From the NCBI RefSeq assembly GCF_003029735.1, contig NZ_KZ686269.1, forward strand, positions 1,426,001 through 1,490,000: a stretch of 64,000 nucleotides of DNA. The letters are read 5' to 3'. The notes below the pieces were generated by a model that was given only the letters and a program-made list of their open reading frames with translations, ran no database searches and was not told the DNA's origin. The position numbers and the translations under genes were made by a program. The stretch comes from Pedobacter yulinensis (lineage in GTDB: Bacteria; Bacteroidota; Bacteroidia; Sphingobacteriales; Sphingobacteriaceae). Of the stretch, positions 1-64,000 are shown piece by piece; position 1 is the first letter of the stretch; each line of letters starts with the position of its first letter.

Positions 1-320
1 TCCGGTCGGCGCAACAGCAATGCTGCAGAACCATCATCGAGCGGGTGCGCCGCCGCTACTTCAGGAAACACGAAGCGCAGACCATGATCTGCAAGCGGCA
101 GGCTGCTCAAAAAAGGCGAGGCCAGGGCAAGCGGATGAACGGCTGAACAGATGTCGTGAACATAACCGGGCAACGTTAACGCCGCAGAACGCATGCCACC
201 GCCAGTTGTGTCCCGGCCTTCCAGCAGCAGCACAGACAAGCCCTGCTGCTGCAGCCTGATGGCGGCAGCCAGGCCGTTTGGTCCTGCCCCTACAACCACA
301 GCATCGTACCTGTCTTTCAT
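1..320 (-). CDS. FAD-dependent oxidoreductase, phytoene-desaturase-like (partial, N-terminal part)
   Basis: The reverse strand from ATG at 320 stays open to the window edge, giving about 106 residues; the C-terminus lies outside. Residues 5-18 form a dinucleotide-binding fold (DAVVVGAGPNGLAAA), followed by an acidic strand end (LLLEGRD) and a GG-containing stretch (TTGGGMRS), as in the phytoene dehydrogenase-like FAD oxidoreductases (COG1233). It should bind FAD and oxidise or isomerise an organic substrate, but the substrate cannot be inferred from this fragment. The family call rests on the Rossmann motif and the residues just after it. Confidence 0.8.
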   Translation of the reverse strand, partial: MKDRYDAVVVGAGPNGLAAAIRLQQQGLSVLLLEGRDTTGGGMRSAALTLPGYVHDICSAVHPLALASPFLSSLPLADHGLRFVFPEVAAAHPLDDGSAALLLRRP

Positions 321-396
321 GATTTCCTTTTTATAACATGCCCTTTACCTGCAGCCGGAGCTGCAACGCCCCGGTTACCGGCGCGTTCATAACAAA

Positions 397-425
397 CCCT
401 GCCGGTTAGCGCCCGGCAGGGCTGG
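397..425 (-). terminator. GC-rich hairpin after the GH2 gene
   Basis: CCCTGCCGG (397-405) and CCGGCAGGG (413-421) form a perfect 9-bp stem with a 7-base loop, about 40 bases after the GH2 stop codon. On the minus strand it is followed only by a short TTTGTT run, so termination would be moderate. Confidence 0.5.
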
Positions 426-463
426 TTCAAAACGCGGCTTGTCTTCCGGCCTGGTACCGGGGT

Positions 464-2314
464 TTATTTAACGAGTGCCTGGTCGTAGAAGCGCTTATGC
501 AGTACTCGTAACTTTTCGACGGGCATTTTCATCAGTTTCCTGTCATAGGTCATATAACCGTTCACCTCCCCTTCCACGTCGGTTGTTTGGGTATATACGG
601 CTGCAGATAAGCCCAGCGGAATCAGTTCCAGCATGCGGGCGGCAAACTTTTCATAACGCGCAAACAGTTCGTCTGCGTTTTTGAAATTCTGGTAACCCCA
701 GTTGCGTTTGCCGGCATCCCAGAGGTGGCCCTGTACCGGCCAGCCGAGGCCGCCAAATTCGCCCAGGACCAGGATCCGTTCTGTCCCAAACAGGTCTGGT
801 CTTGGCATGGCCGGATGCGGATAGTTGTGCAGGTCTACCATGTGGCCCGTAGGCTCGAAATTGCCGCCGCTTGCACTATTCACCAGGCGGGAAGGGTCCA
901 TTTTTAATGTCCACTCGGTAATTTCTGCGGTTTTAAACTGTCCCCAGGCCTCATTAAACGGCGTCCACACCACGATACTTGGATAATTGTGCAGCACGGC
1001 CATAATCCTTTCCCATTCTTTGCGGTAATACCCTTCAGACTCGGGCGTACGGGGCCGGTCACTGCCTTTATCGAGCACACCCGGCCGCTGCTCCCAGCCG
1101 TTCCCCAGGTCTCCGCTTGGCATGTCCTGCCATAACAGCATTCCCTTGCGGTCGCAGTATGCGTAATAGCGGGCCGGTTCCACTTTGATGTGTTTGCGAA
1201 TCATGTTGCAGCCCATATCATGAAGTTTATCGATATCGTAGATCATGGCTGCTTCTGTAGGCGGCGTATACAGCCCATCTGGCCACCAGCCCTGGTCTAG
1301 CGGGCCATACTGAAACAGGAACTTATTATTCAGGTGCATGCGCTGAATGCCTTTGCTGTCTTTCACCATAGATATTTTACGCATGGCGAAATAACTTTTC
1401 ACTTGGTCGATCACCTTGTTGTTGCGTAGCAGGCTGATGTGCAGGTCATACAGAAAAGGCGATTCGGGCGACCACAACTTCTGGTCTTTCAGTTTGATCA
1501 CTGCCGTTTCGGCGGCCGGGAGCTGCTGTTGAGCAACCTGCCGCCCGTTATCGAATACGGTAATCTTAAGCATATCGCCAGCGGCCGCTGCTGCAATATC
1601 TGCCTTAAGCTCCAGTTGCTGCGCATCAATATCAGGTGTCTGCCTGGTGGAAACAATGTGGGTTTTGGGCACAGCTTCAAGCCAGACCGTTTGCCAGATA
1701 CCGGTTACGGGTGTATACCAGATACCCTCAGGTTTTTTGACCTGTTTGCCGCGCGGTTGCGGACCGTCGTCGGTGGGGTCCCAGACCTTCACTTTGATTT
1801 CCTGGGCTGCGCCCTTCTGCAAAAGAGAGGTAATGTTAAAGCTGAAAGGATCAAAGCCGCCTTCATGAATGCCGGCCGGTTTGCCATTCACAAAGACTTC
1901 GGCGCGCCAGTCTACGGCGCCGAAATGCAGCAACACCTCTTTGCCGCGCATGGCAGGGGGCACGCTGACCGTATTTTTATACCACAAAACGCTGTCTTTT
2001 CCAACCGTGCGGGCAACGCCAGACAGGGCTGATTCAACGGCAAAGGGAACGAGGATATCGCCTTCGTACCGTGCAGGCTCCGGCTGATCTTTGGGCGTAA
2101 TGGCATAAGACCACAAGCCGTTCAGATTTTTCCAGTTCTTGAGACGTTCCATTTGCGGCCGGGGATACTCAGGCAGCGGAGCCTTGGGATCAACCTGTTC
2201 GGCCCAGGGAGTCAGGATCCTGTCTTTTACAACTGCCCATTTGCGTTGTGAAAAACCGGGTACGGCTAGGAACAGTAGCGCTGCCGCCGTTAGCAGCATT
2301 TTTGTTTTGTTCAT
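464..2314 (-). CDS. Secreted glycoside hydrolase family 2 (beta-galactosidase/beta-glucuronidase type)
   Basis: A 616-residue retaining beta-glycosidase. I start it at the ATG at 2314 because this gives a standard signal peptide (MNKTKMLLTAAALLFLAVPGFSQ, cleavage near 23); the longer frame to 2377 would bury it. A jelly-roll sugar-binding domain (about 50-220) and an Ig-like domain (to about 320) precede the TIM barrel. The acid/base is Glu455 in FNEAWGQ and the nucleophile is Glu519 in LGEFGG, both typical of GH2. It is probably periplasmic or surface-exposed and acts on beta-galactosides or beta-glucuronides; the exact sugar is not readable. It lies 92 bases after an HxlR gene and has its own promoter-like sequence. 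Confidence 0.9.
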   Translation of the reverse strand: MNKTKMLLTAAALLFLAVPGFSQRKWAVVKDRILTPWAEQVDPKAPLPEYPRPQMERLKNWKNLNGLWSYAITPKDQPEPARYEGDILVPFAVESALSGVARTVGKDSVLWYKNTVSVPPAMRGKEVLLHFGAVDWRAEVFVNGKPAGIHEGGFDPFSFNITSLLQKGAAQEIKVKVWDPTDDGPQPRGKQVKKPEGIWYTPVTGIWQTVWLEAVPKTHIVSTRQTPDIDAQQLELKADIAAAAAGDMLKITVFDNGRQVAQQQLPAAETAVIKLKDQKLWSPESPFLYDLHISLLRNNKVIDQVKSYFAMRKISMVKDSKGIQRMHLNNKFLFQYGPLDQGWWPDGLYTPPTEAAMIYDIDKLHDMGCNMIRKHIKVEPARYYAYCDRKGMLLWQDMPSGDLGNGWEQRPGVLDKGSDRPRTPESEGYYRKEWERIMAVLHNYPSIVVWTPFNEAWGQFKTAEITEWTLKMDPSRLVNSASGGNFEPTGHMVDLHNYPHPAMPRPDLFGTERILVLGEFGGLGWPVQGHLWDAGKRNWGYQNFKNADELFARYEKFAARMLELIPLGLSAAVYTQTTDVEGEVNGYMTYDRKLMKMPVEKLRVLHKRFYDQALVK

Positions 2315-2339
2315 GCTGGTTATAGAATTTAGGTAGCTG

Positions 2340-2371
2340 CTAAGATAACCGAATATCTGTAAAGCCGGCAA
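2340..2371 (-). promoter_or_regulatory. Promoter of the GH2 gene
   Basis: Read on the minus strand there is TTG (2371-2369), 21 bases, then TATCTTAG (2347-2340), a one-mismatch version of the Bacteroidota -7 box TAnnTTTG. Transcription would begin about 20 bases before the ATG at 2314. Confidence 0.5.
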
Positions 2372-2406
2372 TTGCAAGCGAAACGTTGCAATCGGAATGC
2401 GGCCTG

Positions 2407-2760
2407 TTAACTGGCAGGCTCCAGTTCCCCGCTGTACCTTTCGCGGTTGGCTTCGCCCCAGGTGTTCATGGCATTGAGCACATCAAGGATGCTCTGGCCA
2501 AGCGGTGTAAGGTGGTATTCCACCTTTTGCGGCAGCACCGGAAAGACCTGCTTTTCTACAATTCCGTGCATTTCCAATTCTTTGAGCTGTAGTTGAATAA
2601 CCCGCCGGCTGGTGAGGCCAACCTCGCGCTGTAAGGCGCCGGGCCGGTGTACCCCACGCGTAATGGCGTCAATGATACAGGGTTTCCACTTGCTGCCGAT
2701 GACTTTTGCCGTCACCTTGATTCCGCACTCCAGATGATCGGGCGTTTTTCTTTCGTACAT
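2407..2760 (-). CDS. HxlR-family winged-helix transcriptional regulator
   Basis: 117 residues, the usual HxlR length. The N-terminal Cys12-containing segment (HLECGIKVTAKVIGSKWKP) is the family hallmark, followed by the winged-helix core (LQREVGLTSRRVIQLQLKELEMHGIV) and the wing (KVEYHLTPLGQSI). HxlR proteins usually sense redox or electrophile stress, often through that cysteine, and control a neighbouring gene. The imine-reductase-like gene at 2909 is divergent and about 150 bases away, so it is the likely target. The next gene on the same strand is the GH2 enzyme. Confidence 0.9.
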   Translation of the reverse strand: MYERKTPDHLECGIKVTAKVIGSKWKPCIIDAITRGVHRPGALQREVGLTSRRVIQLQLKELEMHGIVEKQVFPVLPQKVEYHLTPLGQSILDVLNAMNTWGEANRERYSGELEPAS

Positions 2761-2774
2761 ACATTTCTTTTTTA

Positions 2775-2804
2775 CGAAGATACGCTGCAGCCGCAGCCGG
2801 TCAA
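2775..2804 (-). promoter_or_regulatory. Promoter of the HxlR gene
   Basis: On the minus strand TTG (2804-2802 region), a 19-base spacer and TATCTTCG (2782-2775) match the -33/-7 pattern with one mismatch in the -7 box. The start codon at 2760 is 14 bases past the box. Confidence 0.5.
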
Positions 2805-2908
2805 GCCATCGTGTAGGGAAGATTTATTCCCTATTGAATCGGTTTTCCCTAATTGACGCTGCGACAAAGAGTACCGAACTTGCCATCAATTTAAACACTT
2901 CTAAACCG

Positions 2909-3769
2909 ATGAGACAACAGAGAATTGCGGTTCTTGGGCTTGGAGCCATGGGAACCGCGCTGGCACTGACCTTGTTAAAAACGGGTGAGCAGCTGATGGT
3001 CTGGAACCGGACCGCAGCAAAAGCAGATGAGCTGCGCAATGCCGGTGCGACAGCCTTACCCTCGCTCGCCGAGACGCTTGACGCTGCAGATGTGGTGTTG
3101 CTCTGCCTGGTGAACAATGAGGCGGTTCACAGCATACTTAAACCACATAGGGCATTGCTGCAGCATAAAATGGTCATAAATCTGACGAACGGCACGCCCG
3201 GGCAGGCGCGGCAACTTGCCGGGTGGGTACAGCAACAAAACAGCCAGTATCTGGACGGTGGTATCATGGCCATTCCACCCATGATCGGCACCGAACATGC
3301 CTTCGTCTTATATAGCGGCGATGAAGCCGCATTCAAAGCTTCCGAGCCATTCCTGATGCATTTCGGCAAAGCCCGCTTTATGGGTGCCGATGCGGGAAAT
3401 GCCGCCCTGTACGATATTTCATTGCTGAGCACCATGTATGGCATGATGGGCGGCTTCATTCACGCGGCCGCCTTGCTGCGCAGAAGCGCCATCCAGGCCA
3501 CTGCTTTTTTGCCGCTGGCGAAGGCGTGGATAGCGGCCATGACGCCATCACTGGACCTGCTGGCTACACAGATCGATTCGGCAGATTATCAATCTGGCGT
3601 AACATCTAATCTGGCCATGCAGGCAGCGGGATATGAGAACTTGGTCGCCACTGCCCGCGAATTGAATATTGACCCCATCCTGCTGCTTCCGATGGAGCGC
3701 CTGCTTCAGAAAAGCCTTGAAAAAGGATACCATGCGGCCGATTTGTCTGCCGTTATCGAAAGTCTCTGA
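2909..3769 (+). CDS. NADPH-dependent imine reductase-like oxidoreductase (6PGDH/HIBADH superfamily)
   Basis: 286 residues from the ATG at 2909; the frame opens earlier at 2834 but the Rossmann motif VLGLGAMG then sits unusually far in. The N-terminal half is the NAD-binding domain. The C-terminal half has features of the imine reductase/reductive aminase group: PPMIGT, LYSG, and GNAALYDISLL where 3-hydroxyisobutyrate dehydrogenases carry a catalytic lysine. It should reduce a C=N (or C=O) bond with NADPH; the substrate is unknown. It is divergent from the HxlR gene. Alternative: another beta-hydroxyacid-dehydrogenase-like enzyme. Confidence 0.82.
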   Translation: MRQQRIAVLGLGAMGTALALTLLKTGEQLMVWNRTAAKADELRNAGATALPSLAETLDAADVVLLCLVNNEAVHSILKPHRALLQHKMVINLTNGTPGQARQLAGWVQQQNSQYLDGGIMAIPPMIGTEHAFVLYSGDEAAFKASEPFLMHFGKARFMGADAGNAALYDISLLSTMYGMMGGFIHAAALLRRSAIQATAFLPLAKAWIAAMTPSLDLLATQIDSADYQSGVTSNLAMQAAGYENLVATARELNIDPILLLPMERLLQKSLEKGYHAADLSAVIESL

Positions 3770-3777
3770 CAGGTACC

Positions 3778-3825
3778 GCTGAGCGGGACGGACTGCCATA
3801 ACGCCTGCCCGCTCAGCATTTTTTC
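3778..3825 (+). terminator. Intrinsic terminator after the imine reductase-like gene
   Basis: GCTGAGCGGG (3778-3787) pairs perfectly with CCCGCTCAGC (3808-3817), then A and six T. It starts 8 bases after the stop codon. Confidence 0.85.
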
Positions 3826-3891
3826 AATCACATACGCCAGGCCGGTTTGAATGCTTAAATTTGACAACTGTGATCTGATTCGCAAAACCCC

Positions 3892-4437
3892 ATGCCTGCA
3901 TCTCCACTTCCTGCAAAACTCCGGGTACCTCTTTACGACAAATTGGTACGCCTTCAACCGCTAAGTCAGGAAGATTTTGAACCGCTTTACCAGGTGGCCG
4001 CCGACCCGCTAATCTGGGAACAACATCCCAACCGCGACCGGTACAAAAAAGAAGTGTTTCAAATTTTTTTTCAGGGCGCACTGGAATCGGGCGGCGCGTA
4101 CCTGATCATGGATCAGCTGAGCGGTGAAATTGCCGGGAGTACCAGGCTTTACGATTTTGACCCCGAAAACAACAGCATCTGTATCGGGTATACTTTTATT
4201 GCCCGGAAATTCTGGGGCCAGGGGCATAACCCCGCGGCAAAGCGGCTTTTACTCGACCACATTTTCGACACGGTTGCTGAAGTGCATTTTCACATCGGTG
4301 CGGAGAACCTGCGGTCCCAGATCGCAATTGGCCGCGTCGGCGCACGAAAGATCGGCGAGAAACACGTAGCTTATTATGGCGAGGCTCCGAAACTGAACTT
4401 CATCTATCAAATTACACGCAAGCAATGGCAACAGTAG
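3892..4437 (+). CDS. GNAT N-acetyltransferase, RimJ/RimL type
   Basis: 181 residues. LVRLQPLSQEDFEPLYQVAADPLIWEQHP is the usual opening of RimJ/RimL-type GNATs, and the acetyl-CoA loop is in the region FWGQGHNPAAKRLLLDHIF (about 110-130), followed by a helix with HIGAENLRSQIAIGRVGA. It should transfer acetyl from acetyl-CoA to an amine, possibly a protein N-terminus, an amino acid or a drug; the substrate is unknown. It follows a strong terminator and seems to be transcribed alone. Confidence 0.85.
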   Translation: MPASPLPAKLRVPLYDKLVRLQPLSQEDFEPLYQVAADPLIWEQHPNRDRYKKEVFQIFFQGALESGGAYLIMDQLSGEIAGSTRLYDFDPENNSICIGYTFIARKFWGQGHNPAAKRLLLDHIFDTVAEVHFHIGAENLRSQIAIGRVGARKIGEKHVAYYGEAPKLNFIYQITRKQWQQ

Positions 4438-4518
4438 CCCTTTGATGCAAAATTACCAAGTACCTGGTCTTTCAGGCGACCTCTGAAAATCGATCGAACG
4501 GGCATCATTTTCCGCGTA

Positions 4519-4538
4519 TTTCCCCAACTATGGGGAAA
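4519..4538. promoter_or_regulatory. Palindrome TTTCCCC-N6-GGGGAAA
   Basis: A perfect 7-bp inverted repeat with a 6-base spacer, shaped like a dimer operator or a short hairpin. TTTCCCCAACT, the left arm plus spacer, recurs about 40 bases downstream. No regulator in the window is clearly tied to it. Confidence 0.4.
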
Positions 4539-4672
4539 TAAATCCATTCCCCCATTTTTTCCCCAACTGATGTTTATTTTTTTTGTGCATTCTTATTATA
4601 CTGACACACAACAAGATAACGTGCAGTTTGGCAACACCCAAAGTTTGGCAACTTAATTGCAATCTGCTCGGT

Positions 4673-4750
4673 ACTGACGGCCTGGATGAGGCCTCAGTAA
4701 CAATAGGGATGATTGTCCTCGTTATTGAAAAATAGCGAGGATTTTTTTTT
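4673..4750 (+). ncRNA. Candidate small RNA 3' part or transcription attenuator
   Basis: A first hairpin pairs ACTGA-C-GGCCT (4673-4683) with AGGCC-TCAGT (4689-4698). It is followed 18 bases later by a 10-bp stem, CCTCGTTATT (4717-4726) with its complement ending CGAGG (4740), and then A plus nine T. Two stems ending in an intrinsic terminator inside a gene-free stretch suggest either an independent small RNA or a leader that controls the gene at 4834. No clear promoter was found, so the 5' end is unknown. Confidence 0.45.
4717..4750 (+). terminator. Strong intrinsic terminator
   Basis: 10-bp stem including one T-G pair, tetraloop-sized loop, then a run of nine T. It lies 280 bases after the GNAT stop and 84 bases before the next start, so it belongs to a separate short transcript or a leader. 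Confidence 0.8.
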
Positions 4751-4833
4751 GCCGGCAGCCGGCAGATATATTTTTAAATGGCGTTTTAAAAGTCTCGGCG
4801 GTATAATATCTTCGCAGTGCCAACAAACCATTC

Positions 4834-5184
4834 ATGATGCATCCGTACAAACAGCAGCTTCTTCTGAATCTGAGAACCTATTTTGCCGAAAAACCATGGC
4901 GCATCACCTCTGATTTCGAACAGGGCCGTGAGGAGATTATTTTCATCGTTCCCCGCAATGAAGATATAGACGAACTGCACCGCAGCCTGTTTCATATACT
5001 CGGCGCACTTCCAGACATTCACCTGCCAAATGAACGTGTTGTGATTGGTTTTTGCCTGGCAGATGGGAGCGGCTACCGATCGCACCTGATCAATCCGAAC
5101 AAACAGGATGAAATTAACCTGGCGCTGATCGGCTACCGGCCCGAACGGACACCAAGGGCCAATGCCTTGGAAAAACTGTTGTAA
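4834..5184 (+). CDS. Hypothetical protein, 116 residues
   Basis: I do not recognise a family. The protein is soluble, with alternating charged and hydrophobic segments and no signal peptide or membrane span. A tandem ATG at 4834/4837 makes the start uncertain by one codon. It is supported by length, its strand position between a terminator and the next gene, and by balanced composition. It lies 84 bases downstream of the terminator at 4717-4750, so its expression could depend on read-through. Confidence 0.55.
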   Translation: MMHPYKQQLLLNLRTYFAEKPWRITSDFEQGREEIIFIVPRNEDIDELHRSLFHILGALPDIHLPNERVVIGFCLADGSGYRSHLINPNKQDEINLALIGYRPERTPRANALEKLL

Positions 5185-5317
5185 CCGGGCCGCGACTTCA
5201 ACGTCAGCAGCCCTGTGTACTGGCTCGTTGAGCCTCAATGCGGTTTTGCCCCATCGATAACCTGCGCCCGGCCAGGGCGTACAAGGCCATTGCCATGCAA
5301 TTTTGTATTTTGCCCAC

Positions 5318-6187
5318 ATGAAAAGACTCAAAGCGCTGATGACAGAGATCGGGATGAGCACCACCCGCAGGCCCAAAGAGTTGCTGCCGCTGGTCTGGCA
5401 GCTGATTTGTTACCCGCCTAAAATGCCGGTGAGGCCGGCGCAGCAGCAACTGCTTGAAGAAGCCTTAACAACCTGGCTATCGGTACCCGATCCGCATTTT
5501 GCCAGGCGCGATCTTCGTTTCCCGGTATATCAATGGGGCTCGGGCCCGAAAACCATTTTGCTGTCGCATGGCTGGGGCTCAAAGGCCAGCGATTTCAGCG
5601 AACTGATCGGCCTGTTGCGAACCCTGCCGGAGGTGCGTATCCTCGCATTTGATGCGCCGGGAAATGGATTGGCAGAGGGCGAACTATCCAACCTCCTGCT
5701 CTTCAAACAGTCGTTCCGAGAAGTAGCCCTGCAGCAAAAAGGCGCTCCGAGGTCCCTGCATGCTGTGATCGGCCATTCACTCGGCGCTATGGCCGCTGTT
5801 TTGGCTGTGCCGGAGCTTCCGGCCCTACCCCGGGCCCTGGTCAGCCTGGCGCCGATGGTCAGGCTCAAAGCTAACTTTGTTGCCACGCTGGAGAGTGCGG
5901 GTATTCCCCCACCTGTGCAGCAATTGTTTCTCAAGGAATTTGAAGCCCGTTTCGGCCTCCCGGCTACGGCTTTTGACCTGCCGGAGAACGACCGGCTCCC
6001 GGCTAACGTTCAGCACCACCTGTTTTACGATCCGGAAGACCCTATTGCACCAGGGCGCTACCAACAGGAACTTTTGCAGGTTAGTCCGCATATCGAGGCC
6101 CATATGGTAAGCGGTTGCGGGCACCATAAAATATTGAACCATGCTGGCGTCCTGAAACGAATAATTGACATCATCGCCCTGGCATAG
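5318..6187 (+). CDS. Alpha/beta hydrolase (serine hydrolase)
   Basis: 289 residues from the ATG at 5318; the earlier TTG at 5303 adds only five residues. SHGWGSKASDF supplies the oxyanion region, GHSLG carries nucleophile Ser154, and the C-terminal GCGHHKILNH gives the catalytic histidine. There is no signal peptide, so it is probably cytoplasmic. It should cleave an ester, thioester or amide of unknown identity. It stands alone, followed by a terminator at 6213. Confidence 0.85.
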   Translation: MKRLKALMTEIGMSTTRRPKELLPLVWQLICYPPKMPVRPAQQQLLEEALTTWLSVPDPHFARRDLRFPVYQWGSGPKTILLSHGWGSKASDFSELIGLLRTLPEVRILAFDAPGNGLAEGELSNLLLFKQSFREVALQQKGAPRSLHAVIGHSLGAMAAVLAVPELPALPRALVSLAPMVRLKANFVATLESAGIPPPVQQLFLKEFEARFGLPATAFDLPENDRLPANVQHHLFYDPEDPIAPGRYQQELLQVSPHIEAHMVSGCGHHKILNHAGVLKRIIDIIALA

Positions 6188-6212
6188 CCGAACATTGCTG
6201 TCTGCTAGCTTG

Positions 6213-6247
6213 GCGCACCCATGCTATGCGGGTTTGTGCGTTTTTTT
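6213..6247 (+). terminator. Intrinsic terminator
   Basis: CGCACCC pairs with GGG-(TTT bulge)-GTGCG around an ATGCTATGC loop and is followed by seven T, 25 bases after the alpha/beta hydrolase stop. Confidence 0.6.
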
Positions 6248-6350
6248 GAGTGATTATGAGTTTTTTATTTGCAAGTCATGGTTTTTTCTTATTTTAACAG
6301 GCCATAAGCATTGAAAAACCTGCTTATTCAAATTAAAATTTAGAAAAACC

Positions 6351-7604
6351 ATGACGATTTTTATCCGTTCATCTGTTGTACTGGGCGCATTTTTGTTGTC
6401 GAGACTTGCCTGTGCCGATTCAAAGCCTGCTGCAAATCAGACGCAAATTACGAAGGCGCAAGCGCCGGCCGCTGCTTCGGGAATTGTTACCGGCGCCGAC
6501 CAGGTGTCATCCTACCTCCCCTTGTTGAAAGGGAAACGTGTGGGCATGCTGGTAAATCAAACATCCATTATTGGTAAAAAACTAAGCGTAGACAGCCTGC
6601 GGAGCCTCGGGGTTGATATAAAAGCCATCTTCGGACCCGAGCACGGCTTTCGGGCTAATGCCAGCAACGGGGCCGTGGTAAAAGACGAGATCGACAAGGA
6701 AACAGGCATTCCGATCATTTCACTTTATGGCGCAAAACGGAAACCATCAAAAGCAGACATGGCCGGCCTGGACGTTATGGTTTTCGACATCGCCGATGTG
6801 GGCTGCCGCTTCTATACAAACATCAACACGCTGGCAGACGTGATGGAGGCCTGTGCAGAGAACAACAAGGAATTAATTATTCTTGACCGCCCCAATCCGA
6901 ATGCTTACGTAGACGGTCCGATCCTCGACATGCGCTTTAAGTCTGGCATTGGCAAGTTCCCGATTCCTGCCACACACGGAATGACCATAGGAGAATTTGC
7001 GCAGATGGTAAATGGTGAAGGCTGGCTGCCGAACAAACTGAAATGTAAGATCAGGGTAATCAAAGTAAAGAACTACGATCACAGCATGTACTATGAAATG
7101 CCCGTAAAACCTTCACCCAATCTGAACACGCAGGCTTCTGTGATTCTTTACCCTTCGCTCTGCCTGTTCGAAGGAACGATCATTAGCCAGGGCCGCGGTA
7201 CCTATATGCCTTTTACCGTTCTTGGCGCACCTGCCCTGAAGGGTAAGTATGATTTTAACTTCACGCCGGTCAGTATAACCGGCATGTCTGAAAGCCCGCT
7301 GCACAAAGATGCGGTCTGTTATGGTCTCGACCTGCGGAAAGTGGATCCTAAAAAGCTGCACGCCAGTAAAAAGATTAACCTGCAATGGATGATTGAGTTA
7401 TATAACGCTTATCCCGATAAAAGTAAATTTTTCGATTCTTCGCAAAGTAAAGCCATGGGAAAGATCGAAAAACTAATCGGAAATGATGTTTTCGTTAACC
7501 AGCTCGCACAGGGAATGAGCGAAGAGGCAATCAGGAAAACATGGGAACCAGGTCTTAGCAATTACAAAAAAATGCGCAAGCAGTACACGCTGTATGCGGA
7601 CTAG
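6351..7604 (+). CDS. Exo-beta-N-acetylmuramidase NamZ-like (DUF1343, GH171)
   Basis: 417 residues with an N-terminal hydrophobic segment ending in LACADS (about 17-23), which fits export and possibly lipidation at Cys22. The core has DUF1343 features: GKRVGMLVNQTS, AIFGPEHGFRA, DVMVFDIADVGCRFYTNI, LDRPNPN and PIPATHGMTIGEFA. Characterised members (Bacillus NamZ, Tannerella) release N-acetylmuramic acid from the non-reducing end of peptidoglycan fragments, so this is probably periplasmic cell-wall recycling. It ends at a strong terminator. Confidence 0.9.
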   Translation: MTIFIRSSVVLGAFLLSRLACADSKPAANQTQITKAQAPAAASGIVTGADQVSSYLPLLKGKRVGMLVNQTSIIGKKLSVDSLRSLGVDIKAIFGPEHGFRANASNGAVVKDEIDKETGIPIISLYGAKRKPSKADMAGLDVMVFDIADVGCRFYTNINTLADVMEACAENNKELIILDRPNPNAYVDGPILDMRFKSGIGKFPIPATHGMTIGEFAQMVNGEGWLPNKLKCKIRVIKVKNYDHSMYYEMPVKPSPNLNTQASVILYPSLCLFEGTIISQGRGTYMPFTVLGAPALKGKYDFNFTPVSITGMSESPLHKDAVCYGLDLRKVDPKKLHASKKINLQWMIELYNAYPDKSKFFDSSQSKAMGKIEKLIGNDVFVNQLAQGMSEEAIRKTWEPGLSNYKKMRKQYTLYAD

Positions 7605-7628
7605 TATCAGAAAACTTCTATTCAGACA

Positions 7629-7663
7629 ATCCCTGCAAAAATTTATTGCAGGGATTTTTTTTT
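7629..7663 (+). terminator. Intrinsic terminator after the NamZ-like gene
   Basis: CCCTGCAA (7631-7638) pairs with TTGCAGGG (7646-7653), followed by A and nine T; 26 bases after the stop. Confidence 0.9.
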
Positions 7664-7813
7664 GGCCTGCAGACTGTTCATTGCAACAGGTATTTTTGAT
7701 AAAGCATCGGGATACTTAGATTATCCAATTGATTATCATGTAGATAAATAAAAACTTTCATTAACACTAAGGGTACCTTTCTTTCATCGTGTATCATTTA
7801 CAAACAGCACGAA

Positions 7814-8908
7814 ATGAAAAGAAAATTAAATCGGGTATCAGGAGCTTTTACTGTCTGTCTGGTTGCGTTGCTCTGCAGCGCTCTGGTAGCCCGGCCACAG
7901 TCAAAGGGTAAAGTAAATGTTGGTTTTGTTTACCCGGTCAGCACGGGCGGAAGTGGCTCGGCGCGCGACACCAACATTTTTTCACTTCATGCCCTCGTGG
8001 GTGTTTCTGGTGTTGAACGCGGCCCGAGCTTTGCCGGCCTGAGCCAGGTTGTATTGAAAGAGGCCAGTGGCGTTCGTGTGGCTGGTTTATCCAACCACAC
8101 TGGTGGCAACGCCTCGGGCATCCAGTTTGCCGGCTTACTCAATACCTCTAAAGATCTGAAGGGATTATCTGTTGCCAGTCTGGCAAATTTTTCCGGCCGG
8201 CTGGATGGCTTTCAGTTTGCCGGCGTACTCAACAAAGCAAGAGAAACAACGGGTACACAGCTGGCCGGACTCAGCAACATTGCAGGCAGCGTAAAGGGCC
8301 TGCAACTTGCCGGTCTCACCAACGTAGCGGCCGGCGATGTGGAGGGAACGCAGATCAGCGGTTTCCTCAATGTGGCGCGAAAAGTAAAAGGGATTCAGTT
8401 CTCTGCCTTTATGAACATTGCCGAACAAAGCGACTACCCGGTCGGCCTGATCAATCTGGTGCGCAACGGTGAGAAATCACTCGGCGTTTCGATTGACGAA
8501 ACAGCTTCCCTGATGCTCAACTTTAAATCGGGCGGAAGGGTTCTTTACGGGATTGTTGCGCTGGGCTACAACCTGAAAAACCGAGAAGAGGTCTATGCTT
8601 TTGAAGGCGGCTTTGGTGCGCATGTTCTGAACGCAAAAAGCTTCAGGCTGGACCTGGAGGCAACGGCGCAAACGCTAGAAGATTTCCGCAGCGGCGATTA
8701 CATGAAGTCTTCGCTGAAGGTCCTTCCATCCTGGTCTTTCGGCCCCATGGTTGTTTTCGCCGGGCCGACATTTAACTACCTCAACACCAATACGGCCGAA
8801 GGCCGGGATCTCTTCAGGCACAGGCAGCATACCTGGAATGGCAGTGAACCTGGCAACCTGCAGGCTCTTTACATTGGTTACACTGCAGGTTTGCAGGTGC
8901 GGCTGTAG
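7814..8908 (+). CDS. Secreted surface-repeat protein, LA_2272-like family
   Basis: 364 residues with a signal peptide (MKRKLNRVSG... to about residue 29). Residues 70-220 are built from imperfect repeats of roughly 20 residues around the core (F/L)AGL(S/L)N: VAGLSN, QFAGLLN, QFAGVLN, QLAGLSN, QLAGLTN, QISGFLN. These should stack as a beta-solenoid-like segment. The last 130 residues are beta-rich and may form an outer-membrane barrel or its base. This pattern is annotated as LA_2272/LA_2273 surface repeats; function is unknown. The next gene converges, with a shared terminator. Confidence 0.75.
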   Translation: MKRKLNRVSGAFTVCLVALLCSALVARPQSKGKVNVGFVYPVSTGGSGSARDTNIFSLHALVGVSGVERGPSFAGLSQVVLKEASGVRVAGLSNHTGGNASGIQFAGLLNTSKDLKGLSVASLANFSGRLDGFQFAGVLNKARETTGTQLAGLSNIAGSVKGLQLAGLTNVAAGDVEGTQISGFLNVARKVKGIQFSAFMNIAEQSDYPVGLINLVRNGEKSLGVSIDETASLMLNFKSGGRVLYGIVALGYNLKNREEVYAFEGGFGAHVLNAKSFRLDLEATAQTLEDFRSGDYMKSSLKVLPSWSFGPMVVFAGPTFNYLNTNTAEGRDLFRHRQHTWNGSEPGNLQALYIGYTAGLQVRL

Positions 8909-8957
8909 TTTAGCGGTTTGACCATTCAGCTTTTATTTTACCTCCCGCTTAAATTAG

Positions 8958-8985
8958 AATGCCCGGCAATATCCGGGCATTTTCG
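8958..8985. terminator. Bidirectional terminator between convergent genes
   Basis: AATGCCCGG (8958-8966) pairs with CCGGGCATT (8973-8981), followed by more T on the plus strand. It lies between the surface-repeat gene and the LiaF-like gene and can serve both. Confidence 0.7.
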
Positions 8986-9019
8986 TTTGTTCAGGATGCG
9001 TACTGCAGTTTAGGGAACA

Positions 9020-9772
9020 CTAAACCATCGTTTTCGGCGACAGGATCTCAATTCCCCCGCAGAACGCAATGCCGCTAATGATCAGAACCTTAGCAGGATC
9101 AGCCTGCTCGGGTGCGGCTTTACGTTTGTCGTCTACCCCGCCGAGCAGGCAACTCACCTCGGTCTTTATTTGCCAGTGTGCCGGAACGTATATTTTGATT
9201 CCGCCGAAAATAGCTGTCAGATTCAGGGTGGCTACTGAGTCCAGGTCGGCATTGCTCAGGTCCAATTTGCCGCCGCCAAATATAGCCGCCACGCTTCCAC
9301 CTTTAAGGTGCTTATCGTAAACATGCTGGTGGGTGCTGGTAAATATATAGCTGGCGTCGACCAGGCCCTCATATCCGGCTGCATGCTGTGGCGCTTCTTC
9401 GTATGCCTTTCTGTACCGGCGCGATGCCGCCTTTTTGCCATAGGGGCGATAATTTGCCGGTTTAAAGATGCTGTAAAGGCCCAGGAAGATCAGGATAAGG
9501 GGAACCAGATTTTTAGACAGGTCGTAATCGTGATCCAATGCATTGCTGGCCGTAAAGATGAGTCCGATGCCAACGGGGACGATCCAGCCACCGTAACGGA
9601 AACCTGATTTGTACCCGGCAAAAAGCCCGACCACAAAGACGAGGCTGGACCAGCTGTACACCCAGTGTGGCATAAAGTTCATATCCCGCATCAGAAAGGC
9701 CAGGCCGATTCCGACCAGGATGACTCCGGCAACTGCTTTACCGGTGTTCGTATATTTAATTGACGTGTCCAT
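9020..9772 (-). CDS. LiaF-like membrane protein (cell-wall-active antibiotics response family)
   Basis: 250 residues from the ATG at 9772, chosen because the earlier in-frame ATG (9826) adds an unlikely hydrophilic leader. Four hydrophobic segments lie in about residues 12-110 (AVAGVILVGIGLAFLM, SLVFVVGLFAGY and others), followed by a basic linker. The C-terminal beta-helical domain has the family pattern GGSVAAIFGGGKLDLS...AIFGGIKIYVP...GGVDD. Relatives in Firmicutes (LiaF/YvqF) inhibit a LiaRS-type signalling system; Bacteroidota copies often stand alone, as here. Role in envelope-stress sensing is inferred. Confidence 0.82.
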   Translation of the reverse strand: MDTSIKYTNTGKAVAGVILVGIGLAFLMRDMNFMPHWVYSWSSLVFVVGLFAGYKSGFRYGGWIVPVGIGLIFTASNALDHDYDLSKNLVPLILIFLGLYSIFKPANYRPYGKKAASRRYRKAYEEAPQHAAGYEGLVDASYIFTSTHQHVYDKHLKGGSVAAIFGGGKLDLSNADLDSVATLNLTAIFGGIKIYVPAHWQIKTEVSCLLGGVDDKRKAAPEQADPAKVLIISGIAFCGGIEILSPKTMV

Positions 9773-10092
9773 ATTCGTTTTTTTATTCAAATGTAGCTGA
9801 TCAACTCTGCCAGGAAATAAAGTCATCCCGAGCTGCAGCTTTCATCCGGTCAACTGTGGATTTTTTCCGGTAAATAACCCGGAGATTTTTCACCGGCAGA
9901 CGGGTGCCCGGCTCTTCCCGGCGATGGCGGAAAATCTAAAGCGGCGAAAGAACCGGAGGGGTAATCTGAACTCATATTTTTTTCGTATTTTATTCTGAAA
10001 AAGAATAAGCGTTTGACACAAAAAATAAGGCAAAACGCGCAACATATATCTGTTTATTCTATCTTTGCAAAAAGTTAAACAAAAATCGATTG
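9773..10092. other. 320-base divergent intergenic stretch
   Basis: It separates the LiaF-like gene from the small gene at 10093. I see no gene. It carries a clear -7 box, TATCTTTG at 10060-10067, reading toward 10093, without a good -33 element at the expected distance. Confidence 0.5.
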
Positions 10093-10338
10093 ATGGCAAA
10101 ACAGGAAAAGTTTTCGGTCGTTTACGAAGGCAAGGTCCACGTTATTGATACCTACTTGATTAACAATGAATTGATTTACAAAATTCATTTTCCTGATAAA
10201 CGCCAGCCATTACTTATTGTGCGGTCAGCATTTGCTGGTGGCGAAAGCACCTGGTCCAGTCTTCAGGACAACCGCGAAAACGAGGTGGCGCAATTCGGAA
10301 AACTCATAGACGCCCACCTCTCCGGGGGGGACAGCTAG
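10093..10338 (+). CDS. Hypothetical small protein, 81 residues
   Basis: ATG at 10093 (a TTG directly precedes it) with a -7 box TATCTTTG at 10060. The sequence (MAKQEKFSVVYEGKVHVIDT...) is soluble, with beta-strand-like alternation, a short Gly-Ser-rich end, and no signal or membrane segment. I do not recognise a family. It seems monocistronic. Confidence 0.6.
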   Translation: MAKQEKFSVVYEGKVHVIDTYLINNELIYKIHFPDKRQPLLIVRSAFAGGESTWSSLQDNRENEVAQFGKLIDAHLSGGDS

Positions 10339-10509
10339 CCAGATCAACATTTATAATTGCCGGTTTTGGTTAGAATGCCATCTGCATCATGTGCAATAAA
10401 TGAAACTGATATTGGCTAACCGTCCGCGAATACAGGCTGGACTTGTAGACTGACTAACGGGTTATAGCCTAAACCCGGCGCAACGAAAAACGGGCCATGC
10501 AAGGCACAC

Positions 10510-10559
10510 ACTTCGAGTCCTGCAAAGTTGGTAACTTTATGAAAGTTACCAACTTTAAG
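10510..10559. repeat. 50-base palindromic repeat element, copy 1
   Basis: It consists of ACTTCGAGTCCTGC, then AAAGTTGGTAACTTT (10524-10538), three loop bases and AAAGTTACCAACTTT (10542-10556), then AAG. The 15-bp arms are perfectly complementary. Copy 2 at 15068-15117 matches 46 of 50 bases; three of the four differences are in the loop. It begins 23 bases past the stop of the GNAT gene at 10580. Its form is REP-like or MITE-like, and it may shape mRNA 3' ends. Confidence 0.8.
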
Positions 10560-10579
10560 TTAAAAAAACAAACTTTTAG

Positions 10580-11134
10580 TTACAAAAACAAACTTCTGTA
10601 CAATAAACTGGGAGCTTCGCCGGGAACGTCATCGTGGTGGCCTGCCCAGATCATGCCTGCTTTCTCAAGCACACGGATGGAGGAACGGTTTCCCGGTCTT
10701 ACGACTGCCCATACCGATGGCTTGCGAAGCACGAACCTGGCGTATTGCAAAGAGAAAATGGCCAGTTCGGTGGCATACCCCTTGCCCCAGCTGTTAAAGT
10801 GAAACCGGTAACCCAGGTTTAGCTTCTGTTCGCCGCCATAAGACCTGAGGGTAAGTCCGCCGAAACCGAGCACCTCTCCCCCCTTGCCTGCACGGACAGT
10901 CCAGGTACCGAATCCATGCTCATACCAATGTTCTATCAATTGAGTTAAACGTGCCGCCGCGACAGTTTTATCTTCAATTGGCCCAAGCGGGTTGAAAAGA
11001 TTGGTCTTCGGATCGCCAAAAATCGCAAAAAAATCGTCAAGATCGTTTGCAATGGGCCGGCTTAACAGCAGCCGGCCGGTGTTCGACCTGTCTGGCAACC
11101 CGGTATCGTTCTGAAAGTTGTGCGGTCCAGTCAT
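10580..11134 (-). CDS. GNAT N-acetyltransferase, RimJ/RimL type
   Basis: 184 residues. LLLSRPIANDLDDFFAIFGDPKTNLFNP is the typical opening; the acetyl-CoA loop is in FNSWGKGYATELAIFSLQYA (about 115-135) and the C-terminal helix has RPGNRSSIRVLEKAGM. Expected to acetylate an unknown amine in the cytoplasm. It ends 23 bases before the palindromic repeat, and its neighbour is the GH95 gene on the same strand. Confidence 0.88.
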   Translation of the reverse strand: MTGPHNFQNDTGLPDRSNTGRLLLSRPIANDLDDFFAIFGDPKTNLFNPLGPIEDKTVAAARLTQLIEHWYEHGFGTWTVRAGKGGEVLGFGGLTLRSYGGEQKLNLGYRFHFNSWGKGYATELAIFSLQYARFVLRKPSVWAVVRPGNRSSIRVLEKAGMIWAGHHDDVPGEAPSLLYRSLFL

Positions 11135-11253
11135 AGAAGTACCGCAACTTGCCGGACTCCGGCTCAGGCAAGCTGCACAAACGAAGCTAAGGAAAATAAG
11201 CGTGATGCCAAAAGCCGCAGGCCGATGCCCGGCAAAACACGACGTTGTATCAC

Positions 11254-13701
11254 TTAGCGCAATTGATACCTGGCGCCTTTCAGCGTTTGGAAAGACACAA
11301 TATTGCCTGACCTGTTCACCGCTACCGGCTTGCCATTCGGACCGTAGAGCTGTTTACCTTCCGGCATTTCAAGACGGCAGGTGGTCCCGGCCAGCGAGAT
11401 CAGGGTAGCGCTCTCGATTCTGCTGGACCGCCAGTTGAAATTCAATTCAAACCCACCCGCCGCGCGCATGCCGCGTACGGTTCCTGCTGCCCATTCAGCG
11501 GCACGGGGAAGTGCCGGCAGCAGCCTGATGACATTGTCCTTTCCGTGGCTCTGCAATAGCATTTCTGCAATTGCAGCCGTACCGCCAAAATTGCCGTCGA
11601 TCTGGAATGGCGGATGTGCGCAAAACAGGTTTGCATACGTACCGGCACCGTGCCGCATCGATATGCCGCTTCCGGATGCCGCCGGAGCCAGCAGAGCGCG
11701 AAAAACCTGCAGCGCATGGTCGCCGTCGCCCAGGCGCGCCCAAAAATTGATTTTCCAGGCCCTGGACCATCCCGTACCGCCATCGCCGCGGCGCAGCAAT
11801 GTGTTGCGTGCGGCTGCTGCCAGTACAGGCGTTGCCTGCGGCGTGATTTCGTCGAAAGGATGCAGGCCATACAGGTGCGAAACATGGCGGTGTTGCGGCT
11901 CAGCCTCGTCGTAATCGCGAAGCCATTCCTGTATGCCGCCGGTTTTTTTGCTGATCTGGTTCGGCGCAAGTTTGCCCAGAATACGTTGCAGGCTGTCTGC
12001 AAATGCCCGGTCGGTCTTCAGCGCATTTGCTGCCGCGATGGTATTGCCCAGCAATTCGCGGCCAATCTGCATATCCATTGTCGGGCCCATCGTTGTCTGT
12101 CCGCTGAATCCCTCTTCGGTGCGATACGCATTTTCAGGAGAATTGGAAGGTGCGGTAACCAGCCAGCCGGTTTTAGGATCGGTGATCAGGATGTCGGCAT
12201 AAAACCGCGCTGCTCCCTTTAGCACCGGGTAAATATCGGCCAACGTTTTTTGGTTCGGGTTATACAGGTAATGCTGCCACAGATGTTCACACAACCAGGC
12301 GCCGCCAGAGAGGGTAGATCCCCAACTCGCGTGCTCGCCCGGAGCTGTAAACTTCCAGGGGTTGCTCATCATATGTGCCACCCAACCACTGCTGTTGTAA
12401 TAAGCTCTGGCGGTTTGCCTGCCGGGCTCTACCAGTTGTTTTGTGAAGGTGATGAGTGGTTGGTGCAGCGCCCCGAGATTGGTTGCCTCTGCCGGCCAAT
12501 AATTCATCTGCAGGTTGATGTTCAGATGATAATCGCCATTCCAGGGTGTCTGGTAAGAATCGGCCCATAAGCCTTGCAGGTTGGCCGGCAGTCCTCCAGG
12601 CCTTGAACTGGAGATCAGCAGATACCGGCCGAAATTAAAATAGAGCGCTGGTAGCGTAACGTCCGGTTTCCCCATAGCATACCGTTCCAGCCGTTCACTG
12701 GTCGAGAGCTGGCCAATATCGTTGTGCTGTACGCCCGTAAACTGCAGGCTGCACCGGTTGTAGTAAGATTGGTGGTCAGCACGCTGGGCGGCTACCAGGC
12801 GTTCCCAGCTTTTGCCTGCAGCAGCGTTAACCTGTCTGTCTGTCGTAACAGCCGGATCAGCTCCGCGAAGGGCTACCTGAGGCCAGTTGAGATCGGTTGC
12901 CATTGTAATGAGAATAACGACACCCGTTGCACCGGTTATCACCTGTCGGTTTCCCGCTGCCTTCATCTGGCCGCCAACCGGCAAAATCCTTACCCTGCCT
13001 GAAAAACGTATCCCCTGGTCGCCGTCGCCGGCCGGCAGTTGACCGTCAACTGACAGCGCGTTGCCGCCGGCGGCTATTGTCGCGTTCGCTGCCCGGCTTA
13101 GACCTATGCTCAGATTAAGCAATCCCGGCTTACTCGCCTGAATGCGTACGGCGACCACTTGGTCAGGCGCACTCGTCATCACTTCCTGTGTATATTTTAC
13201 GCCTGAACGGGTCCATGTTGTTGTGGCCATGGCGGTCTTCAGATCAAGGCTGCGGCTGTATGATTCCAGGTTACCTGTAGTGTCCTTCCAGTCAATCAGC
13301 AGGTCTGCGAAAACCTGGTAACTGCCATATTTTTCATTTGCCCCGTTGCCCTGACCTGAGCCTTTCCCTGCACTCGTAAACTGTTGCTGCAGCATATCCT
13401 GCGCTTCGCGGTTGCGCCCGGCTGCCAGGAGCTGCTGGATCTGAGGCAGGTATTTATAAGCCCCGGGACGGTTTGGATCTTCAACACCACCAGACCACAT
13501 GGATATTTCGTTCAAGACAATCCTGCCTTTATTTACACCGCCAAAGTCCATGGCGCCTAGCCGGCCGTTTCCTACCGGCGATGATTCGGTAAAATGTTTT
13601 GCCGGAGCTTTAAATTTCAAGAGCTGATCAGTTTGTGCAAGAGCATTTACCTGGTTAATCAGGTATGCCAGGCACAGAATAAGCGCGGTTCTTACATTCA
13701 T
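11254..13701 (-). CDS. Secreted alpha-L-fucosidase, glycoside hydrolase family 95
   Basis: 815 residues with a signal peptide (to about residue 23, NALAQ). The N-terminal super-beta-sandwich (PVGNGRLGAMDFGG, LNEISMWSGG) and the (alpha/alpha)6 barrel match GH95 along its length. Expected catalytic residues are present: Glu523 in NSPEN, the asparagines of NINLQMNYW and Asp702 in QIDGNFGG. GH95 enzymes are inverting and usually cut alpha-1,2-L-fucose, with some acting on L-galactose. No SusC/SusD pair is adjacent. A 7-bp inverted repeat lies just upstream of the start. Confidence 0.93.
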   Translation of the reverse strand: MNVRTALILCLAYLINQVNALAQTDQLLKFKAPAKHFTESSPVGNGRLGAMDFGGVNKGRIVLNEISMWSGGVEDPNRPGAYKYLPQIQQLLAAGRNREAQDMLQQQFTSAGKGSGQGNGANEKYGSYQVFADLLIDWKDTTGNLESYSRSLDLKTAMATTTWTRSGVKYTQEVMTSAPDQVVAVRIQASKPGLLNLSIGLSRAANATIAAGGNALSVDGQLPAGDGDQGIRFSGRVRILPVGGQMKAAGNRQVITGATGVVILITMATDLNWPQVALRGADPAVTTDRQVNAAAGKSWERLVAAQRADHQSYYNRCSLQFTGVQHNDIGQLSTSERLERYAMGKPDVTLPALYFNFGRYLLISSSRPGGLPANLQGLWADSYQTPWNGDYHLNINLQMNYWPAEATNLGALHQPLITFTKQLVEPGRQTARAYYNSSGWVAHMMSNPWKFTAPGEHASWGSTLSGGAWLCEHLWQHYLYNPNQKTLADIYPVLKGAARFYADILITDPKTGWLVTAPSNSPENAYRTEEGFSGQTTMGPTMDMQIGRELLGNTIAAANALKTDRAFADSLQRILGKLAPNQISKKTGGIQEWLRDYDEAEPQHRHVSHLYGLHPFDEITPQATPVLAAAARNTLLRRGDGGTGWSRAWKINFWARLGDGDHALQVFRALLAPAASGSGISMRHGAGTYANLFCAHPPFQIDGNFGGTAAIAEMLLQSHGKDNVIRLLPALPRAAEWAAGTVRGMRAAGGFELNFNWRSSRIESATLISLAGTTCRLEMPEGKQLYGPNGKPVAVNRSGNIVSFQTLKGARYQLR

Positions 13702-13710
13702 GGGGTTTCG

Positions 13711-13733
13711 TTTGAGTTTAAGGCAGACTCAAA
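13711..13733. promoter_or_regulatory. Inverted repeat upstream of the GH95 gene
   Basis: TTTGAGT (13711-13717) and ACTCAAA (13727-13733) form a perfect 7-bp inverted repeat, 10 bases upstream of the GH95 start codon. It is operator-like in spacing; the cognate regulator is unknown. Confidence 0.4.
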
Positions 13734-13913
13734 TAACCAAATGCCTGCACCAGTTCGTTTACCGGGTTTGGCAATTTATTCAGCGGAATTGTCTGCCCAG
13801 CACATGAAGGCTTTGCCCAATGAACAGGTTTACTAAATTTTCCGGGCTGCTGGCAGTCAGTTTATAATCAAAGCCGAAACCGGCAGATCTAGCTCCCATA
13901 AATTTTTGCGGTC

Positions 13914-13938
13914 AAAAAAAAACCGGATTAATTCCGGT
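13914..13938 (-). terminator. Terminator overlapping the end of the small-gene cluster
   Basis: On the minus strand ACCGGA and TCCGGT pair around the stop codon and are followed by about nine T. The left arm of the stem encodes the last residues of the 88-residue protein, so termination and the gene end are fused. Confidence 0.7.
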
Positions 13939-14194
13939 CTTCATTTTCGTCTTCGCGCGCCTCAGTCTCGGCAGCGTCGTCCTGGTCCCGCCCGGGATTA
14001 TTATCGACCTGGTCGGCCAGGTGTGCAAAGTAATCCTTGTCTTCAGAACTGTCCTTGTCGTTAGTGAGGTCGGGATTTCCGTTGAGTGCGTTTTCAGCCA
14101 GCTGGTGGTCGTAATCCGCATCACTGCCTTTCATTTGTTCGTTCAGGTCAGTCAGGTTATCCTGTTTCTCCTGGTCTTTTTTGTTTTCTTCCAT
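13928..14194 (-). CDS. Small acidic protein, 88 residues
   Basis: MEENKKDQEKQDNLTD... starts at 14194, one base after the stop of the DUF6496 gene; the longer frame to 14251 runs through that gene. It is rich in Asp, Asn, Glu and Lys with almost no hydrophobic core, so it is probably disordered. It contains SDADYDH, which resembles ADADYKP in the 79-residue protein at 15139. Highly charged proteins of this kind often occur in desiccation or osmotic response, but here the function is inferred from context only. Confidence 0.65.
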   Translation of the reverse strand: MEENKKDQEKQDNLTDLNEQMKGSDADYDHQLAENALNGNPDLTNDKDSSEDKDYFAHLADQVDNNPGRDQDDAAETEAREDENEDRN

Positions 14195-14195
14195 T

Positions 14196-14372
14196 TTAAC
14201 TTTTCTTTTTCGGCACCTTCGCACCTTCTTTACGTGCTTCAGACAAACCAATTGCGACCGCCTGCTTTTTAGAGGTCACTTTCTTGCCGCTGCCGCTTTT
14301 CAATTTTCCTTCTTTCATCTCGTGCATGGTCTCTTCGACCTTTTTGCCCGCTTTTTCAGAATATTTAGCCAT
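14196..14372 (-). CDS. DUF6496-type small basic protein
   Basis: A 58-residue protein read on the minus strand from ATG at 14372. It has the characteristic blocks MAKYSEKAGKKVEETMHEMK, GKLKSGSGKKVTSKKQAVAI and GLSEARKEGAKVPKKKS, as in the family annotated DUF6496. It is very basic and may bind nucleic acid; its role is not established. It is followed one base later by the acidic 88-residue gene. Confidence 0.8.
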   Translation of the reverse strand: MAKYSEKAGKKVEETMHEMKEGKLKSGSGKKVTSKKQAVAIGLSEARKEGAKVPKKKS

Positions 14373-14426
14373 TGTCTTTGCAATTATGGTTAAGTTTTCG
14401 GCATCAGATCAGATACCGGTACCGCC

Positions 14427-14708
14427 TTATTTACGTTCAACAAATTTGTGAAAGGTGCTGGGTTCTCCATCCTGTTTCTTTTCCTGGTACAGGAAATCGA
14501 GCTTATTTTTATCAAATTCTTCGAAAAAATCCGCCCAGCTTACTTTTGAGAACTTGTCGTCATCATCACTGTGACCGGGGAAGTGGATCCTCAATACGCC
14601 GTCGCCCTTGCCGTTGCCGGTTCCCTTAATAATTGCCGGGACGCCATCATGCGATTCGACCCAGCGTTTAATTTCGTCATGGTTATGCGTTTGTTTTGAA
14701 GTGCTCAT
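14427..14708 (-). CDS. Small conserved-looking hypothetical protein, 93 residues
   Basis: Start at ATG 14708, just one base after the stop of the lipoprotein gene. The protein opens MSTSKQTHNHDEIKRWVE, then PAIIKGTGNGKGDGVLRI and a segment with DDDDKFSKVSWADFFEEFDKNKL. I recall similar short proteins in other Bacteroidota next to DUF6496 genes, sometimes mislabelled as glucan branching proteins; I cannot assign a function. Soluble, no signal peptide. Confidence 0.65.
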   Translation of the reverse strand: MSTSKQTHNHDEIKRWVESHDGVPAIIKGTGNGKGDGVLRIHFPGHSDDDDKFSKVSWADFFEEFDKNKLDFLYQEKKQDGEPSTFHKFVERK

Positions 14709-14709
14709 A

Positions 14710-14919
14710 TTACGGTTGCATTTTAGCCGCAGTATCAACGCGGCGGTTGTCCATACTGTCTCGTTTCACGGTGTCCATCGTACCAGTATCGGTCATGGTA
14801 TGATCAGCACCCATTGTATCGGTTGTGGCTGTGTCGCCGCCAGTGCCGCTTTTGTCAGAGTTACATGCGCCAAATGCCAGCGTTCCAAGAACGCATAGGG
14901 CTAAAATTGATTTTTTCAT
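14710..14919 (-). CDS. Small Thr/Asp-rich lipoprotein, 69 residues
   Basis: Starts at ATG 14919 with a lipoprotein signal (MKKSILALCVLGTLAFGAC, lipidation expected at Cys19). The mature part is a low-complexity string rich in Thr, Asp, Met and Gly (DTATTDTMG, MTDTGTMDT). Such short Thr/Asp-rich lipoproteins are common in Bacteroidota and of unknown function; it may be an envelope spacer or stress protein. Confidence 0.7.
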   Translation of the reverse strand: MKKSILALCVLGTLAFGACNSDKSGTGGDTATTDTMGADHTMTDTGTMDTVKRDSMDNRRVDTAAKMQP

Positions 14920-15067
14920 AGGTTTTAGGTTTAACAGCCGGATGTCCGGTATCTTAGGAAGGTTTGCGCGGGCAAAAAGTTTTGTAAAAATTGAATTTGC
15001 CGGCTTAAAGCTTTGATTTTCAGCACCGGCGCAATTAAGACGCAATTACCCGTCGCCTTCCGGATAT

Positions 15068-15117
15068 ACTTCGAGCCCTGCAAAGTTGGTAACTTTCACA
15101 AAGTTACCAACTTTAAG
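15068..15117. repeat. 50-base palindromic repeat element, copy 2
   Basis: ACTTCGAGCCCTGC, then AAAGTTGGTAACTTT (15082-15096), CAC, AAAGTTACCAACTTT (15100-15114) and AAG. The stem is identical to copy 1. It begins 24 bases past the stop codon of the 79-residue gene, the same place as copy 1 relative to its gene. Confidence 0.8.
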
Positions 15118-15138
15118 GTAAATAGTTTACCTTTTATT

Positions 15139-15378
15139 TCATTTTTTCCCCATCGGAGAATCAGGTCCGAGCTCCTCATCGCTGAAGGGGCTGCCATCCC
15201 GGGCAAGATCAGGTTTGTAATCGGCGTCTGCCCCGGCAATCTCATTTCGGTGCCGTCCGTTGATGTCTTCCAGCGATTGCTCGTCGGTTTCTTCACTAAC
15301 AAAATTGTGAACGTTCTGTGCTGCCGCATCCACATGCTGCGCGCCGGTATCATCCTTAATCGGTTTTACTTTTTTCAT
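15139..15378 (-). CDS. Small acidic protein, 79 residues
   Basis: MKKVKPIKDDTGAQHVDA... is hydrophilic and Asp/Glu-rich, with ADADYKPDLARDG and a C-terminal FSDEELGPDSPMGKK. It starts 12 bases after the MscS stop, so the two are probably co-transcribed. Shares the DADY motif and acidic character with the 88-residue protein at 13928, possibly a distant paralogue. Function unknown. Confidence 0.65.
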   Translation of the reverse strand: MKKVKPIKDDTGAQHVDAAAQNVHNFVSEETDEQSLEDINGRHRNEIAGADADYKPDLARDGSPFSDEELGPDSPMGKK

Positions 15379-15390
15379 ATCTCATGTATT

Positions 15391-16179
15391 TTAAGCCAGA
15401 CCCGGGAGTTTGAGTCCTGAATTTCGAAGGTTTTCCAGCAACTGCTGCTGAAAACGCAGTTTGCTGTCAACAAAACCGTGGGCATTAAACCAGACGTTAA
15501 ACATCACCTTATACCCGTCCGGTTCAAGGGCAGATATACCAATACGTGTCTGATCCGGGTCCAGGATGTCCGCCGACTGCCTGGCAGTTTCCTCCATCAC
15601 CCGTTTTACCGCTCCAAATTCGATCGCATTGTTGAATTTGATCTCAATATCATGCCGGCGACGGCCTTCCCTGCTAATGTTAACGATCACTTCGTTAGAC
15701 AGTTTACTGTTGGGGAATACCACCACCCGGTTGTCAAAAGTGGTGACAATCGTGTAAAAGATCTTGATGGCCGTGACCGTTCCTTCCTGCCCCTGGGCTA
15801 CGATGTTGTCGCCAACCGAAAAGGGCTTCAAAAACAGGATAATCACGCCGCTTGCAAAGTTCTGCAGCGTACCGGATAAGGCCAGACCGGCCGCGACACC
15901 CAGTGCACCAAGCACGGCAGCGAAAACAGTCATTTCGATGCCAATAATTTGCATGACGCCAAACACCAGCAGCACCCGGAGTACCGTAATGCTCAGGCTG
16001 ATCAGAAAGGGTTTGAGTGAAGGATCAATCCTTCTTTTGTCGATGCTGCTGTTCAGCCAGCGTGATAATATTTTAATAAACCATAACCCTGCAAACAGTA
16101 CAACAAGGCCAAAAAGGAACCTGGGACCAACGGCAATCAGCCATGCTGTAGCCTGGTTCATGATCTTATTTACATCCAT
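15391..16179 (-). CDS. Mechanosensitive ion channel, MscS family
   Basis: 262 residues with transmembrane segments at about 15-35, 62-82 and 85-110. The pore helix is rich in Gly and Ala (VLGALGVAAGLALSGTLQNFASGVIIL), and the beta domain has KPFSVGDNIV and TIVTTFDNRVVVFPNSKLSN, all MscS hallmarks. It should open under membrane tension on hypo-osmotic shock in the inner membrane. It heads a run of small hydrophilic genes on the same strand, suggesting a shared osmotic-stress context. Confidence 0.92.
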   Translation of the reverse strand: MDVNKIMNQATAWLIAVGPRFLFGLVVLFAGLWFIKILSRWLNSSIDKRRIDPSLKPFLISLSITVLRVLLVFGVMQIIGIEMTVFAAVLGALGVAAGLALSGTLQNFASGVIILFLKPFSVGDNIVAQGQEGTVTAIKIFYTIVTTFDNRVVVFPNSKLSNEVIVNISREGRRRHDIEIKFNNAIEFGAVKRVMEETARQSADILDPDQTRIGISALEPDGYKVMFNVWFNAHGFVDSKLRFQQQLLENLRNSGLKLPGLA

Positions 16180-16387
16180 GTTTCACTGAACAAGCATCCC
16201 GGAAATTTGTTTATGCGCTCCCGCCTGCTGCATGGAAGTGGCTGATCAACAAATACTTTTTTGCGCTACCGGTAGCCAGGCCATATTGAAGATTCATGTT
16301 GGCCCACCTACTGCCTGGCTAAAATGTGCTTTCACCGGCCGGGTTCACCAGTGGTTGCGCAAGTATCGACTTAAATACCAGGACCTG

Positions 16388-16747
16388 TCAGGCAGACCTT
16401 CCGTGCTCCTGCCGCGCCCATTGCGCCATAGCGGTCAGCACGGGGGTTAGGCGCGCACCCGACTCGCTTAACTCATAAGTTACCACCGGTGGCATAACTT
16501 GCTCCGTAGTTCTGATCACGAGCTTGTCCTCCTGGAGCTGCTTCAGATGCTGGATCAGCATCTTCTCGGTCACGGAGGGTATCGCCCGTTTCAGCTCGCT
16601 GTAACGCTTTTTCCCGCTCATTAGCTGATACAGGATAATTGGTTTCCAATGCCCGCCAATTTTGTTCATTACATAACTGACCGGGCACAACAGTTCTGTT
16701 AACTGCTTATTTGCCTGCTGTGTGGAACTTTCTTTGATCGCTGCCAT
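16388..16747 (-). CDS. HxlR-family transcriptional regulator
   Basis: 119 residues from the ATG at 16747; the longer frame to 16870 overlaps the divergent gene. Cys20 in ELLCPVSYVMNKIGGHWKP is the family hallmark, followed by the winged helix (KRYSELKRAIPSVTEKMLIQHLKQLQEDKLV). It probably controls the divergent NmrA-like gene through the GTAAGTAC repeats at 16762-16787. Related regulators respond to quinones or other electrophiles. Confidence 0.9.
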   Translation of the reverse strand: MAAIKESSTQQANKQLTELLCPVSYVMNKIGGHWKPIILYQLMSGKKRYSELKRAIPSVTEKMLIQHLKQLQEDKLVIRTTEQVMPPVVTYELSESGARLTPVLTAMAQWARQEHGRSA

Positions 16748-16761
16748 ATGCCTACTTTGGG

Positions 16762-16800
16762 GTAAGTACTTGTTAAAAAGTAAGTACAAAAATACCTTTG
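16762..16800 (+). promoter_or_regulatory. Promoter and HxlR operator of the NmrA-like gene
   Basis: TTG (16770-16772), a 20-base spacer and TACCTTTG (16793-16800) are a perfect promoter for this phylum. Direct repeats GTAAGTAC (16762-16769 and 16780-16787) flank and overlap it. Inside them GTACTT and AAGTAC make an inverted repeat. The layout suggests repression by the adjacent HxlR protein. Confidence 0.65.
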
Positions 16801-16829
16801 CTGCTACAAAAAAACAACTCCAAAAAGAT

Positions 16830-17714
16830 ATGAAAATCGTCATTACCGGTTCTACCGGAAACATCAGCAAACCACTGGCCCGTATCCTGCTCGGCAGGGG
16901 CCATCAACTAACAGTCGTAAGCAGCAACCCTGCAAAAAAAGAAGGCATTGAGCAGACCGGCGCGAGTGCGGCCATCGGTTCAATTGCAGACAATAACTTC
17001 CTGGAAAGCGTTTTTAAAGGTGCAGATGCGGTTTACGCCATGGTGCCTCCAGATTTTTCGCAATCTGATTATGTGTCTTATTTCAGGGAAGCGGGCGACA
17101 GTTACGCGCAGGCACTGCAGGCCTCAGGGGTGAAACGGATCGTATTCCTGAGCAGCATCGGTGCTGATCTGCCCTCCGGTACCGGCCCCATTGCCGGCAT
17201 TCACCAGGTCGAACAGATCCTGGGTGGCCTGAAAGATCTTGACATCACCTTCCTGCGTGCCGGATTTTTTTATACCAACTTTCTTGCAAACATCGACATG
17301 ATCAAACATGCCGGTTTCCTGGGCACCAATTATGCGGCCAACACCGCGCTGGTCCTTGTGCACCCGGCCGACATCGCAGCAGCTGCAGCCGATCTGCTTG
17401 AACAACCCGGACAGGGCAAGGAAATTGCCTACATCAGCAGCGACGAACGCACCGCGCTGGAGGTGGCCAAGGTTCTGGGCGCCGCTATCGGCAAGCCTGA
17501 CCTGCAATGGATACAGTTCAGCGACGAAGATGCGCTTCAGGGCATGCGCTCAGCCGGACTTCCGGACGAAATAGCCGGTAAATATGCCGAAATGAACCGG
17601 GCGCTCGGCTCGGGCATCTTGCTGCAGGATTACCGGAAACAGGATGCAAAACCCAGCGGCTCACACAAGCTGGAAGATTTTGCCACAGAATTTGCCGCAG
17701 CGTATAACGCATAG
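16830..17714 (+). CDS. NmrA-like NAD(P)-binding protein (quinone-oxidoreductase-like)
   Basis: 294 residues from ATG 16830. The N-terminal Rossmann motif is MKIVITGSTGNISKPLA, with RVxxLSSIGAD-like (RIVFLSSIGAD) and FLRAGFFYTNFL further on. This is the NmrA/NAD(P)H:quinone oxidoreductase 2 (QorB-like) group of atypical short-chain dehydrogenases. It may reduce quinones or act as a redox sensor. The divergent HxlR gene supports an electrophile-responsive role, by inference. Confidence 0.85.
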   Translation: MKIVITGSTGNISKPLARILLGRGHQLTVVSSNPAKKEGIEQTGASAAIGSIADNNFLESVFKGADAVYAMVPPDFSQSDYVSYFREAGDSYAQALQASGVKRIVFLSSIGADLPSGTGPIAGIHQVEQILGGLKDLDITFLRAGFFYTNFLANIDMIKHAGFLGTNYAANTALVLVHPADIAAAAADLLEQPGQGKEIAYISSDERTALEVAKVLGAAIGKPDLQWIQFSDEDALQGMRSAGLPDEIAGKYAEMNRALGSGILLQDYRKQDAKPSGSHKLEDFATEFAAAYNA

Positions 17715-17731
17715 AAAGCAGTGTATAACGC

Positions 17732-17774
17732 AAAAAAGAAGGCCACAGCTTACAAGCTGTGGCCTTCTTTTTTT
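17732..17774. terminator. Bidirectional terminator between convergent genes
   Basis: GAAGGCCACAGCTT and AAGCTGTGGCCTTC form a 14-bp stem with an AC loop, flanked by A6 on the left and T7 on the right, so it can end transcripts from both sides. Confidence 0.92.
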
Positions 17775-18618
17775 ACAGCGCCGACCTGAAAAATGCCACA
17801 CTCGCGGCCACATCAGGGGCATTATTTCGCCAGTTATATTCGTACTCGGCAGATATCATGCCTTTGAAACGCTGCGCTTTCAATTCGGCCAGTACAGCAG
17901 GAATGTCTGAGGCGCCTGAACCCCAGTGCACATCGTGCGCTTTTGCACTGCGCTCGTTCAGATCCTTAAAGTGCATGTGCAACACATGTCCCCGCGCTTT
18001 TTTCAGGCAGGCCACCGGGTCCAGACCCGACCGCACCCAGTGGCCAATGTCAGCGCACAGGCCAAGATACTTGCTTTTACCCGCAATCGATTCCAATGCG
18101 AAATCTACGTTCCAGTAAATAGAAGGTTTGGGGTGATTGTGCAAGGCCACATTGATCTTATAGGTTTCGCACAAACTGGCAATCATATCCAGGTCGGCAA
18201 CCTTAGGCTCAGATGTAATGGTACGGATGCCCATTGCCTTTGCAAACTCGAAGAGCTGCTTCCAGTCCTTTTCCGAGCCCGGCGTAACCACACCGAAGCC
18301 GTAGAGGGTAACCCCTGCGGCTTTCAGTTTGGTCAGCACCTGTTCACGAACCTCCGGCTTCATGCGGAAGTCCATTCGCCCCTCCATTCCACCGCCAAGG
18401 CGTTGTCCCGGAAAAGCTTCCACATACCGCAGCTTGCAGCTGTCTATTTTGGCCACGGCTTGGAAGAAATCAAACCGGTTAAAAGTATAGGCCTGGGAAC
18501 CGAGCTTCCAGCCCAGTTTCTCTTCAGGATAAGCGCCAGCCTGCTGACCGGCTTGTCTGCTTTTACATCCGCCAGCCAGAACACCTAATAGCGCCAGACC
18601 GAAAAGTATTTTTTTCAT
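17773..18618 (-). CDS. Lipoprotein with sugar phosphate isomerase/epimerase (TIM-barrel) domain
   Basis: 281 residues from ATG 18618, giving a lipoprotein signal (LGVLAGGC, Cys20). The body is an AP-endonuclease-2/xylose-isomerase-like barrel: LGSQAYTFNRF, VTLYGFGVV, VALHNHP, YLGLCADIGHWVRSG, LHMHFKDL and ISAEYEYN carry the usual Glu/His/Asp metal ligands. Proteins like this are annotated as periplasmic sugar phosphate isomerases/epimerases, but the true substrate is unknown and, being outside the cytoplasm, may be an unphosphorylated sugar. Confidence 0.83.
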   Translation of the reverse strand: MKKILFGLALLGVLAGGCKSRQAGQQAGAYPEEKLGWKLGSQAYTFNRFDFFQAVAKIDSCKLRYVEAFPGQRLGGGMEGRMDFRMKPEVREQVLTKLKAAGVTLYGFGVVTPGSEKDWKQLFEFAKAMGIRTITSEPKVADLDMIASLCETYKINVALHNHPKPSIYWNVDFALESIAGKSKYLGLCADIGHWVRSGLDPVACLKKARGHVLHMHFKDLNERSAKAHDVHWGSGASDIPAVLAELKAQRFKGMISAEYEYNWRNNAPDVAASVAFFRSAL

Positions 18619-18875
18619 AGTGCAATCGTTAATGACAGGTAAATCTACAGCAATTACAGGTGCTTTCACGGCCCTTGCGACTGGCGGAACTGTAACATTC
18701 TCAAGATGCGTTTTAAGCAAAAACGCTATTTTCAAACCCAAATTTCGTTTCGCAGACTGCTAAATCTTTTTAGTTCGACGGTTGCTTTCTGAAAAAAAGT
18801 GCACCGTTCCGGCTTAAATGATCACGGTTTATGCGCGCTTTTATTTGACGGCTGCCGCCGGATGCGGTGCCTGCC

Positions 18876-19424
18876 CTATTTCCGGTGATCTGCCTGGCGC
18901 AGAGGATATGGACAACTGGCCTTTCCTTTCCTGATGCGTTCCAGGCCGGTTCGCAGCAACTGCCGTCTTAGCGGACTCAGGTAATCGAGGTAAAGCCGGC
19001 CGCGGGTGTGGTCATATTCGTGTTGGACGATCCGGGCCAGAGGACCACTGAAGACGGCCTCAACCGCATGAAAGTCCTCATCAAAATACGTCATGCGAAC
19101 CGATATAGCGCGGGGAACAGCAGCCTGCAATCCGGGAATGCTCAGGCAGCCTTCTTCTTCAAGGAGCTGTTCGGATGAATACCAGGTGATCTCTGGATTA
19201 ATAAATGCTTTTCTGACCGGTTCGTCTGCGGCTTCGCCCGTATCTGCGAGGAAGACCTGCAGGTCTGTTCCAACCTGTATAGCTGCCAACCCTGCGCCCT
19301 GGGCATGATCGAGCGTGTGCCACATGTTTTCGAGCAGGTTTTTAAGCCCCTGCCAATGCATGGGAACCGGCCGCGACACCTGGCGCAACCAGGTATCGCC
19401 GTAAGGTACAATGGGTAAAATCAT
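18876..19424 (-). CDS. def: Peptide deformylase
   Basis: 182 residues, the usual length. All three motifs are present: GAGLAAIQ (43-50), EGCLS (91-95, metal ligand Cys93) and QHEYDH (134-139, ligands His135 and His139, catalytic Glu136). It removes the formyl group from N-terminal methionine of new proteins. The C-terminal tail after residue 150 is basic. It faces away from the AraC gene. Confidence 0.95.
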   Translation of the reverse strand: MILPIVPYGDTWLRQVSRPVPMHWQGLKNLLENMWHTLDHAQGAGLAAIQVGTDLQVFLADTGEAADEPVRKAFINPEITWYSSEQLLEEEGCLSIPGLQAAVPRAISVRMTYFDEDFHAVEAVFSGPLARIVQHEYDHTRGRLYLDYLSPLRRQLLRTGLERIRKGKASCPYPLRQADHRK

Positions 19425-19501
19425 GTTTTTATTGCAAAAATCGGCAGCAAGGAAGGATTTGTATTGGACATTTTAGACTGGCACATTGCTGGGGGAAAGT
19501 G

Positions 19502-19509
19502 TACCTTTG
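19502..19509 (+). promoter_or_regulatory. -7 box abutting the AraC start codon
   Basis: TACCTTTG at 19502-19509 is a perfect -7 box only 4 bases before the ATG at 19514. No TTG lies at the right -33 distance. If used, transcription would begin at or next to the start codon. Confidence 0.4.
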
Positions 19510-19513
19510 TAAC

Positions 19514-20323
19514 ATGCCGCTGAGCCTTTTCAAATACCTGCAAACCGACCGTCAGACTGCCATTGCGCGCCTGGCACCGCGTGCCGCTTTGGGACAGCTT
19601 GTTGGCGAAATCCTGATCGTCCCGGCAAGTTTGATACCGGCACATTCTGCTTTCTTCAGCGATGGCTGCCCTACCCTGGTGCTGACGGCCAACGCTCAAA
19701 GCCGTCTTGTACTGCAAAGGGCGAACAAAACGGTCGTTCTGCAAGGCGGCTGGATCGGCAGTTCATATTTTGAGAATCTTTCTTTACAGCTTGAACAACC
19801 AGGCGACTTCCTGATCGTATTTCGCTTTCAGCCGGCATCTTTTTTTGCCGCCACCGGCCTGCAGCCAGCCTACTTGAGACAACACGCCGTGCTGCCAACC
19901 GACGTAATCGGACTCTTCCATCCCGGGCAAGCGCTGCCGGCATTACAGCATGTTAAGCGGACAGAGGATTTCCTTGAGGCCCTTCCGGTCAAAGAAGCGG
20001 CGTTGCCGCCATCCATCAACCAGGTCATCCAGGCTTTAGACGCCACACCCGGCAAGCCGCTCAGGCTGGCCGATCTGCAACGCCGGCATGCAACAGGCTA
20101 CAAAAAACTGGAACGTGATTTTGCGCGGATCACCGGCATGGCCCCTAAAGAATACCTTTCCCTGCAACGTTTTCTTAGAACCTACCAATGTCTGGCTCAG
20201 GGGCAGGCAGCCGGCATGACAGCTGCTGCAGCCATGAATGGCTATTGTGACCAAAGCCACATGATCCGCGAATTTAAAAAGTTTACCGGGACTGCACCCA
20301 AAGCACTGCTGGCCCGCCGGTAA
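19514..20323 (+). CDS. AraC-family transcriptional regulator
   Basis: 269 residues from ATG 19514. The first 150 residues are a DUF6597-like sensor region, and the C-terminal 100 residues are the double helix-turn-helix, with a recognisable second motif MNGYCDQSHMIREFKKFTGTAPKALL. Ligand unknown. Its stop codon directly abuts the stop of the convergent GNAT gene, with no terminator between. The neighbour on the other side is divergent def. Confidence 0.85.
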   Translation: MPLSLFKYLQTDRQTAIARLAPRAALGQLVGEILIVPASLIPAHSAFFSDGCPTLVLTANAQSRLVLQRANKTVVLQGGWIGSSYFENLSLQLEQPGDFLIVFRFQPASFFAATGLQPAYLRQHAVLPTDVIGLFHPGQALPALQHVKRTEDFLEALPVKEAALPPSINQVIQALDATPGKPLRLADLQRRHATGYKKLERDFARITGMAPKEYLSLQRFLRTYQCLAQGQAAGMTAAAAMNGYCDQSHMIREFKKFTGTAPKALLARR

Positions 20324-21004
20324 TCAGCGGTTACGTGCCAGCTTTTGAAACGTGATCGTTCGGCGTGCCACAAACCCCATGGCTTCGTATATCCCGACAG
20401 CACGCTGGTTCGTTAGGGCTACATGCAGACAGGACTGCACGCCCTGGCTTCTGTGCCAGGAACACAATTCAGAGATCAATGATTTTGCAAAACCACGCCC
20501 TGTATAGCCGGGTCGGGTTACGATTGCGCTCAGCTCACTAAACCCGGGCAGCCTCATGCGTTCACCAGCCACCGCAGCAAACCGGCCTTCTGCGCGGATG
20601 CCATAATAACGCCCGAGTAAATGGGTGTTCCTTTCAAAGTAGCCCGGCTGCACCAGGTTGACCAGGTCGTAAAGCGCTGCCTCGTCTCCTGGTTCGAGTA
20701 CAGCACCTTGGCTGTCAGGCCTGCAGAACCCAGCCGGACCGGCCAGCATTTGGGCACAGTCCAGCGACTGAACAAGGGTCCAGCGGGAACTGAGCGGCGG
20801 TATGTCGCCGATCAGGTAAACCTGTTCGCCCGGTATGACCTGACCGGCCAGCTGGTCCATGCATGCTGCCGTGGGCTCCCGCAACGCTGCGAAAGTCAGC
20901 ACCCCGTCAGCGTAACGTACTGCATCTGGGTCGCCTCTGGCAAATTCAGCCTGCGGGCCATTCAGTGCCCACCATGCCGGGTTGTCCAGCAATGTTTCAT
21001 CCAT
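20324..21004 (-). CDS. GNAT N-acetyltransferase, FR47-like
   Basis: 226 residues. The C-terminal half carries the acetyl-CoA site (AIVTRPGYTGRGFAKSLISELC, about 160-180) and the final strand with NQRAVGIYEAMGF. The N-terminal half is divergent, as in FR47-like members. Substrate unknown. It ends tail-to-tail with the AraC gene, zero bases apart. Confidence 0.82.
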   Translation of the reverse strand: MDETLLDNPAWWALNGPQAEFARGDPDAVRYADGVLTFAALREPTAACMDQLAGQVIPGEQVYLIGDIPPLSSRWTLVQSLDCAQMLAGPAGFCRPDSQGAVLEPGDEAALYDLVNLVQPGYFERNTHLLGRYYGIRAEGRFAAVAGERMRLPGFSELSAIVTRPGYTGRGFAKSLISELCSWHRSQGVQSCLHVALTNQRAVGIYEAMGFVARRTITFQKLARNR

Positions 21005-21280
21005 GGCCGCAAGATACTTTTTTGCAGCAAAAAGACTGGCTTCGGGGCTTCAAGAGGCCTGCCAAACCGCGAATATAAAAGATGCAGGCAGCGAACCGGC
21101 ATGCTGTTATAAACCGAAGAACTTTGCGATCCTGCCGGCCAGGTACTGCCATTTCGGGAAAATCCGGAATGCAGGTGCTGCGACAGCAATGGCTTTTGAC
21201 TGTTGCCTGTATAGAAACGGGTGTTGCGATGTTTTCATTTTCATCTATACAAGTTCAGCAAAGTAATGCTTTGCCGTGAG

Positions 21281-21321
21281 CAGGTGCCGGCAAAAGAAGA
21301 TTTTCTGCCGGCAAACACCTG
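21281..21321 (+). promoter_or_regulatory. Long hairpin upstream of the GntP operon
   Basis: CAGGTG-CCGGCA-AAA pairs with TTT-C-TGCCGG-CAAA-CACCTG, giving 15 pairs interrupted by small bulges. It is close upstream of the -33 box, so it is not in the mRNA leader; it could be an operator, the end of an upstream transcript, or an extruding cruciform. Confidence 0.4.
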
Positions 21322-21335
21322 TCGCCTCTGCGTTT

Positions 21336-21365
21336 TTTGCAATCCGGGAAATTAGTTTAAATTAG
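21336..21365 (+). promoter_or_regulatory. Promoter of the D-amino-acid operon
   Basis: TTTG (21336-21339), an 18-base spacer and TAAATTAG (21358-21365, one mismatch to TAnnTTTG). The ATG at 21371 is only 5 bases beyond, so the mRNA could be leaderless. Confidence 0.45.
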
Positions 21366-21370
21366 CAGTG

Positions 21371-22684
21371 ATGACATTCCTGTTAATTTTCCTGTGCCTC
21401 CTGGCGCTGGTGTTGCTGATCAGCTACGTCAAAATTCATCCGTTTATCGCTTTCCTGGTTATTGCAATCCTCGCTGCCATTCTGCTGGGCATGCCTTTCG
21501 ACCGGATCACTGGCGCCGTAGAAAAAGGAATAGGCGATATGTTGTCATCGCTGCTTATCCTGATCTCTTTCGGGGCCATGTTCGGCAAACTGGTTGCAGA
21601 CAGCGGCGCGGCGCAGAAGATCGCCAGCGTGCTGATGGGCATGACCGGGCCTAAAAATATCCACTGGGCCATGATGGTGGTGGGATTTATCATCGGCATC
21701 CCGCTATTTTATGGTGTTGGATTTGTACTGATGGTCCCCCTGATCTTTTCAGTCGTTTACAAATACCGCCTTTCTGCTGTCGGGGTAGGCATCCCTATGT
21801 TGGCAGCCTTATCCGTTACCCATGGCTTTTTGCCCCCGCACCCTTCGCCCTCGGCCCTGGTGGTCCAGTTTGGTGCAGATATGGGGATGACCCTGCTCTA
21901 CGGTTTCGCCATTGCCATTCCCGCCATAATCATAGCAGGGCCAATCTTTTCACGCAGCCTGTTGAAAATTCCCTCCCAGCCGCTCGCTGCTTTTGTTGCC
22001 GCCGACCGGCCCGACCAGGAACTTCCGGGCGCCTTCAACAGCTTTTTTTCAGCGCTGCTTCCGGTCTTCCTGCTCATTGCAACCACGCTGTTTCCCATGG
22101 TATTTGCAGTGGGCGAAAAAGGCCTTAAAATACTGGCTTTCATCAGCAGCCCATCGGTCGTGATGATGGTCTCCCTGTTTTACGCTTTTTGTTCGCTGGG
22201 GCTGCTCCGCGGAAACAGCCTTTCCCAGATCATTGAACGAAGTGTGGGCGCGGTGAAAGACGTCATGCCGGTCATCCTGATCATTGCCGGTTCTGGCGCA
22301 CTGAAGCAGGTTTTCACCGAGTCTGGCGTAAACGCAGAGATCGGGGCCGCCTTACAGGGCCTGAACATGGAACCCCTTGTTTTGGGCTGGCTCATTGCTG
22401 CCATTATTCGCATTTGCGTAGGTTCAGCCACAGTTGCCGGGCTTACGGCTGCAGGCATCATCCTGCCGCTGATCCAGTCTGGCCAGGCCGATCCGAACCT
22501 CATGGTGCTGTCCATCGGCGCGGGCAGCCTCGCCTGCTCACATGTAAACGATTCCGGGTTCTGGCTTTTCAAAGAATATTTCAATCTCAGCATGCGCGAC
22601 ACCTTTATGTCCTGGTCGGTCATGGAATCTATCGTGGCTGTTGCCGGTCTGGCAGGTGTGCTGCTGCTTAACCTTATTATCTGA
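21371..22684 (+). CDS. GntP/DsdX-family permease
   Basis: 437 residues with about 12 hydrophobic segments. The order of segments and motifs such as ADSGAAQKIA, GLPLFYGVGF-like (IPLFYGVGFVLMVPL), HGFLPPHPSP and a C-terminal GSATVAGLTAAGIILP match the gluconate:H+ symporter family, which also includes the D-serine carrier DsdX. Start ATG 21371 (a GTG precedes it). The downstream genes process D-amino acids, so a D-serine-like or hydroxy-amino-acid substrate is more likely here than gluconate. First gene of a four-gene operon. Confidence 0.85.
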   Translation: MTFLLIFLCLLALVLLISYVKIHPFIAFLVIAILAAILLGMPFDRITGAVEKGIGDMLSSLLILISFGAMFGKLVADSGAAQKIASVLMGMTGPKNIHWAMMVVGFIIGIPLFYGVGFVLMVPLIFSVVYKYRLSAVGVGIPMLAALSVTHGFLPPHPSPSALVVQFGADMGMTLLYGFAIAIPAIIIAGPIFSRSLLKIPSQPLAAFVAADRPDQELPGAFNSFFSALLPVFLLIATTLFPMVFAVGEKGLKILAFISSPSVVMMVSLFYAFCSLGLLRGNSLSQIIERSVGAVKDVMPVILIIAGSGALKQVFTESGVNAEIGAALQGLNMEPLVLGWLIAAIIRICVGSATVAGLTAAGIILPLIQSGQADPNLMVLSIGAGSLACSHVNDSGFWLFKEYFNLSMRDTFMSWSVMESIVAVAGLAGVLLLNLII

Positions 22685-22697
22685 TAAATACATCTAT

Positions 22698-23171
22698 ATG
22701 AGCACATTAAATCCTGATCAGCGTTTCGAAGAAACCGGACTGTCCCTCCCGCCTGCACCCAGCCCCCTCGGCGTCTATAAACCCTTCCTTGTCGATGGCA
22801 AGTACCTTTACGTTTCCGGTCACGGCCCCGTTCGGGACGACAAGAGCCTGATCATAGGCCGCATTGGCGAAGACATGAGTGCAGAAGAGGGAAAGGAGGC
22901 CGCAAAACAGGTTGGTCTGACCATTCTTTCGACCATTCGTACCAACTTTGGCAGCCTGAGCAAGGTAAAACGCGTCATCAAAGTACTCGGAATGGTCAAC
23001 TGTACCGCAGATTTTGAGAAACATCCCTTCATCATTAATGGTTGCAGCGAGCTGTTTGCCACTGTTTGGGGCCAGGAAAATGGCATTGGGGTTAGAAGCG
23101 CTGTGGGCATGGGCTCCCTGCCTGACAACATCCCCGTAGAGGTCGAAGCGCTGTTCGAGCTGGAGCCATGA
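22698..23171 (+). CDS. RidA-family enamine/imine deaminase
   Basis: 157 residues from ATG 22698; the longer frame starts inside the previous gene. The Rid fold has SGHGP, the stretch VGLTILSTIRTNFGSL, VLGMVNCT and the C-terminal GVRSAVGMGSLPDNIPVEVEAL, with the conserved Arg and Glu of the deaminase site. RidA hydrolyses 2-aminoacrylate and related enamines made by PLP dehydratases. It starts 13 bases after the permease and its stop overlaps the start of the next gene, so it is tightly coupled to the PLP enzyme. Confidence 0.88.
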   Translation: MSTLNPDQRFEETGLSLPPAPSPLGVYKPFLVDGKYLYVSGHGPVRDDKSLIIGRIGEDMSAEEGKEAAKQVGLTILSTIRTNFGSLSKVKRVIKVLGMVNCTADFEKHPFIINGCSELFATVWGQENGIGVRSAVGMGSLPDNIPVEVEALFELEP

Positions 23172-24280
23172 GTATCCCCGAAGAACTCCTGGTCGCTGAG
23201 GCAGACCAGCTGCCGACACCGGCCCTGGTCATTTTTGCAGCAATTGCCGAGAACAATGTTCGGTTGCTGACAGAAATGGCTGGCGGAACACATCGCCTGA
23301 TGCCGCATGTGAAGACCTGCAAATCTTCAGAAGCGGTACAGTTGATGCGCAATGCCGGTATTGACCGATTCAAGTGTGCCACGATCGCTGAGGCAGAGAT
23401 GCTCGCGCTGTCGGGCGCCCGGGAGGTTCTGCTGGCCTATCAGCCGGTAGGCAAAAACATGGCACGTTTTGCCAGGCTGTGCCGGCAATTTCCTGGAAGT
23501 TCGATTGCCTGTCTGGTCGATCATCCGCTGGTACTTGAACAGCTTGAAACCACTGCAGCCCGGGAGGGAACCGTCTTTAACCTGTTTATAGATATTGATG
23601 TTGGCATGCACAGGACCGGCCTGCCTGCAGCAGCCGCCCCTGCACTGGCATGGCAGGCCGAACAGGCCGTTCACCTGAAACTGCTTGGTTTACATGCGTA
23701 CGACGGCCACATTCACCAGGCCAACCAGGAAGCGCGGCGCCTGGCATGGACCGAAGCTTTCGACCCCGTGTTCAGGCTGCTGAGCGAACTTGAGGAAGAG
23801 ATCGCGCGACCGATAGCGCTCGTGGCTGGGGGAACACCGACCTTCCCCTACCACCTCCAAGACGAGCGCGTAACCTGTAGCCCCGGAACATTCATTTACT
23901 GGGATGCCGGCTACGCCGAACAATACCCTGAACAGCCCTTTCAGCCGGCAGCCTGGCTCCTGGGCCGGGTAGTTTCGTTGCCGGCGCCGGGACGGTTGTG
24001 CCTGGATATAGGCCATAAGGCTGTCGCGGCCGAAATGGAACTTGAAATGCGCCTGCGTTTTCCGTTCAACCCATCCTTCCGCATTGCAGGACAGAGCGAG
24101 GAACACCTGATGATTGAAACAGACGAAACGGATCAGTATGCACCCGGCGAGCTGATATACGCCCTGCCCTGGCACATTTGTCCTACGGTGGCGCTGCATG
24201 AAGAAGCCACCATCATAAAGAACGGTAAACGCGCCGGCAGCTGGGCCGCCACGGCACGCAAACGAACAATAACAATTTAA
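23168..24280 (+). CDS. PLP-dependent D-serine dehydratase / D-threonine aldolase-type enzyme
   Basis: 370 residues, a fold-type III (alanine-racemase-like) enzyme. Lys49 in MPHVKTCK is the probable PLP lysine, GLHAYDGH lies in the barrel, VAGGTPTF binds phosphate, and the C-terminal metal site is His336 and Cys338 in HICPTV. The His-x-Cys pair matches eukaryotic-type D-serine dehydratases, while D-threonine aldolases carry His-x-Asp at this place. It should convert D-serine or another D-3-hydroxy amino acid to an enamine or to glycine plus aldehyde. ATGA overlap with ridA. Confidence 0.85.
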   Translation: MSIPEELLVAEADQLPTPALVIFAAIAENNVRLLTEMAGGTHRLMPHVKTCKSSEAVQLMRNAGIDRFKCATIAEAEMLALSGAREVLLAYQPVGKNMARFARLCRQFPGSSIACLVDHPLVLEQLETTAAREGTVFNLFIDIDVGMHRTGLPAAAAPALAWQAEQAVHLKLLGLHAYDGHIHQANQEARRLAWTEAFDPVFRLLSELEEEIARPIALVAGGTPTFPYHLQDERVTCSPGTFIYWDAGYAEQYPEQPFQPAAWLLGRVVSLPAPGRLCLDIGHKAVAAEMELEMRLRFPFNPSFRIAGQSEEHLMIETDETDQYAPGELIYALPWHICPTVALHEEATIIKNGKRAGSWAATARKRTITI

Positions 24281-24287
24281 ACAGCCT

Positions 24288-25358
24288 ATGTTTACAATAG
24301 ATGCCCACCTGGATCTCGCCATGAACGCCATGGAATGGAACCGCGACCTTACTTTGCCGGTTGCGGCCATCAATGCCCGCGAGGCCGGACTACAGGACAG
24401 ACCCGACCGCGGCAGGGCGGTGGTATCGCTGCCCGAACTGAGAAAAGGTGGTATCGGACTTGTCGTGGCTACGCAGATTGCGCGTTTTGTGGCGCCAGAC
24501 AATCCGTTGCCTGGCTGGCATTCGCCTGAACAAGCCTGGGCACAAACGCAGGGACAGCTGGCCTGGTACCGTGCCATGGAAGACAAAGACGAACTCGTGC
24601 AGATCACTGACCTGGCCGGCCTGGAACAGCACCTGTCCAGATGGAAAAGAGCAGACGGCCAGCAAACGGCGCCGGTCGGTTATATCCTGAGCCTGGAAGG
24701 TGCAGACTCCGTCATCACCCCAGATTACCTGCGCGCGGCACATGCAGGCGGCCTGCGGGCTGTCGGGCCGGCACATTACGGCCCCGGCAGGTATGCCAAC
24801 GGGACCGATGCTTCAGGAAGAATGGGAAACGAGGGCCTGGCCCTGCTGCGGGAAATGGAAAGCCTGAATATCATTCTCGATGCGACCCATCTCTGCGATG
24901 ACGCTTTCTGGCAGGCGCTCGAACATTTCTCAGGACCAATATGGGCCAGTCACAACAACTGCCGCAGTCTGGTCAATCACAACAGGCAATTCAGCGATGA
25001 ACAGCTGCTGGCACTGGCAGAGCGCGGCGCGGTGATCGGCATGGCGCTCGATGCCTGGATGATCGTTCCGGGCTGGGAGCGCGGCAAGTCGACCCCGCGA
25101 GGCATGAACTGCGGCCTGGAGGCAGCCATTGACCACCTGGACCACATTTGCCAGTTAACCGGCAATGTCCGGCACGTGGGAATCGGATCTGACCTGGACG
25201 GCGCTTTTGGCAACGAACAGTGCCCTTACGATCTTGAAACCATAGCCGATCTGCAAAAAATACCTGATTTGCTTAGCCGCCGGGGTTTTTCAGCGGAAGA
25301 TATTTCACAGATCATGCATGGCAACTGGCTCCGGTTCCTCAGAGCAGCATGGGCTTGA
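24288..25358 (+). CDS. Membrane dipeptidase-type (peptidase M19)
   Basis: 356 residues without a signal peptide, so cytoplasmic. The binuclear zinc ligands are visible: HLD (His7, Asp9), Glu137 in SLEGAD, and the histidines in DATHLCD and ASHNNCR; GIGSDLDG follows. M19 dipeptidases accept a D-residue at the C-terminal position. It starts 7 bases after the PLP gene and probably frees D-amino acids from L-Xaa-D-Xaa dipeptides for that enzyme. Last gene of the operon. Confidence 0.9.
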   Translation: MFTIDAHLDLAMNAMEWNRDLTLPVAAINAREAGLQDRPDRGRAVVSLPELRKGGIGLVVATQIARFVAPDNPLPGWHSPEQAWAQTQGQLAWYRAMEDKDELVQITDLAGLEQHLSRWKRADGQQTAPVGYILSLEGADSVITPDYLRAAHAGGLRAVGPAHYGPGRYANGTDASGRMGNEGLALLREMESLNIILDATHLCDDAFWQALEHFSGPIWASHNNCRSLVNHNRQFSDEQLLALAERGAVIGMALDAWMIVPGWERGKSTPRGMNCGLEAAIDHLDHICQLTGNVRHVGIGSDLDGAFGNEQCPYDLETIADLQKIPDLLSRRGFSAEDISQIMHGNWLRFLRAAWA

Positions 25359-25374
25359 CATCCGGCCAACAGCT

Positions 25375-26136
25375 CTAACCGCCCGATACAGCTTTTCTTA
25401 AGGTTTGCAGGTTGTCGATCGCACTGCCTATGGTATTGTTGAAATAGGTATAGACCGTCCGTCCCTCGTCAAGCCAGTCATTGATGTAACTGGCATATTC
25501 GTATAATTCGTCATCCGGATAGGTGCCGCGGTAGTCCCCGCCCGGGCCATGAAAACGCAGATACACCGCATTTCCCGGCTGAAGCGAGCCCAGCAAGATA
25601 CCCTGTTTCAATTTATCATGAAGCACCAGGCCCATTTGATGTTTTTCGAGCAGTTCGTAGGTGGCCGGCCGGTACCAGTCGGCGTGCCTGAACTCAATGG
25701 TCGTGTGCCATTCGCCCGCCGGATCATTCTGCCGGATGAGCTGCAACAGGTGGTCGAGCCGGTGCATCCAGGCAGGCCTGAAACTGCCGGGAAACTGCAC
25801 AAGCAGGCAACCTTTTTTGTCACCTACAGCATTGATGGCCTGCATAAAAGTCACAAGGTCAGCTTCGTCAAACTCCAGCCCTTTGTTGTGCGTCAGGCCT
25901 TTCCACAGCTTAAAGGTAAAACGAAAGTGTTCTGGCACTTCTCCGGCCCACTTTTGCAGGGTTTGGGCGCGGGGTACTTTGTAGAAACAGCTGTTCACTT
26001 CCAGGCTGTTAAAGAGGTGGCCGTAATAGGTCAGCCTGCTCCGTTCCTGAAATTCTGGCGGATAAAATGATTTATTGCGTACCGGAAGCAGCAGTCCGCT
26101 GGTTCCGGTATAGTATCCCGATCTGTGTGTAAGCAT
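25375..26136 (-). CDS. DUF72 (YecE-family) protein
   Basis: 253 residues. YYTGTSG at the N-terminus, NSLEVNSCFYKVP, FTFKLWKGLTH, LVQFPGSF, TTIEFRHADWY and VYTYFNNT are the standard DUF72 blocks, a TIM-barrel fold of unknown function. Soluble, cytoplasmic. It is convergent with the dipeptidase operon. Confidence 0.93.
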   Translation of the reverse strand: MLTHRSGYYTGTSGLLLPVRNKSFYPPEFQERSRLTYYGHLFNSLEVNSCFYKVPRAQTLQKWAGEVPEHFRFTFKLWKGLTHNKGLEFDEADLVTFMQAINAVGDKKGCLLVQFPGSFRPAWMHRLDHLLQLIRQNDPAGEWHTTIEFRHADWYRPATYELLEKHQMGLVLHDKLKQGILLGSLQPGNAVYLRFHGPGGDYRGTYPDDELYEYASYINDWLDEGRTVYTYFNNTIGSAIDNLQTLRKAVSGG

Positions 26137-26377
26137 AAGTTGTGTGTTTGGCCGCCCCGGGCAGTCCTGCTTTCCGGCATGGCACCGGCCAGTTCAAGCA
26201 GTTATGGTATGTCATGCATGGCCTCGGCCGCCTGGCCGCCTGTTAAGCAACAGGTCTTGCAGCGGGTTTGTTTTGCAGGGTGCCCCGGGAAACAAAAGCA
26301 ATTGCACAGCCTAAAGGCGTGTGCAGCTGCGGCCGGCAGCGTCATTAAGCATTGCAATAAAACGGTGTTCAGACCGA

Positions 26378-27157
26378 TCAGCTGAGCCCGAAACGTTCCT
26401 GTTCTTCGGTAAAATAGGTGGTGCGGCCTCCAACTTTCCGGGTTTGGATCCTTGCGCCGGTCGGGCTTTCGGTTTTCTTGCTGTGGTGTATGTTCATAAA
26501 ATCGCGCAATTCGCCGCTCAACTGGTCCGGATTGGCTTTCCTGATCTCGGCAATGGCATTTTTTAGCACGCGCTGCATGGCCTCATAGAGCTTTTCGGCA
26601 TTCTTGGCGGGGATAGCCTTTGCGGGCGAGAAAGGGTAAATACGCGCTTCCCAGAGGATCTCGTCTGCGTAAGCGTTTCCAATACCTCTGATGAATTTCT
26701 GATCGAGGAGAATGCTCTTGATCTCAGTCTTTTTACCGGCCAGCAATTCCAGAAAAGCTTCTTTACTCATGGTAAAAGCATCAGGAACCTCTGAAATAAC
26801 GGGGTTCAGCGTCGGCGTTGCCGCTTTCTGAAAGTCGGTCATGAAAAACCCGCTTCCATCGGTAAAATCAAATCCGATGATCGGGAAACGGGGTTCTTTA
26901 CCTTCTTCTTTCATTTGCAGTTCCCCATGAAGCATCAGGTGCAGTCCCAGCATGCGGTCCTTACCAAAGTCAAGCAGGAGGCTTTTGCCATTGCGCGAAA
27001 CCGAAGAAAGCTTATGACCTTCCAGTTTTTTCTTTAACTCCGGCACCTCAACATTCAGTTTCCTGGTAACGGTAACATCGATTTCTTTTAACACTTTGCC
27101 TTTAAACTGCTTATCGAGATTGGCAGCGAAGACTTCTAAATCAGGTAATTCTGGCAT
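26378..27157 (-). CDS. Fpg/Nei-family DNA glycosylase with a zincless finger
   Basis: 259 residues starting MPELPDLE at 27157; Pro2 is the nucleophile and Glu3 the acid. The helix-two-turn-helix is at LLDQKFIRGIGNAYADEILW (about 155-175). The C-terminal zinc finger of classical Fpg has lost its four cysteines: the segment is SKKTESPTGARIQTRKVGGRTTYFTEEQ, with the Arg of the GRTTYF turn kept, as in zincless-finger glycosylases such as NEIL1. It should excise oxidised bases and nick abasic sites. The longer frame to 27217 was rejected because Pro must follow the initiator Met. Confidence 0.92.
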   Translation of the reverse strand: MPELPDLEVFAANLDKQFKGKVLKEIDVTVTRKLNVEVPELKKKLEGHKLSSVSRNGKSLLLDFGKDRMLGLHLMLHGELQMKEEGKEPRFPIIGFDFTDGSGFFMTDFQKAATPTLNPVISEVPDAFTMSKEAFLELLAGKKTEIKSILLDQKFIRGIGNAYADEILWEARIYPFSPAKAIPAKNAEKLYEAMQRVLKNAIAEIRKANPDQLSGELRDFMNIHHSKKTESPTGARIQTRKVGGRTTYFTEEQERFGLS

Positions 27158-27249
27158 ATGCGAATTTAGCAAAAAACCGACTGCCGCGAACAGGCCTGAG
27201 CCATTTTTTCTCAACAAGCAGATGGCTGTTTATCCATCCCTGATACCGG

Positions 27250-28428
27250 TTAGTCCTTCACCTGTCTGAAATAAAAAGCCAGGCCGGCAAAACAAATGGC
27301 AACGCCTGTCAGGCCCAGCGCCAGCGGCAGGGAAAAGTGAAAAGCTACAAAACCCAGCAGGCCGGGACCCGCAAGCTGTCCGGCATAACCCATTGTGGTG
27401 ACCGCCGGAATGGCCACCGCAGGCGGCACATGTTTCAGCTTTCCTGCAGCAGAGAAAAATACCGGAACCGTATTGGCTGCACCCAGGCCAAGAAGAACAA
27501 AACCAAGCAGGGCCGTGATGGTCCAGGGTGTGCTCACTGCAAGCAAGAGCCCGAAGGCCGCGAGCAGTGTTCCCCACAGCACAATTCTACGCGAACTGAA
27601 CCGCTCGATCAGTCCATCGCCCAGCAGCCGCATGGTTGCCATGGCCACCGAAAAGGCGGCATAACCCGATCCTGCGAAAGCCGCCTCCATACCCCGGTGT
27701 TCGCGAAGCAGCAGCGCGCTCCAATCCAGCATGGCCCCTTCGGCAAGGAACAGCACAAAACACATGAGCCCAAGGAAGAGCACAGCCGGTCTGAGCCATA
27801 GCATCCTTGCCCCGGGATCTCCCTGCTCTGCCGCAGGCTCTCCCCCATCCAGTTCTGCGCCCCGGTCAAGCAGGAAGCGGAACTGAAGCAGCAGGATGGC
27901 GGCCAGCAACGCCGATATACTCAGCGCGGCGATACCCGGCGAAAGGCCCAGGCTGATCAGGAAACCAAGTCCCAATGAACCACATAACCCGCCAACGCTG
28001 AACAGCCCATGAAAAGATGATAAAATATGTTTTCCGTACAGGTTCTGAACCACGACCGCGTGTGCGTTCATCGACACGTCGATCGCCCCCACGCCCGCAC
28101 CGAAAACGAACAGGCCAATTCCCAGCGTTATTGGTGTGGCCAGCCAAATGAGTAAAGGAAGCGTCGCCGCCGTCAGCAAACCGGAACACAACATGACCAG
28201 GCGACTGCCCGCGCGGTGCACAAGCAGGCCCGCAAGCGGCATCGCGACGATTGCCCCCGCACCAAGCAGCAGGAGCACCATGCCCAACGCCGCATCGTCC
28301 AGCTGCAGCCGGTCTTTTGCGAAAGGAACCATTGGGGCCCAGCTGGCTACACCCAGTCCGCAAACCAGGAAAACAGACTTCGTCGCCTTGCGCGCACGCC
28401 TTACATCGGCTGCAGATATTTCTTTCAT
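27250..28428 (-). CDS. MFS transporter, YbjJ/MosC-like
   Basis: 392 residues with 12 predicted membrane spans. GAGVGAIDVSMNAHAVVV is the signature of the MosC/YbjJ branch of the major facilitator superfamily; MosC is linked to rhizopine, YbjJ is uncharacterised. It probably moves a small sugar-like solute or a drug across the inner membrane. It follows a secreted hydrolase gene by 47 bases, and that gap is packed with GCAAT repeats and a promoter. Confidence 0.85.
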   Translation of the reverse strand: MKEISAADVRRARKATKSVFLVCGLGVASWAPMVPFAKDRLQLDDAALGMVLLLLGAGAIVAMPLAGLLVHRAGSRLVMLCSGLLTAATLPLLIWLATPITLGIGLFVFGAGVGAIDVSMNAHAVVVQNLYGKHILSSFHGLFSVGGLCGSLGLGFLISLGLSPGIAALSISALLAAILLLQFRFLLDRGAELDGGEPAAEQGDPGARMLWLRPAVLFLGLMCFVLFLAEGAMLDWSALLLREHRGMEAAFAGSGYAAFSVAMATMRLLGDGLIERFSSRRIVLWGTLLAAFGLLLAVSTPWTITALLGFVLLGLGAANTVPVFFSAAGKLKHVPPAVAIPAVTTMGYAGQLAGPGLLGFVAFHFSLPLALGLTGVAICFAGLAFYFRQVKD

Positions 28429-28431
28429 TTT

Positions 28432-28474
28432 GCAATATTATGCAATAATTATAAAAATCGCAATTTGTTGCAAT
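28432..28474 (-). promoter_or_regulatory. Four GCAAT repeats overlapping the MFS promoter
   Basis: GCAAT begins at 28432, 28442, 28460 and 28470, so spacing is 10, 18 and 10 bases. Read on the minus strand, TTG (28463-28461), 20 bases and TAATATTG (28440-28433) form the promoter, and the repeats coincide with both elements. The ATG is 4 bases beyond the -7 box. Looks like a two-site operator controlling the MFS gene. Confidence 0.55.
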
Positions 28475-28475
28475 G

Positions 28476-29216
28476 CTATTTGATCTCCGGGAGCAGCAGG
28501 ATGGCTAGGCGTTCGGGCGCAGACATCTGCGGATTGTGGTCTGCAGACATTTCGACCACCTTCCAGCCGCGCTCGCGGGCGCGCTTTGACGAAGGATAGA
28601 AAGAATCGGCGGCAGCGGTTTTACCCGGATCAACGGTGAGAATATAGGTTGCAGGCAGTTTCAGCGCAGCAGGATTTCGCCACCGAACGGGCTCCAGAAA
28701 AGTTTTGGTAGCCTGCGGCACATCTTTCGGTGGGCGTTGCCCGGCCTTTACCCATACGGGTATCATGAAGTCCTGGCCGCTAACCTGTGCCGGCGCAGCA
28801 GTCCCGTGTGTGGTGAACGCGTTATCCCCGTCGTTCGGTGCAAAGGCGTCGAGATAGATCAGTTTTGCAATGCGGTCAGGAATGCTGTCGGCAACACCCG
28901 TAATCACCATGCCACCGTAACTGTGCCCCATCAGGACTACGTTGTGCAGATCTTCGTAGAGAATGGTGTTGACCACATCTTTGATGTGCGTAGCCAGGCC
29001 AATGTCTTTCGAAGCCAGGTGCACCCGCTCTCCCTGCCCGCTCAGGCTGGGACGGTACACATGTACGCCTGCCCGTGTCAGCAGCGAATCAGTTTTTTTA
29101 AACGACCAGTTGCCGCCCCAGGCCCCGTGCACCATAACGAATACCGGTTTACGCTGTGCCTGACTATTTATGACAGGCACAACGAGTAACAGCAGAAATT
29201 TCAAGACTATTTTCAT
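28476..29216 (-). CDS. Secreted alpha/beta hydrolase (EstC-like esterase)
   Basis: 246 residues with a signal peptide (MKIVLKFLLLLVVPVINSQAQ). VHGAWGG forms the oxyanion hole, GHSYGG carries Ser99, YLDAFAP follows, and the catalytic His is in SADHNPQMS near the end. It resembles EstC/pyrethroid-hydrolase-type and methylesterase-like enzymes (HNL/MES branch). Substrate unknown; probably periplasmic. It lies directly upstream of the MFS transporter on the same strand. Confidence 0.85.
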   Translation of the reverse strand: MKIVLKFLLLLVVPVINSQAQRKPVFVMVHGAWGGNWSFKKTDSLLTRAGVHVYRPSLSGQGERVHLASKDIGLATHIKDVVNTILYEDLHNVVLMGHSYGGMVITGVADSIPDRIAKLIYLDAFAPNDGDNAFTTHGTAAPAQVSGQDFMIPVWVKAGQRPPKDVPQATKTFLEPVRWRNPAALKLPATYILTVDPGKTAAADSFYPSSKRARERGWKVVEMSADHNPQMSAPERLAILLLPEIK

Positions 29217-29367
29217 AGGCTCAATTTACAAAATTAATCCGCCTCCGGTAGGCCAGATCGTGTGCCGGATTTGTGGCTGAAAACTTTCACTGCCCTCCCG
29301 CTGTTTTCATCCTGTCATCCCTGTCCTCGTTACCGGGCACCGGTATGGCATTTAAATTCTAAGCATC

Positions 29368-30240
29368 ATGAACATTATAGTTGGGGCATCGGGCCAGGTA
29401 GGCTCTATGGTTGTTGAAAACCTGCTGAAAGACGGCGCACCGGTCAGGGGTATTGTCAGGTCTGAAGAAAAGCGCATCGCGCTGCTTGATAAAGGAGCAG
29501 AAGCCTTTGTTGCCGACGCGCACGACCGGGAAGCCATGATCAGGGCGTTCCAGGATGGGCGTGCCCTTTTCATTATCACGCCTGAAAGCGGCCAAAGCAA
29601 TGACATCCTCGCCGAAACCAAGGCCATACTTGACAACTACCGTTTTGCCATCAGGCGCTCCTCTGTCCAAAAAATTGTGGGCATTTCATCGATGGGCGCT
29701 CAGTTCAGCGAAAACAGCGGGAACCTGCTCATGTCTTTTATGCTTGAGCAAAATTTTACCGATAGTGAGGTGGAGCAGATCTTTATTCGCCCGGCTTATT
29801 ATTTCAGCAACTGGATGATGGGGTATGACGAGGCGATCCGCACCGGCGTGCTGCCCACCTTTTTCCCTCCAGACCTGCCGATACCCATGGTGGCGCCGGC
29901 CGATGTGGCCGCACTGGCCGCCAAACTGATGCCCGGAGGCCTGGGTGCCAGCAAGATCTACGAATTAGAAGGGCCGCGCCAATACAGTGCCGACGAGGTG
30001 GCCGCCGCTTTTGCAAAGATCTCGGGAAAAGAAGTAAAGGCCCGGCAAATTCCCCGGGAGGAGTGGGAACAGGTCATTTCAGGCATGGGTTTTACAGCTG
30101 ATGGCACACGCAATTTTATACAGATGACCGAGCTGGTGGCGAGCGGCCAGGCAGGGCCTCAAAAACAGGGCACCGTTTGGCTGCAAGCTGAAACCACGCT
30201 GGAAGATTTTCTGCTGCAAACGCTGAAACCCGGAAAATAA
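29368..30240 (+). CDS. NmrA-like NAD(P)H-binding protein
   Basis: 290 residues. MNIIVGASGQVGSMVVENLL is the Rossmann start, with FIITPES, IVGISSMGAQ and FIRPAYYFSNWM further on. It is an atypical short-chain dehydrogenase of the NmrA/quinone-reductase type with unknown substrate. Its stop overlaps the ATG of the cupin gene (TAATG), so they are co-translated. Confidence 0.85.
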   Translation: MNIIVGASGQVGSMVVENLLKDGAPVRGIVRSEEKRIALLDKGAEAFVADAHDREAMIRAFQDGRALFIITPESGQSNDILAETKAILDNYRFAIRRSSVQKIVGISSMGAQFSENSGNLLMSFMLEQNFTDSEVEQIFIRPAYYFSNWMMGYDEAIRTGVLPTFFPPDLPIPMVAPADVAALAAKLMPGGLGASKIYELEGPRQYSADEVAAAFAKISGKEVKARQIPREEWEQVISGMGFTADGTRNFIQMTELVASGQAGPQKQGTVWLQAETTLEDFLLQTLKPGK

Positions 30241-30605
30241 TGGCGCGATCTGAGGTTCACGTCATCGACCTGGCTAAAGTAGCGGGTTTAATGACCGGCG
30301 ATTACCAGAACGATGTGCTCTCGACCGTGAATGATCATGTGGTACGCATCGGTATGATGACTGCCCCGTATTTCTGGCATTTGCATCCCGATTCTGACGA
30401 AATTTTCCTCGTTGTAGAGGGCAGTGTATGGGTTGATCTGGCAAACCGCAGCCTTGAGCTCCTGCCTGGCCAGCTGCTGACCATCCCCGCCGGCACCCCG
30501 CACCGTACCCGGCCCGGGGGCGTCAGATCCGTGAACCTGACCTTCGAAAGCGCGGGTATGACAACCCTTGCCTGCGAACAACCGCAGGCAGATCCGGGCT
30601 CCTGA
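30240..30605 (+). CDS. Cupin-domain protein
   Basis: 121 residues in a single small beta-barrel. The two cupin motifs are visible: HLHPDSDEIFLVVEG with metal-binding histidines and a glutamate, and PAGTPHRT with the last histidine. Such proteins may isomerise or bind small metabolites. It overlaps the NmrA-like gene and may work with it on the same compound. Confidence 0.87.
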   Translation: MARSEVHVIDLAKVAGLMTGDYQNDVLSTVNDHVVRIGMMTAPYFWHLHPDSDEIFLVVEGSVWVDLANRSLELLPGQLLTIPAGTPHRTRPGGVRSVNLTFESAGMTTLACEQPQADPGS

Positions 30606-30628
30606 AGCCGCTGCAACCTTATCGCCTT

Positions 30629-31012
30629 TTAGCTGATATCGGTAATGGAAGCAATCTTCCCTTCGCTGAACGTAAAAACCGACCGGCCGTCCATTTCGAG
30701 CCGGTCGCCCTTTTTCAGGCTGCTCGACAGGTCTGCAGCCGCAACTGCACGGTAAATGATGTCAATCTCTGTGCTGCTACCGATGTGCCGCAATGCAGCA
30801 ATCTGCTGTTCCCGGTTTGAGAAATAGCTGAGCGCTTCGGCAGCCTGCTTTTCAAAGGCAGCGAGGCCTTCCAGCCGCATGGTCAGCTCCGCTCCGCTTC
30901 TGTTTTCGAAGATGATGTCCGGGTGCAGGCCAGCCAGCATACCGGGAAGATCAAAATGATTGTAAGCCCGGATATAGGTCCTGATCAGGGCTTCTTTTTC
31001 TGCATGTTCCAT
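30629..31012 (-). CDS. NTF2-like (SnoaL-type) small protein
   Basis: 127 residues from ATG 31012 (MEHAEKEALIRTYIRAYNHFDLPGMLAGLHPDI...). This is the common start of SnoaL-like folds used in stress proteins and ketosteroid-isomerase-like enzymes. No catalytic residue can be named safely. The longer frame to 31087 adds a non-typical leader, so I chose the inner start. Convergent with the cupin gene. Confidence 0.8.
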   Translation of the reverse strand: MEHAEKEALIRTYIRAYNHFDLPGMLAGLHPDIIFENRSGAELTMRLEGLAAFEKQAAEALSYFSNREQQIAALRHIGSSTEIDIIYRAVAAADLSSSLKKGDRLEMDGRSVFTFSEGKIASITDIS

Positions 31013-31176
31013 TTCAAACTCGTTTTTAGCACCCGGCAACACCAGCGGCGCGGATGAAGCGATCAAGCAGGCGGTCAAGCGGTGCATTCACCTGTTAAAG
31101 ATACATGGGCTGCGAAATTTCTCAAAAAAGCCCGCTGCCGCCTTTACTGGTATCGGCCGGAAGCATCCGGCCGCAC

Positions 31177-33573
31177 TTACTTCAGCCGGCTTTTCACGTC
31201 ATCGCTGCTGCTTTCTATATTTTTCATTTTAAAGGCTTTTCCGAGATCGAAGTTATACGTCAGCCCCAGGGAAAAACGCCGGTCCTGCTGCAGTTGCGAA
31301 AAATTCATCGTAAAATCATTGAAATAAAACGAGCCGCTCACTTTGTTCGTGAAAAAGATATCATCTACGCTGGCCTTCAGTACAAGTCTGTTCTTGAACA
31401 TTTTTTTCTGCACACCCGCATTCACCGCGTACAGGCGGTTCAGGACCGCATTTGCAAAAATAATGCGCGACAGGTAAAAGGCGTTCAAATTAATGGACCA
31501 TTGGTTTGGCAATGTGAAAGCGTGGTTGGTTTGCAGTGTCAGGATGTTTTTGGAAATGGCATACTGCGGCGCGTTAACCCGCTGGTTGCTGAACTGCAGG
31601 GTATATTGCATGTCCCACCATTTGGCTGCTTTGACCGGTGCAAACAGGCCGACCAGGTAGTTTTCGGTCGAGCCGACGTTGTTCGGTTGCTGAATCATGA
31701 CCTCGGGGTTGTCATCGGCCGTTTTGATGATGTTGTTGATGGCGTCGCGGTTGCGGGTATAACTTGCCGTGAGCACATATTTGCTGGCCATGGTGAAATT
31801 CACCTCGTAAGCATTGTTAAACTCAGGCGTCAGGTAAGGGTTGCCCATCGAGTAAGAATAGTTGTCGATATAACCAACATAGGGGTTAAGATCGAAGAAC
31901 GAGGGTCTGTTGAACCGCCTGTTGTAACTTGCGCTGATGTTGTAACTTCCTTCCTTGTTCAGGTTCCTTTTCAGGTATACGCTGGGAAAAAGGTTAAAGT
32001 AATCCCGCTTATTTTCTGTCGTTTGCCCCCTGTTGAACAGGGTGCCGGTCAAATTGGTGTTTTCGCCGCGCAGCCCGAGCTGAACATCCGTTCCTGCAAG
32101 GGTGGCATCGAACTTCAGATAGGCGGCCACGATATTTTCTTTGTACAGGTAGGTAAAGTCCTGGCCTGCGCTGCCGATCCAGTTGCCGCCGGTAAAGGCT
32201 TCGAATGCGGCGCGATTGTCAATGTCAGTAACAGAAATCTTTCCGCCGCCGGTCAGCTTACCCAGTTTACCGAAAGATTGGATGTATTTGGCATCGGCTG
32301 TGAAGATCTTCGCATCGCTGGGCGTCGAGTTTCGGAACGCCGTGTCGCGCACAAACTGGTTGTTGGCATTAAAGAACGAGGTTTCGCCCTGCGACCGGTT
32401 CCTGGCGTTGTTAATGCTGTAATCTGACAGGACGACCAACGCAGAGCCCAGCGTATCTGTTTTCAGGTGGTAATTGATACCCGCCGCCTGGTAATCGCTC
32501 GCCGAGCGGCCGGGAAACAGCCCGCTGCTTAAAGAATTGTTTATGGCATTCGGATAAACGATCTGCGTTCTTGCTACGAAATCGTCTGTGTATGTACCGA
32601 AAGATCCGGTATAGTCAAGTGCGATGTATTGTTTGTCGTCAATATCAAATGTGCCTCCCAGTCGCAGGCGCTGACCGGTATTGCGGCTGATGCCATTGTT
32701 CACCGCGCTGTACATGCCGTTTTGCGGAAAGTTCCTGTTTTGATCAATGTCGTTAAAGCGCTTCATGTTTGAATACGAATAATTCGCGATCAGACCCAGT
32801 TTGCCTTTTTTGAAATTGGCCTGCACACCATTGTCAAAACCGCCGTAACGACCCTGCCTGTAGTTCGAATACACAGACCCGTTCAGGCCCGCCTTTCCCT
32901 GCTTTTTTAGCACAATGTTAATCATGCCGCCGGTTCCCTGCGCATCGTACTCGGCCGGCGGATGGGCGATGATTTCCATCGACTCGATCTCATCGCTCCG
33001 CAGGGCGTTCAGGTAATTGGTCAGGTCGTCGCCAGAGAGCTGCAGCAGTTTGCCATTCACCATAATCCGGGTGCCCGAATTGCCGTTTATAGATATCTGG
33101 CCATCGCGCACAAAAACCCCCGGCGCCAGGCTCATGGTTTCAAGCGAGGACTTGCCCGAAGCAAGCGCATTGTTTTCAATGTTCATGACGATGCGGTCTG
33201 CTTTGCGGGTAATCAGGGGTTTGCGACCGGCAACAACCACATCAGAAAGCTGCTGACCAGAGCCTGGCAGCACGAAGTCTGCTGTCAGCGTTTGCTGCGC
33301 AATCTCGATATCTTTAGTTATTTCCTTGTAACCGACGGCCGATGCCCTGAGCCTGTATTTGCCTGCAGTCCTGGCCTGCAGCTCATAATTACCGGCGCTG
33401 TCGGCGATCTTCTGTGCCGCCGGCGCGGTTTGGCCCTCGGCAAAAAGCAATACGGTTGCGAACGGTATGCCCGCCGCTTTCTCATCGCGCACACGTCCCT
33501 TAACAAGACGCTGCGCCATCGAGGCGGTAGCCGAGATCAGTACGATAAGGAAGGTGCTTGTAAAAAGTTTCAT
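31177..33573 (-). CDS. TonB-dependent outer membrane receptor (outer membrane beta-barrel family)
   Basis: 798 residues starting with a signal peptide (MKLFTSTFLIVLISATASMAQ) at 33573; the frame is open to 34092 but no initiation makes sense there. After a carboxypeptidase-regulatory-like domain (RVRDEKAAGIPFATVLLF, about 22-110) comes a plug (DVVVAGRKP, INGNSGTRIMVNG) and a long beta-barrel. This is the single-gene type without a SusD partner; it takes up an unknown ligand such as a metal complex or peptide. The frame on the opposite strand (31105-32427) is a shadow. Confidence 0.88.
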   Translation of the reverse strand: MKLFTSTFLIVLISATASMAQRLVKGRVRDEKAAGIPFATVLLFAEGQTAPAAQKIADSAGNYELQARTAGKYRLRASAVGYKEITKDIEIAQQTLTADFVLPGSGQQLSDVVVAGRKPLITRKADRIVMNIENNALASGKSSLETMSLAPGVFVRDGQISINGNSGTRIMVNGKLLQLSGDDLTNYLNALRSDEIESMEIIAHPPAEYDAQGTGGMINIVLKKQGKAGLNGSVYSNYRQGRYGGFDNGVQANFKKGKLGLIANYSYSNMKRFNDIDQNRNFPQNGMYSAVNNGISRNTGQRLRLGGTFDIDDKQYIALDYTGSFGTYTDDFVARTQIVYPNAINNSLSSGLFPGRSASDYQAAGINYHLKTDTLGSALVVLSDYSINNARNRSQGETSFFNANNQFVRDTAFRNSTPSDAKIFTADAKYIQSFGKLGKLTGGGKISVTDIDNRAAFEAFTGGNWIGSAGQDFTYLYKENIVAAYLKFDATLAGTDVQLGLRGENTNLTGTLFNRGQTTENKRDYFNLFPSVYLKRNLNKEGSYNISASYNRRFNRPSFFDLNPYVGYIDNYSYSMGNPYLTPEFNNAYEVNFTMASKYVLTASYTRNRDAINNIIKTADDNPEVMIQQPNNVGSTENYLVGLFAPVKAAKWWDMQYTLQFSNQRVNAPQYAISKNILTLQTNHAFTLPNQWSINLNAFYLSRIIFANAVLNRLYAVNAGVQKKMFKNRLVLKASVDDIFFTNKVSGSFYFNDFTMNFSQLQQDRRFSLGLTYNFDLGKAFKMKNIESSSDDVKSRLK

Positions 33574-33610
33574 CTGGATGCAATTGAGTTTTCTTTTGTT
33601 TGGCTGTAAG

Positions 33611-33624
33611 ACGAAAACTTTCGT
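33611..33624. promoter_or_regulatory. Palindrome upstream of the TonB receptor
   Basis: ACGAAA-AC-TTTCGT is a perfect 6-bp inverted repeat with a 2-base spacer, 38 bases upstream of the receptor start codon. It is operator-like; the regulator is unknown. Confidence 0.35.
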
Positions 33625-33801
33625 ACCTACGTTACGCCCTGCAAAATTTATTTCGACATAATGCCCCTCGTACTCGACGAACGCCCTGCAGCAAAAGACG
33701 CGCGCAACTGCGGTTTGCCAGTTTCTCCGCCTCTGGCAACGTGGGCCTGCGGCAAACAAAAACAGGCGACTCCGGTTAGATTTACACATATATTCTTTGC
33801 T

Positions 33802-35175
33802 ATGATTTTCCATTCCATTAACCCCGCAACCGGCCGGCAGGTTAAGCGCTACACCGCCCACAGCACTGCACAAACCGGTAAGAGAATTACCCGGGCACAG
33901 CAGTGCTGGCTGCAGTGGCGTGAAACAGCGCTCGCCGACCGGGCGCAGCTTCTGGTTAAACTGGCGCTGGTGCTGGAGCAGCGCAAAGAGGAAATGGCCA
34001 TTCTGATGGCCGTCGAAATGGGAAAACCGCTCAAAGACGGCAGGGCTGAAATAGACAAATGTGCGTCTGTTTGCCGGTATTACGCCGAACACGGCACTTC
34101 GTTTCTTGCAGACCAGGCGGTTGCTACCGCGGCCGCGAGCAGTTATGTCAGTTTTCAGCCAATTGGCCTGGTGCTGGCTATCATGCCCTGGAATTTTCCT
34201 TTCTGGCAGGTTTTCAGGTTCCTGGCGCCTGCGCTGATGGCGGGCAATTGCGGTTTGCTAAAACATGCATCGAACGTACCGGGCTGCGCGCTGGCCATCG
34301 AAAGCCTTGTTGCAGAAGCAGGTTTCCCCGCGGGCGTATTTCAAACCCTGCTGCTTGGCTCGGGGGCTATGAACGATGTGATTGCGCACCCGCTGGTGAA
34401 AGCTGTCACACTGACCGGGAGCACCGAAGCAGGCAGGAAAGTTGCAGAAAAGGCAGGAAGCCTGCTCAAGAAAACGGTGCTCGAACTGGGAGGCAGCGAC
34501 CCCTACCTGGTCCTTGCCGACGCAGATCTCGGGGAGGCAGCTGCAGCCTGCGCATCAAGCAGGCTGATCAACAACGGGCAAAGCTGCATCGCCGCCAAAC
34601 GTTTTATCGTAGCGGCAAGCGTTGAAAAGGATTTTACCGCATTGTTCTGCGCAGAAATGTCCCGGCGAACCACCGGCGACCCCTTCGATCCGGAAACCGA
34701 TCTGGGGCCTATGGCGCGGGCTGACCTGCGCAACGAGCTGCATGAACAGGTACTGCAGAACATACGTGCCGGTGCCAGGTGCCTGACAGGCGGCACGGTT
34801 CCGCAAAAGCAGGGCAACCATGCCTTTTATCAGCCTACCGTACTTTCGGGCGTTAAAAAAGGCATGCCCGCTTTCAGCGAAGAGATCTTCGGCCCGGTCG
34901 CTTCCATTATCCGCGCACGCGACACCCGGCATGCGGTCGAGCTGGCAAATGGCAGCATATTCGGGCTGGGCGCAGCAGTCTTTACGCGCAATGCGGCGCT
35001 GGCCGAGTCATTGGCCCGCAACCAGCTGCAGGCTGGGTCCTGTTTTGTCAATGACCTGGTGCGTTCTGACCCCCGCCTGCCCTTTGGCGGCATTAACCAG
35101 TCAGGCTACGGCCGCGAACTTGGTGAATTTGGCATTCACGAGTTTGTCAACATCAAAACCGTTTACATCAGTTAA
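33802..35175 (+). CDS. NAD(P)-dependent aldehyde dehydrogenase, succinate-semialdehyde-dehydrogenase type
   Basis: 457 residues from ATG 33802, where the family start (MIFHSINPATGRQVKRY) begins; the open frame to 33661 is not coding-like. Glu228 in LELGG and catalytic Cys262 in GQSCIA are present, and PWNFPFWQVFRFLAP is typical. Length and sequence fit the Sad/YneI-type succinate-semialdehyde dehydrogenases of about 460 residues. It oxidises an aldehyde to the acid with NAD(P); the substrate is inferred from family only. Monocistronic. Confidence 0.9.
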   Translation: MIFHSINPATGRQVKRYTAHSTAQTGKRITRAQQCWLQWRETALADRAQLLVKLALVLEQRKEEMAILMAVEMGKPLKDGRAEIDKCASVCRYYAEHGTSFLADQAVATAAASSYVSFQPIGLVLAIMPWNFPFWQVFRFLAPALMAGNCGLLKHASNVPGCALAIESLVAEAGFPAGVFQTLLLGSGAMNDVIAHPLVKAVTLTGSTEAGRKVAEKAGSLLKKTVLELGGSDPYLVLADADLGEAAAACASSRLINNGQSCIAAKRFIVAASVEKDFTALFCAEMSRRTTGDPFDPETDLGPMARADLRNELHEQVLQNIRAGARCLTGGTVPQKQGNHAFYQPTVLSGVKKGMPAFSEEIFGPVASIIRARDTRHAVELANGSIFGLGAAVFTRNAALAESLARNQLQAGSCFVNDLVRSDPRLPFGGINQSGYGRELGEFGIHEFVNIKTVYIS

Positions 35176-35190
35176 GTCCAGACAAATAAC

Positions 35191-35221
35191 TTTGCAGTCC
35201 CGCCGGCAGCGCTTAACTTTG
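35191..35221 (+). promoter_or_regulatory. Promoter of the DinB-GNAT pair
   Basis: TTTG (35191-35194), a 19-base spacer and TAACTTTG (35214-35221) match both elements perfectly. TTTG is itself the end of an upstream TAACTTTG (35187-35194), so the box is duplicated at 27-base spacing. The start codon at 35243 is about 17 bases past the expected start point. Confidence 0.7.
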
Positions 35222-35242
35222 GAAACCTAAAATCACATCCCC

Positions 35243-35746
35243 ATGCAAGAACTGCAACAAAAATTAGCGCACAGTTTCCAGGAGTTATTGATACAGCTCG
35301 ACGGGTTGAGCCAGGACCAGCTGGACACCGTTCCGTTCAGTGGAAGCTGGACCGCCTCACAATTGGGCCAGCACCTGCTTAAGTCTTACCAGGTCCTGTC
35401 GGTGCTGCAGGGCCCATTAAAGCCCACCACACGACCGGCAGATGCGCACGTAACGGAGCTGCGCCGCATGTTCCTGGACCGGGACGTCAAAATGCAGTCG
35501 CCGGCTGAACTTGTTCCCGATGCCCGGCCCATTCCAAAACCTGAACTGACCGGAGCACTGCAAGGCATTACGGCGCAGATTACGCACTTTGCCAAAACCG
35601 AAGACCTGCAGCCCACCTGCCTGGGTTTCGAGCTGCCAGGATTCGGTGCGCTGACCCGACTGGAATGGCTCGCCTTTGTGCAGGTACACACCCAGAGGCA
35701 CATTGGCCAACTTAAACAAATCATCTCCAAAATCTCTGAACAATGA
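35243..35746 (+). CDS. DinB-family metal-dependent protein
   Basis: 167 residues, four-helix bundle. Metal-binding histidines appear in GQHLLKSY (about 33-40) and HTQRHIGQL near the C-terminus, as in DinB/YfiT-type proteins, often thiol transferases or of unknown role. Overlaps the next GNAT gene by 4 bases (ATGA). The promoter is very clear. Confidence 0.88.
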   Translation: MQELQQKLAHSFQELLIQLDGLSQDQLDTVPFSGSWTASQLGQHLLKSYQVLSVLQGPLKPTTRPADAHVTELRRMFLDRDVKMQSPAELVPDARPIPKPELTGALQGITAQITHFAKTEDLQPTCLGFELPGFGALTRLEWLAFVQVHTQRHIGQLKQIISKISEQ

Positions 35747-36213
35747 GCAGTGACCAACAAATTACCATCCGCGAAGCGAAAATAGAAGAACTGCCGCTGC
35801 TGCGCGCTTTTGAACAGGGCATTGTTTCGGCCGAACGCCCTTTTGACCCCACCCTGAAGCCGGGTGCCATAGAATACTACGACCTTGGTGCCATGATCCT
35901 TGCAGAAGATGCCTGTGTGGTGGTGGCCGATGCTGGCGGAAAGCCGGTTGGAGGTGGGTATGCCATTTTAAAAGCAGCCAAGCCCTACCAGCTGTTTGAT
36001 CAGTATGCACACCTGGGTTTTATGTTCGTGGACCCCGGCTTCCGCGGTCGCGGAATTAACCAGCAGGTTATTGAAGCACTCGTGGCCTGGGCACGCGGTC
36101 AAGGCATCAGCGAAGTCCGGTTGGACGTCTATGCGGGAAATGAGCCCGCCATCAGGGCTTATGAAAAAGCTGGATTCAGTCCTCACCTGCTCACCATGCG
36201 CCTGGGAGACTGA
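35743..36213 (+). CDS. GNAT N-acetyltransferase
   Basis: 156 residues. Motif A is FMFVDPGFRGRGINQQVIEALVAWAR (about 95-120) and motif B is DVYAGNEPAIRAYEKAGF. Substrate unknown. It is co-translated with DinB, and its stop codon abuts that of the convergent GH29 gene with no spacer. Confidence 0.9.
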   Translation: MSSDQQITIREAKIEELPLLRAFEQGIVSAERPFDPTLKPGAIEYYDLGAMILAEDACVVVADAGGKPVGGGYAILKAAKPYQLFDQYAHLGFMFVDPGFRGRGINQQVIEALVAWARGQGISEVRLDVYAGNEPAIRAYEKAGFSPHLLTMRLGD

Positions 36214-38034
36214 TCAGAGGTTGTTCTGTATAGCGCCGGTATCCTCGGTGAAAATAGTCGCGGGCCCGTCGAGCAGCAGCGCAACCACCGTCATTTGGGG
36301 ATCGAGCAGTTTGGCAGGAATGTCTATATAAACGATGCCGGGTGTCTTGCTCCAATACAGTTTATTGTATATCTCATGCGGAAGCATGGTACCCTGCCCC
36401 ACGATCCGCACCCGCTGAATCGTATTTTGCAGGCCTTTAACCGCAATGGGGCCTGTGGGCTGCCCCTTTACAAAAAGATACAAGGTACGCTTGTCTGCAG
36501 AAAGGGCCGACTCCCCATCGTAATGTGTAAACGGAAGTCCTTTACCGGTTTTATACAGTGCCTCCGCATGTTTTTTGATCCATGCAGCCAGTTCGTCTTT
36601 TCGGCGCCATTCAAATCCTATCCCGTCAGGCTCCAGCCGTTTTTCAGGAAAAGGATTGTACCCTGCAGCCACTGAGCTGCTCAGGGCTGCGATCTGTTTA
36701 ACCGGTTCTTTTTCTTCCGCTATCTCGACCAGGCTCAGGTTGCCGGGTTTGCGGTCGGCAAAGACCGGGGTGGTATCGAAGCCCAGTTCAACAACAGTGG
36801 CATCGGCATCTTCGGCTGCCGCCGGAACATCGATAGTAAGCTGGGAGCCATTTTTTTTGAAGGTGATTTTACCGGCGTAACCGATTACCCGGGCCGAGCG
36901 CAGCGGTGTTTCGGTCCCATACACGGTCAGCTGACCAATATTGCGGCGGTCAAGGAATAAATAGACTTTTCGGCCGTCTGCAGAACGGGTGGTTTTCCCC
37001 CTGAAATTGTTCTCGGATATGCCTGCCTGGCTGCCGAAGATCGCCTCTCCGTGTTTTTTTGTCCACCGTCCGAGCGCCTTCAGCACACGCACCTGCTCGT
37101 CAGGAATGGTGCCATCGGCCTTTGGCCCGATGTCGAGCAGCAGGTTTCCGCCCATGCTGATGCAATCGATCAGCGTGCGGATAATCATGTTCGGCGTTTT
37201 GTACCTGCGGTCAAATTCCTGGTATCCCCAGGAGTCGTTCATGGTGTAACAGAGTTCCCAGAATTTCGAGGCCGGACGCTTCACAGGTATACCCTGTTCG
37301 GGCGTATCGTAGTCTCCCTGGCTGTTTAAACGGGAATTCAGGATCACCGAAGGATTTTGCTGCAGGAGTTTCGCGCGGATAGCCGGAGCATTCCACTCGG
37401 CTGCATGGTGCTCCCAGTCTCCGTCAAACCAGAACAGGTCGGGCCGATACTGGCTGTTCAGCTCCTCGAGCTGGCTGTTCAGGTAACTCTGAAAACGCTG
37501 CCAGCGTTCTGGCGCGGCAGTCAGCTGGTAACGCTTACGAATGCTTGTAAAAACATCGTAATCCGGATATGACCAGTCAGGCAAAGAAAAATAAAGCCCC
37601 GTTTTGAGGTTTTGCCGCCGAATGGCGTTTACAAAGGGCGTAAGCAGGTCGCGCCGGGCTGCGCTGTGGTTCAGCGTGGTTATGGCACCCATAGCTTTGC
37701 TGTCCCACAAGGATACACCATCATGGTGTTTGGCCGTGATGACCGTATATTTGGCGCCGCTTTCGGCAATCAGCGCAGCCCAGGCCTCAGGATTGTATTG
37801 ATTTGCATGAAAGCCCGTAAGCTGTTTCATGTACGACTCGTGGCTGAGGTAATTATTGAAAAACGACCAGGATTCAGAAACGCCGTTCACCGAATAGATT
37901 CCCCAGTGAATAAAAATGCCCAGTTTGGCGTCGGCAAACCATTTCATCTTATCGGCCTGCTGCGTCTGCCTTGCGCCGGACTGGAACACGATGGTAAAAG
38001 AGAGCGTAAGCAGGAAGCAGTATTTCTTTAACAT
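36214..38034 (-). CDS. Secreted alpha-L-fucosidase, glycoside hydrolase family 29, with duplicated C-terminal module
   Basis: 606 residues from ATG 38034 with a signal peptide (LLTLSFTIVFQSGARQ). The catalytic barrel shows KLGIFIHWGIYSVNG, TAKHHDGVSLWDSK and nucleophile Asp204 in WFDGDW; the acid/base is not certain by eye. After residue 320 two related modules follow: one at 36760-37065 (WTKKHGEAIF to TTPVF) and one at 36250-36582 (WIKKHAEALY to GPATIF). They share a helix, a YLF strand and a beta-strand run. Expected to release fucose; the second module may bind the substrate. Divergent from GH43 at 38164. Confidence 0.92.
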   Translation of the reverse strand: MLKKYCFLLTLSFTIVFQSGARQTQQADKMKWFADAKLGIFIHWGIYSVNGVSESWSFFNNYLSHESYMKQLTGFHANQYNPEAWAALIAESGAKYTVITAKHHDGVSLWDSKAMGAITTLNHSAARRDLLTPFVNAIRRQNLKTGLYFSLPDWSYPDYDVFTSIRKRYQLTAAPERWQRFQSYLNSQLEELNSQYRPDLFWFDGDWEHHAAEWNAPAIRAKLLQQNPSVILNSRLNSQGDYDTPEQGIPVKRPASKFWELCYTMNDSWGYQEFDRRYKTPNMIIRTLIDCISMGGNLLLDIGPKADGTIPDEQVRVLKALGRWTKKHGEAIFGSQAGISENNFRGKTTRSADGRKVYLFLDRRNIGQLTVYGTETPLRSARVIGYAGKITFKKNGSQLTIDVPAAAEDADATVVELGFDTTPVFADRKPGNLSLVEIAEEKEPVKQIAALSSSVAAGYNPFPEKRLEPDGIGFEWRRKDELAAWIKKHAEALYKTGKGLPFTHYDGESALSADKRTLYLFVKGQPTGPIAVKGLQNTIQRVRIVGQGTMLPHEIYNKLYWSKTPGIVYIDIPAKLLDPQMTVVALLLDGPATIFTEDTGAIQNNL

Positions 38035-38061
38035 GCGGTGTGGTTCTGATTTGAGTGGCGG

Positions 38062-38090
38062 TGAAACTACACAGAAAAAAACGGCCGCAA
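38062..38090 (-). promoter_or_regulatory. Promoter of the GH29 gene
   Basis: On the minus strand TTG (38090-38088), 18 bases and TAGTTTCA (38069-38062), two mismatches from the consensus -7 box. Start codon 27 bases past the box. Confidence 0.4.
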
Positions 38091-38133
38091 AAGCAAAATA
38101 CACTTTTTTTAAGCCGTTCTGCGCTTCAGATTG

Positions 38134-38151
38134 TTTAGTCCTTGAACTAAA
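38134..38151. promoter_or_regulatory. Inverted repeat upstream of the cytoplasmic GH43
   Basis: TTTAGT (38134-38139) and ACTAAA (38146-38151), spacer 6, 12 bases before the start codon. A possible operator shared with the divergent GH29 gene. Confidence 0.35.
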
Positions 38152-38163
38152 ATCCTCATCCCC

Positions 38164-39087
38164 ATGGAAGTAACTCAATTAAACGGCAATCCCGTTATCC
38201 GGCACACTTTTACCTGCGATCCGACTGTGATTGAAAGCGGGGGCCGCATCTACCTGTACACCGGACATGACGAAGCTCCGGAAGGCAGCAATGTATACGT
38301 CATGAACCACTGGCTTTGTTTCTCGTCGGCCGACCTGCTGCATTGGGAGGAACACCCCATTCCGCTGCGTGCTACCGACTTTGAATGGGCCAGCGGCGAT
38401 GCGTATGCCTCTAAAGTCATCGCTTACCGGGACCAGTATTACTGGTTCCTTTCGGTTACCAACGCCTCCGGCGGAAAAGCGATTGCCCTTGCCGTAGCCG
38501 ACAGGCCGGAAGGCCCGTTTCGTGATGCGATCGGCGCTCCCCTGGTAGACCAGCAGATGATTCCCGATCAGGACCTGGAACTTGCCAACCTGGACCCAAC
38601 CGTGCTTGTCGACGACGACGGCAAGATTTTCCTGGTGTGGGGAAACGGCGTCTGTTATTTCGCCAGGCTCAGAGCCGACCTGCGCAGCCTCGATGGCCCG
38701 GTAAGCAAGCTGGAACTGCCCGGTTTTCGCGAAGGGGCTCACCTGCACAAGCGCGACGGCTGGTATTACCTCAGTTATGGTTACGGCCAGCCTGAGCGCG
38801 TGGCATACTGCATGTCCCGCAGTTGCGAAGGCCCCTGGGCATTTAAAGGAATTTTGAATGAAGTGGCCGGCAATTGCGAGACCAACCGTCCGGCCATCAT
38901 TGATTTTCAGGGACGCAGCCTATTCTTTTACCACAACGGTGCTCTGGAAACAGGCGGCAGTCACCGGCGGTCTGTATGCCTGGACGCGCTGCACTACAAT
39001 CCCGATGGGACCATACAACGCGTCATCATGACATCTGAAGGACCAAGGGCGTTCGCACCCGTTCCGGCCACGCAGGCAACAAGCTAG
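38164..39087 (+). CDS. Intracellular glycoside hydrolase family 43-like enzyme
   Basis: 307 residues without signal peptide, so cytoplasmic. A five-bladed beta-propeller with DPTV near residue 19, NLDPTVLVDDDG in the middle and REGAHLHKRDGWYYL, giving the Asp/Asp/Glu set of GH43. It probably hydrolyses short arabino- or xylo-oligosaccharides after uptake. A TTTAGT-N6-ACTAAA repeat (38134-38151) lies just upstream. Its stop overlaps the end of the convergent membrane protein gene by 4 bases. Confidence 0.85.
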   Translation: MEVTQLNGNPVIRHTFTCDPTVIESGGRIYLYTGHDEAPEGSNVYVMNHWLCFSSADLLHWEEHPIPLRATDFEWASGDAYASKVIAYRDQYYWFLSVTNASGGKAIALAVADRPEGPFRDAIGAPLVDQQMIPDQDLELANLDPTVLVDDDGKIFLVWGNGVCYFARLRADLRSLDGPVSKLELPGFREGAHLHKRDGWYYLSYGYGQPERVAYCMSRSCEGPWAFKGILNEVAGNCETNRPAIIDFQGRSLFFYHNGALETGGSHRRSVCLDALHYNPDGTIQRVIMTSEGPRAFAPVPATQATS

Positions 39088-39464
39088 GCAGCCCCCTGAA
39101 GGGACCGCAACCCCCTTACCTGTAGAAAGGCCATCAGGGCAACCCAGCCGGCTACTGCCAACACGGCGCCTATGCCCAGACCTGAAAAACTGCTGCCGGC
39201 AAATAAGACGAGCAGCACACTGGCGGCTACCCACAGCAGGTCGAGCATGGTAACGAGCTGAACGAGGCCTGCATGCGTATGTTTACCCGCAGCCGCGAAT
39301 ACCAGGGCTGCAAAGGCAACCAGGAAAATGCCCGTGGCGGTAAACGGGCCGGCTGCTTGCAGGCCGAACAGCCTGGCCGTTTCATTGGAGAATATGATCA
39401 GCAATATGCCGGTAGCTCCCGAGCTGGCGGCGTTTACGAAAAGGGTGTTTTTTAAATTTAACAT
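39084..39464 (-). CDS. Small four-spanning membrane protein of unknown function
   Basis: 126 residues from ATG 39464 (MLNLKNTLFVNAASSGATG...). Four hydrophobic segments at about 12-30, 42-58, 65-82 and 88-108, with a few charged loops. No family recognised. It is divergent from the AraC gene at 39597, which is a plausible regulator, and its 3' end overlaps the GH43 gene by 4 bases. Confidence 0.7.
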   Translation of the reverse strand: MLNLKNTLFVNAASSGATGILLIIFSNETARLFGLQAAGPFTATGIFLVAFAALVFAAAGKHTHAGLVQLVTMLDLLWVAASVLLVLFAGSSFSGLGIGAVLAVAGWVALMAFLQVRGLRSLQGAA

Positions 39465-39582
39465 GGTGTTTTGTTTTTGGTATGATACAAAGTTGCAGCA
39501 GCACGCCGGTTTATAGATTGTCAATTCATGCCAGAAAACAGTTATTTCATGCCATGTTGATACGTTGCTGATGTGTATGGGA

Positions 39583-39590
39583 TATCTTTG
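39583..39590 (+). promoter_or_regulatory. -7 box abutting the AraC start codon
   Basis: TATCTTTG, a perfect -7 box, 6 bases before ATG 39597. No -33 TTG at the standard distance. Confidence 0.4.
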
Positions 39591-39596
39591 CCAGCG

Positions 39597-40622
39597 ATGG
39601 AAGACTATCAGAAAAAATTGGTGCTGGCGCTGACTGCCCAGGGTTCAAGGTACGGTATAGACCCTGCCCGGCTGTTGCTCGGTTCGGGACTCGACATGCG
39701 GACGCTTCAGCAACAGCAAACGCTGCGGCTAACCGCTATGCAAGTCGAAAAGGCCTGGCAGAATGCCGTTACCCTGACGGGCGACCCCCTGTTCGGCCTG
39801 CATTTTGGCGAAAGCATGCAACTGGCCGCACTGGGTGTTGTAGGCCAGCTGATTCAAACCAGCTCGACCGTCCTGGATGCGCTGACCAATGGCGCCGCGC
39901 TGGTACCCCTGCTGTCAGACCTGTTTACGGCACGCCTTGTTAGCGAAGGTAGCCTGATGCAGTTTGAACTGCATACCGATGAAACGCTGGCCAGCCAATA
40001 TCCCCACACCTGCCGGCAGATGGGCGAGTACCTTATGGTCTTTGTACTCCATGAGCTGGACGGGTTGCTGCTGGCGCGGATTGAACCGGCTGCCGTGTGT
40101 TTCCCATACCGGGTAAACGGCCAGGCTGAATACCAGCGCGTGTTTCGCGGAAAAATATTGCCCAAACCAGGACCTTTCCGTATCGCGTTTGAGAAACGCC
40201 TGCTGGAGGCGCCGGTCCTGTCTGCCAACCACGAAATGCAGAACTATTTGCTGCAGCAGGTAAGCCACCTGATGCTTACTGGCGAAAGCAAGGGTGTTTT
40301 GCAGGCAAAGGTCTATAATTACCTGCTTGCCAATTCCTTTTTATATGCACTTACACTCGACGCAGTGGCTGCCAATTTCAACATGAGCGTGCGTACGCTG
40401 CAGCGTAAACTCCGGGAAGAAGGCAGAACATTTGCAGAAATCGTCGAAGCCGTTAGGAAAAACCTGGCTATGCAGTATTTGCAGGCGGCACACCACCCGG
40501 TCAAAGACATCGCCTCGATCCTGGGCTATAACGAGCCAAGCGCATTTCTGAAGGCCTTCAAGCGCTGGACAGGTATGACACCTGCGGCATATCGAAAAAA
40601 GGGCCTGGCCACAGACGGCTGA
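39597..40622 (+). CDS. AraC-family regulator with arabinose-binding-like N-terminal domain (ArgR/OruR type)
   Basis: 341 residues from ATG 39597 (MEDYQKKLVLALTAQGSRYGI...). The first 190 residues match the AraC_arabinose_bd-type domain (LTAMQVEKAWQNAVTLTGDPLFGLHFGE), and the last 90 hold the AraC HTH (MSVRTLQRKLREEG, IASILGYNEPSAFLKAFKRWTGMTPAAYR). Likely controls the divergent membrane protein or the SDR gene at 40770. Confidence 0.9.
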   Translation: MEDYQKKLVLALTAQGSRYGIDPARLLLGSGLDMRTLQQQQTLRLTAMQVEKAWQNAVTLTGDPLFGLHFGESMQLAALGVVGQLIQTSSTVLDALTNGAALVPLLSDLFTARLVSEGSLMQFELHTDETLASQYPHTCRQMGEYLMVFVLHELDGLLLARIEPAAVCFPYRVNGQAEYQRVFRGKILPKPGPFRIAFEKRLLEAPVLSANHEMQNYLLQQVSHLMLTGESKGVLQAKVYNYLLANSFLYALTLDAVAANFNMSVRTLQRKLREEGRTFAEIVEAVRKNLAMQYLQAAHHPVKDIASILGYNEPSAFLKAFKRWTGMTPAAYRKKGLATDG

Positions 40623-40769
40623 GCAGCGCTTTGATTGACTTCCCCGCTGGAAGCGGCCTAACCCATTTACGCCGGGCGCATGCATAAAAGATTTGGCTAC
40701 AACAATCCAGATATTGGATACAGGAACGCGGCCGTGTTGCTGCAAATTTGTATCATCAATTTTTTAGCA

Positions 40770-41627
40770 ATGACAACTCAAGAAAAACAAAACGACAAAG
40801 TATGGTTTATAACCGGCGCATCGAAAGGACTTGGTGCAGAGCTGGTTCAGCGCCTGTTGGCCGAAGGTTACCGGGTAGCGGCAACATCAAGAAAAAAAGA
40901 GGCACTGACAGATGCCGCCGGCAACCATGAAAATTTCCTGCCGCTGGCCATGGACGTGACCAGCCATGCAGATGTAAAAGCGGCTATTGAACGTGTGCTC
41001 GAACGGTTCGGACGGCTGGACGTGATTGTCAACAATGCCGGCTACAGCCAGATCGGCACCCTGGAAGAGCTGAGCGATGAAGAGGTCAGGAAAAATTTCG
41101 ACGTAAACGTATTCGGGCCGCTGCACGTGATCCGCAATGCGGCCCCTTACCTGCGGCAGCAGCGCTCGGGCCACATTTTCAACATTGCCTCAATTGGAGG
41201 TTTCGTTGGTAATTTCCCAGCCTTTGGCATCTATTGCTCGACCAAGTTTGCCATGGCCGGCTATACCGAAGCCCTGGCAGAAGAAATGCGTCCGTTTGGC
41301 ATTCATACCACGCTGGTGTATCCCGGATATTTCAGGACCAACTTTCTGGCTAAAGATTCGGCCATGGTCCCTGCCAATCCGATAGCTGAGTATGTCAACG
41401 CCCGCGAGGTCGAGGCGCAGCACCTGAATGAGATCAACAGCAACCAGCCGAATGACCCGAAAAAGGCAGCGGAAGTGTTTATTGAACTCAGCAAGCAGGC
41501 AGCTCCGCCCGTTCATTTCTTTATGGGAGTCGGCGCCTCGCAGTTTGCAAAAGCAAAGATCGCTGTCATTGAGCAGGCACTTGCCGAAAACCTGGAACTT
41601 GCAGAATCCACTGCAATTAGCGAATAA
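40770..41627 (+). CDS. Short-chain dehydrogenase/reductase
   Basis: 285 residues from ATG 40770; the earlier in-frame ATG (40680) gives an implausible leader. Classical SDR: TGASKGLG for the cofactor, NNAGYSQ, and YCSTK (Tyr-x3-Lys). Substrate unknown; many AraC-linked SDRs reduce carbonyls under stress. It lies between two AraC genes on the same strand. Confidence 0.9.
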   Translation: MTTQEKQNDKVWFITGASKGLGAELVQRLLAEGYRVAATSRKKEALTDAAGNHENFLPLAMDVTSHADVKAAIERVLERFGRLDVIVNNAGYSQIGTLEELSDEEVRKNFDVNVFGPLHVIRNAAPYLRQQRSGHIFNIASIGGFVGNFPAFGIYCSTKFAMAGYTEALAEEMRPFGIHTTLVYPGYFRTNFLAKDSAMVPANPIAEYVNAREVEAQHLNEINSNQPNDPKKAAEVFIELSKQAAPPVHFFMGVGASQFAKAKIAVIEQALAENLELAESTAISE

Positions 41628-41679
41628 AGTAACACTGAACACCTGTGCAATGCGGGTGGCCAGACCAGAAAAATTTAGA

Positions 41680-41687
41680 TATCTTTA
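41680..41687 (+). promoter_or_regulatory. -7-like box abutting the AraC start codon
   Basis: TATCTTTA, one base off TAnnTTTG, 4 bases before ATG 41692; no -33 TTG at standard distance. Confidence 0.35.
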
Positions 41688-41691
41688 GAAC

Positions 41692-42606
41692 ATGGCAGAT
41701 ACAATCCGTTTCCGCACGCTGCACGATCTGCACCGCTATTATGGTTTGCCAAAACCCGAGCATCCGCTGATCAGCCTGATCGACTACAGCAAGGTCACCT
41801 ACCCGGCTGATATCAGCGACCTGAAGTGGATGCAGGATTTCTATATGTTCGCGCTGAAGCGCAATGTACAGGCTAAATTCAACTACGGACAGCAGCCTTA
41901 CGATTTTGATTCGGGCGTGCTGTCTTTCTTTGCGCCGCAGCAGTTGCTACGGGTGGAGATTGATCCCGGCATCAATATCTGCCAGTCAGGCTGGCTCTTG
42001 CTGCTGCACCCCGACTTTTTATGGAATACACCGCTGGCCGGCCAGATCAGGAGCTACGACTTTTTCCAGTACAAGGTGAACGAAGCCCTTTTTCTGTCAG
42101 AAAAAGAGGAAGCCGTAATTGCGGGGATCTTTCAAAATATCGAGAAAGAATACCGCTCAAACATGGACCGTTTCAGTCAGTCGCTGATTGTAAACCAGCT
42201 GGAATTTTTGCTCATCCATGCCGACCGCTTTTACAACCGGCAATTCCTGACGCGAAAAATCAGCAACCACCAGGTGCTGCACAAACTCGAGCAGCTGCTG
42301 AATGCCTACTTTTCAGATGATCACCTTGGGGCACAGGGGCTGCCGAGCGTTCAGGGCGTTGCTGACGAGCTGAACATCTCAGCAAACTACCTGAGCACCC
42401 TCCTCAAGGTACTGACGGGACAAAGCACCCAGCAGTTTATTCATGATAAACTTATCGAAAAAGCCAAAGAAAAATTGTCGGCTACTGACCTCTCGGTTGC
42501 CGAAATTGCCTACAGCCTTGGTTTCGAACATTCGCAGTCGTTCAGCAAATTTTTCAAAAGCAAAACCAGCCAGACGCCGGTTGAATTCCGGTCCTATTTT
42601 AACTAA
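41692..42606 (+). CDS. AraC-family transcriptional regulator
   Basis: 304 residues. An N-terminal cupin-like sensor (FDSGVLSFFAPQQLL) is followed by a C-terminal HTH pair (LSTLLKVLTGQSTQQFIHDKLIEKAKEKL and IAYSLGFEHSQSFSKFFKSKTSQTPVEFR). Same strand as the SDR at 40770, 64 bases away, so it may control that gene or its own. Strong hairpin terminator after the stop. Confidence 0.9.
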   Translation: MADTIRFRTLHDLHRYYGLPKPEHPLISLIDYSKVTYPADISDLKWMQDFYMFALKRNVQAKFNYGQQPYDFDSGVLSFFAPQQLLRVEIDPGINICQSGWLLLLHPDFLWNTPLAGQIRSYDFFQYKVNEALFLSEKEEAVIAGIFQNIEKEYRSNMDRFSQSLIVNQLEFLLIHADRFYNRQFLTRKISNHQVLHKLEQLLNAYFSDDHLGAQGLPSVQGVADELNISANYLSTLLKVLTGQSTQQFIHDKLIEKAKEKLSATDLSVAEIAYSLGFEHSQSFSKFFKSKTSQTPVEFRSYFN

Positions 42607-42608
42607 AA

Positions 42609-42642
42609 GCACCGCCTGGCCGACACCAGGCGGCGCTTGTTC
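42609..42642 (+). terminator. Terminator after the AraC gene
   Basis: CCGCCTGG (42612-42619) and CCAGGCGG (42626-42633), extended by GC pairs and followed by TTGTT. Moderate T run. Confidence 0.6.
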
Positions 42643-42679
42643 CGTAACTGGAAACCAACTGGTTCGGGTCTGTTGCCGC

Positions 42680-42859
42680 AAGCTTGAAAATGCAGCCCTA
42701 GATGCTGCTGCCCAGCTGCTGTGTTTTGGAACGAACCACATAGAGGGCATTGTCCCCGAACTTGGTTATGACAAGCCATATTACTTTTCAGGCCTGTTTA
42801 AAAAATGCATCGGCGCTTCGCCGAAAGGCTACCGGCAAAAGAATAAGATTACGGGTTAG
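42680..42859 (+). pseudogene. Remnant of an AraC-family regulator (C-terminal HTH only)
   Basis: The reading frame from about 42680 to the stop at 42859 encodes KLENAALDAAAQLLCF, IEGIVPELGYDKPYYFSGLF, and KKCIGASPKGYR, an unmistakable second AraC helix-turn-helix. There is no matching upstream half: a terminator and the end of another gene occupy the space. It is a decayed copy, perhaps left by the duplication that gave the intact AraC genes nearby. Confidence 0.8.
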
Positions 42860-42884
42860 GCATTTTTTCCTTAATTTTCGCTCA

Positions 42885-43817
42885 ATGAAACCGATGGAAA
42901 AAAGAGTAAAATTTGACTTCGAATTATTTTTCACCAATGGAGGCAGCCTGCGCGGTGAAGATTTCAGGCTGGACATTTCAGGGAACGACATCGGCGACCG
43001 GGAACTGGCAGATTATATTGTCGATGACCTGCGCCTGCTAATGGTCGGCAAGGTGAACATCCTGAACAAAGAAATACTCACTGAGCCGCATAAACGAACG
43101 CCAATTGATGCCGCTGTACGCGAAACGGGACTGATCGACCTGAGCCATACCATTGGCGAAGGAATCCTGACCTACAAAGGCCTCCCTGCCCCATTGGTTT
43201 GCGATTATTTAAGCAGGGCAGACTCGGCGGACCTGTATGAGCCCGGCACCGAATTCCAGATCAGCAAAATTGAAATGGTCAGCAATACAGGCACCTATGT
43301 AGACTGCCCATTTCACCGGTATGCTGATGGCGAAGACCTTGCAGATACGGTGCTGGAGCGGTTTGCCGAACTCGATGCGGTGGTGATCAGCGTGCCGTAC
43401 ACACAAACGCTGACCATACAGCCGGAACACCTCGAAAATCATGAAATACGCAACCGGGCGGTCCTTATTCACACGGGCTGGTCAGATAAGTGGAACACGG
43501 AAGCTTACTTTGAAGGTCATCCGTACCTGACGGCCGGTGCGGCCGCTTACCTGAAAGACTGCGGGGTAAAACTGGTGGGTATTGACTCGCACAACATCGA
43601 CGACACATCAGGGAACAGCAGACCCGTACACAGCATCCTGCTCGGCGCCCGGATCCTGATCGCAGAACACCTTTGTAATTTGCAGGCGCTGCCGCGTGAC
43701 GGCTTTACATTCAGCGCCGTTCCGCCAAAGTTCAAAGGGGTGGGCACGTTCCCCGTAAGGGCTTATGCGCGGATGAAGCCTGTCAGCGGTTCGCAGACTG
43801 AACCTGCTGCGAGGTGA
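42885..43817 (+). CDS. Cyclase-family (kynurenine-formamidase-like) protein with extra N-terminal domain
   Basis: 310 residues; start at ATG 42885 or 42894. Residues 80-310 are a cyclase domain (PF04199): LIDLSHTIGEG, NTGTYVDCPFHRYADGED with metal ligand Asp140 and the final His, and a C-terminal VPPKFKGVGTFPVRAYAR. The usual HTGTH motif is NTGTY here, so the metal set differs from KynB. Residues 1-75 (VKFDFELFFTNGGSLRGEDF..., ELADYIVDDLRLLMVGKV) form a separate domain I do not recognise from typical cyclases. It may hydrolyse a cyclic amide or formamide. Confidence 0.82.
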   Translation: MKPMEKRVKFDFELFFTNGGSLRGEDFRLDISGNDIGDRELADYIVDDLRLLMVGKVNILNKEILTEPHKRTPIDAAVRETGLIDLSHTIGEGILTYKGLPAPLVCDYLSRADSADLYEPGTEFQISKIEMVSNTGTYVDCPFHRYADGEDLADTVLERFAELDAVVISVPYTQTLTIQPEHLENHEIRNRAVLIHTGWSDKWNTEAYFEGHPYLTAGAAAYLKDCGVKLVGIDSHNIDDTSGNSRPVHSILLGARILIAEHLCNLQALPRDGFTFSAVPPKFKGVGTFPVRAYARMKPVSGSQTEPAAR

Positions 43818-43912
43818 AGCAGTCAGCTTTGCGCCCATAGTCTGTAAAGAACTGTCCAACCATAAACTTAAGAGGCATCGCCGCAGGCGTTGCAGCAAAC
43901 CAGAATAAAAAC

Positions 43913-44330
43913 ATGTGGACCTGCAATGCCTGCGGCCGGAATTTTCAACGGACCAATCAGCACCACTGTTGCGGTGACCAAACCGTCAATGATTTTCTGG
44001 CTGGGCGAAGCCGGCAGGCCCTGGAAATCCTCGACGCATTGACCGGCGCCCTTAGGAACATCGGACCGGTAAACCTGCATGCCACCAAATCAATGATCGT
44101 GATCGCTGCAGATGTCCGTTTTGCTTACATTATCCAGATCGGCAAAAATTTTATTGACCTGGTCCTGCCGTTCAAAACGGTCCATGAAAGCAACCTGTTT
44201 CCGGAAAATAGCACAGGTACCGGGAACCAGCGATTATAACCACCACCTGCGGCTACTCTCGGCAGACGACCTGAACGAAGAAGTAAGGACCTACCTGCAG
44301 AAAGCCTATGCAAATGGTAAGCTGGCATAA
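43913..44330 (+). pseudogene. DUF5655 protein, interrupted by a frameshift
   Basis: The frame from 43913 starts MWTCNACGRNFQRTNQHHCC (a zinc-ribbon-like Cys pair) and runs through DFLAGRSRQALEILDALTGAL to VLPFKTVHESN, then goes off family. The family C-terminus continues in the +1 frame: CFRKIAQVPGTS, YNHHLRLLSADDLNEEV, ending at 44330. A loss of one TG pair near 44195 (AACCTGTTT where AACCTGTGTTT would fit) explains it. DUF5655 function is unknown. It is broken or a sequencing error. Confidence 0.8.
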
Positions 44331-44367
44331 GTTCCCTGCTGACCGGCGCCCGGTAGGGTACTTGCCG

Positions 44368-44922
44368 CTAAAGATCGTCGGTAAAGTGGCGCTTTGAAGG
44401 GTCCTGGCTAAACTTCCTGGAATTGTAATCGCCTGATTTGTTCCTGGCAATAGACAGGCTGTTCCAGTTTTCGTTCGCCGCCATCTTGGCGATGTAAATA
44501 AGCTGCCCGATGTGGTAGGGATAATGTGCAAGCTGGCGGTTTAGTGCTTCGATCACCGTATGCCCGTCGTTCCTGATGTAGACGATCGATTCCAGCTGCC
44601 CCTGTTCCAGACCGGCCAATGTGCCCAGCAGGCAATCCCAGCCCATGTTCCAGCGAGCCATCAGTTCAGCCCGGCCTGTAAGCGCAGGCTCGAACTCATT
44701 GTCGCGGTTTCGCCAGGGTTTTTCCCCGTCTGAAGTCAGAAAATCAGTGAAGCGCGACAACATGTTACCGGCTATGTGGTTCACGATGATAGCAATGCTG
44801 TTGCTCGATTCATTGTATTGCCAAAACAGCGCCTCGTCGGGCAACTGGTCCATGGCCCGTTCGCCAAGGGAGCGGTAATATTCAAACTGCTTTGCAACAC
44901 TTAAAAGGTAACTGGATTCCAT
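44368..44922 (-). CDS. DinB-superfamily protein (DUF1572)
   Basis: 184 residues. AIIVNHIAGNMLSRFTDF, RNRDNEF and YPYHIGQLIYIAKM carry the histidines of the DinB metal site, in the arrangement of DUF1572. Role unknown. Same strand and 35 bases after the alpha/beta hydrolase gene. Confidence 0.9.
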   Translation of the reverse strand: MESSYLLSVAKQFEYYRSLGERAMDQLPDEALFWQYNESSNSIAIIVNHIAGNMLSRFTDFLTSDGEKPWRNRDNEFEPALTGRAELMARWNMGWDCLLGTLAGLEQGQLESIVYIRNDGHTVIEALNRQLAHYPYHIGQLIYIAKMAANENWNSLSIARNKSGDYNSRKFSQDPSKRHFTDDL

Positions 44923-44957
44923 TGTACTGAATTTAATAGTTTATGATTATCCCTTGA

Positions 44958-45833
44958 TTACGATGAGGTGTGCCGTTCCAGGAAGGCGCTGATAAGCGCC
45001 GAAACTTCGTCAAAATTCGTTTCCAGCGGCATGTGACCTGCCTCGAGAATATGCAGTTCGGCCGCAGGCAGGTCAAGCTGGTAACAGTGCGCTTCCTCGA
45101 CACTAAAGAAGACGTCGTACCGGCCCCAGATCACCAGGGCGGGCGGCTGGTTGTCCCTGAAATAGGCCTGAAATGTCTTAAACAAGGGAGGGTTGTTGCG
45201 GTAGTCGAAATTCAGCTCCGCCTGCATGTCAATATTGCCCGGCCTGCTCATCAGCGTCCAGTCGAGCGTCCAGAGTTCAGGCCCCACGCGCGGCAGCAGA
45301 TGATCGGGTAAACCGGCAACGTATTGTGCCTTTGTCCCTTCTTCGCTTAAAAAAGACATGAATCTTTCTTTTTTCTCAGGGGCCGGGTTTGCCCAATAGT
45401 CTTTTGTCTCGTCCCATTGCGGACCAAGGCCCTCCTCATAAGCATTTCCGTTTTGCACGATCAGTCCGAGAATTTTCGCCGGGTTCCTGAGACACAGGCG
45501 CAGCCCGATGGTGGCACCGTAATCGTGCAGGTAAATGAAAAAGCGATCCAGCCCAATTGCCTCTGCGAATGCTGCCATAACCGCAGCTATATTGTCGAAA
45601 GAATATGAGAAATGCTTTTGATCAGGAAAATCGCTGAAGCCAAAGCCAGGGTAATCGGGCGCGACCAGATAATATTTATCTGCAAGCGCTGTCATCAGGT
45701 TTTTGAACATGACAGACGATGTCGGGAAACCGTGCAGCAGCAGCACAGCAGGGTTTTTGCGGTTGCCGGCTTCCCGGTAAAAGATTTCCACGCCATTTAC
45801 AAGCTGGCGTTTGTTTGAGATTTGAATGCTCAT
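44958..45833 (-). CDS. Alpha/beta hydrolase, epoxide hydrolase/dehalogenase-like
   Basis: 291 residues. LLHGFPTSS forms the oxyanion region, LHDYGA holds nucleophile Asp104 (an Asp, not Ser), and GHMPLE the catalytic His. The Asp nucleophile points to epoxide hydrolases or haloalkane dehalogenases rather than esterases. No signal peptide. First of two co-directional genes with DUF1572; the upstream SDR is 24 bases away on the same strand, so an operon of three or four genes is likely. Confidence 0.87.
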   Translation of the reverse strand: MSIQISNKRQLVNGVEIFYREAGNRKNPAVLLLHGFPTSSVMFKNLMTALADKYYLVAPDYPGFGFSDFPDQKHFSYSFDNIAAVMAAFAEAIGLDRFFIYLHDYGATIGLRLCLRNPAKILGLIVQNGNAYEEGLGPQWDETKDYWANPAPEKKERFMSFLSEEGTKAQYVAGLPDHLLPRVGPELWTLDWTLMSRPGNIDMQAELNFDYRNNPPLFKTFQAYFRDNQPPALVIWGRYDVFFSVEEAHCYQLDLPAAELHILEAGHMPLETNFDEVSALISAFLERHTSS

Positions 45834-45857
45834 TGCGACATTTTTAAGGTTTAATCG

Positions 45858-46601
45858 TTACCTGCCCCCCGAAACATCGACAAAGATACCGGTTGAATAC
45901 GAAGATCTGTCTGTGCTCAGCCATAGAATCGCTTCGGCCACTTCTTCAGCGCGGCCACCCCGCCTCATGGGAATGCTGTCTTTAAGCCGGTCTACCCTGC
46001 CCGCCTCGCCTCCATCCGCGTGGATATCTGTATAAATAAAGCCCGGCCTGACAGCGTTAACGCGGATGCCTTCGCCGGCAACCTCTTTCGACAAACCGAT
46101 GGTCAGCGCATCTATCGCGGCTTTCGAGGCTGCGTAATCCAGGTATTCATTTGGCGATCCCGTTCGAGCGGCAACCGACGATACATTTACAATATTCCCT
46201 CCGCGGCCGCCATGCTTCAGAGACATGCGTTTAACCGCCTCGCGCGCGCAGATGAACTGACCGGTAATGTTGGCGGCAAAAATGCGGTTAAGGCGCAAGA
46301 CATCCATGTCTTCCAAACGCATTTGCCGTTCCAGGATGCCTGCATTGTTAACCAGCACATCAGGCCTGCCGAACAGCCGGTCGGTTTCAGCAAAAAGCCG
46401 TAGCACGTCATCCTCGCGCGAGACGTCTGCCTGAACCGTCTCCGCCTGCCCCCCCGCCGCACGGATATGCCGGGCAACTGCCGCAGCTGCCGCTTCGTTT
46501 TGCCGGTAGTTAACAATAACAGCAAAGCCATTTGCAGCGGCAAGAAGGGCCGTGGCAGCGCCAATTCCACGGCTGGCCCCCGTAATGATCATGGTTTTCA
46601 T
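45858..46601 (-). CDS. Short-chain dehydrogenase/reductase
   Basis: 247 residues. TGASRGIG at 7-14, NNAG, YAASKAA (Tyr-x3-Lys) and a C-terminal DVSGGR are the classical features of FabG-type SDRs. Substrate unknown. Located between the hydrolase gene and the ketopantoate-reductase-like gene on one strand. Confidence 0.92.
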   Translation of the reverse strand: MKTMIITGASRGIGAATALLAAANGFAVIVNYRQNEAAAAAVARHIRAAGGQAETVQADVSREDDVLRLFAETDRLFGRPDVLVNNAGILERQMRLEDMDVLRLNRIFAANITGQFICAREAVKRMSLKHGGRGGNIVNVSSVAARTGSPNEYLDYAASKAAIDALTIGLSKEVAGEGIRVNAVRPGFIYTDIHADGGEAGRVDRLKDSIPMRRGGRAEEVAEAILWLSTDRSSYSTGIFVDVSGGR

Positions 46602-46643
46602 AGTCAGATTTAAATGAGCAACATACGTAAGTGTTTCCGTTTA

Positions 46644-47612
46644 TCAGGTTTCTTTGTCAGGCAGAATTTCGCCGGGCCGGTGCCTGGCCATAGCCAGTTC
46701 TGCTTTCAGCCTGGTCAATTCACCCAGCAGCTGCGTTTGCTGTACCAGCTCCGGCTGTTGCAGCCCTACCGCGATCCTGGCCATCTCGATGTTTAGCGTA
46801 TCGATCTCTGTTCGTCTCCCCATCCGGATGTCCTGCAGGGTCGATATTTGCTGTCCGTCTGATCGCCTGCTTATTTCAAGCAAGCTTGCTTCGGCTTCGG
46901 CGGCTCCAACGGCAATGCCCTGTAGTTGCGCCAGGGAAGTGCATTCTGCAATGACCCGCCTGCCGAGGGCCAATGCCTCGCTGTTCCGGTGAAAGATGCC
47001 ATTGTCGGTTTCGAGCAAGGCGCAGATGGAATTGAAGACACAGTTCACAATTGCTTTTTTCCAGACAATCGGGCCGAGGTCTGAGATGGCACTGAAATGA
47101 AAATTTTCTGTATCCAGCCACCGGACCACCTCCTTCAATTGGCTGGCATTCCCCCTTACCACCCCAACCGGGCAAACCGACACCGGCCGGAAACGAACGC
47201 GGCCTTGATCCCGGACCTGACTTGTTACGAACAATACACAGCGGTAAACGGAAGGGTAACCCGCCCGGAGGAAAGGCGCTTCTACGCCCAGTCCGTTCTG
47301 CAGCAGCACAATGGGCGAATTGCCGGTCTTTGCACGAAGCAGCTGCGCCAGCCGCTCATTCCCGAACGATTTATTGGCCAGCACGACAATGCCGGGCAAC
47401 TCGGAAAAGGCATCCAGCGTATGGATGGTCACTTCGGTTTGACTAACCGATCCGTCTGCCATTTCAACACACACGGTCTGCGTCTCGCTGCGGCCCTGGT
47501 GGATATGCCCTTTCAGCAGGATGACCCTGCGACCCTCCAACTGCAGGAAAACCGCCAGCGCTTTGCCGATGGCCCCTGAGCCAATAATGAATAGTGTTTG
47601 CAGTGAATCCAT
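46644..47612 (-). CDS. Ketopantoate-reductase-like (ApbA/PanE family) oxidoreductase
   Basis: 322 residues. IGSGAIGKALAVFL is the Rossmann motif, LLQNGLGVE and the catalytic WKKAIVNCVFN and STLQDIRMGRRTEID are standard. It may reduce ketopantoate for pantothenate, or another 2-keto acid; without other pantothenate genes the specific reaction is uncertain. It is divergent from the MocR-type regulator at 47726, a common arrangement for a controlled target. Confidence 0.88.
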   Translation of the reverse strand: MDSLQTLFIIGSGAIGKALAVFLQLEGRRVILLKGHIHQGRSETQTVCVEMADGSVSQTEVTIHTLDAFSELPGIVVLANKSFGNERLAQLLRAKTGNSPIVLLQNGLGVEAPFLRAGYPSVYRCVLFVTSQVRDQGRVRFRPVSVCPVGVVRGNASQLKEVVRWLDTENFHFSAISDLGPIVWKKAIVNCVFNSICALLETDNGIFHRNSEALALGRRVIAECTSLAQLQGIAVGAAEAEASLLEISRRSDGQQISTLQDIRMGRRTEIDTLNIEMARIAVGLQQPELVQQTQLLGELTRLKAELAMARHRPGEILPDKET

Positions 47613-47701
47613 GTTTGTTTACCGAGGTCGGGCGCCGCGTCTGAGCGCCGACCTTTACAAAGCTGTGTAAAACCCTTAAATGATAGCAGTTACAATTTTA
47701 T

Positions 47702-47709
47702 TAAATTTG
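47702..47709 (+). promoter_or_regulatory. -7 box of the MocR gene
   Basis: TAAATTTG, perfect -7 box, 16 bases before ATG 47726; -33 not clear. Confidence 0.4.
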
Positions 47710-47725
47710 ACGTAAGCAGTTTAAC

Positions 47726-49189
47726 ATGAAAAATCCTTTGGAAAAGAGATCCGTATTTGTTTACCTGCGCATTGCAGCCCTGATTGAACAGCAGATTCTG
47801 GACAACACGCTGCGCGCCGGCGACAAACTACCTTCCCTACGCACCCTTTGCCGGGAATACGGCATTAGCCAGAACACGGCGCTCAGCGCCTATTACCACC
47901 TGGAAAGCAACATGCTGATCGAAGCCAGGCCCCAGTCGGGGTATTACGTGAGATCTGGGACCAGGAAATTGCCGGCGCCGGCGGCAAGCAATCCTGCCGG
48001 CGTTGCAGCGCATGCCGGCACAGACCAACTGGTGGCCCGCGTATACGACAGCCTCGGGCTGGGCGGCCATTTGCCGCTGTCGCTGGGCACGCCGGCAAAG
48101 GAATTATTGCCGGTAGCGAAATTAAACAAAGCACTTTTGCAGGCCACCCGCGAACTGAGCGGCAGCGGCGTGGTTTATGATAAGAACGACGGAAACGAAA
48201 GGTTGCGCAGGCAGGTTGCCCGCCGGGCTCTTGCCATGGACTGCGGACTGAGCCACCAGGACGTCATTACAACAAGCGGCTGCCTGAATGCACTGTCGTA
48301 TTGTTTCATGGCGGTCGCTGAAAAAGGTGATACCGTGGCTATGGAAAGCCCGGTATCGTTCGGCATGCTCCAGCTTGCGCAGGCACTGGGTCTTAAAGTA
48401 CTTGAACTGCCAACAGATCCCGCAACCGGTGTTGACCTGAACGCGTTGGAAGCGGCTATGAAACGGACCGACGTAAAAGCTTGTCTGCTGATCAGCAATT
48501 TCAGCAACCCGCTGGGCAGCTGCATGCCCGATGCGCACAAGCGCAGCGCGGTAGGACTGGCCAACCGGTACCAGGTGCCGCTGATCGAGAATGACCTGAA
48601 CGGCGACGTCTATTTCGGCGCGCACCGGCCAAGGTCCTGCAAATCGTTTGATGACAGCGGCATTGTATTGTGGTGCGGATCTGTATCAAAGACACTGGCG
48701 CCAGGTTACCGCGTGGGCTGGGTTGCCCCCGGGCGGTTTAAGGAAGCGGTTGCCCGTTTGAAACTGTACCACACCATCTCCTCGCCGGCCATTACGCAGG
48801 AAACCATTGCTGCTTTCCTGGAAACCGGCCGTTATGAAAACCACCTGCGTAAACTAAGGCATACACTGCAGGCCAACCTGCACCGATACAACCGGGCCAT
48901 AGCCGACTACTTTCCGGATGGCACCATGCTAAGCCGGCCACAGGGCGGGTTCGTGCTCTGGCTGCAGCTGCCCGGGCCGACAGACACGATCAGCCTGTAC
49001 GAAAAGGCGCTGGCCTGCAAAACCGGCTTTGCACCGGGCCGCCTGTTTTCTCTTCAAAATCAGTACAACAACTGCATGCGGCTGAATTACGGATTGGTGT
49101 GGGATGAAAAACTGGAAAACAGCCTGAAAATTTTGGGCAACCTGGTGAGACATCCCGAACGTGGTAACCAGTACAGCCGTACCCTGTAA
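47726..49189 (+). CDS. MocR-type regulator (GntR HTH fused to aminotransferase)
   Basis: 487 residues. A GntR winged helix (residues 1-78, GDKLPSLRTLCREYGISQNTA) is joined to an aminotransferase-like domain (about 110-480) with PLP lysine Lys322 in SVSKTLAPGYRVGW. MocR proteins use PLP or PLP adducts as effector to control genes such as vitamin B6 or amino-acid metabolism. The divergent ketopantoate-reductase-like gene may be its target. Confidence 0.93.
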   Translation: MKNPLEKRSVFVYLRIAALIEQQILDNTLRAGDKLPSLRTLCREYGISQNTALSAYYHLESNMLIEARPQSGYYVRSGTRKLPAPAASNPAGVAAHAGTDQLVARVYDSLGLGGHLPLSLGTPAKELLPVAKLNKALLQATRELSGSGVVYDKNDGNERLRRQVARRALAMDCGLSHQDVITTSGCLNALSYCFMAVAEKGDTVAMESPVSFGMLQLAQALGLKVLELPTDPATGVDLNALEAAMKRTDVKACLLISNFSNPLGSCMPDAHKRSAVGLANRYQVPLIENDLNGDVYFGAHRPRSCKSFDDSGIVLWCGSVSKTLAPGYRVGWVAPGRFKEAVARLKLYHTISSPAITQETIAAFLETGRYENHLRKLRHTLQANLHRYNRAIADYFPDGTMLSRPQGGFVLWLQLPGPTDTISLYEKALACKTGFAPGRLFSLQNQYNNCMRLNYGLVWDEKLENSLKILGNLVRHPERGNQYSRTL

Positions 49190-49234
49190 GACATACCCAT
49201 GCTCCAGCAGCTGAGCAGGTGCCTGTACAATTTG

Positions 49235-49265
49235 TAAAAAAGAGGGCAGCCCGATTGGGCTGCCC
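49235..49265 (-). terminator. Terminator after susD
   Basis: GGGCAGCCC (49244-49252) pairs with GGGCTGCCC (49257-49265); on the minus strand it is followed by six T. It ends the susCD operon, 29 bases after the stop. Confidence 0.85.
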
Positions 49266-49293
49266 TGGATCAATCTGTTCTATGACCGGGTGG

Positions 49294-50814
49294 TTACTGG
49301 GGGTTCTGGCTCAGGTTATCGAGAATAACCTCCCGTTGCGGTATAGGCAAGAGCAATTTGTTCGGCGTAACCGCATATGCACCGGCTGGAAACTGTGCGG
49401 GGGCCTTGCTGACCTCCCGCTGGCCGTGCGCATTCATCACTTCGACGGCGCGCCCGGTACGTACCAGGTCGTACCAGCGGTGATTTTCAAACGCCAGCTC
49501 GATCTTACGTTCCTGTTCAATCGCAGCCCTGAACGCTTCCTGCGAGCTGACATTCAGACCGGCCACAGGATTACCGCTTGTCTTTGGTGCCAGGCCGGCC
49601 CGGCGGCGAACTTCGTTCAACAACTGAAAGGCCTCCCCGCCTGCCACGAAACCCGCCTCGTTCAGGCACTCTGCCATCATCAGCATCACGTCTGCATACC
49701 GGATTACGGGGAAGTTCACATTCGTCTGCCCGGGCTGTACGAAACCCTGGTTGTATTTTTTAACGTACGGAACAGCAACGAATCCGGTCGGGGCGGTAAA
49801 ACCCTCCGCCAGGGAAACGTCTTTTCGCTGGTCACCTGCCTCGTACGATGCAATGAGGTCTGCCGTAGGCGTGTTCCAGCCGCTGGTATACGTCAGGTTG
49901 GTACCGGGATCCTGCGTAACGATCGTTCCCGAGTTGAAGGGGGCAAACTGGTACATGAAATTACTTGACAAATTGGTTCCGCCCGACACATAGTACTGGA
50001 TTTCGAAGACCGACTCCATGTTGTTTTTGTTCTGTATGGAAAACACGGATGAATAGGTCGGCATCAGCCCGTAGCCGGTTACGCGCCGCAAGGCAACCAA
50101 CGCCTCCGGAAATCTGCGCTGCGTCATATACACTTTCCCAAGCAGCGCATGTGCCGAGCCCTTGCTTGCCCGCCCCTTGTCGGCCGCTCCGTACGCGCTG
50201 GCGTCGGGAAGATTGGTCACGGCGTCATTCAGGTCGGCGACGATCTGCGCGTACACCTGATCTGCAGTGGCCCTGCCTTTGGAGGGCGCATCTGTTGGGG
50301 TTTTGGTCACTTCCAGCCGAAGCGGTACGCCGCCAAACTGCCTGACCAGATTAAAGTAGTAGAAAGCACGCAGGAATTTGGTTTCGCCGACGGCCTGCTT
50401 TTTTGCTGCATCAGATGCGGCAATGGCTTCTACATGGTCCAGAACGTCATTGCACCTGAAGATAGCCGTATAACTTTCACGCCAGAAATCCTGGATCAGG
50501 GTATTCGCTGAGGTAGCCAGGAACTGATCTACCTGTTCGCGGTTTTCCTGCCCGCGTTGCGGGGCGTTATACTGGAAGGTCGTATTGTCTGACCGCATTT
50601 CGCCAAACAGCCAGTAACTGAAGGTGCCCATGCCGCGGAGGGAGCTGTATGCTCCGACAACGCCCTGTTTCAGGTCAGATTCGGTTTTCCAGAAATTGGT
50701 ATTGGTCAGGTTGGCTTCAGGCACCTGGTTAAGAAAGTCCTTCTTGCAGCCTGTCAGCATTGCGGCGACCAGCAGCGTGGCGCACAGCTTATGTAGGTTT
50801 GTAAATTTCATCAT
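49294..50814 (-). CDS. SusD/RagB-family outer membrane lipoprotein
   Basis: 506 residues with a lipoprotein signal (LLVAAMLTGC, Cys23). The N-terminal DFLNQVPEANLTNTNFWKTESD and the TPR-like helical fold with ERKIELAFENHRWYDLVRTGRA at the C-terminal third are standard. Forms the surface lid on SusC and binds glycans. It starts 8 bases after the susC stop and ends the operon. Confidence 0.96.
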   Translation of the reverse strand: MMKFTNLHKLCATLLVAAMLTGCKKDFLNQVPEANLTNTNFWKTESDLKQGVVGAYSSLRGMGTFSYWLFGEMRSDNTTFQYNAPQRGQENREQVDQFLATSANTLIQDFWRESYTAIFRCNDVLDHVEAIAASDAAKKQAVGETKFLRAFYYFNLVRQFGGVPLRLEVTKTPTDAPSKGRATADQVYAQIVADLNDAVTNLPDASAYGAADKGRASKGSAHALLGKVYMTQRRFPEALVALRRVTGYGLMPTYSSVFSIQNKNNMESVFEIQYYVSGGTNLSSNFMYQFAPFNSGTIVTQDPGTNLTYTSGWNTPTADLIASYEAGDQRKDVSLAEGFTAPTGFVAVPYVKKYNQGFVQPGQTNVNFPVIRYADVMLMMAECLNEAGFVAGGEAFQLLNEVRRRAGLAPKTSGNPVAGLNVSSQEAFRAAIEQERKIELAFENHRWYDLVRTGRAVEVMNAHGQREVSKAPAQFPAGAYAVTPNKLLLPIPQREVILDNLSQNPQ

Positions 50815-50822
50815 CCTAATGA

Positions 50823-53800
50823 TTAAAATGTCATGTTAATTCCTGCGGTCACGATTCTTGGCAAGGGGTACGCCAGGAAATCGCGTCCCGGGGTAAGTGC
50901 CGAGAACCCGTCGTTGGTGCCTGCTTCCGGGTTGGCGCCGGTGTATTTGGTAAATGTTGCCAGGTTTTGCACACTCGCATACAGCCTGAGTGTTTTGATC
51001 AGGCCGGCAGCCCCAATAAATTTCTGTCTGAAGTTATAGCCTAATGAAACATTCTGGATGCGCAGGAAACCTGCGTCTTCGATCCACAGGGAGCTGACTT
51101 CGCGGTACAGGGTTCTGCCGCCAACAGTTGTCGGTGTGCGGCCATCACCGGGGCTAGCCGGCGATCTCCAGCGGTTCAGGACCTTCCGGTCTACGTTAAA
51201 GACACCATCTGTATTGGTCAGGAATTCATTTCCAGTTTTCATGATCTGACCGCCCTGGCTGCCAACAAGCAGCACGTTCAGGTCGAAATTTTTGTAACCG
51301 AAGGTATTGGTCAGTCCGCAGGTGAAATCTGGCTGCGAATTGCCGATCACGTCAAAATCTTTCAGGTCTTCGATGATCCCGTTGCCATCCACATCTCTGT
51401 ACCGGACAGAGCCGACGACCGAGGTTCCATGTTTAGGCTGGCTGTTCAGTTCTGCGGCGCTTTGGTACAATCCGTCGAAGACGTAACCATAAAATTGCCC
51501 GATTGGCTTGCCAACCTCGGTTTTATGGGTAAAAAACCCACCCCCGCTGCGCCCGCTGTAGATTGGTGCATTTCCGTTGCCCGGATTCAGTTCCAGGACC
51601 ACATTCCGGTTAATGCTGATGTTGGCATTGGTGTTCCAGGTGAATGCGCCGGTCAGGTTTTTTGAGTTTACTGCGATCTCCAGGCCTCTGTTTCGCACTT
51701 TACCGAGGTTCACGGTAGCGGTTGAAAACCCCGAGGCCGAGGGAAGCTCCGCGTTTAGCAGCAGGGAACTTGTAATGCGATTGTAATAGTCGACAGCAAG
51801 CCCGATCCGGTTTTTGAGTACAGTCATGTCAACACCCAGGTCAAGTTCATCGGCTTTTTCCCAGGTCAGGTCCTCATTGGCAATGGAACCTGAGGTTCTT
51901 CCGCTGGCCAGCGAACCGCCGAAAGAATAGTTCGAATTGCCGATGCTCGAGGCATACTGGTAATTGGGAATGTTGAAGTTGCCGGTGCGGCCATAACTTG
52001 CGCGCAGTTTGAGATCGTCCAGCCAGCTAACATCTTTTAAAAATTCTTCCTGCGACAGCCGCCATGCAAAGGCACCTGAAGGGAACATGCCGTAGCGGCT
52101 ATTTGCCCCGAAACGCGAGGAACCATCGGTACGGAAGGTGGCCGTGAACAGGTAGCGGTCTTTGAAGGTGTAGTTTACCCGGCCCAGGTAAGAAATGAGT
52201 GCCCACTTTTCAATACCGGCGGCATTGCCGTTCAGCAGCGTTGCCGCATTGATTGATTCGATCAGGTTATCCGGATAGTTTGTCGCGCCAAAGGAATACC
52301 CCTCATACCGCTCTTCCTGGGCTGTGTACCCTGCAACCGCATTGATGCGGTGGTTTTTTCCGAAACTTTTATCGTAGGTCAGGGTGATCTCTGACAGCCA
52401 GTTCGAGGTCGTATTCTGGGCAGTACTGGAAGAAGGAATGGAAGGATTGGGATTCTGGTTGCCCGTCTCGCCGATCACGAACGAAGGGTTGAAGGCAAAA
52501 GAACTGTTGTTGGTGTAGTCGTAATTGAAACCGTAGCGGGCGCTCAGGCCGTCGATGATCCTGTATTCGGCAAATGCGGTTCCGATGCCCCTGAAATATT
52601 TGGCCTTTGTTCCGGCAAATTCGAGCGTGTTGAGCGGGTTACCTGCGCCAATGGCGCCCGGCGATGTGATAAATACCGTTCGGTTTCCTGCGGCATCGGT
52701 AATGGGCACGATTGGGCTGAGCCACAGCGTGCGGGTCAGCACATCGCGGATACCGGTCTCAAAACCATTCCGGTTCTGCACAGCGCCGGTCGGGGCAATG
52801 CTGATGCCTACTTTCAGTTTTTTGGTGATGTCTGACTCCAGGTTAAAATTGAGCGAATACCGTTCATAATCTGTATACCTGATGGTTCCCTTCTGGTCAA
52901 GGCGACCGATCGAAGCCGAATAACGCGTGTTTTCTGAACCGCCGCGCAGGCTTAAGTCGATATTGATTTGCGGAGCATTGCGCAGCACCGCATCATACCA
53001 GTCCGTCCCCGCGCCATACTGTGCCGGGTTGCGGAACGGCGCCGGAATATCGGCATCGGTTGCGGTTAGGCCCCTCGAGGCAAAATCGTCCTGGATCATT
53101 TCCTTCCGGAACTGGGCATATTCGGTGCCGTTCAGCACATCAGGCCGGCCTTTCTGCGGAATGTGCTGCATGCCTGCATACGAGTTAACGCTTACCACCG
53201 GCCGGCCGGTTTTTCCGCGTTTGGTTGTGATGACGATGACACCGTTAGACCCTCTGGAACCATAGATAGCGGTCGATGATGCATCCTTCAGAACCGTAAC
53301 CGACTCGATATCTTCGGGGCTGATCACATTCAGCGGGTTGTACGTCTGCCCGCCTGAGTTGGATATGGCAAATCCGTCTACGACGAACAGCGGATTATTG
53401 CCTGCGGTGATCGAGCCGGTGCCGCGTATTTTGATGTTGACACCGCCGCCGGGCGCCCCCGTGGGCGAGGTGATCTGCACGCCGGGTATCTGCCCGGTCA
53501 GTTTCTGGTCAATCGATGTGACCGGCAGGTCGCGCAGCTGTGTAGCCGAAACGGTCGAAACAGAACCGGTCAGGTCTTTTTTCTGGGTGGTCCCATAACC
53601 CACCACCACGACATCGTTCAGTTCATTTTCCGCTACTTTCAGTGTAACTGCCGCCAGGTTGCCCGAGGCGGGAAGTTCTATGGTTTGTAAACCCTGGTAG
53701 CTGATCACCAGGATCTCTGCCGGTCCTACTCCCCTGAGTGTAAACCTGCCCTCGCTGTCGGTAACGGTGGCGCCTTTGCCCGACTTCAGGCGCACCGTGG

Positions 53801-54002
53801 CGCCCGGTACCGGAGCGCCCTGTTCATCGAGCACCCGGCCACTGATGTCTGCCTGTTGCCTGGCCGCAACAGGGATGTCCGGGTGTCGCGCTTCGGTTTT
53901 GAAAGTGGAGCCGTAAGCCCTGCTTTTCAAGTCAGTTAGACTTGCTGTGGCCAGTATGCCTAGCAGTGCCAGGAGCCGCAGCCTGTTGGTTTCTTTAATC
54001 AT
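50823..54002 (-). CDS. SusC/RagA-family TonB-linked outer membrane transporter
   Basis: 1059 residues. A signal segment and a carboxypeptidase-regulatory-like domain (ISGRVLDEQGAPVPGATVRL, about 52-130) precede the TonB box region, plug (VVVVGYGTTQKKDLTGSVS, PGVQITSPTGAPGG) and a 22-strand barrel. Imports the bound oligosaccharide with SusD. No extra N-terminal anti-sigma-binding (STN) domain is visible, in keeping with control by AraC rather than ECF sigma. Starts 48 bases after the isomerase stop. Confidence 0.96.
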   Translation of the reverse strand: MIKETNRLRLLALLGILATASLTDLKSRAYGSTFKTEARHPDIPVAARQQADISGRVLDEQGAPVPGATVRLKSGKGATVTDSEGRFTLRGVGPAEILVISYQGLQTIELPASGNLAAVTLKVAENELNDVVVVGYGTTQKKDLTGSVSTVSATQLRDLPVTSIDQKLTGQIPGVQITSPTGAPGGGVNIKIRGTGSITAGNNPLFVVDGFAISNSGGQTYNPLNVISPEDIESVTVLKDASSTAIYGSRGSNGVIVITTKRGKTGRPVVSVNSYAGMQHIPQKGRPDVLNGTEYAQFRKEMIQDDFASRGLTATDADIPAPFRNPAQYGAGTDWYDAVLRNAPQINIDLSLRGGSENTRYSASIGRLDQKGTIRYTDYERYSLNFNLESDITKKLKVGISIAPTGAVQNRNGFETGIRDVLTRTLWLSPIVPITDAAGNRTVFITSPGAIGAGNPLNTLEFAGTKAKYFRGIGTAFAEYRIIDGLSARYGFNYDYTNNSSFAFNPSFVIGETGNQNPNPSIPSSSTAQNTTSNWLSEITLTYDKSFGKNHRINAVAGYTAQEERYEGYSFGATNYPDNLIESINAATLLNGNAAGIEKWALISYLGRVNYTFKDRYLFTATFRTDGSSRFGANSRYGMFPSGAFAWRLSQEEFLKDVSWLDDLKLRASYGRTGNFNIPNYQYASSIGNSNYSFGGSLASGRTSGSIANEDLTWEKADELDLGVDMTVLKNRIGLAVDYYNRITSSLLLNAELPSASGFSTATVNLGKVRNRGLEIAVNSKNLTGAFTWNTNANISINRNVVLELNPGNGNAPIYSGRSGGGFFTHKTEVGKPIGQFYGYVFDGLYQSAAELNSQPKHGTSVVGSVRYRDVDGNGIIEDLKDFDVIGNSQPDFTCGLTNTFGYKNFDLNVLLVGSQGGQIMKTGNEFLTNTDGVFNVDRKVLNRWRSPASPGDGRTPTTVGGRTLYREVSSLWIEDAGFLRIQNVSLGYNFRQKFIGAAGLIKTLRLYASVQNLATFTKYTGANPEAGTNDGFSALTPGRDFLAYPLPRIVTAGINMTF

Positions 54003-54050
54003 ATCGTTTGGTTAAAAATTGAACTTGATCCGTAACATTTATGTGCATAC

Positions 54051-55484
54051 TTAGCTGACCACCACCACGGTGATGCCCAGCATGCTGCCCAGTTTTTTGA
54101 TTTTTGAAGCAAGATGTCCGCGGCCAACTGCACAATGGTGTGCCGGGGCTTCGGCATTCCAGGCCTCCATAAAGTTTCTTGCACCTGTGGCGAACTTGTA
54201 CCGGCTGTTTGTATTGCCAATTTCCAGAATGGGCCCGGCTACAGAATGGCCTTCTGCAACCAGCAGCTTCAGGGAGCCTTTGCCCGTTTCTACCACAGAG
54301 AGCAGGGTGACCGGTCCCTGGCTCACCGACATCTCGACAGACAGACCCTGGCCAACCTTGCCATGGTAGACGCTGAGGGGCCGAACTTTGATCTTCCCTT
54401 CGGCAATGCCCGGGTGGCAAGGCCCGTCATGCCCCATCAGCACGACATCATCCCGGTAGTCTGCAGCATAAAATTCAGTGAAGGAGCCGCCGGCGCCGAA
54501 ACTGTCCAGGATTTTCATGGCCTGTGCGTTTTTGATCTCGAATTCGCCCGCCACGGGAATATTTGTGCTGGTAAGCAGCGAGTTGCCGAGTATGACCGAA
54601 CTCATCGTGGTTTCATTTCCGGGGTTGCCGGTACCCTTGTGGTAATAGGCCAGCGATCCCAGCCGGTGCCGCTCAACCAATTTGCGGAGCGCGGCCGAGG
54701 TTTTTGCCGCCCGGCGCAGCTCTACCGCGGGGCAGTCTTCCTGCACATCGAATGTGCGGTGTATTTTGTCCAGCTCGGCGTCGACAGCGGCTTCAGTTAC
54801 CTGGCTGCGCAGTGCAGACAGCTCGTCGACCTCCAGGATTTCGATATGGCCACCAAACGTGGCGCACTGCAGGGTCATATCGGTATAAATGTCCAGCATG
54901 CCGCCGTAATAATTGCCCATCACGCCCAGCCGGTTGTAGTACATGGTGCGCGCCACGCGTGCTGCAGCCACCCATTCAGCAATTTCAGTCAGAACATGGG
55001 GATCATTGTGCAGCATACCGGTTACCTGGTGAAACGCGATCCCGCTCCGGTTAAAAACATTGGCAATTTCCGGCAGCGTGCACGAAGCGCAATGCGCCAG
55101 CCATTCGCCGGTCATTGCGGCACGGTCTTCCAGGCTGTTGAACGCCGCATAGTCGATACCCGCCTCGGGTGAAAGGTTCAGTACGATAACCGGAACACCT
55201 GCTTTGCGTACCGCCGGCAGTACCGTTGCCGAAAGCGCATAGGTAGTGACGTAAAGGAAAATCAGGTCTACATCTTCCTGCCTGAATCTCAAACCGGCTT
55301 CGAACGCCTTATCGGATGAATCGACCAGGCCGAGGCTGACCAGGCTGGCATCTGAGAGGCTGATCTGTGCAGCAATGGCATCGATATAGTTGCTTAATCG
55401 TTTTTGCAAACCAGCAAATTGATCCCAGTAATTTGCAAGGCCTATACCGAATAAACCAATCCGGGGGCTCATATTATTTAACAT
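54051..55484 (-). CDS. L-arabinose/L-fucose isomerase-family protein
   Basis: 477 residues; start at 55484 or at the second ATG, 55472. The N-terminal fold (IGLFGIGLANYWDQFAGLQKRL) and the C-terminal region with GEFEIKNAQAMKILDSFGAG, FTEFYAADYRDDVVLMGHDGPCH and the final PAHHCAVGRGHLASKI correspond to the AraA-like metal site. It should isomerise a free aldose such as L-arabinose or a rare sugar to the ketose in the cytoplasm. First gene of the operon with susC and susD, with a perfect promoter upstream. Confidence 0.87.
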   Translation of the reverse strand: MLNNMSPRIGLFGIGLANYWDQFAGLQKRLSNYIDAIAAQISLSDASLVSLGLVDSSDKAFEAGLRFRQEDVDLIFLYVTTYALSATVLPAVRKAGVPVIVLNLSPEAGIDYAAFNSLEDRAAMTGEWLAHCASCTLPEIANVFNRSGIAFHQVTGMLHNDPHVLTEIAEWVAAARVARTMYYNRLGVMGNYYGGMLDIYTDMTLQCATFGGHIEILEVDELSALRSQVTEAAVDAELDKIHRTFDVQEDCPAVELRRAAKTSAALRKLVERHRLGSLAYYHKGTGNPGNETTMSSVILGNSLLTSTNIPVAGEFEIKNAQAMKILDSFGAGGSFTEFYAADYRDDVVLMGHDGPCHPGIAEGKIKVRPLSVYHGKVGQGLSVEMSVSQGPVTLLSVVETGKGSLKLLVAEGHSVAGPILEIGNTNSRYKFATGARNFMEAWNAEAPAHHCAVGRGHLASKIKKLGSMLGITVVVVS

Positions 55485-55544
55485 ATTTGGTTGTATTTGT
55501 TGTCTGGCCTAAAAAGGTTTCGTTATTTTAAACCTGCCTTGGTT

Positions 55545-55575
55545 CAAAACTATAGCTTAGCCACTCGCGGGCCAA
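55545..55575 (-). promoter_or_regulatory. Promoter of the isomerase-susC-susD operon
   Basis: On the minus strand TTG (55575-55573), 20 bases and TAGTTTTG (55552-55545) match the consensus exactly. The leader is about 55 bases. The adjacent divergent AraC gene is the expected regulator. Confidence 0.7.
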
Positions 55576-55626
55576 TGGAACTTTTGATAAAAGACATACA
55601 GGATTTGACACCATAATTTGTTCACT

Positions 55627-56502
55627 ATGATCAACTTCTATAAATACCTTCCAGTAAGTAAAGAAGACGAAAGCTGGGGCCTTACCGTACTGAATGTGGG
55701 TTGTATGAATGTAGGCGCCACCGAACCGTATCCGCTCAAGGGGCACCCTGCGAACTACCATTTCGACTGGAGCAGCTGGCGAACCCTGCAGGAATACCAG
55801 GTCATTTACATTACCCGCGGAAGCGGCGTGTTCGAGTCGGCCAGCTGCAAACAGGTGGCCATACAGGCGGGAACGGTCATCGTACTTTTTCCAAACGAAC
55901 CGCACCGGTATAAGCCTGATCCGTTTACCGGCTGGGACGAATACTGGGTGGGCATTAAAGGCAACATCATAGACAACCTGGTTGCGGCAAGACAGTTATC
56001 GCCCAATAAACCTACGCTGTACGTTGGCTTTAACGAGACGGTGATCGACCTCTATGAGTGCATCATGGAAAAGACCCGCCATGAACAGCCGGGCTATCAG
56101 CCGCAGGTTTCAGGCGCCGCCTTTTACCTGTTGGGAACCTGCCACTCACTGCTCAGACAGAACGAGGCGGTAAAGGAAGATTCACAGCAGATCATTAGGC
56201 GGGCCATGCTGCTGTTCCGCTCGAACATCAGCAATACCTTCTCAGCAGAACAGGCTGCCGCAGCACTCAATATCGGGTATTCCTCTTTCAGGAAACTGTT
56301 TAAAAGTCATACAGGACTGTCGCCCGGACAGTATTATCTGCAGCTGAAGATCCAGAAGGCGAAAGAACTGCTCAGCAATAGCCGCATGTCGGTCAAGGAG
56401 ATTGCTTTAGACCTCAATTTCGAATCGGCTTTCTATTTTTCCAAGCTCTTCAAAGAGAAAACGGGCCTTAATCCGACCGCCTACCGCGAGAACTGCCGCT
56501 AA
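55627..56502 (+). CDS. AraC-family regulator of the SusCD locus
   Basis: 291 residues from ATG 55627 (a TTG at 55618 is the alternative). An N-terminal cupin sugar-binding domain (VIYITRGSGVFES, LFPNEPHRYKPDPFTGWDEYWVGIKG) is joined to the double HTH (NIGYSSFRKLFKSHTGLSPGQYY and IALDLNFESAFYFSKLFKEKTGLNPTAYR). Placed divergent from the isomerase operon and convergent with GH43 (9 bases), it most likely senses a locus sugar and activates both. Confidence 0.93.
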   Translation: MINFYKYLPVSKEDESWGLTVLNVGCMNVGATEPYPLKGHPANYHFDWSSWRTLQEYQVIYITRGSGVFESASCKQVAIQAGTVIVLFPNEPHRYKPDPFTGWDEYWVGIKGNIIDNLVAARQLSPNKPTLYVGFNETVIDLYECIMEKTRHEQPGYQPQVSGAAFYLLGTCHSLLRQNEAVKEDSQQIIRRAMLLFRSNISNTFSAEQAAAALNIGYSSFRKLFKSHTGLSPGQYYLQLKIQKAKELLSNSRMSVKEIALDLNFESAFYFSKLFKEKTGLNPTAYRENCR

Positions 56503-56510
56503 TTTCTTCA

Positions 56511-58082
56511 CTACCTGATGCGGGTATAAAACTTCAGCGAACGGCCCGGCTCAGCTTTGAAGCTTTTCCCCTTGTCTGTACTGATCGCCGCTACGCCGCG
56601 CTGATAAGGCTGGTCATCATTGAAGGCAAATCCATATTTTCCTGATTTCGCAGCAGAACCCAGAACGAGTGCGTAAGCCTGCCCCTTTACAACGTTGATC
56701 CGGGGAGCAACCCTGATCTGGTGGGGTGCCCAGGACACCGAATCGGCTGCTACTGTTGCTGAGAACAATGCCTGTCCGGTCGGCAACCCACTCGCGTCAG
56801 CGCGGAATAACTGCACCTGCAGCGCCGCCTCCGGGTAGCCGGTCCTGAATGTTGTCATCGCCGCATCTGTAAGCAGCCCGTTCTTTTCAGCCCGGAACGA
56901 CTGGCTGCGCCTGAGGTCGCCCCCGATATCGCTGAACCAGGTAAAGCCGGCGTTCCCGCTGCTGCCCGCAGGTGTGATGCTGCGTTTGGAACGTTTTGCG
57001 CGGGTTTCAAAGGGCTGGGAAACTTTTTCCTGGCAGGCCATGGGCTGAATGGAACCATCTTCGTTGAAAACAAGCGGTGCCCAGTAAAAATTGGCAAGCG
57101 CTTCATTTTTGGCCGCATTGTTCCACAGGTCGCTGCAATAGAGGTAAATGGTGCCTGTAGCCAGCTCGATCGGCGAGACGAAAGATGGCTGCCCGCCGCA
57201 TGAATTGTTGCTGATCCGGATGCCTTCAGACCAGGGGCCAAGGGGCGATTTTGCGGTCTTGTAACTTGTGCCGGTACCTGAACAGTAACCACAGTTCGGA
57301 TCGGAATACGTTACATAGTATAGCCCCTTGCGTTTAAACAGGGCGGGCGCTTCGGTTTTCCCTGCAGTAACAGATTTGACATGTTTTCCTGTGCCCGAAA
57401 GGTAATCACCGGTAAGTTCTTCAATCACGATCGTTCCCTTCGTTCGCCAGTCGGTGTAGGCGATATAGCCTGTTCCGTCTTCATCCACGAACGTATCGTG
57501 GTCGCCATTGTTTAGGCCGGCCACCGGCGCCTCGCTGTTCACAGCCAGCCGGGGCTCGGCCACTTCTTTGAAAGGTCCGGTGGGCGAACTGCTTGTAAAC
57601 ACCCGGAATCCTACCTGGTTGTCATAGACATTGATCCACAAGACATATAAACCGGTTTTTTTATTGTAAACCACGTGCGGCCTGAAACAGCCATAGGTAT
57701 TTCCATTGCACCGGCTTTGCCAGACCGGTGTCGTGGCGTCGAACAGGAAACCGCGGTCTGTCCAGGTGACCATATCGGTCGATGAATATACTTTAAATCC
57801 ACAGAAAGGGGCGTCCTTTCTGCCCCATTCAAACCCGCAGCCATAACTCGTTCCATAGAGGTAGTATACCCCATCAAAAAAAGCGATCTCCCCGTCATGC
57901 GCATCGACCGCCTCGCCCATGTTGTCAAAGCGAACGATTTGCTGCCCCCTTGAATTGAAATTCTGAAACGTGCTGTGTGATTTGTCTCCGGCTCTTGCCC
58001 GGGTAGGGGTCTGACTTTTTGCACTGACAGACAAAATCAGAAAAAGGAACAGCGATGCTGAAAGGTGATTTATCCGGGTCAT
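56511..58082 (-). CDS. Secreted glycoside hydrolase family 43 enzyme
   Basis: 523 residues with a signal peptide (to about SAKS, residue 23). The five-bladed propeller has DAHDGEIAFFDGVYYLYGTSYGC, GDHDTFVDEDGTGYIAYTD and KTEAPALFKRKGLYYVTYSD; the C-terminal 150 residues form a separate beta-sandwich (likely carbohydrate-binding). It looks closest to the exo-beta-1,3-galactanase-type branch (GH43_24), but this subfamily call is by eye and unsure. It has its own perfect promoter. Linked to the SusCD locus by position. Confidence 0.87.
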   Translation of the reverse strand: MTRINHLSASLFLFLILSVSAKSQTPTRARAGDKSHSTFQNFNSRGQQIVRFDNMGEAVDAHDGEIAFFDGVYYLYGTSYGCGFEWGRKDAPFCGFKVYSSTDMVTWTDRGFLFDATTPVWQSRCNGNTYGCFRPHVVYNKKTGLYVLWINVYDNQVGFRVFTSSSPTGPFKEVAEPRLAVNSEAPVAGLNNGDHDTFVDEDGTGYIAYTDWRTKGTIVIEELTGDYLSGTGKHVKSVTAGKTEAPALFKRKGLYYVTYSDPNCGYCSGTGTSYKTAKSPLGPWSEGIRISNNSCGGQPSFVSPIELATGTIYLYCSDLWNNAAKNEALANFYWAPLVFNEDGSIQPMACQEKVSQPFETRAKRSKRSITPAGSSGNAGFTWFSDIGGDLRRSQSFRAEKNGLLTDAAMTTFRTGYPEAALQVQLFRADASGLPTGQALFSATVAADSVSWAPHQIRVAPRINVVKGQAYALVLGSAAKSGKYGFAFNDDQPYQRGVAAISTDKGKSFKAEPGRSLKFYTRIR

Positions 58083-58096
58083 TTTGAAAAGCTTAA

Positions 58097-58138
58097 ATAC
58101 ATTTACTCAAATGTATCGCCAGAGCCCCACCTCTTCAA
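58097..58138 (-). promoter_or_regulatory. Promoter and palindromic operator of the GH43 gene
   Basis: On the minus strand TTG (58138-58136), 20 bases and TACATTTG (58115-58108) match the consensus. A perfect palindrome ATACATTT-ACTC-AAATGTAT (58097-58116) covers the -7 box and start point, so a bound regulator would block or gate the polymerase. Confidence 0.7.
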
Positions 58139-58238
58139 TACAGATTCTGATAAAACCTTTACAGATTTTGACAACCAGGCTGCGAAACTTCCCCGATTTG
58201 CCGACAACGATGCGACCTGCGCTTTGCCAGCCTCTACA

Positions 58239-58769
58239 TTACACAGTAATGTTCCGATAGGCAGGGTTAAACCAGGTCATTTGCAGGGGTGTTTCAAACT
58301 TTGAGTCAGCTACCCAGATCTTGTGCACATGGCGTCCTTCGATTATGAAACCGAGCCGCTGGTAAAAGGCAACGTTGCGCTCGTTGCTTTCCCGCACATA
58401 AAGTTCAACCCTCAGAATGTGTGCAAAGTCCGAACTGACCCGGTCCAGGAAAGCAGTGAACAGCTGTTTGCCAAGCCCCCTGCCCTGGTATTCCGGGGCC
58501 AGGACAATGGTCAGGTCGGTCAGGATGTGCCTAAAAGCGGCCAATTGGGGCGTATAGGCATGAATTTCGCCTATGATACGCTCCTGCGCGGTCATAAGCA
58601 GGATCAATCCGTTCCGGAGCGACTCGGACACAAAACCGTTTACATATTCTTCGTTGACCTCTGCCGGCTGGCGAATCAGGCCTGCAGGATCGGCCGAAAC
58701 GGCCTGGTACAGCTGCAGCAGCATGGGCACCACCTGTTGTTCGGCAGGTATGATCTGGATCGCTGTCAT
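58239..58769 (-). CDS. GNAT N-acetyltransferase
   Basis: 176 residues. Motif A is LTIVLAPEYQGRGLGKQLFTAFLD (about 90-115) and motif B is NERNVAFYQRLGF. Substrate unknown. Divergent from the MoaF-like gene. Confidence 0.9.
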   Translation of the reverse strand: MTAIQIIPAEQQVVPMLLQLYQAVSADPAGLIRQPAEVNEEYVNGFVSESLRNGLILLMTAQERIIGEIHAYTPQLAAFRHILTDLTIVLAPEYQGRGLGKQLFTAFLDRVSSDFAHILRVELYVRESNERNVAFYQRLGFIIEGRHVHKIWVADSKFETPLQMTWFNPAYRNITV

Positions 58770-58813
58770 CTCGATTTGTTTATACGGAACACACTGCTCC
58801 GTGATTTTAAATA

Positions 58814-58862
58814 AACTTGCAGATTAAAAGTTAATTATTAATTTCAACTTGCAATTTAAAAG
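58814..58862 (+). promoter_or_regulatory. MoaF-like gene promoter with 17-base direct repeats
   Basis: AACTTGCAGATTAAAAG (58814-58830) and AACTTGCAATTTAAAAG (58846-58862) lie 32 bases apart. The TTG of the first (58817-58819) is the -33 element; 19 bases on comes TAATTTCA (58839-58846), a -7-like box, and the second repeat begins right there. A variant, AACTTGTCAATTGAAAG, is in the HxlR promoter. Confidence 0.55.
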
Positions 58863-58875
58863 CTATAGAACACAT

Positions 58876-59190
58876 ATGAATTACATTGGCAAAACACTCA
58901 TGGTTGATTTCGGTATGGCCCGGGCTACACTCAGGATAAACAGCGAAACCTCACTCACCTTCCGGATTCTTGAAAAGGACGGCCAGACCGTAAGCACCTC
59001 TGAAACCGTATCGCTGAAGCTGATATCCCTTCGGCCCGATCTGTGCCTGCTATGCTGGCAGGAACAAAGCGGCGTAACGGTTTCGCAGGTACATGATTAC
59101 AGCAATGGCGCCATTCACTCTATCTGGACCACTCCCGGTGCTGCACTGCAGCAGTTCAGCGGTTCGCTGAAAGTGACCGAAGCTGTTTGA
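58876..59190 (+). CDS. MoaF-like small protein
   Basis: 104 residues from ATG 58876. The order GKTLMVDFGMARATLRI, SLTFRILEKDG, ETVSLKLISLRPDLCLLCWQEQSGVTVSQVHDYSNG and a beta-rich end matches MoaF-domain proteins, a lipocalin-like fold of mostly unknown function. It is probably cytoplasmic. It converges with the HxlR gene (16 bases apart) and shares its promoter motif, so that regulator may control it. Confidence 0.75.
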   Translation: MNYIGKTLMVDFGMARATLRINSETSLTFRILEKDGQTVSTSETVSLKLISLRPDLCLLCWQEQSGVTVSQVHDYSNGAIHSIWTTPGAALQQFSGSLKVTEAV

Positions 59191-59206
59191 CACCGGGCTG
59201 CGCAAC

Positions 59207-59629
59207 TTAGGCCAGCGGCTTACCTGAATTGAGTTGTGCAGCTACCTGTCCAAGTACCTCAGCGCGGTTTTCCCGGTAAGCAGCCGCAAAGTCCCTGGCC
59301 CGGGCAGGCGTGTCGAGGTGCGCATCGGCCCAGAGTGAAATTTCCAGGAGCACCGGCACCAGTCCGGCTCCCTTTGGCGTAAGTTCGTAAAAAATCTTGG
59401 CCCTGCTTGCAGGGTGTTTTTTCCGAGCAATGATACCCCCGGCTTCCAGCCCCGCCAACCTGCTGGCCAGTATATTGGTGGCGATCCCTTCGTCTGACTT
59501 TAAAAATTCGTTGTACGTGTTTTTTCCAAAAAAGGCAATATCCCGTACAATCAGTAAAGTCCACTTGTCACCAAAAATTTCCAGCGCGCAACTGATCGGG
59601 CATGCTGACCTGCTTTTTTTCTCTGCCAT
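59207..59629 (-). CDS. HxlR-family transcriptional regulator
   Basis: 140 residues from ATG 59629; the longer frame to 59656 would place the start in the promoter. Cys10 and Cys14 lie in RSACPISCALEIFGDKWTLLIVRDI, the family hallmark; LKSDEGIATNILASRLAGLEAGG is the recognition region. A perfect promoter with a 4-base leader lies upstream, and its AACTTG motif also occurs twice upstream of the MoaF-like gene, suggesting both are regulated by this protein. Confidence 0.9.
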   Translation of the reverse strand: MAEKKSRSACPISCALEIFGDKWTLLIVRDIAFFGKNTYNEFLKSDEGIATNILASRLAGLEAGGIIARKKHPASRAKIFYELTPKGAGLVPVLLEISLWADAHLDTPARARDFAAAYRENRAEVLGQVAAQLNSGKPLA

Positions 59630-59633
59630 CAAC

Positions 59634-59666
59634 CAAATGTACGTAATCACTTTCAATTGACAAGTT
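59634..59666 (-). promoter_or_regulatory. HxlR promoter sharing the AACTTG motif
   Basis: On the minus strand, AACTTGTCAATTGAAAG (59666-59650) includes TTG (59663-59661), then a 19-base spacer and TACATTTG (59641-59634). The start codon at 59629 follows after 4 bases. Confidence 0.65.
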
Positions 59667-59805
59667 GTTTAGCTTCAGACCGGTGCCCGGTGCAGGTAGC
59701 GATTCAGACAAAACAGAACCATTTCAAGACGATACCGAACACCATACCGCTGATTCTCAACTAATATTGTGATGCAACTAACCACTATTTACTAAACCAA
59801 TAGTT

Positions 59806-61035
59806 ATGAGAATCTCAATTTTACTTGGCAGCTGCCTGCTGCTGGCCGCCTGTTCCAAACAAAAACAGACAGCCGAACCGGCCGAAACCCAGGCACAGAA
59901 CTCTATCCCGTCTATGACCGCAGCGGTACCTGCCTGGCGGCTCGTATTTTCAGACGAGTTCAACACCGCAGGGAATTTCGACGCCACCAAATGGGGGTAC
60001 TGTCCGCGGCAAACCTCGGCCTGGAACAAGTTTCTGACGTCAACACCCAACTACGCCTCTGTTAATGGCACCGACCTGGTTCTGAACATGGATAATGCCG
60101 TTATTGCCGGCGACAATGTTCCGTACCATTCAGGCGGCATCCAGACCTCGGGCAAATTCAGCATCCGGTATGGCAAGGTTGAAGTACGGGCAAAGTTCAA
60201 AAAAGGGCAGGGTTCCTGGCCGGCCATCTGGATGATGCCAGAAGTGCCTGTTTCATACGGTGGCTGGCCGAACAGCGGTGAAATAGACATCATGGAACAT
60301 GTAAACTATGAAAATGTTATTCATCAGACCATCCACAATGGTTCTGTGACCAATGCCAATGGAGGAAGCACCGCAACCCATACCGCTTCTTACAACGCCG
60401 CCGATTACAACATTTATGGCATTGTGTGGACGCCCTCTGCTATCCAGTTTTATGTGAACAATGTGCTGCAGTACACCTATTCACGGGCGGCGAACGCGAC
60501 CTCGTTGCAATGGCCGTTTGACAGGCCTTTTCACCTGATCTTAAATCAATCAGGCGGAGCCGGCTGGCCGGGAGCCATTACCAACGCAGACCTTCCGTTC
60601 AATATGATGGTAGACTGGGTCAGGATTTACAAGCAGGAAGAACTGATAAACCCTGGCTTCGAAGACGCCAGCCTGACACCCTGGGCTGCGGGCCCCAACA
60701 CGGCCGTGGTAACCAACAATATGCGCTCGGGAACCAAAGCGATCCGGCACCAGGGCAGCACGACCTCGCTCGAGCAAACAGTGACCGGCCTGCTGCCCAA
60801 TACCACGTATGTTTTTGGCGGTTATGGCAAAGTAAGCGCTGCCGGAGAGTCGGTGATCATTGGGGTTAAGAATTACGGAGGCGCTGCAGTGGGAACGCAG
60901 ATCACGAGCACAACCTACCAGCAGCGATCGGTTACCTTTACGACCGGGGCATCGAATACATCGGCCGTGGTGTATTTCTATAAACCGAATACCGGTACTG
61001 CCTACGGAGATGATTTCTACCTGAACAAACAGTAG
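59806..61035 (+). CDS. Glycoside hydrolase family 16 lipoprotein with carbohydrate-binding domain
   Basis: 409 residues; lipoprotein signal (LLGSCLLLAAC, Cys16). The beta-jelly-roll catalytic domain has the signature EIDIME: nucleophile Glu159, Asp161 and acid/base Glu164. Residues 280-409 form a CBM4/9-like beta-sandwich (NPGFEDASLTPWAAG). Expected to be an endo-beta-1,3-glucanase or galactanase at the cell surface. It is near the SusCD locus but on the other side of the HxlR gene. Confidence 0.92.
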   Translation: MRISILLGSCLLLAACSKQKQTAEPAETQAQNSIPSMTAAVPAWRLVFSDEFNTAGNFDATKWGYCPRQTSAWNKFLTSTPNYASVNGTDLVLNMDNAVIAGDNVPYHSGGIQTSGKFSIRYGKVEVRAKFKKGQGSWPAIWMMPEVPVSYGGWPNSGEIDIMEHVNYENVIHQTIHNGSVTNANGGSTATHTASYNAADYNIYGIVWTPSAIQFYVNNVLQYTYSRAANATSLQWPFDRPFHLILNQSGGAGWPGAITNADLPFNMMVDWVRIYKQEELINPGFEDASLTPWAAGPNTAVVTNNMRSGTKAIRHQGSTTSLEQTVTGLLPNTTYVFGGYGKVSAAGESVIIGVKNYGGAAVGTQITSTTYQQRSVTFTTGASNTSAVVYFYKPNTGTAYGDDFYLNKQ

Positions 61036-61090
61036 GAACGGGTATTTGCCAATGGCGGCAACCGTCCGGTTGCCGTGCATGGAATGCAGC

Positions 61091-61127
61091 AAGCTGCCTC
61101 CGCAAACTACCGGAGGCAGCTTGTTTG
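61091..61127 (+). terminator. Hairpin after the GH16 gene
   Basis: AAGCTGCCTCCG (61091-61102) pairs perfectly with CGGAGGCAGCTT (61111-61122), loop 8 bases, followed by GTTTG. Strong stem, poor T run. It also lies just past the end of the convergent LytTR gene. Confidence 0.55.
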
Positions 61128-61134
61128 TCTGTGA

Positions 61135-61845
61135 TCACCTGCCAGGCGCCTCTACCCTCTTTATAAAGCCGGCTTTATAAAGCCGACCCAGCGGAAGTGA
61201 CCGCTCTTGTATCAGCACCTGGTCTGCCGTATAGCCGGTCATTTTATCGAGCGCAATGATGAATGATTTGTGGATGCGGACAAAACCGCCGGCGCAAAGT
61301 TTCTCTTCCATAGCACCCAGTTTCTCAGAAGCCACATACGACCGGGTTACTGTGTGTACTTTGATGTAATCTGAAAGCCCTTCTATAAAAACGATATCGC
61401 TCAGCAACACTTTGACATGTTCCCGGCCCACTTTAAAAAACACATAAGCAGGCCCGGCCAGGGCGGCACGCTCTTGCCTTGCGTTGATGCGGTCATGACG
61501 CAGGTATTTGCTGATCGCCTGCATGAAACGTTCGCGCGTAACGGGTTTCATGAGGTAGTCGAAAGCTTCCAGCTCAAACGCATCTGCAGCATATTCCCGG
61601 TAAGCTGTTGTAAGGATGACCTGCTGAGTGCCGTTCAAAGAGCGGAGCAGGTCAAGACCAGAGAATCCGGGCATGCGGATGTCCAGGAAAATCAGATCGA
61701 CCTTGTGTTCGCGGAGAAAGGCAGGTACCTCCACAGCGTTGCCCAGCGAGCCGGCCACCTCGAATCCCTTCAGCCCGGAAAGATGCATCCTGATGAGCTC
61801 CCTTGCGGGAACTTCGTCGTCAACGATCAAACACCTTACCTTCAT
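61135..61845 (-). CDS. LytTR-family response regulator
   Basis: 236 residues. Receiver domain: Asp9/Asp10 and Glu11 in IVDDE, phospho-acceptor Asp55 in LIFLDIRMPG and Lys100 in LMKPV. LytTR DNA-binding domain from about 135 with SDIVFIEGLSDYIKVHT and FVRIHKSFIIAL. It is co-transcribed with the sensor gene, overlapping it by 26 bases. Confidence 0.95.
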   Translation of the reverse strand: MKVRCLIVDDEVPARELIRMHLSGLKGFEVAGSLGNAVEVPAFLREHKVDLIFLDIRMPGFSGLDLLRSLNGTQQVILTTAYREYAADAFELEAFDYLMKPVTRERFMQAISKYLRHDRINARQERAALAGPAYVFFKVGREHVKVLLSDIVFIEGLSDYIKVHTVTRSYVASEKLGAMEEKLCAGGFVRIHKSFIIALDKMTGYTADQVLIQERSLPLGRLYKAGFIKRVEAPGR

Positions 61846-62863
61846 TAGTCTGAATTTTTAAGCATACGGAACAGGAATTTGCATGTACAGTAACCTGCAG
61901 TTCGTGTTGCCCCGGGTAAACGAGCTGCAGTCTTTTTCTTAGGTTGGTCAGACCGAGGCCTCCCCTCACGATGAACGGCGCAGCTGCCTCCTCCCTGCTG
62001 TTCCCGATTTCCACAACCAGCCAGCCGGCTTGCCGGTACACCCGCACCTGTACCCATGCCGCCGCCGCAGCAGTGGCCACACCATGTTTAAATGAGTTCT
62101 CTACCAGGGGCAGCAACAGCAAAGGCGCGAGCTGCAGATCATCGACCCGGTCTGGAACGTGCATCTCGACCTCCAGCCTGCTGCCGTACCGGTTTTGCTG
62201 CAAACCAATGTAATGCCTGATATAGTCGAGTTCTGCCGACAGGGCGACCCGATCCCGCGAGGCATCGTACAGGCTGTAATCGAGTACGCCCGAGAGGCGT
62301 GCGATCAGCGCGGCCGTTTCCGGGCTGCTGGCAAGCGCCGTTGAGTAAATGTTGTTCAGTGTATTAAAAATAAAGTGCGGCTGTACCTGCGCTTTAAGCA
62401 GATCCAGTTCTGCCCGGGTTTTGTGCTGCAGCAGTTCCTGGACCCGGTGCCGTTCGTCGTACCACCAGCGGATAAAAAAGGAAAGCGCATACAGGCCTGT
62501 GATCGTATACAGGTTCACCAGTTCCACCAGCAGTTTGCCCGGTGCAAAAAAGGACATCGAGAGCGCATGGGGAAAGTAGCGCGGGTAGATCACATCGTAA
62601 TTGACATAGCGCCTGACGAGCAAGAGCAACAGCGCACTGATCAACAGGCTCAGCCAGAAAAGGGCCCTGCGGCCCTGCTGGTACAACCGCCTGAAAAAAA
62701 TGTGAACGGTCAGCACCGAAAAGACCAGCGCAACGGGCAGGGCCATGCACGCATTGAGGAAATAGCCGTTGTAGTCGCCATACAGCGAAGCCAGCCCCAA
62801 CCATTGGTACAAAAAGTAAAAGAGCCAGAAGAGCAGGTTAAAAAACAGGGTGTTGAACTTCAT
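61820..62863 (-). CDS. LytS/YehU-type sensor histidine kinase
   Basis: 347 residues. Four hydrophobic segments in residues 5-130, then the His-kinase box LKAQVQPHFIFNTLNNI with phospho-acceptor His163 and the ATP-binding part with PLVENSFKHGV and GLGLTNLRKRL. It probably responds to a cell-envelope or small-molecule signal and phosphorylates the LytTR partner. Target genes are not obvious. Confidence 0.94.
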   Translation of the reverse strand: MKFNTLFFNLLFWLFYFLYQWLGLASLYGDYNGYFLNACMALPVALVFSVLTVHIFFRRLYQQGRRALFWLSLLISALLLLLVRRYVNYDVIYPRYFPHALSMSFFAPGKLLVELVNLYTITGLYALSFFIRWWYDERHRVQELLQHKTRAELDLLKAQVQPHFIFNTLNNIYSTALASSPETAALIARLSGVLDYSLYDASRDRVALSAELDYIRHYIGLQQNRYGSRLEVEMHVPDRVDDLQLAPLLLLPLVENSFKHGVATAAAAAWVQVRVYRQAGWLVVEIGNSREEAAAPFIVRGGLGLTNLRKRLQLVYPGQHELQVTVHANSCSVCLKIQTNEGKVFDR

Positions 62864-63026
62864 ATATTGCTTTGTGACAAATTAAAGCTATTCTCTCTGG
62901 ATAAACACCATTAGCTGCTTTGTACCCGGGCAGATTTCGACGAACAACAGAATTTCCCGGTGAACGCCGTTTACCGGACGATGCGGTCGTGTACAGAAAA
63001 ACGCGGCAGGTACGGCTACCGGTCTA

Positions 63027-63034
63027 TAGATTTG
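63027..63034 (+). promoter_or_regulatory. -7 box of the membrane-protein gene
   Basis: TAGATTTG, perfect -7 box, 19 bases before ATG 63054; no clear -33 element. Confidence 0.4.
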
Positions 63035-63053
63035 GGGAAACGCAGACCCTCAC

Positions 63054-63887
63054 ATGAACAGACTCATCTTTGCCGGCAGGGCTTTTTATGCCTCAGCGTT
63101 GCTCGTGTACGGCATACAGCAACTTTATTTCGGAACGTTCAGGGACGTATTTTTCTCGCCCTACCAGCAACACCTTCCCTTGCTCCCCGTTTGGTCGGGT
63201 CTTTTTGGCCTGTATCTTATAGCGACGGGGGTTTACCTGTTCATACCCGGCAAGGGGAAACAGGCTGCATTGCTGCTGGGCGCGGTATGGACGGTGCTTT
63301 TCCTGGGTGCGCAGCTAAGTTACCAGCTCATTTCCCAACCAAACAAACTTTACCACCTTGGCCTCTGGACCGCGCCGCTCAAAGAGCTTGCCCTGGCCGG
63401 CGGCGCTTTCATTGTGGCAAGCTCCTTTCGCAGCCCGCCAGTACAAACCGGATTTATAAACCGGTTAATGCCTTACGGTAATTTGTTTTTCCTGTATACG
63501 ATAAGCAGCTTTGGGGTTTCGCACCTGGTGTACACTCCTGTGCTTGCGGCCACCGTACCGGCATGGGTGGCAAATCCGGTTTTCTGGACCGTGCTGACCG
63601 GCATTACGCTTACGGCTGGCGGTATTGCCCTTATCCTCGGCTTCCGGATTCGCATCATCAGCCTGCTCCTCTCGCTCAAAATATTTCTGTGGGTCTGGCT
63701 CGTTCACGTACCGGGCACATTGTCAAATGGCTTTACGGATAACCGGGGAGATTTGCTGGCCAGCACCTTCGACGCCCTGGCTTTCAGCGGTTCTGCCCTG
63801 CTCATGGGCCTGACCATGAAAGGGCAGCACTGGGTGCAGCAGGTTGAAAAATGGGGCGAAGAAAATTCTTACCTTAAAGCCACCTGA
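63054..63887 (+). CDS. Multi-spanning membrane protein, DoxX-like
   Basis: 277 residues with about eight hydrophobic segments. The repeated small-helix bundle and the N-terminal AGRAFYASALLVYGIQQLYFG resemble DoxX/SURF4-like membrane proteins. No signal peptide beyond the first span. Role unknown; perhaps a membrane redox or stress partner. The next gene starts 1 base after its stop codon, so they form an operon. Confidence 0.7.
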   Translation: MNRLIFAGRAFYASALLVYGIQQLYFGTFRDVFFSPYQQHLPLLPVWSGLFGLYLIATGVYLFIPGKGKQAALLLGAVWTVLFLGAQLSYQLISQPNKLYHLGLWTAPLKELALAGGAFIVASSFRSPPVQTGFINRLMPYGNLFFLYTISSFGVSHLVYTPVLAATVPAWVANPVFWTVLTGITLTAGGIALILGFRIRIISLLLSLKIFLWVWLVHVPGTLSNGFTDNRGDLLASTFDALAFSGSALLMGLTMKGQHWVQQVEKWGEENSYLKAT

Positions 63888-63888
63888 A

Positions 63889-64000
63889 ATGAAAAGGAAT
63901 GACAGTATAGATTTTATGCGGGGGCTGGTCATGATCATCATGGCTCTGGACCATGTGCGCGATATGCTCCATCTCAGCTCGCTTACCCAGTCGCCCACCG
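63889..64000 (+). CDS. DUF1624 (heparan-alpha-glucosaminide N-acetyltransferase-like) protein, partial
   Basis: Only 37 residues before the window edge: MKRNDSIDFMRGLVMIIMALDHVRDM. The (S/D)xDxxRGLxMxxMxxDHxR pattern with the catalytic-type histidine is typical of the DUF1624/HGSNAT membrane acyltransferases. Its function cannot be read from the rest. Confidence 0.75.
   Translation, partial: MKRNDSIDFMRGLVMIIMALDHVRDMLHLSSLTQSPT

Follow-up and report, generated by a model that had tools for sequence, protein, structure and literature searches.

The locus studied here raises the question of whether a short sequence motif shared by two facing genes of Pedobacter yulinensis marks the operators of a single regulator. 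The genes lie in a stretch of 64 kb (hereafter the window), which was searched together with the whole genome of 4,310,771 bases. The predicted target (58876 to 59190, plus strand, ATG at 58876) encodes a MoaF-like protein of 104 aa with a PF22036 domain, and the predicted self-regulating repressor gene, hxlR (59207 to 59629, minus strand, ATG at 59629), encodes a protein of 140 aa with a PF01638 domain. The two genes are convergent, with stop codons 16 bp apart. The initial annotation had claimed that a 17-base motif occurs twice before the moaF-like gene and once before hxlR, that its TTG forms the -33 element of both promoters with a spacer of 19, and that HxlR autoregulation plus control of a target would explain this arrangement.

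The two copies before the moaF-like gene were placed exactly as claimed, the first at 58814 to 58830 (AACTTGCAGATTAAAAG; coordinates and letters re-checked) and the second, 32 bp from it, at 58846 to 58862 (AACTTGCAATTTAAAAG). The single copy in the hxlR promoter was also where it had been reported, at 59650 to 59666 on the minus strand (AACTTGTCAATTGAAAG), and all three copies matched AACTTG-N7-AAAG exactly. The promoter geometry agreed as well, since N19 was found each time: the TTG at 58817 to 58819 (plus strand) is followed by a putative -7 element of the moaF-like gene at 58839 to 58846 (TAATTTCA), and the TTG at 59663 to 59661 by the -7 element of hxlR at 59634 to 59641 on the minus strand (TACATTTG). 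Compared with the -7 consensus TAnnTTTG of Bacteroidota sigma-A promoters, as given in an excerpt of PMC9723704, the moaF-like box is weak (4/6) and the hxlR box is perfect (6/6). The -33 TTG of the moaF-like gene lies within the upstream copy only, and the second copy is on the predicted start site. Since only 4 bases separate its -7 box from the ATG, the hxlR mRNA probably has no leader or almost none. Leaderless hxlR was rejected as a conserved trait: at 2 of 132 loci, the window's included, the best box was a perfect TTG-N19-TAnnTTTG at this distance of 4 bases from the ATG.

Within the window, the exact pattern AACTTG-N7-AAAG occurred three times, always at this locus. Allowing one mismatch gave 8 places against a shuffle mean of 5.5, no clear excess, so that the weight rests on the exact form and on the clustering. 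A genome-wide search, which the initial annotation had suggested as a check, returned 11 exact places, 3 of them at the locus, versus 20 for the reversed control pattern. The 17-mer proved to be a cut-out part of a larger imperfect palindrome with arms AACTT and AAGTT around 9 bases. Predicted operator 1 of the moaF-like promoter (58814 to 58832, plus strand; AACTTGCAGATTAAAAGTT) has perfect 5-bp arms (AACTT-N9-AAGTT, 10/10) and contains the -33 TTG. Arm matches were 9/10 both at predicted operator 2 (58846 to 58864, plus strand; AACTTGCAATTTAAAAGCT), which lies over the predicted start site, and at the predicted operator of hxlR (59648 to 59666, minus strand; AACTTGTCAATTGAAAGTG), which contains the -33 TTG of that gene. 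The bare half-site pattern AACTT-N9-AAGTT was discarded as a genome-wide query, with 153 places per strand at one mismatch versus 271 for the reversed control.

Relatives of the HxlR protein were collected in two sets, one from 101 genomes of the family, 17 of which had a match (own genome included), and one comprising the best 80 of 519 from named genomes. Near-duplicate loci (e.g., L020 and L117) were removed for the non-redundant count. The consensus before the relatives' hxlR genes was the palindrome TTACTTGCAnWWTGCAAGTnn. At a score of at least 12 of 14, it was found in 74 of 88 non-redundant hxlR upstream regions and in no downstream region, with a shuffle mean of 0.35; at a score of at least 10 of 14, the corresponding figures were 82 of 88, 5 and 10.3. 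The site was also present in 28/28 genus-mate loci, new ones among 54 places listed in 50 of 145 genomes, none of which had been used for the profile; in 26 of these 28, a second site lay 32 or 33 bp from the first. Conservation of the motif in relatives, on which the initial annotation had made its own proposal depend, was evident from both counts.

The arms used as the template of the first scan came from the window, which therefore had some influence on the site collection; the profile itself excludes the window's sites. This relatives-only profile ranked the three sites first to third in the 64 kb: operator 2 (20.9 bits), operator 1 (15.2 bits) and, as the weakest of the three, the hxlR operator (14.1 bits). 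The next-best place in the window (28419 to 28439, 10.7 bits) overlaps the start of a transporter-like ORF and looks like chance. Genome-wide, 5 places matched the profile at E≤10, with operator 2 at the top (E 0.65) and its other strand listed too; the hxlR operator was absent at this threshold. One whole-genome profile match falls at locus L155.

In the relatives, the gene next to hxlR varies. By simple ORF picking, 99 of 102 loci (the own locus and that of genome G001, described below, included) had a divergent ORF nearest upstream of hxlR. Among 96 divergent genes, SDR were the most frequent (51), followed by ketoacyl synthases (8), zinc-type dehydrogenases (6) and old-yellow-type flavoproteins (2), with several of SnoaL, DoxX and glyoxalase types. 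The operator thus persists beside hxlR although the partner gene comes from many families, which indicates that the site is that of the regulator, and these comparative data support the proposed circuit of HxlR autoregulation plus target. They also define sharply the operator and the promoter layout of a widespread HxlR clade, mostly of Bacteroidota; in the literature searched, we found no description of an HxlR operator with ACTTGC. At loci L020 to L025, L117 and L118, the gene divergent from the clade's hxlR encodes a beta-ketoacyl synthase, which is not the partner one would expect of a thiol-type regulator; loci with this pairing include those of Mucilaginibacter arboris and Chitinophaga skermanii.

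Cross-talk is possible, since the genome has 16 HxlR-family genes. The sites might be real HxlR-type operators with the moaF-like gene mainly under another of the 16 regulators, or under several, as would suit the rarity of the HxlR-moaF link and the case of G001, where the regulator of moaF seems to come from another HxlR subfamily. We consider this improbable, however: the 15 other HxlR loci all lacked the motif at 10 bits or more, and the window's hxlR both adjoins the moaF-like gene and has a copy of the site before it. Two further HxlR-family genes lie in the window itself, at about 2437 to 2703 and at 16406 to 16660, on the minus strand.

The HxlR protein scored 59.3 bits with PF01638 (cut-off, 20.8), and its sequence matched the structures of YybR (which we take to be HypR), YodB and QsrR. 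Identity with RrpB or RrpA (NCBIfam) was rejected, at 49.4 bits against a cut-off of 175 and 30.6 bits against 185, respectively. Its sole cysteines are Cys10, conserved in 100 of 102 aligned sequences, and Cys14, conserved in 40 of 102; by the conserved N-terminal Cys10, it probably belongs with the thiol-sensing HxlR/DUF24 subgroup. From the conservation of Cys10 and the oxidoreductase targets in relatives, we infer thiol sensing by this HxlR and a link to electrophile stress. According to excerpts of PMC7835342 and PMC8063818, related proteins detect electrophiles or oxidants through a Cys in the equivalent position. With the thiol-based HxlR (MarR/DUF24) repressors YodB, HypR and QsrR, the present system shares the family, the N-terminal Cys, a palindromic operator and the relatives' oxidoreductase targets, whereas its own predicted target is a MoaF-like barrel encoded by a convergent gene. 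Moreover, YodB prefers TACT-[7]-AGTA (excerpt of PMC8063818), while the clade described here has the same half-sites 11 apart (TACT-N11-AGTA) and so departs from the YodB-type spacing, and the window's HxlR has no counterpart of Cys101 of YodB.

Two sites were found in 77 of 100 relatives and three in 4; 6 had no site of at least 10 bits. Neighbouring sites in these 100 relatives were 32 or 33 bp apart in 53 of 85 cases. At loci with a spacing of 31 to 34, the proximal site carried the TTG of the target's -33 box in 80/82, a perfect TAnnTTTG stood at spacer 18 to 19 of the divergent target promoter in 65/82, and the distal site of two-site relatives lay over the start region, reading towards the target. 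This plan recurs in the moaF-like promoter, with a first site, the TTG, N19, the -7 box and, 32 bp from the first, a second site; the window's hxlR has a single site. On a 53-bp target-promoter profile made from 52 distinct promoters of relatives, the moaF-like promoter reached 43.3 bits, compared with 10.5 for the reverse strand of the same stretch, less than 0 for the other places listed and a best score of -2.6 in 40 shuffled windows. Both the operator and the 32-bp two-site plan on the target promoter are shared with divergent hxlR-SDR pairs, mostly of Bacteroidota; in those, however, one intergenic region serves both genes, whereas the predicted target has a separate promoter here and is convergent.

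Because the operators of the relatives and their 53-bp plan match here, the likely circuit is a thiol-sensing HxlR that represses itself and the moaF-like gene. The sequence shows three palindromic sites that are conserved with the HxlR clade, and a moaF-like promoter that agrees with the clade's target plan. On these grounds we regard it as highly probable that the three sites are operators of HxlR (59629-59207), whose dimers would repress both genes and be released on modification of Cys10. An HxlR dimer would bind each palindrome: one on the -33 element of its own promoter, resulting in autoregulation, and two at the moaF-like promoter, about three helical turns apart on the -33 element and the start site, where they would block transcription. 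Modification of Cys10 by an electrophile or oxidant would then release the dimers and allow expression of the moaF-like gene and hxlR, and the MoaF-like protein may have a protective role. Judged by comparison, the predicted circuit is of an ordinary kind and well supported, and its target and layout are unusual.

Activation of the moaF-like gene by HxlR, instead of repression, would have a precedent in B. subtilis HxlR, a formaldehyde-responsive member of the same family with a Cys at the equivalent place, which an excerpt of PMC7835342 describes as an activator that binds DNA better once formaldehyde cross-links Cys11 and Lys13. Such a mode is nevertheless quite unlikely here: the sites are on the -33 element and the predicted start site, with none upstream of -33, a position that fits repression, and Ile instead of Lys stands two residues beyond Cys10 (C10-P-I), so that the Cys-x-Lys pair and with it the B. 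subtilis mechanism are absent. Least credible of all is the idea that the two promoters merely share AACTTG as part of their -33 region and resemble each other downstream by chance. In its favour, AACTTG contains the -33 TTG, and the 17-mer with one mismatch shows no enrichment over chance in the window. Against it, relatives conserve the second half-site, on the AAGT side (C-A-A-G columns, 80 to 82 of 82), although this is no promoter element; a -7 box at N19 is missing for operator 2; and the 53-bp profile picks out the moaF-like promoter alone.

The predicted target of HxlR repression scored 89.3 bits with the MoaF_like domain PF22036 (cut-off, 27). Its model is an eight-stranded barrel (pLDDT 93.4), which matched the structures 5hal (TM by query, 0.87), MoaF 4q51 (0.85 to 0.86) and phenolic acid decarboxylases (0.71 to 0.80). 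Sequence similarity supported the match to 5hal only (E 2.7e-7), and comparison with phenolic acid decarboxylase sequences gave nothing significant (E 0.43 to 0.96). Glu63 aligns with the catalytic residue 64 of PadC. The MoaF-like protein has the fold of MoaF but less than half its length. We found no paper joining HxlR with MoaF, or MoaF with lipocalin, in the literature searched. MoaF-like genes are sparse, present in 22 of 399 family, 7 of 395 phylum and 2 of 395 class genomes (own counted in each), and no common partner was seen among the neighbours of other MoaF-like genes in two surveys, one of which covered 25 of 49 families.

The idea that this HxlR clade conserves a moaF-hxlR pair was rejected, since the DNA retrieved around hxlR contained a MoaF-like gene in 0/100 relatives and 0/28 genus-mates. 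Control of moaF-like genes by the same operator in other genomes was likewise rejected: none had a site of at least 10 bits before moaF, and the sole operator match at other moaF loci (L133, 11.1 bits) is inside the gene. A second convergent moaF-hxlR pair was found in genome G001 (locus L132, reverse-strand positions 1462 and 2317), whose moaF is 55% identical to that of the window and whose HxlR is 29% identical. A resemblance to the present operator upstream of the G001 moaF was weak (8.7 bits) and was given no weight. The palindrome AGTTA-N7-TAACT occurred before this moaF and between hxlR and the next gene, nitroreductase-like by eye, and nowhere else in 3.3 kb. It stood in exact form before 8/8 orthologues of the G001 HxlR that are 55 to 64% identical to it (L158 to L165); of two further orthologues, L167 has 9/10 of the palindrome and L166 lacks it. 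The loci collected, 976,584 bases with overlaps counted, contained one further exact copy of the palindrome, at L207:45. Since this palindrome is shared, conserved and otherwise rare, a second HxlR very probably controls the G001 moaF-like gene through its own operator. The two pairs may reflect either replacement of the regulator in an old pair or two origins.

The MoaF-like protein is thus tied to HxlR regulators in two separate ways, and the molecule on which it acts could be looked for among the inducers of the circuit. A tentative extension, which we put forward as a possibility, is that MoaF-like barrels of this kind are induced under stress and either detoxify or bind the electrophiles that HxlR senses, such as quinones or phenolics, and that a convergent moaF-hxlR module was kept or built twice with distant HxlRs, each with its own operator (nACTTGCA-N3-TGCAAGTn here and AGTTA-N7-TAACT in G001). 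On the other side of the window's hxlR, divergent from it and where an oxidoreductase is usual, lies a gene for a GH16 glycoside hydrolase with a carbohydrate-binding domain (59806 to 61035).
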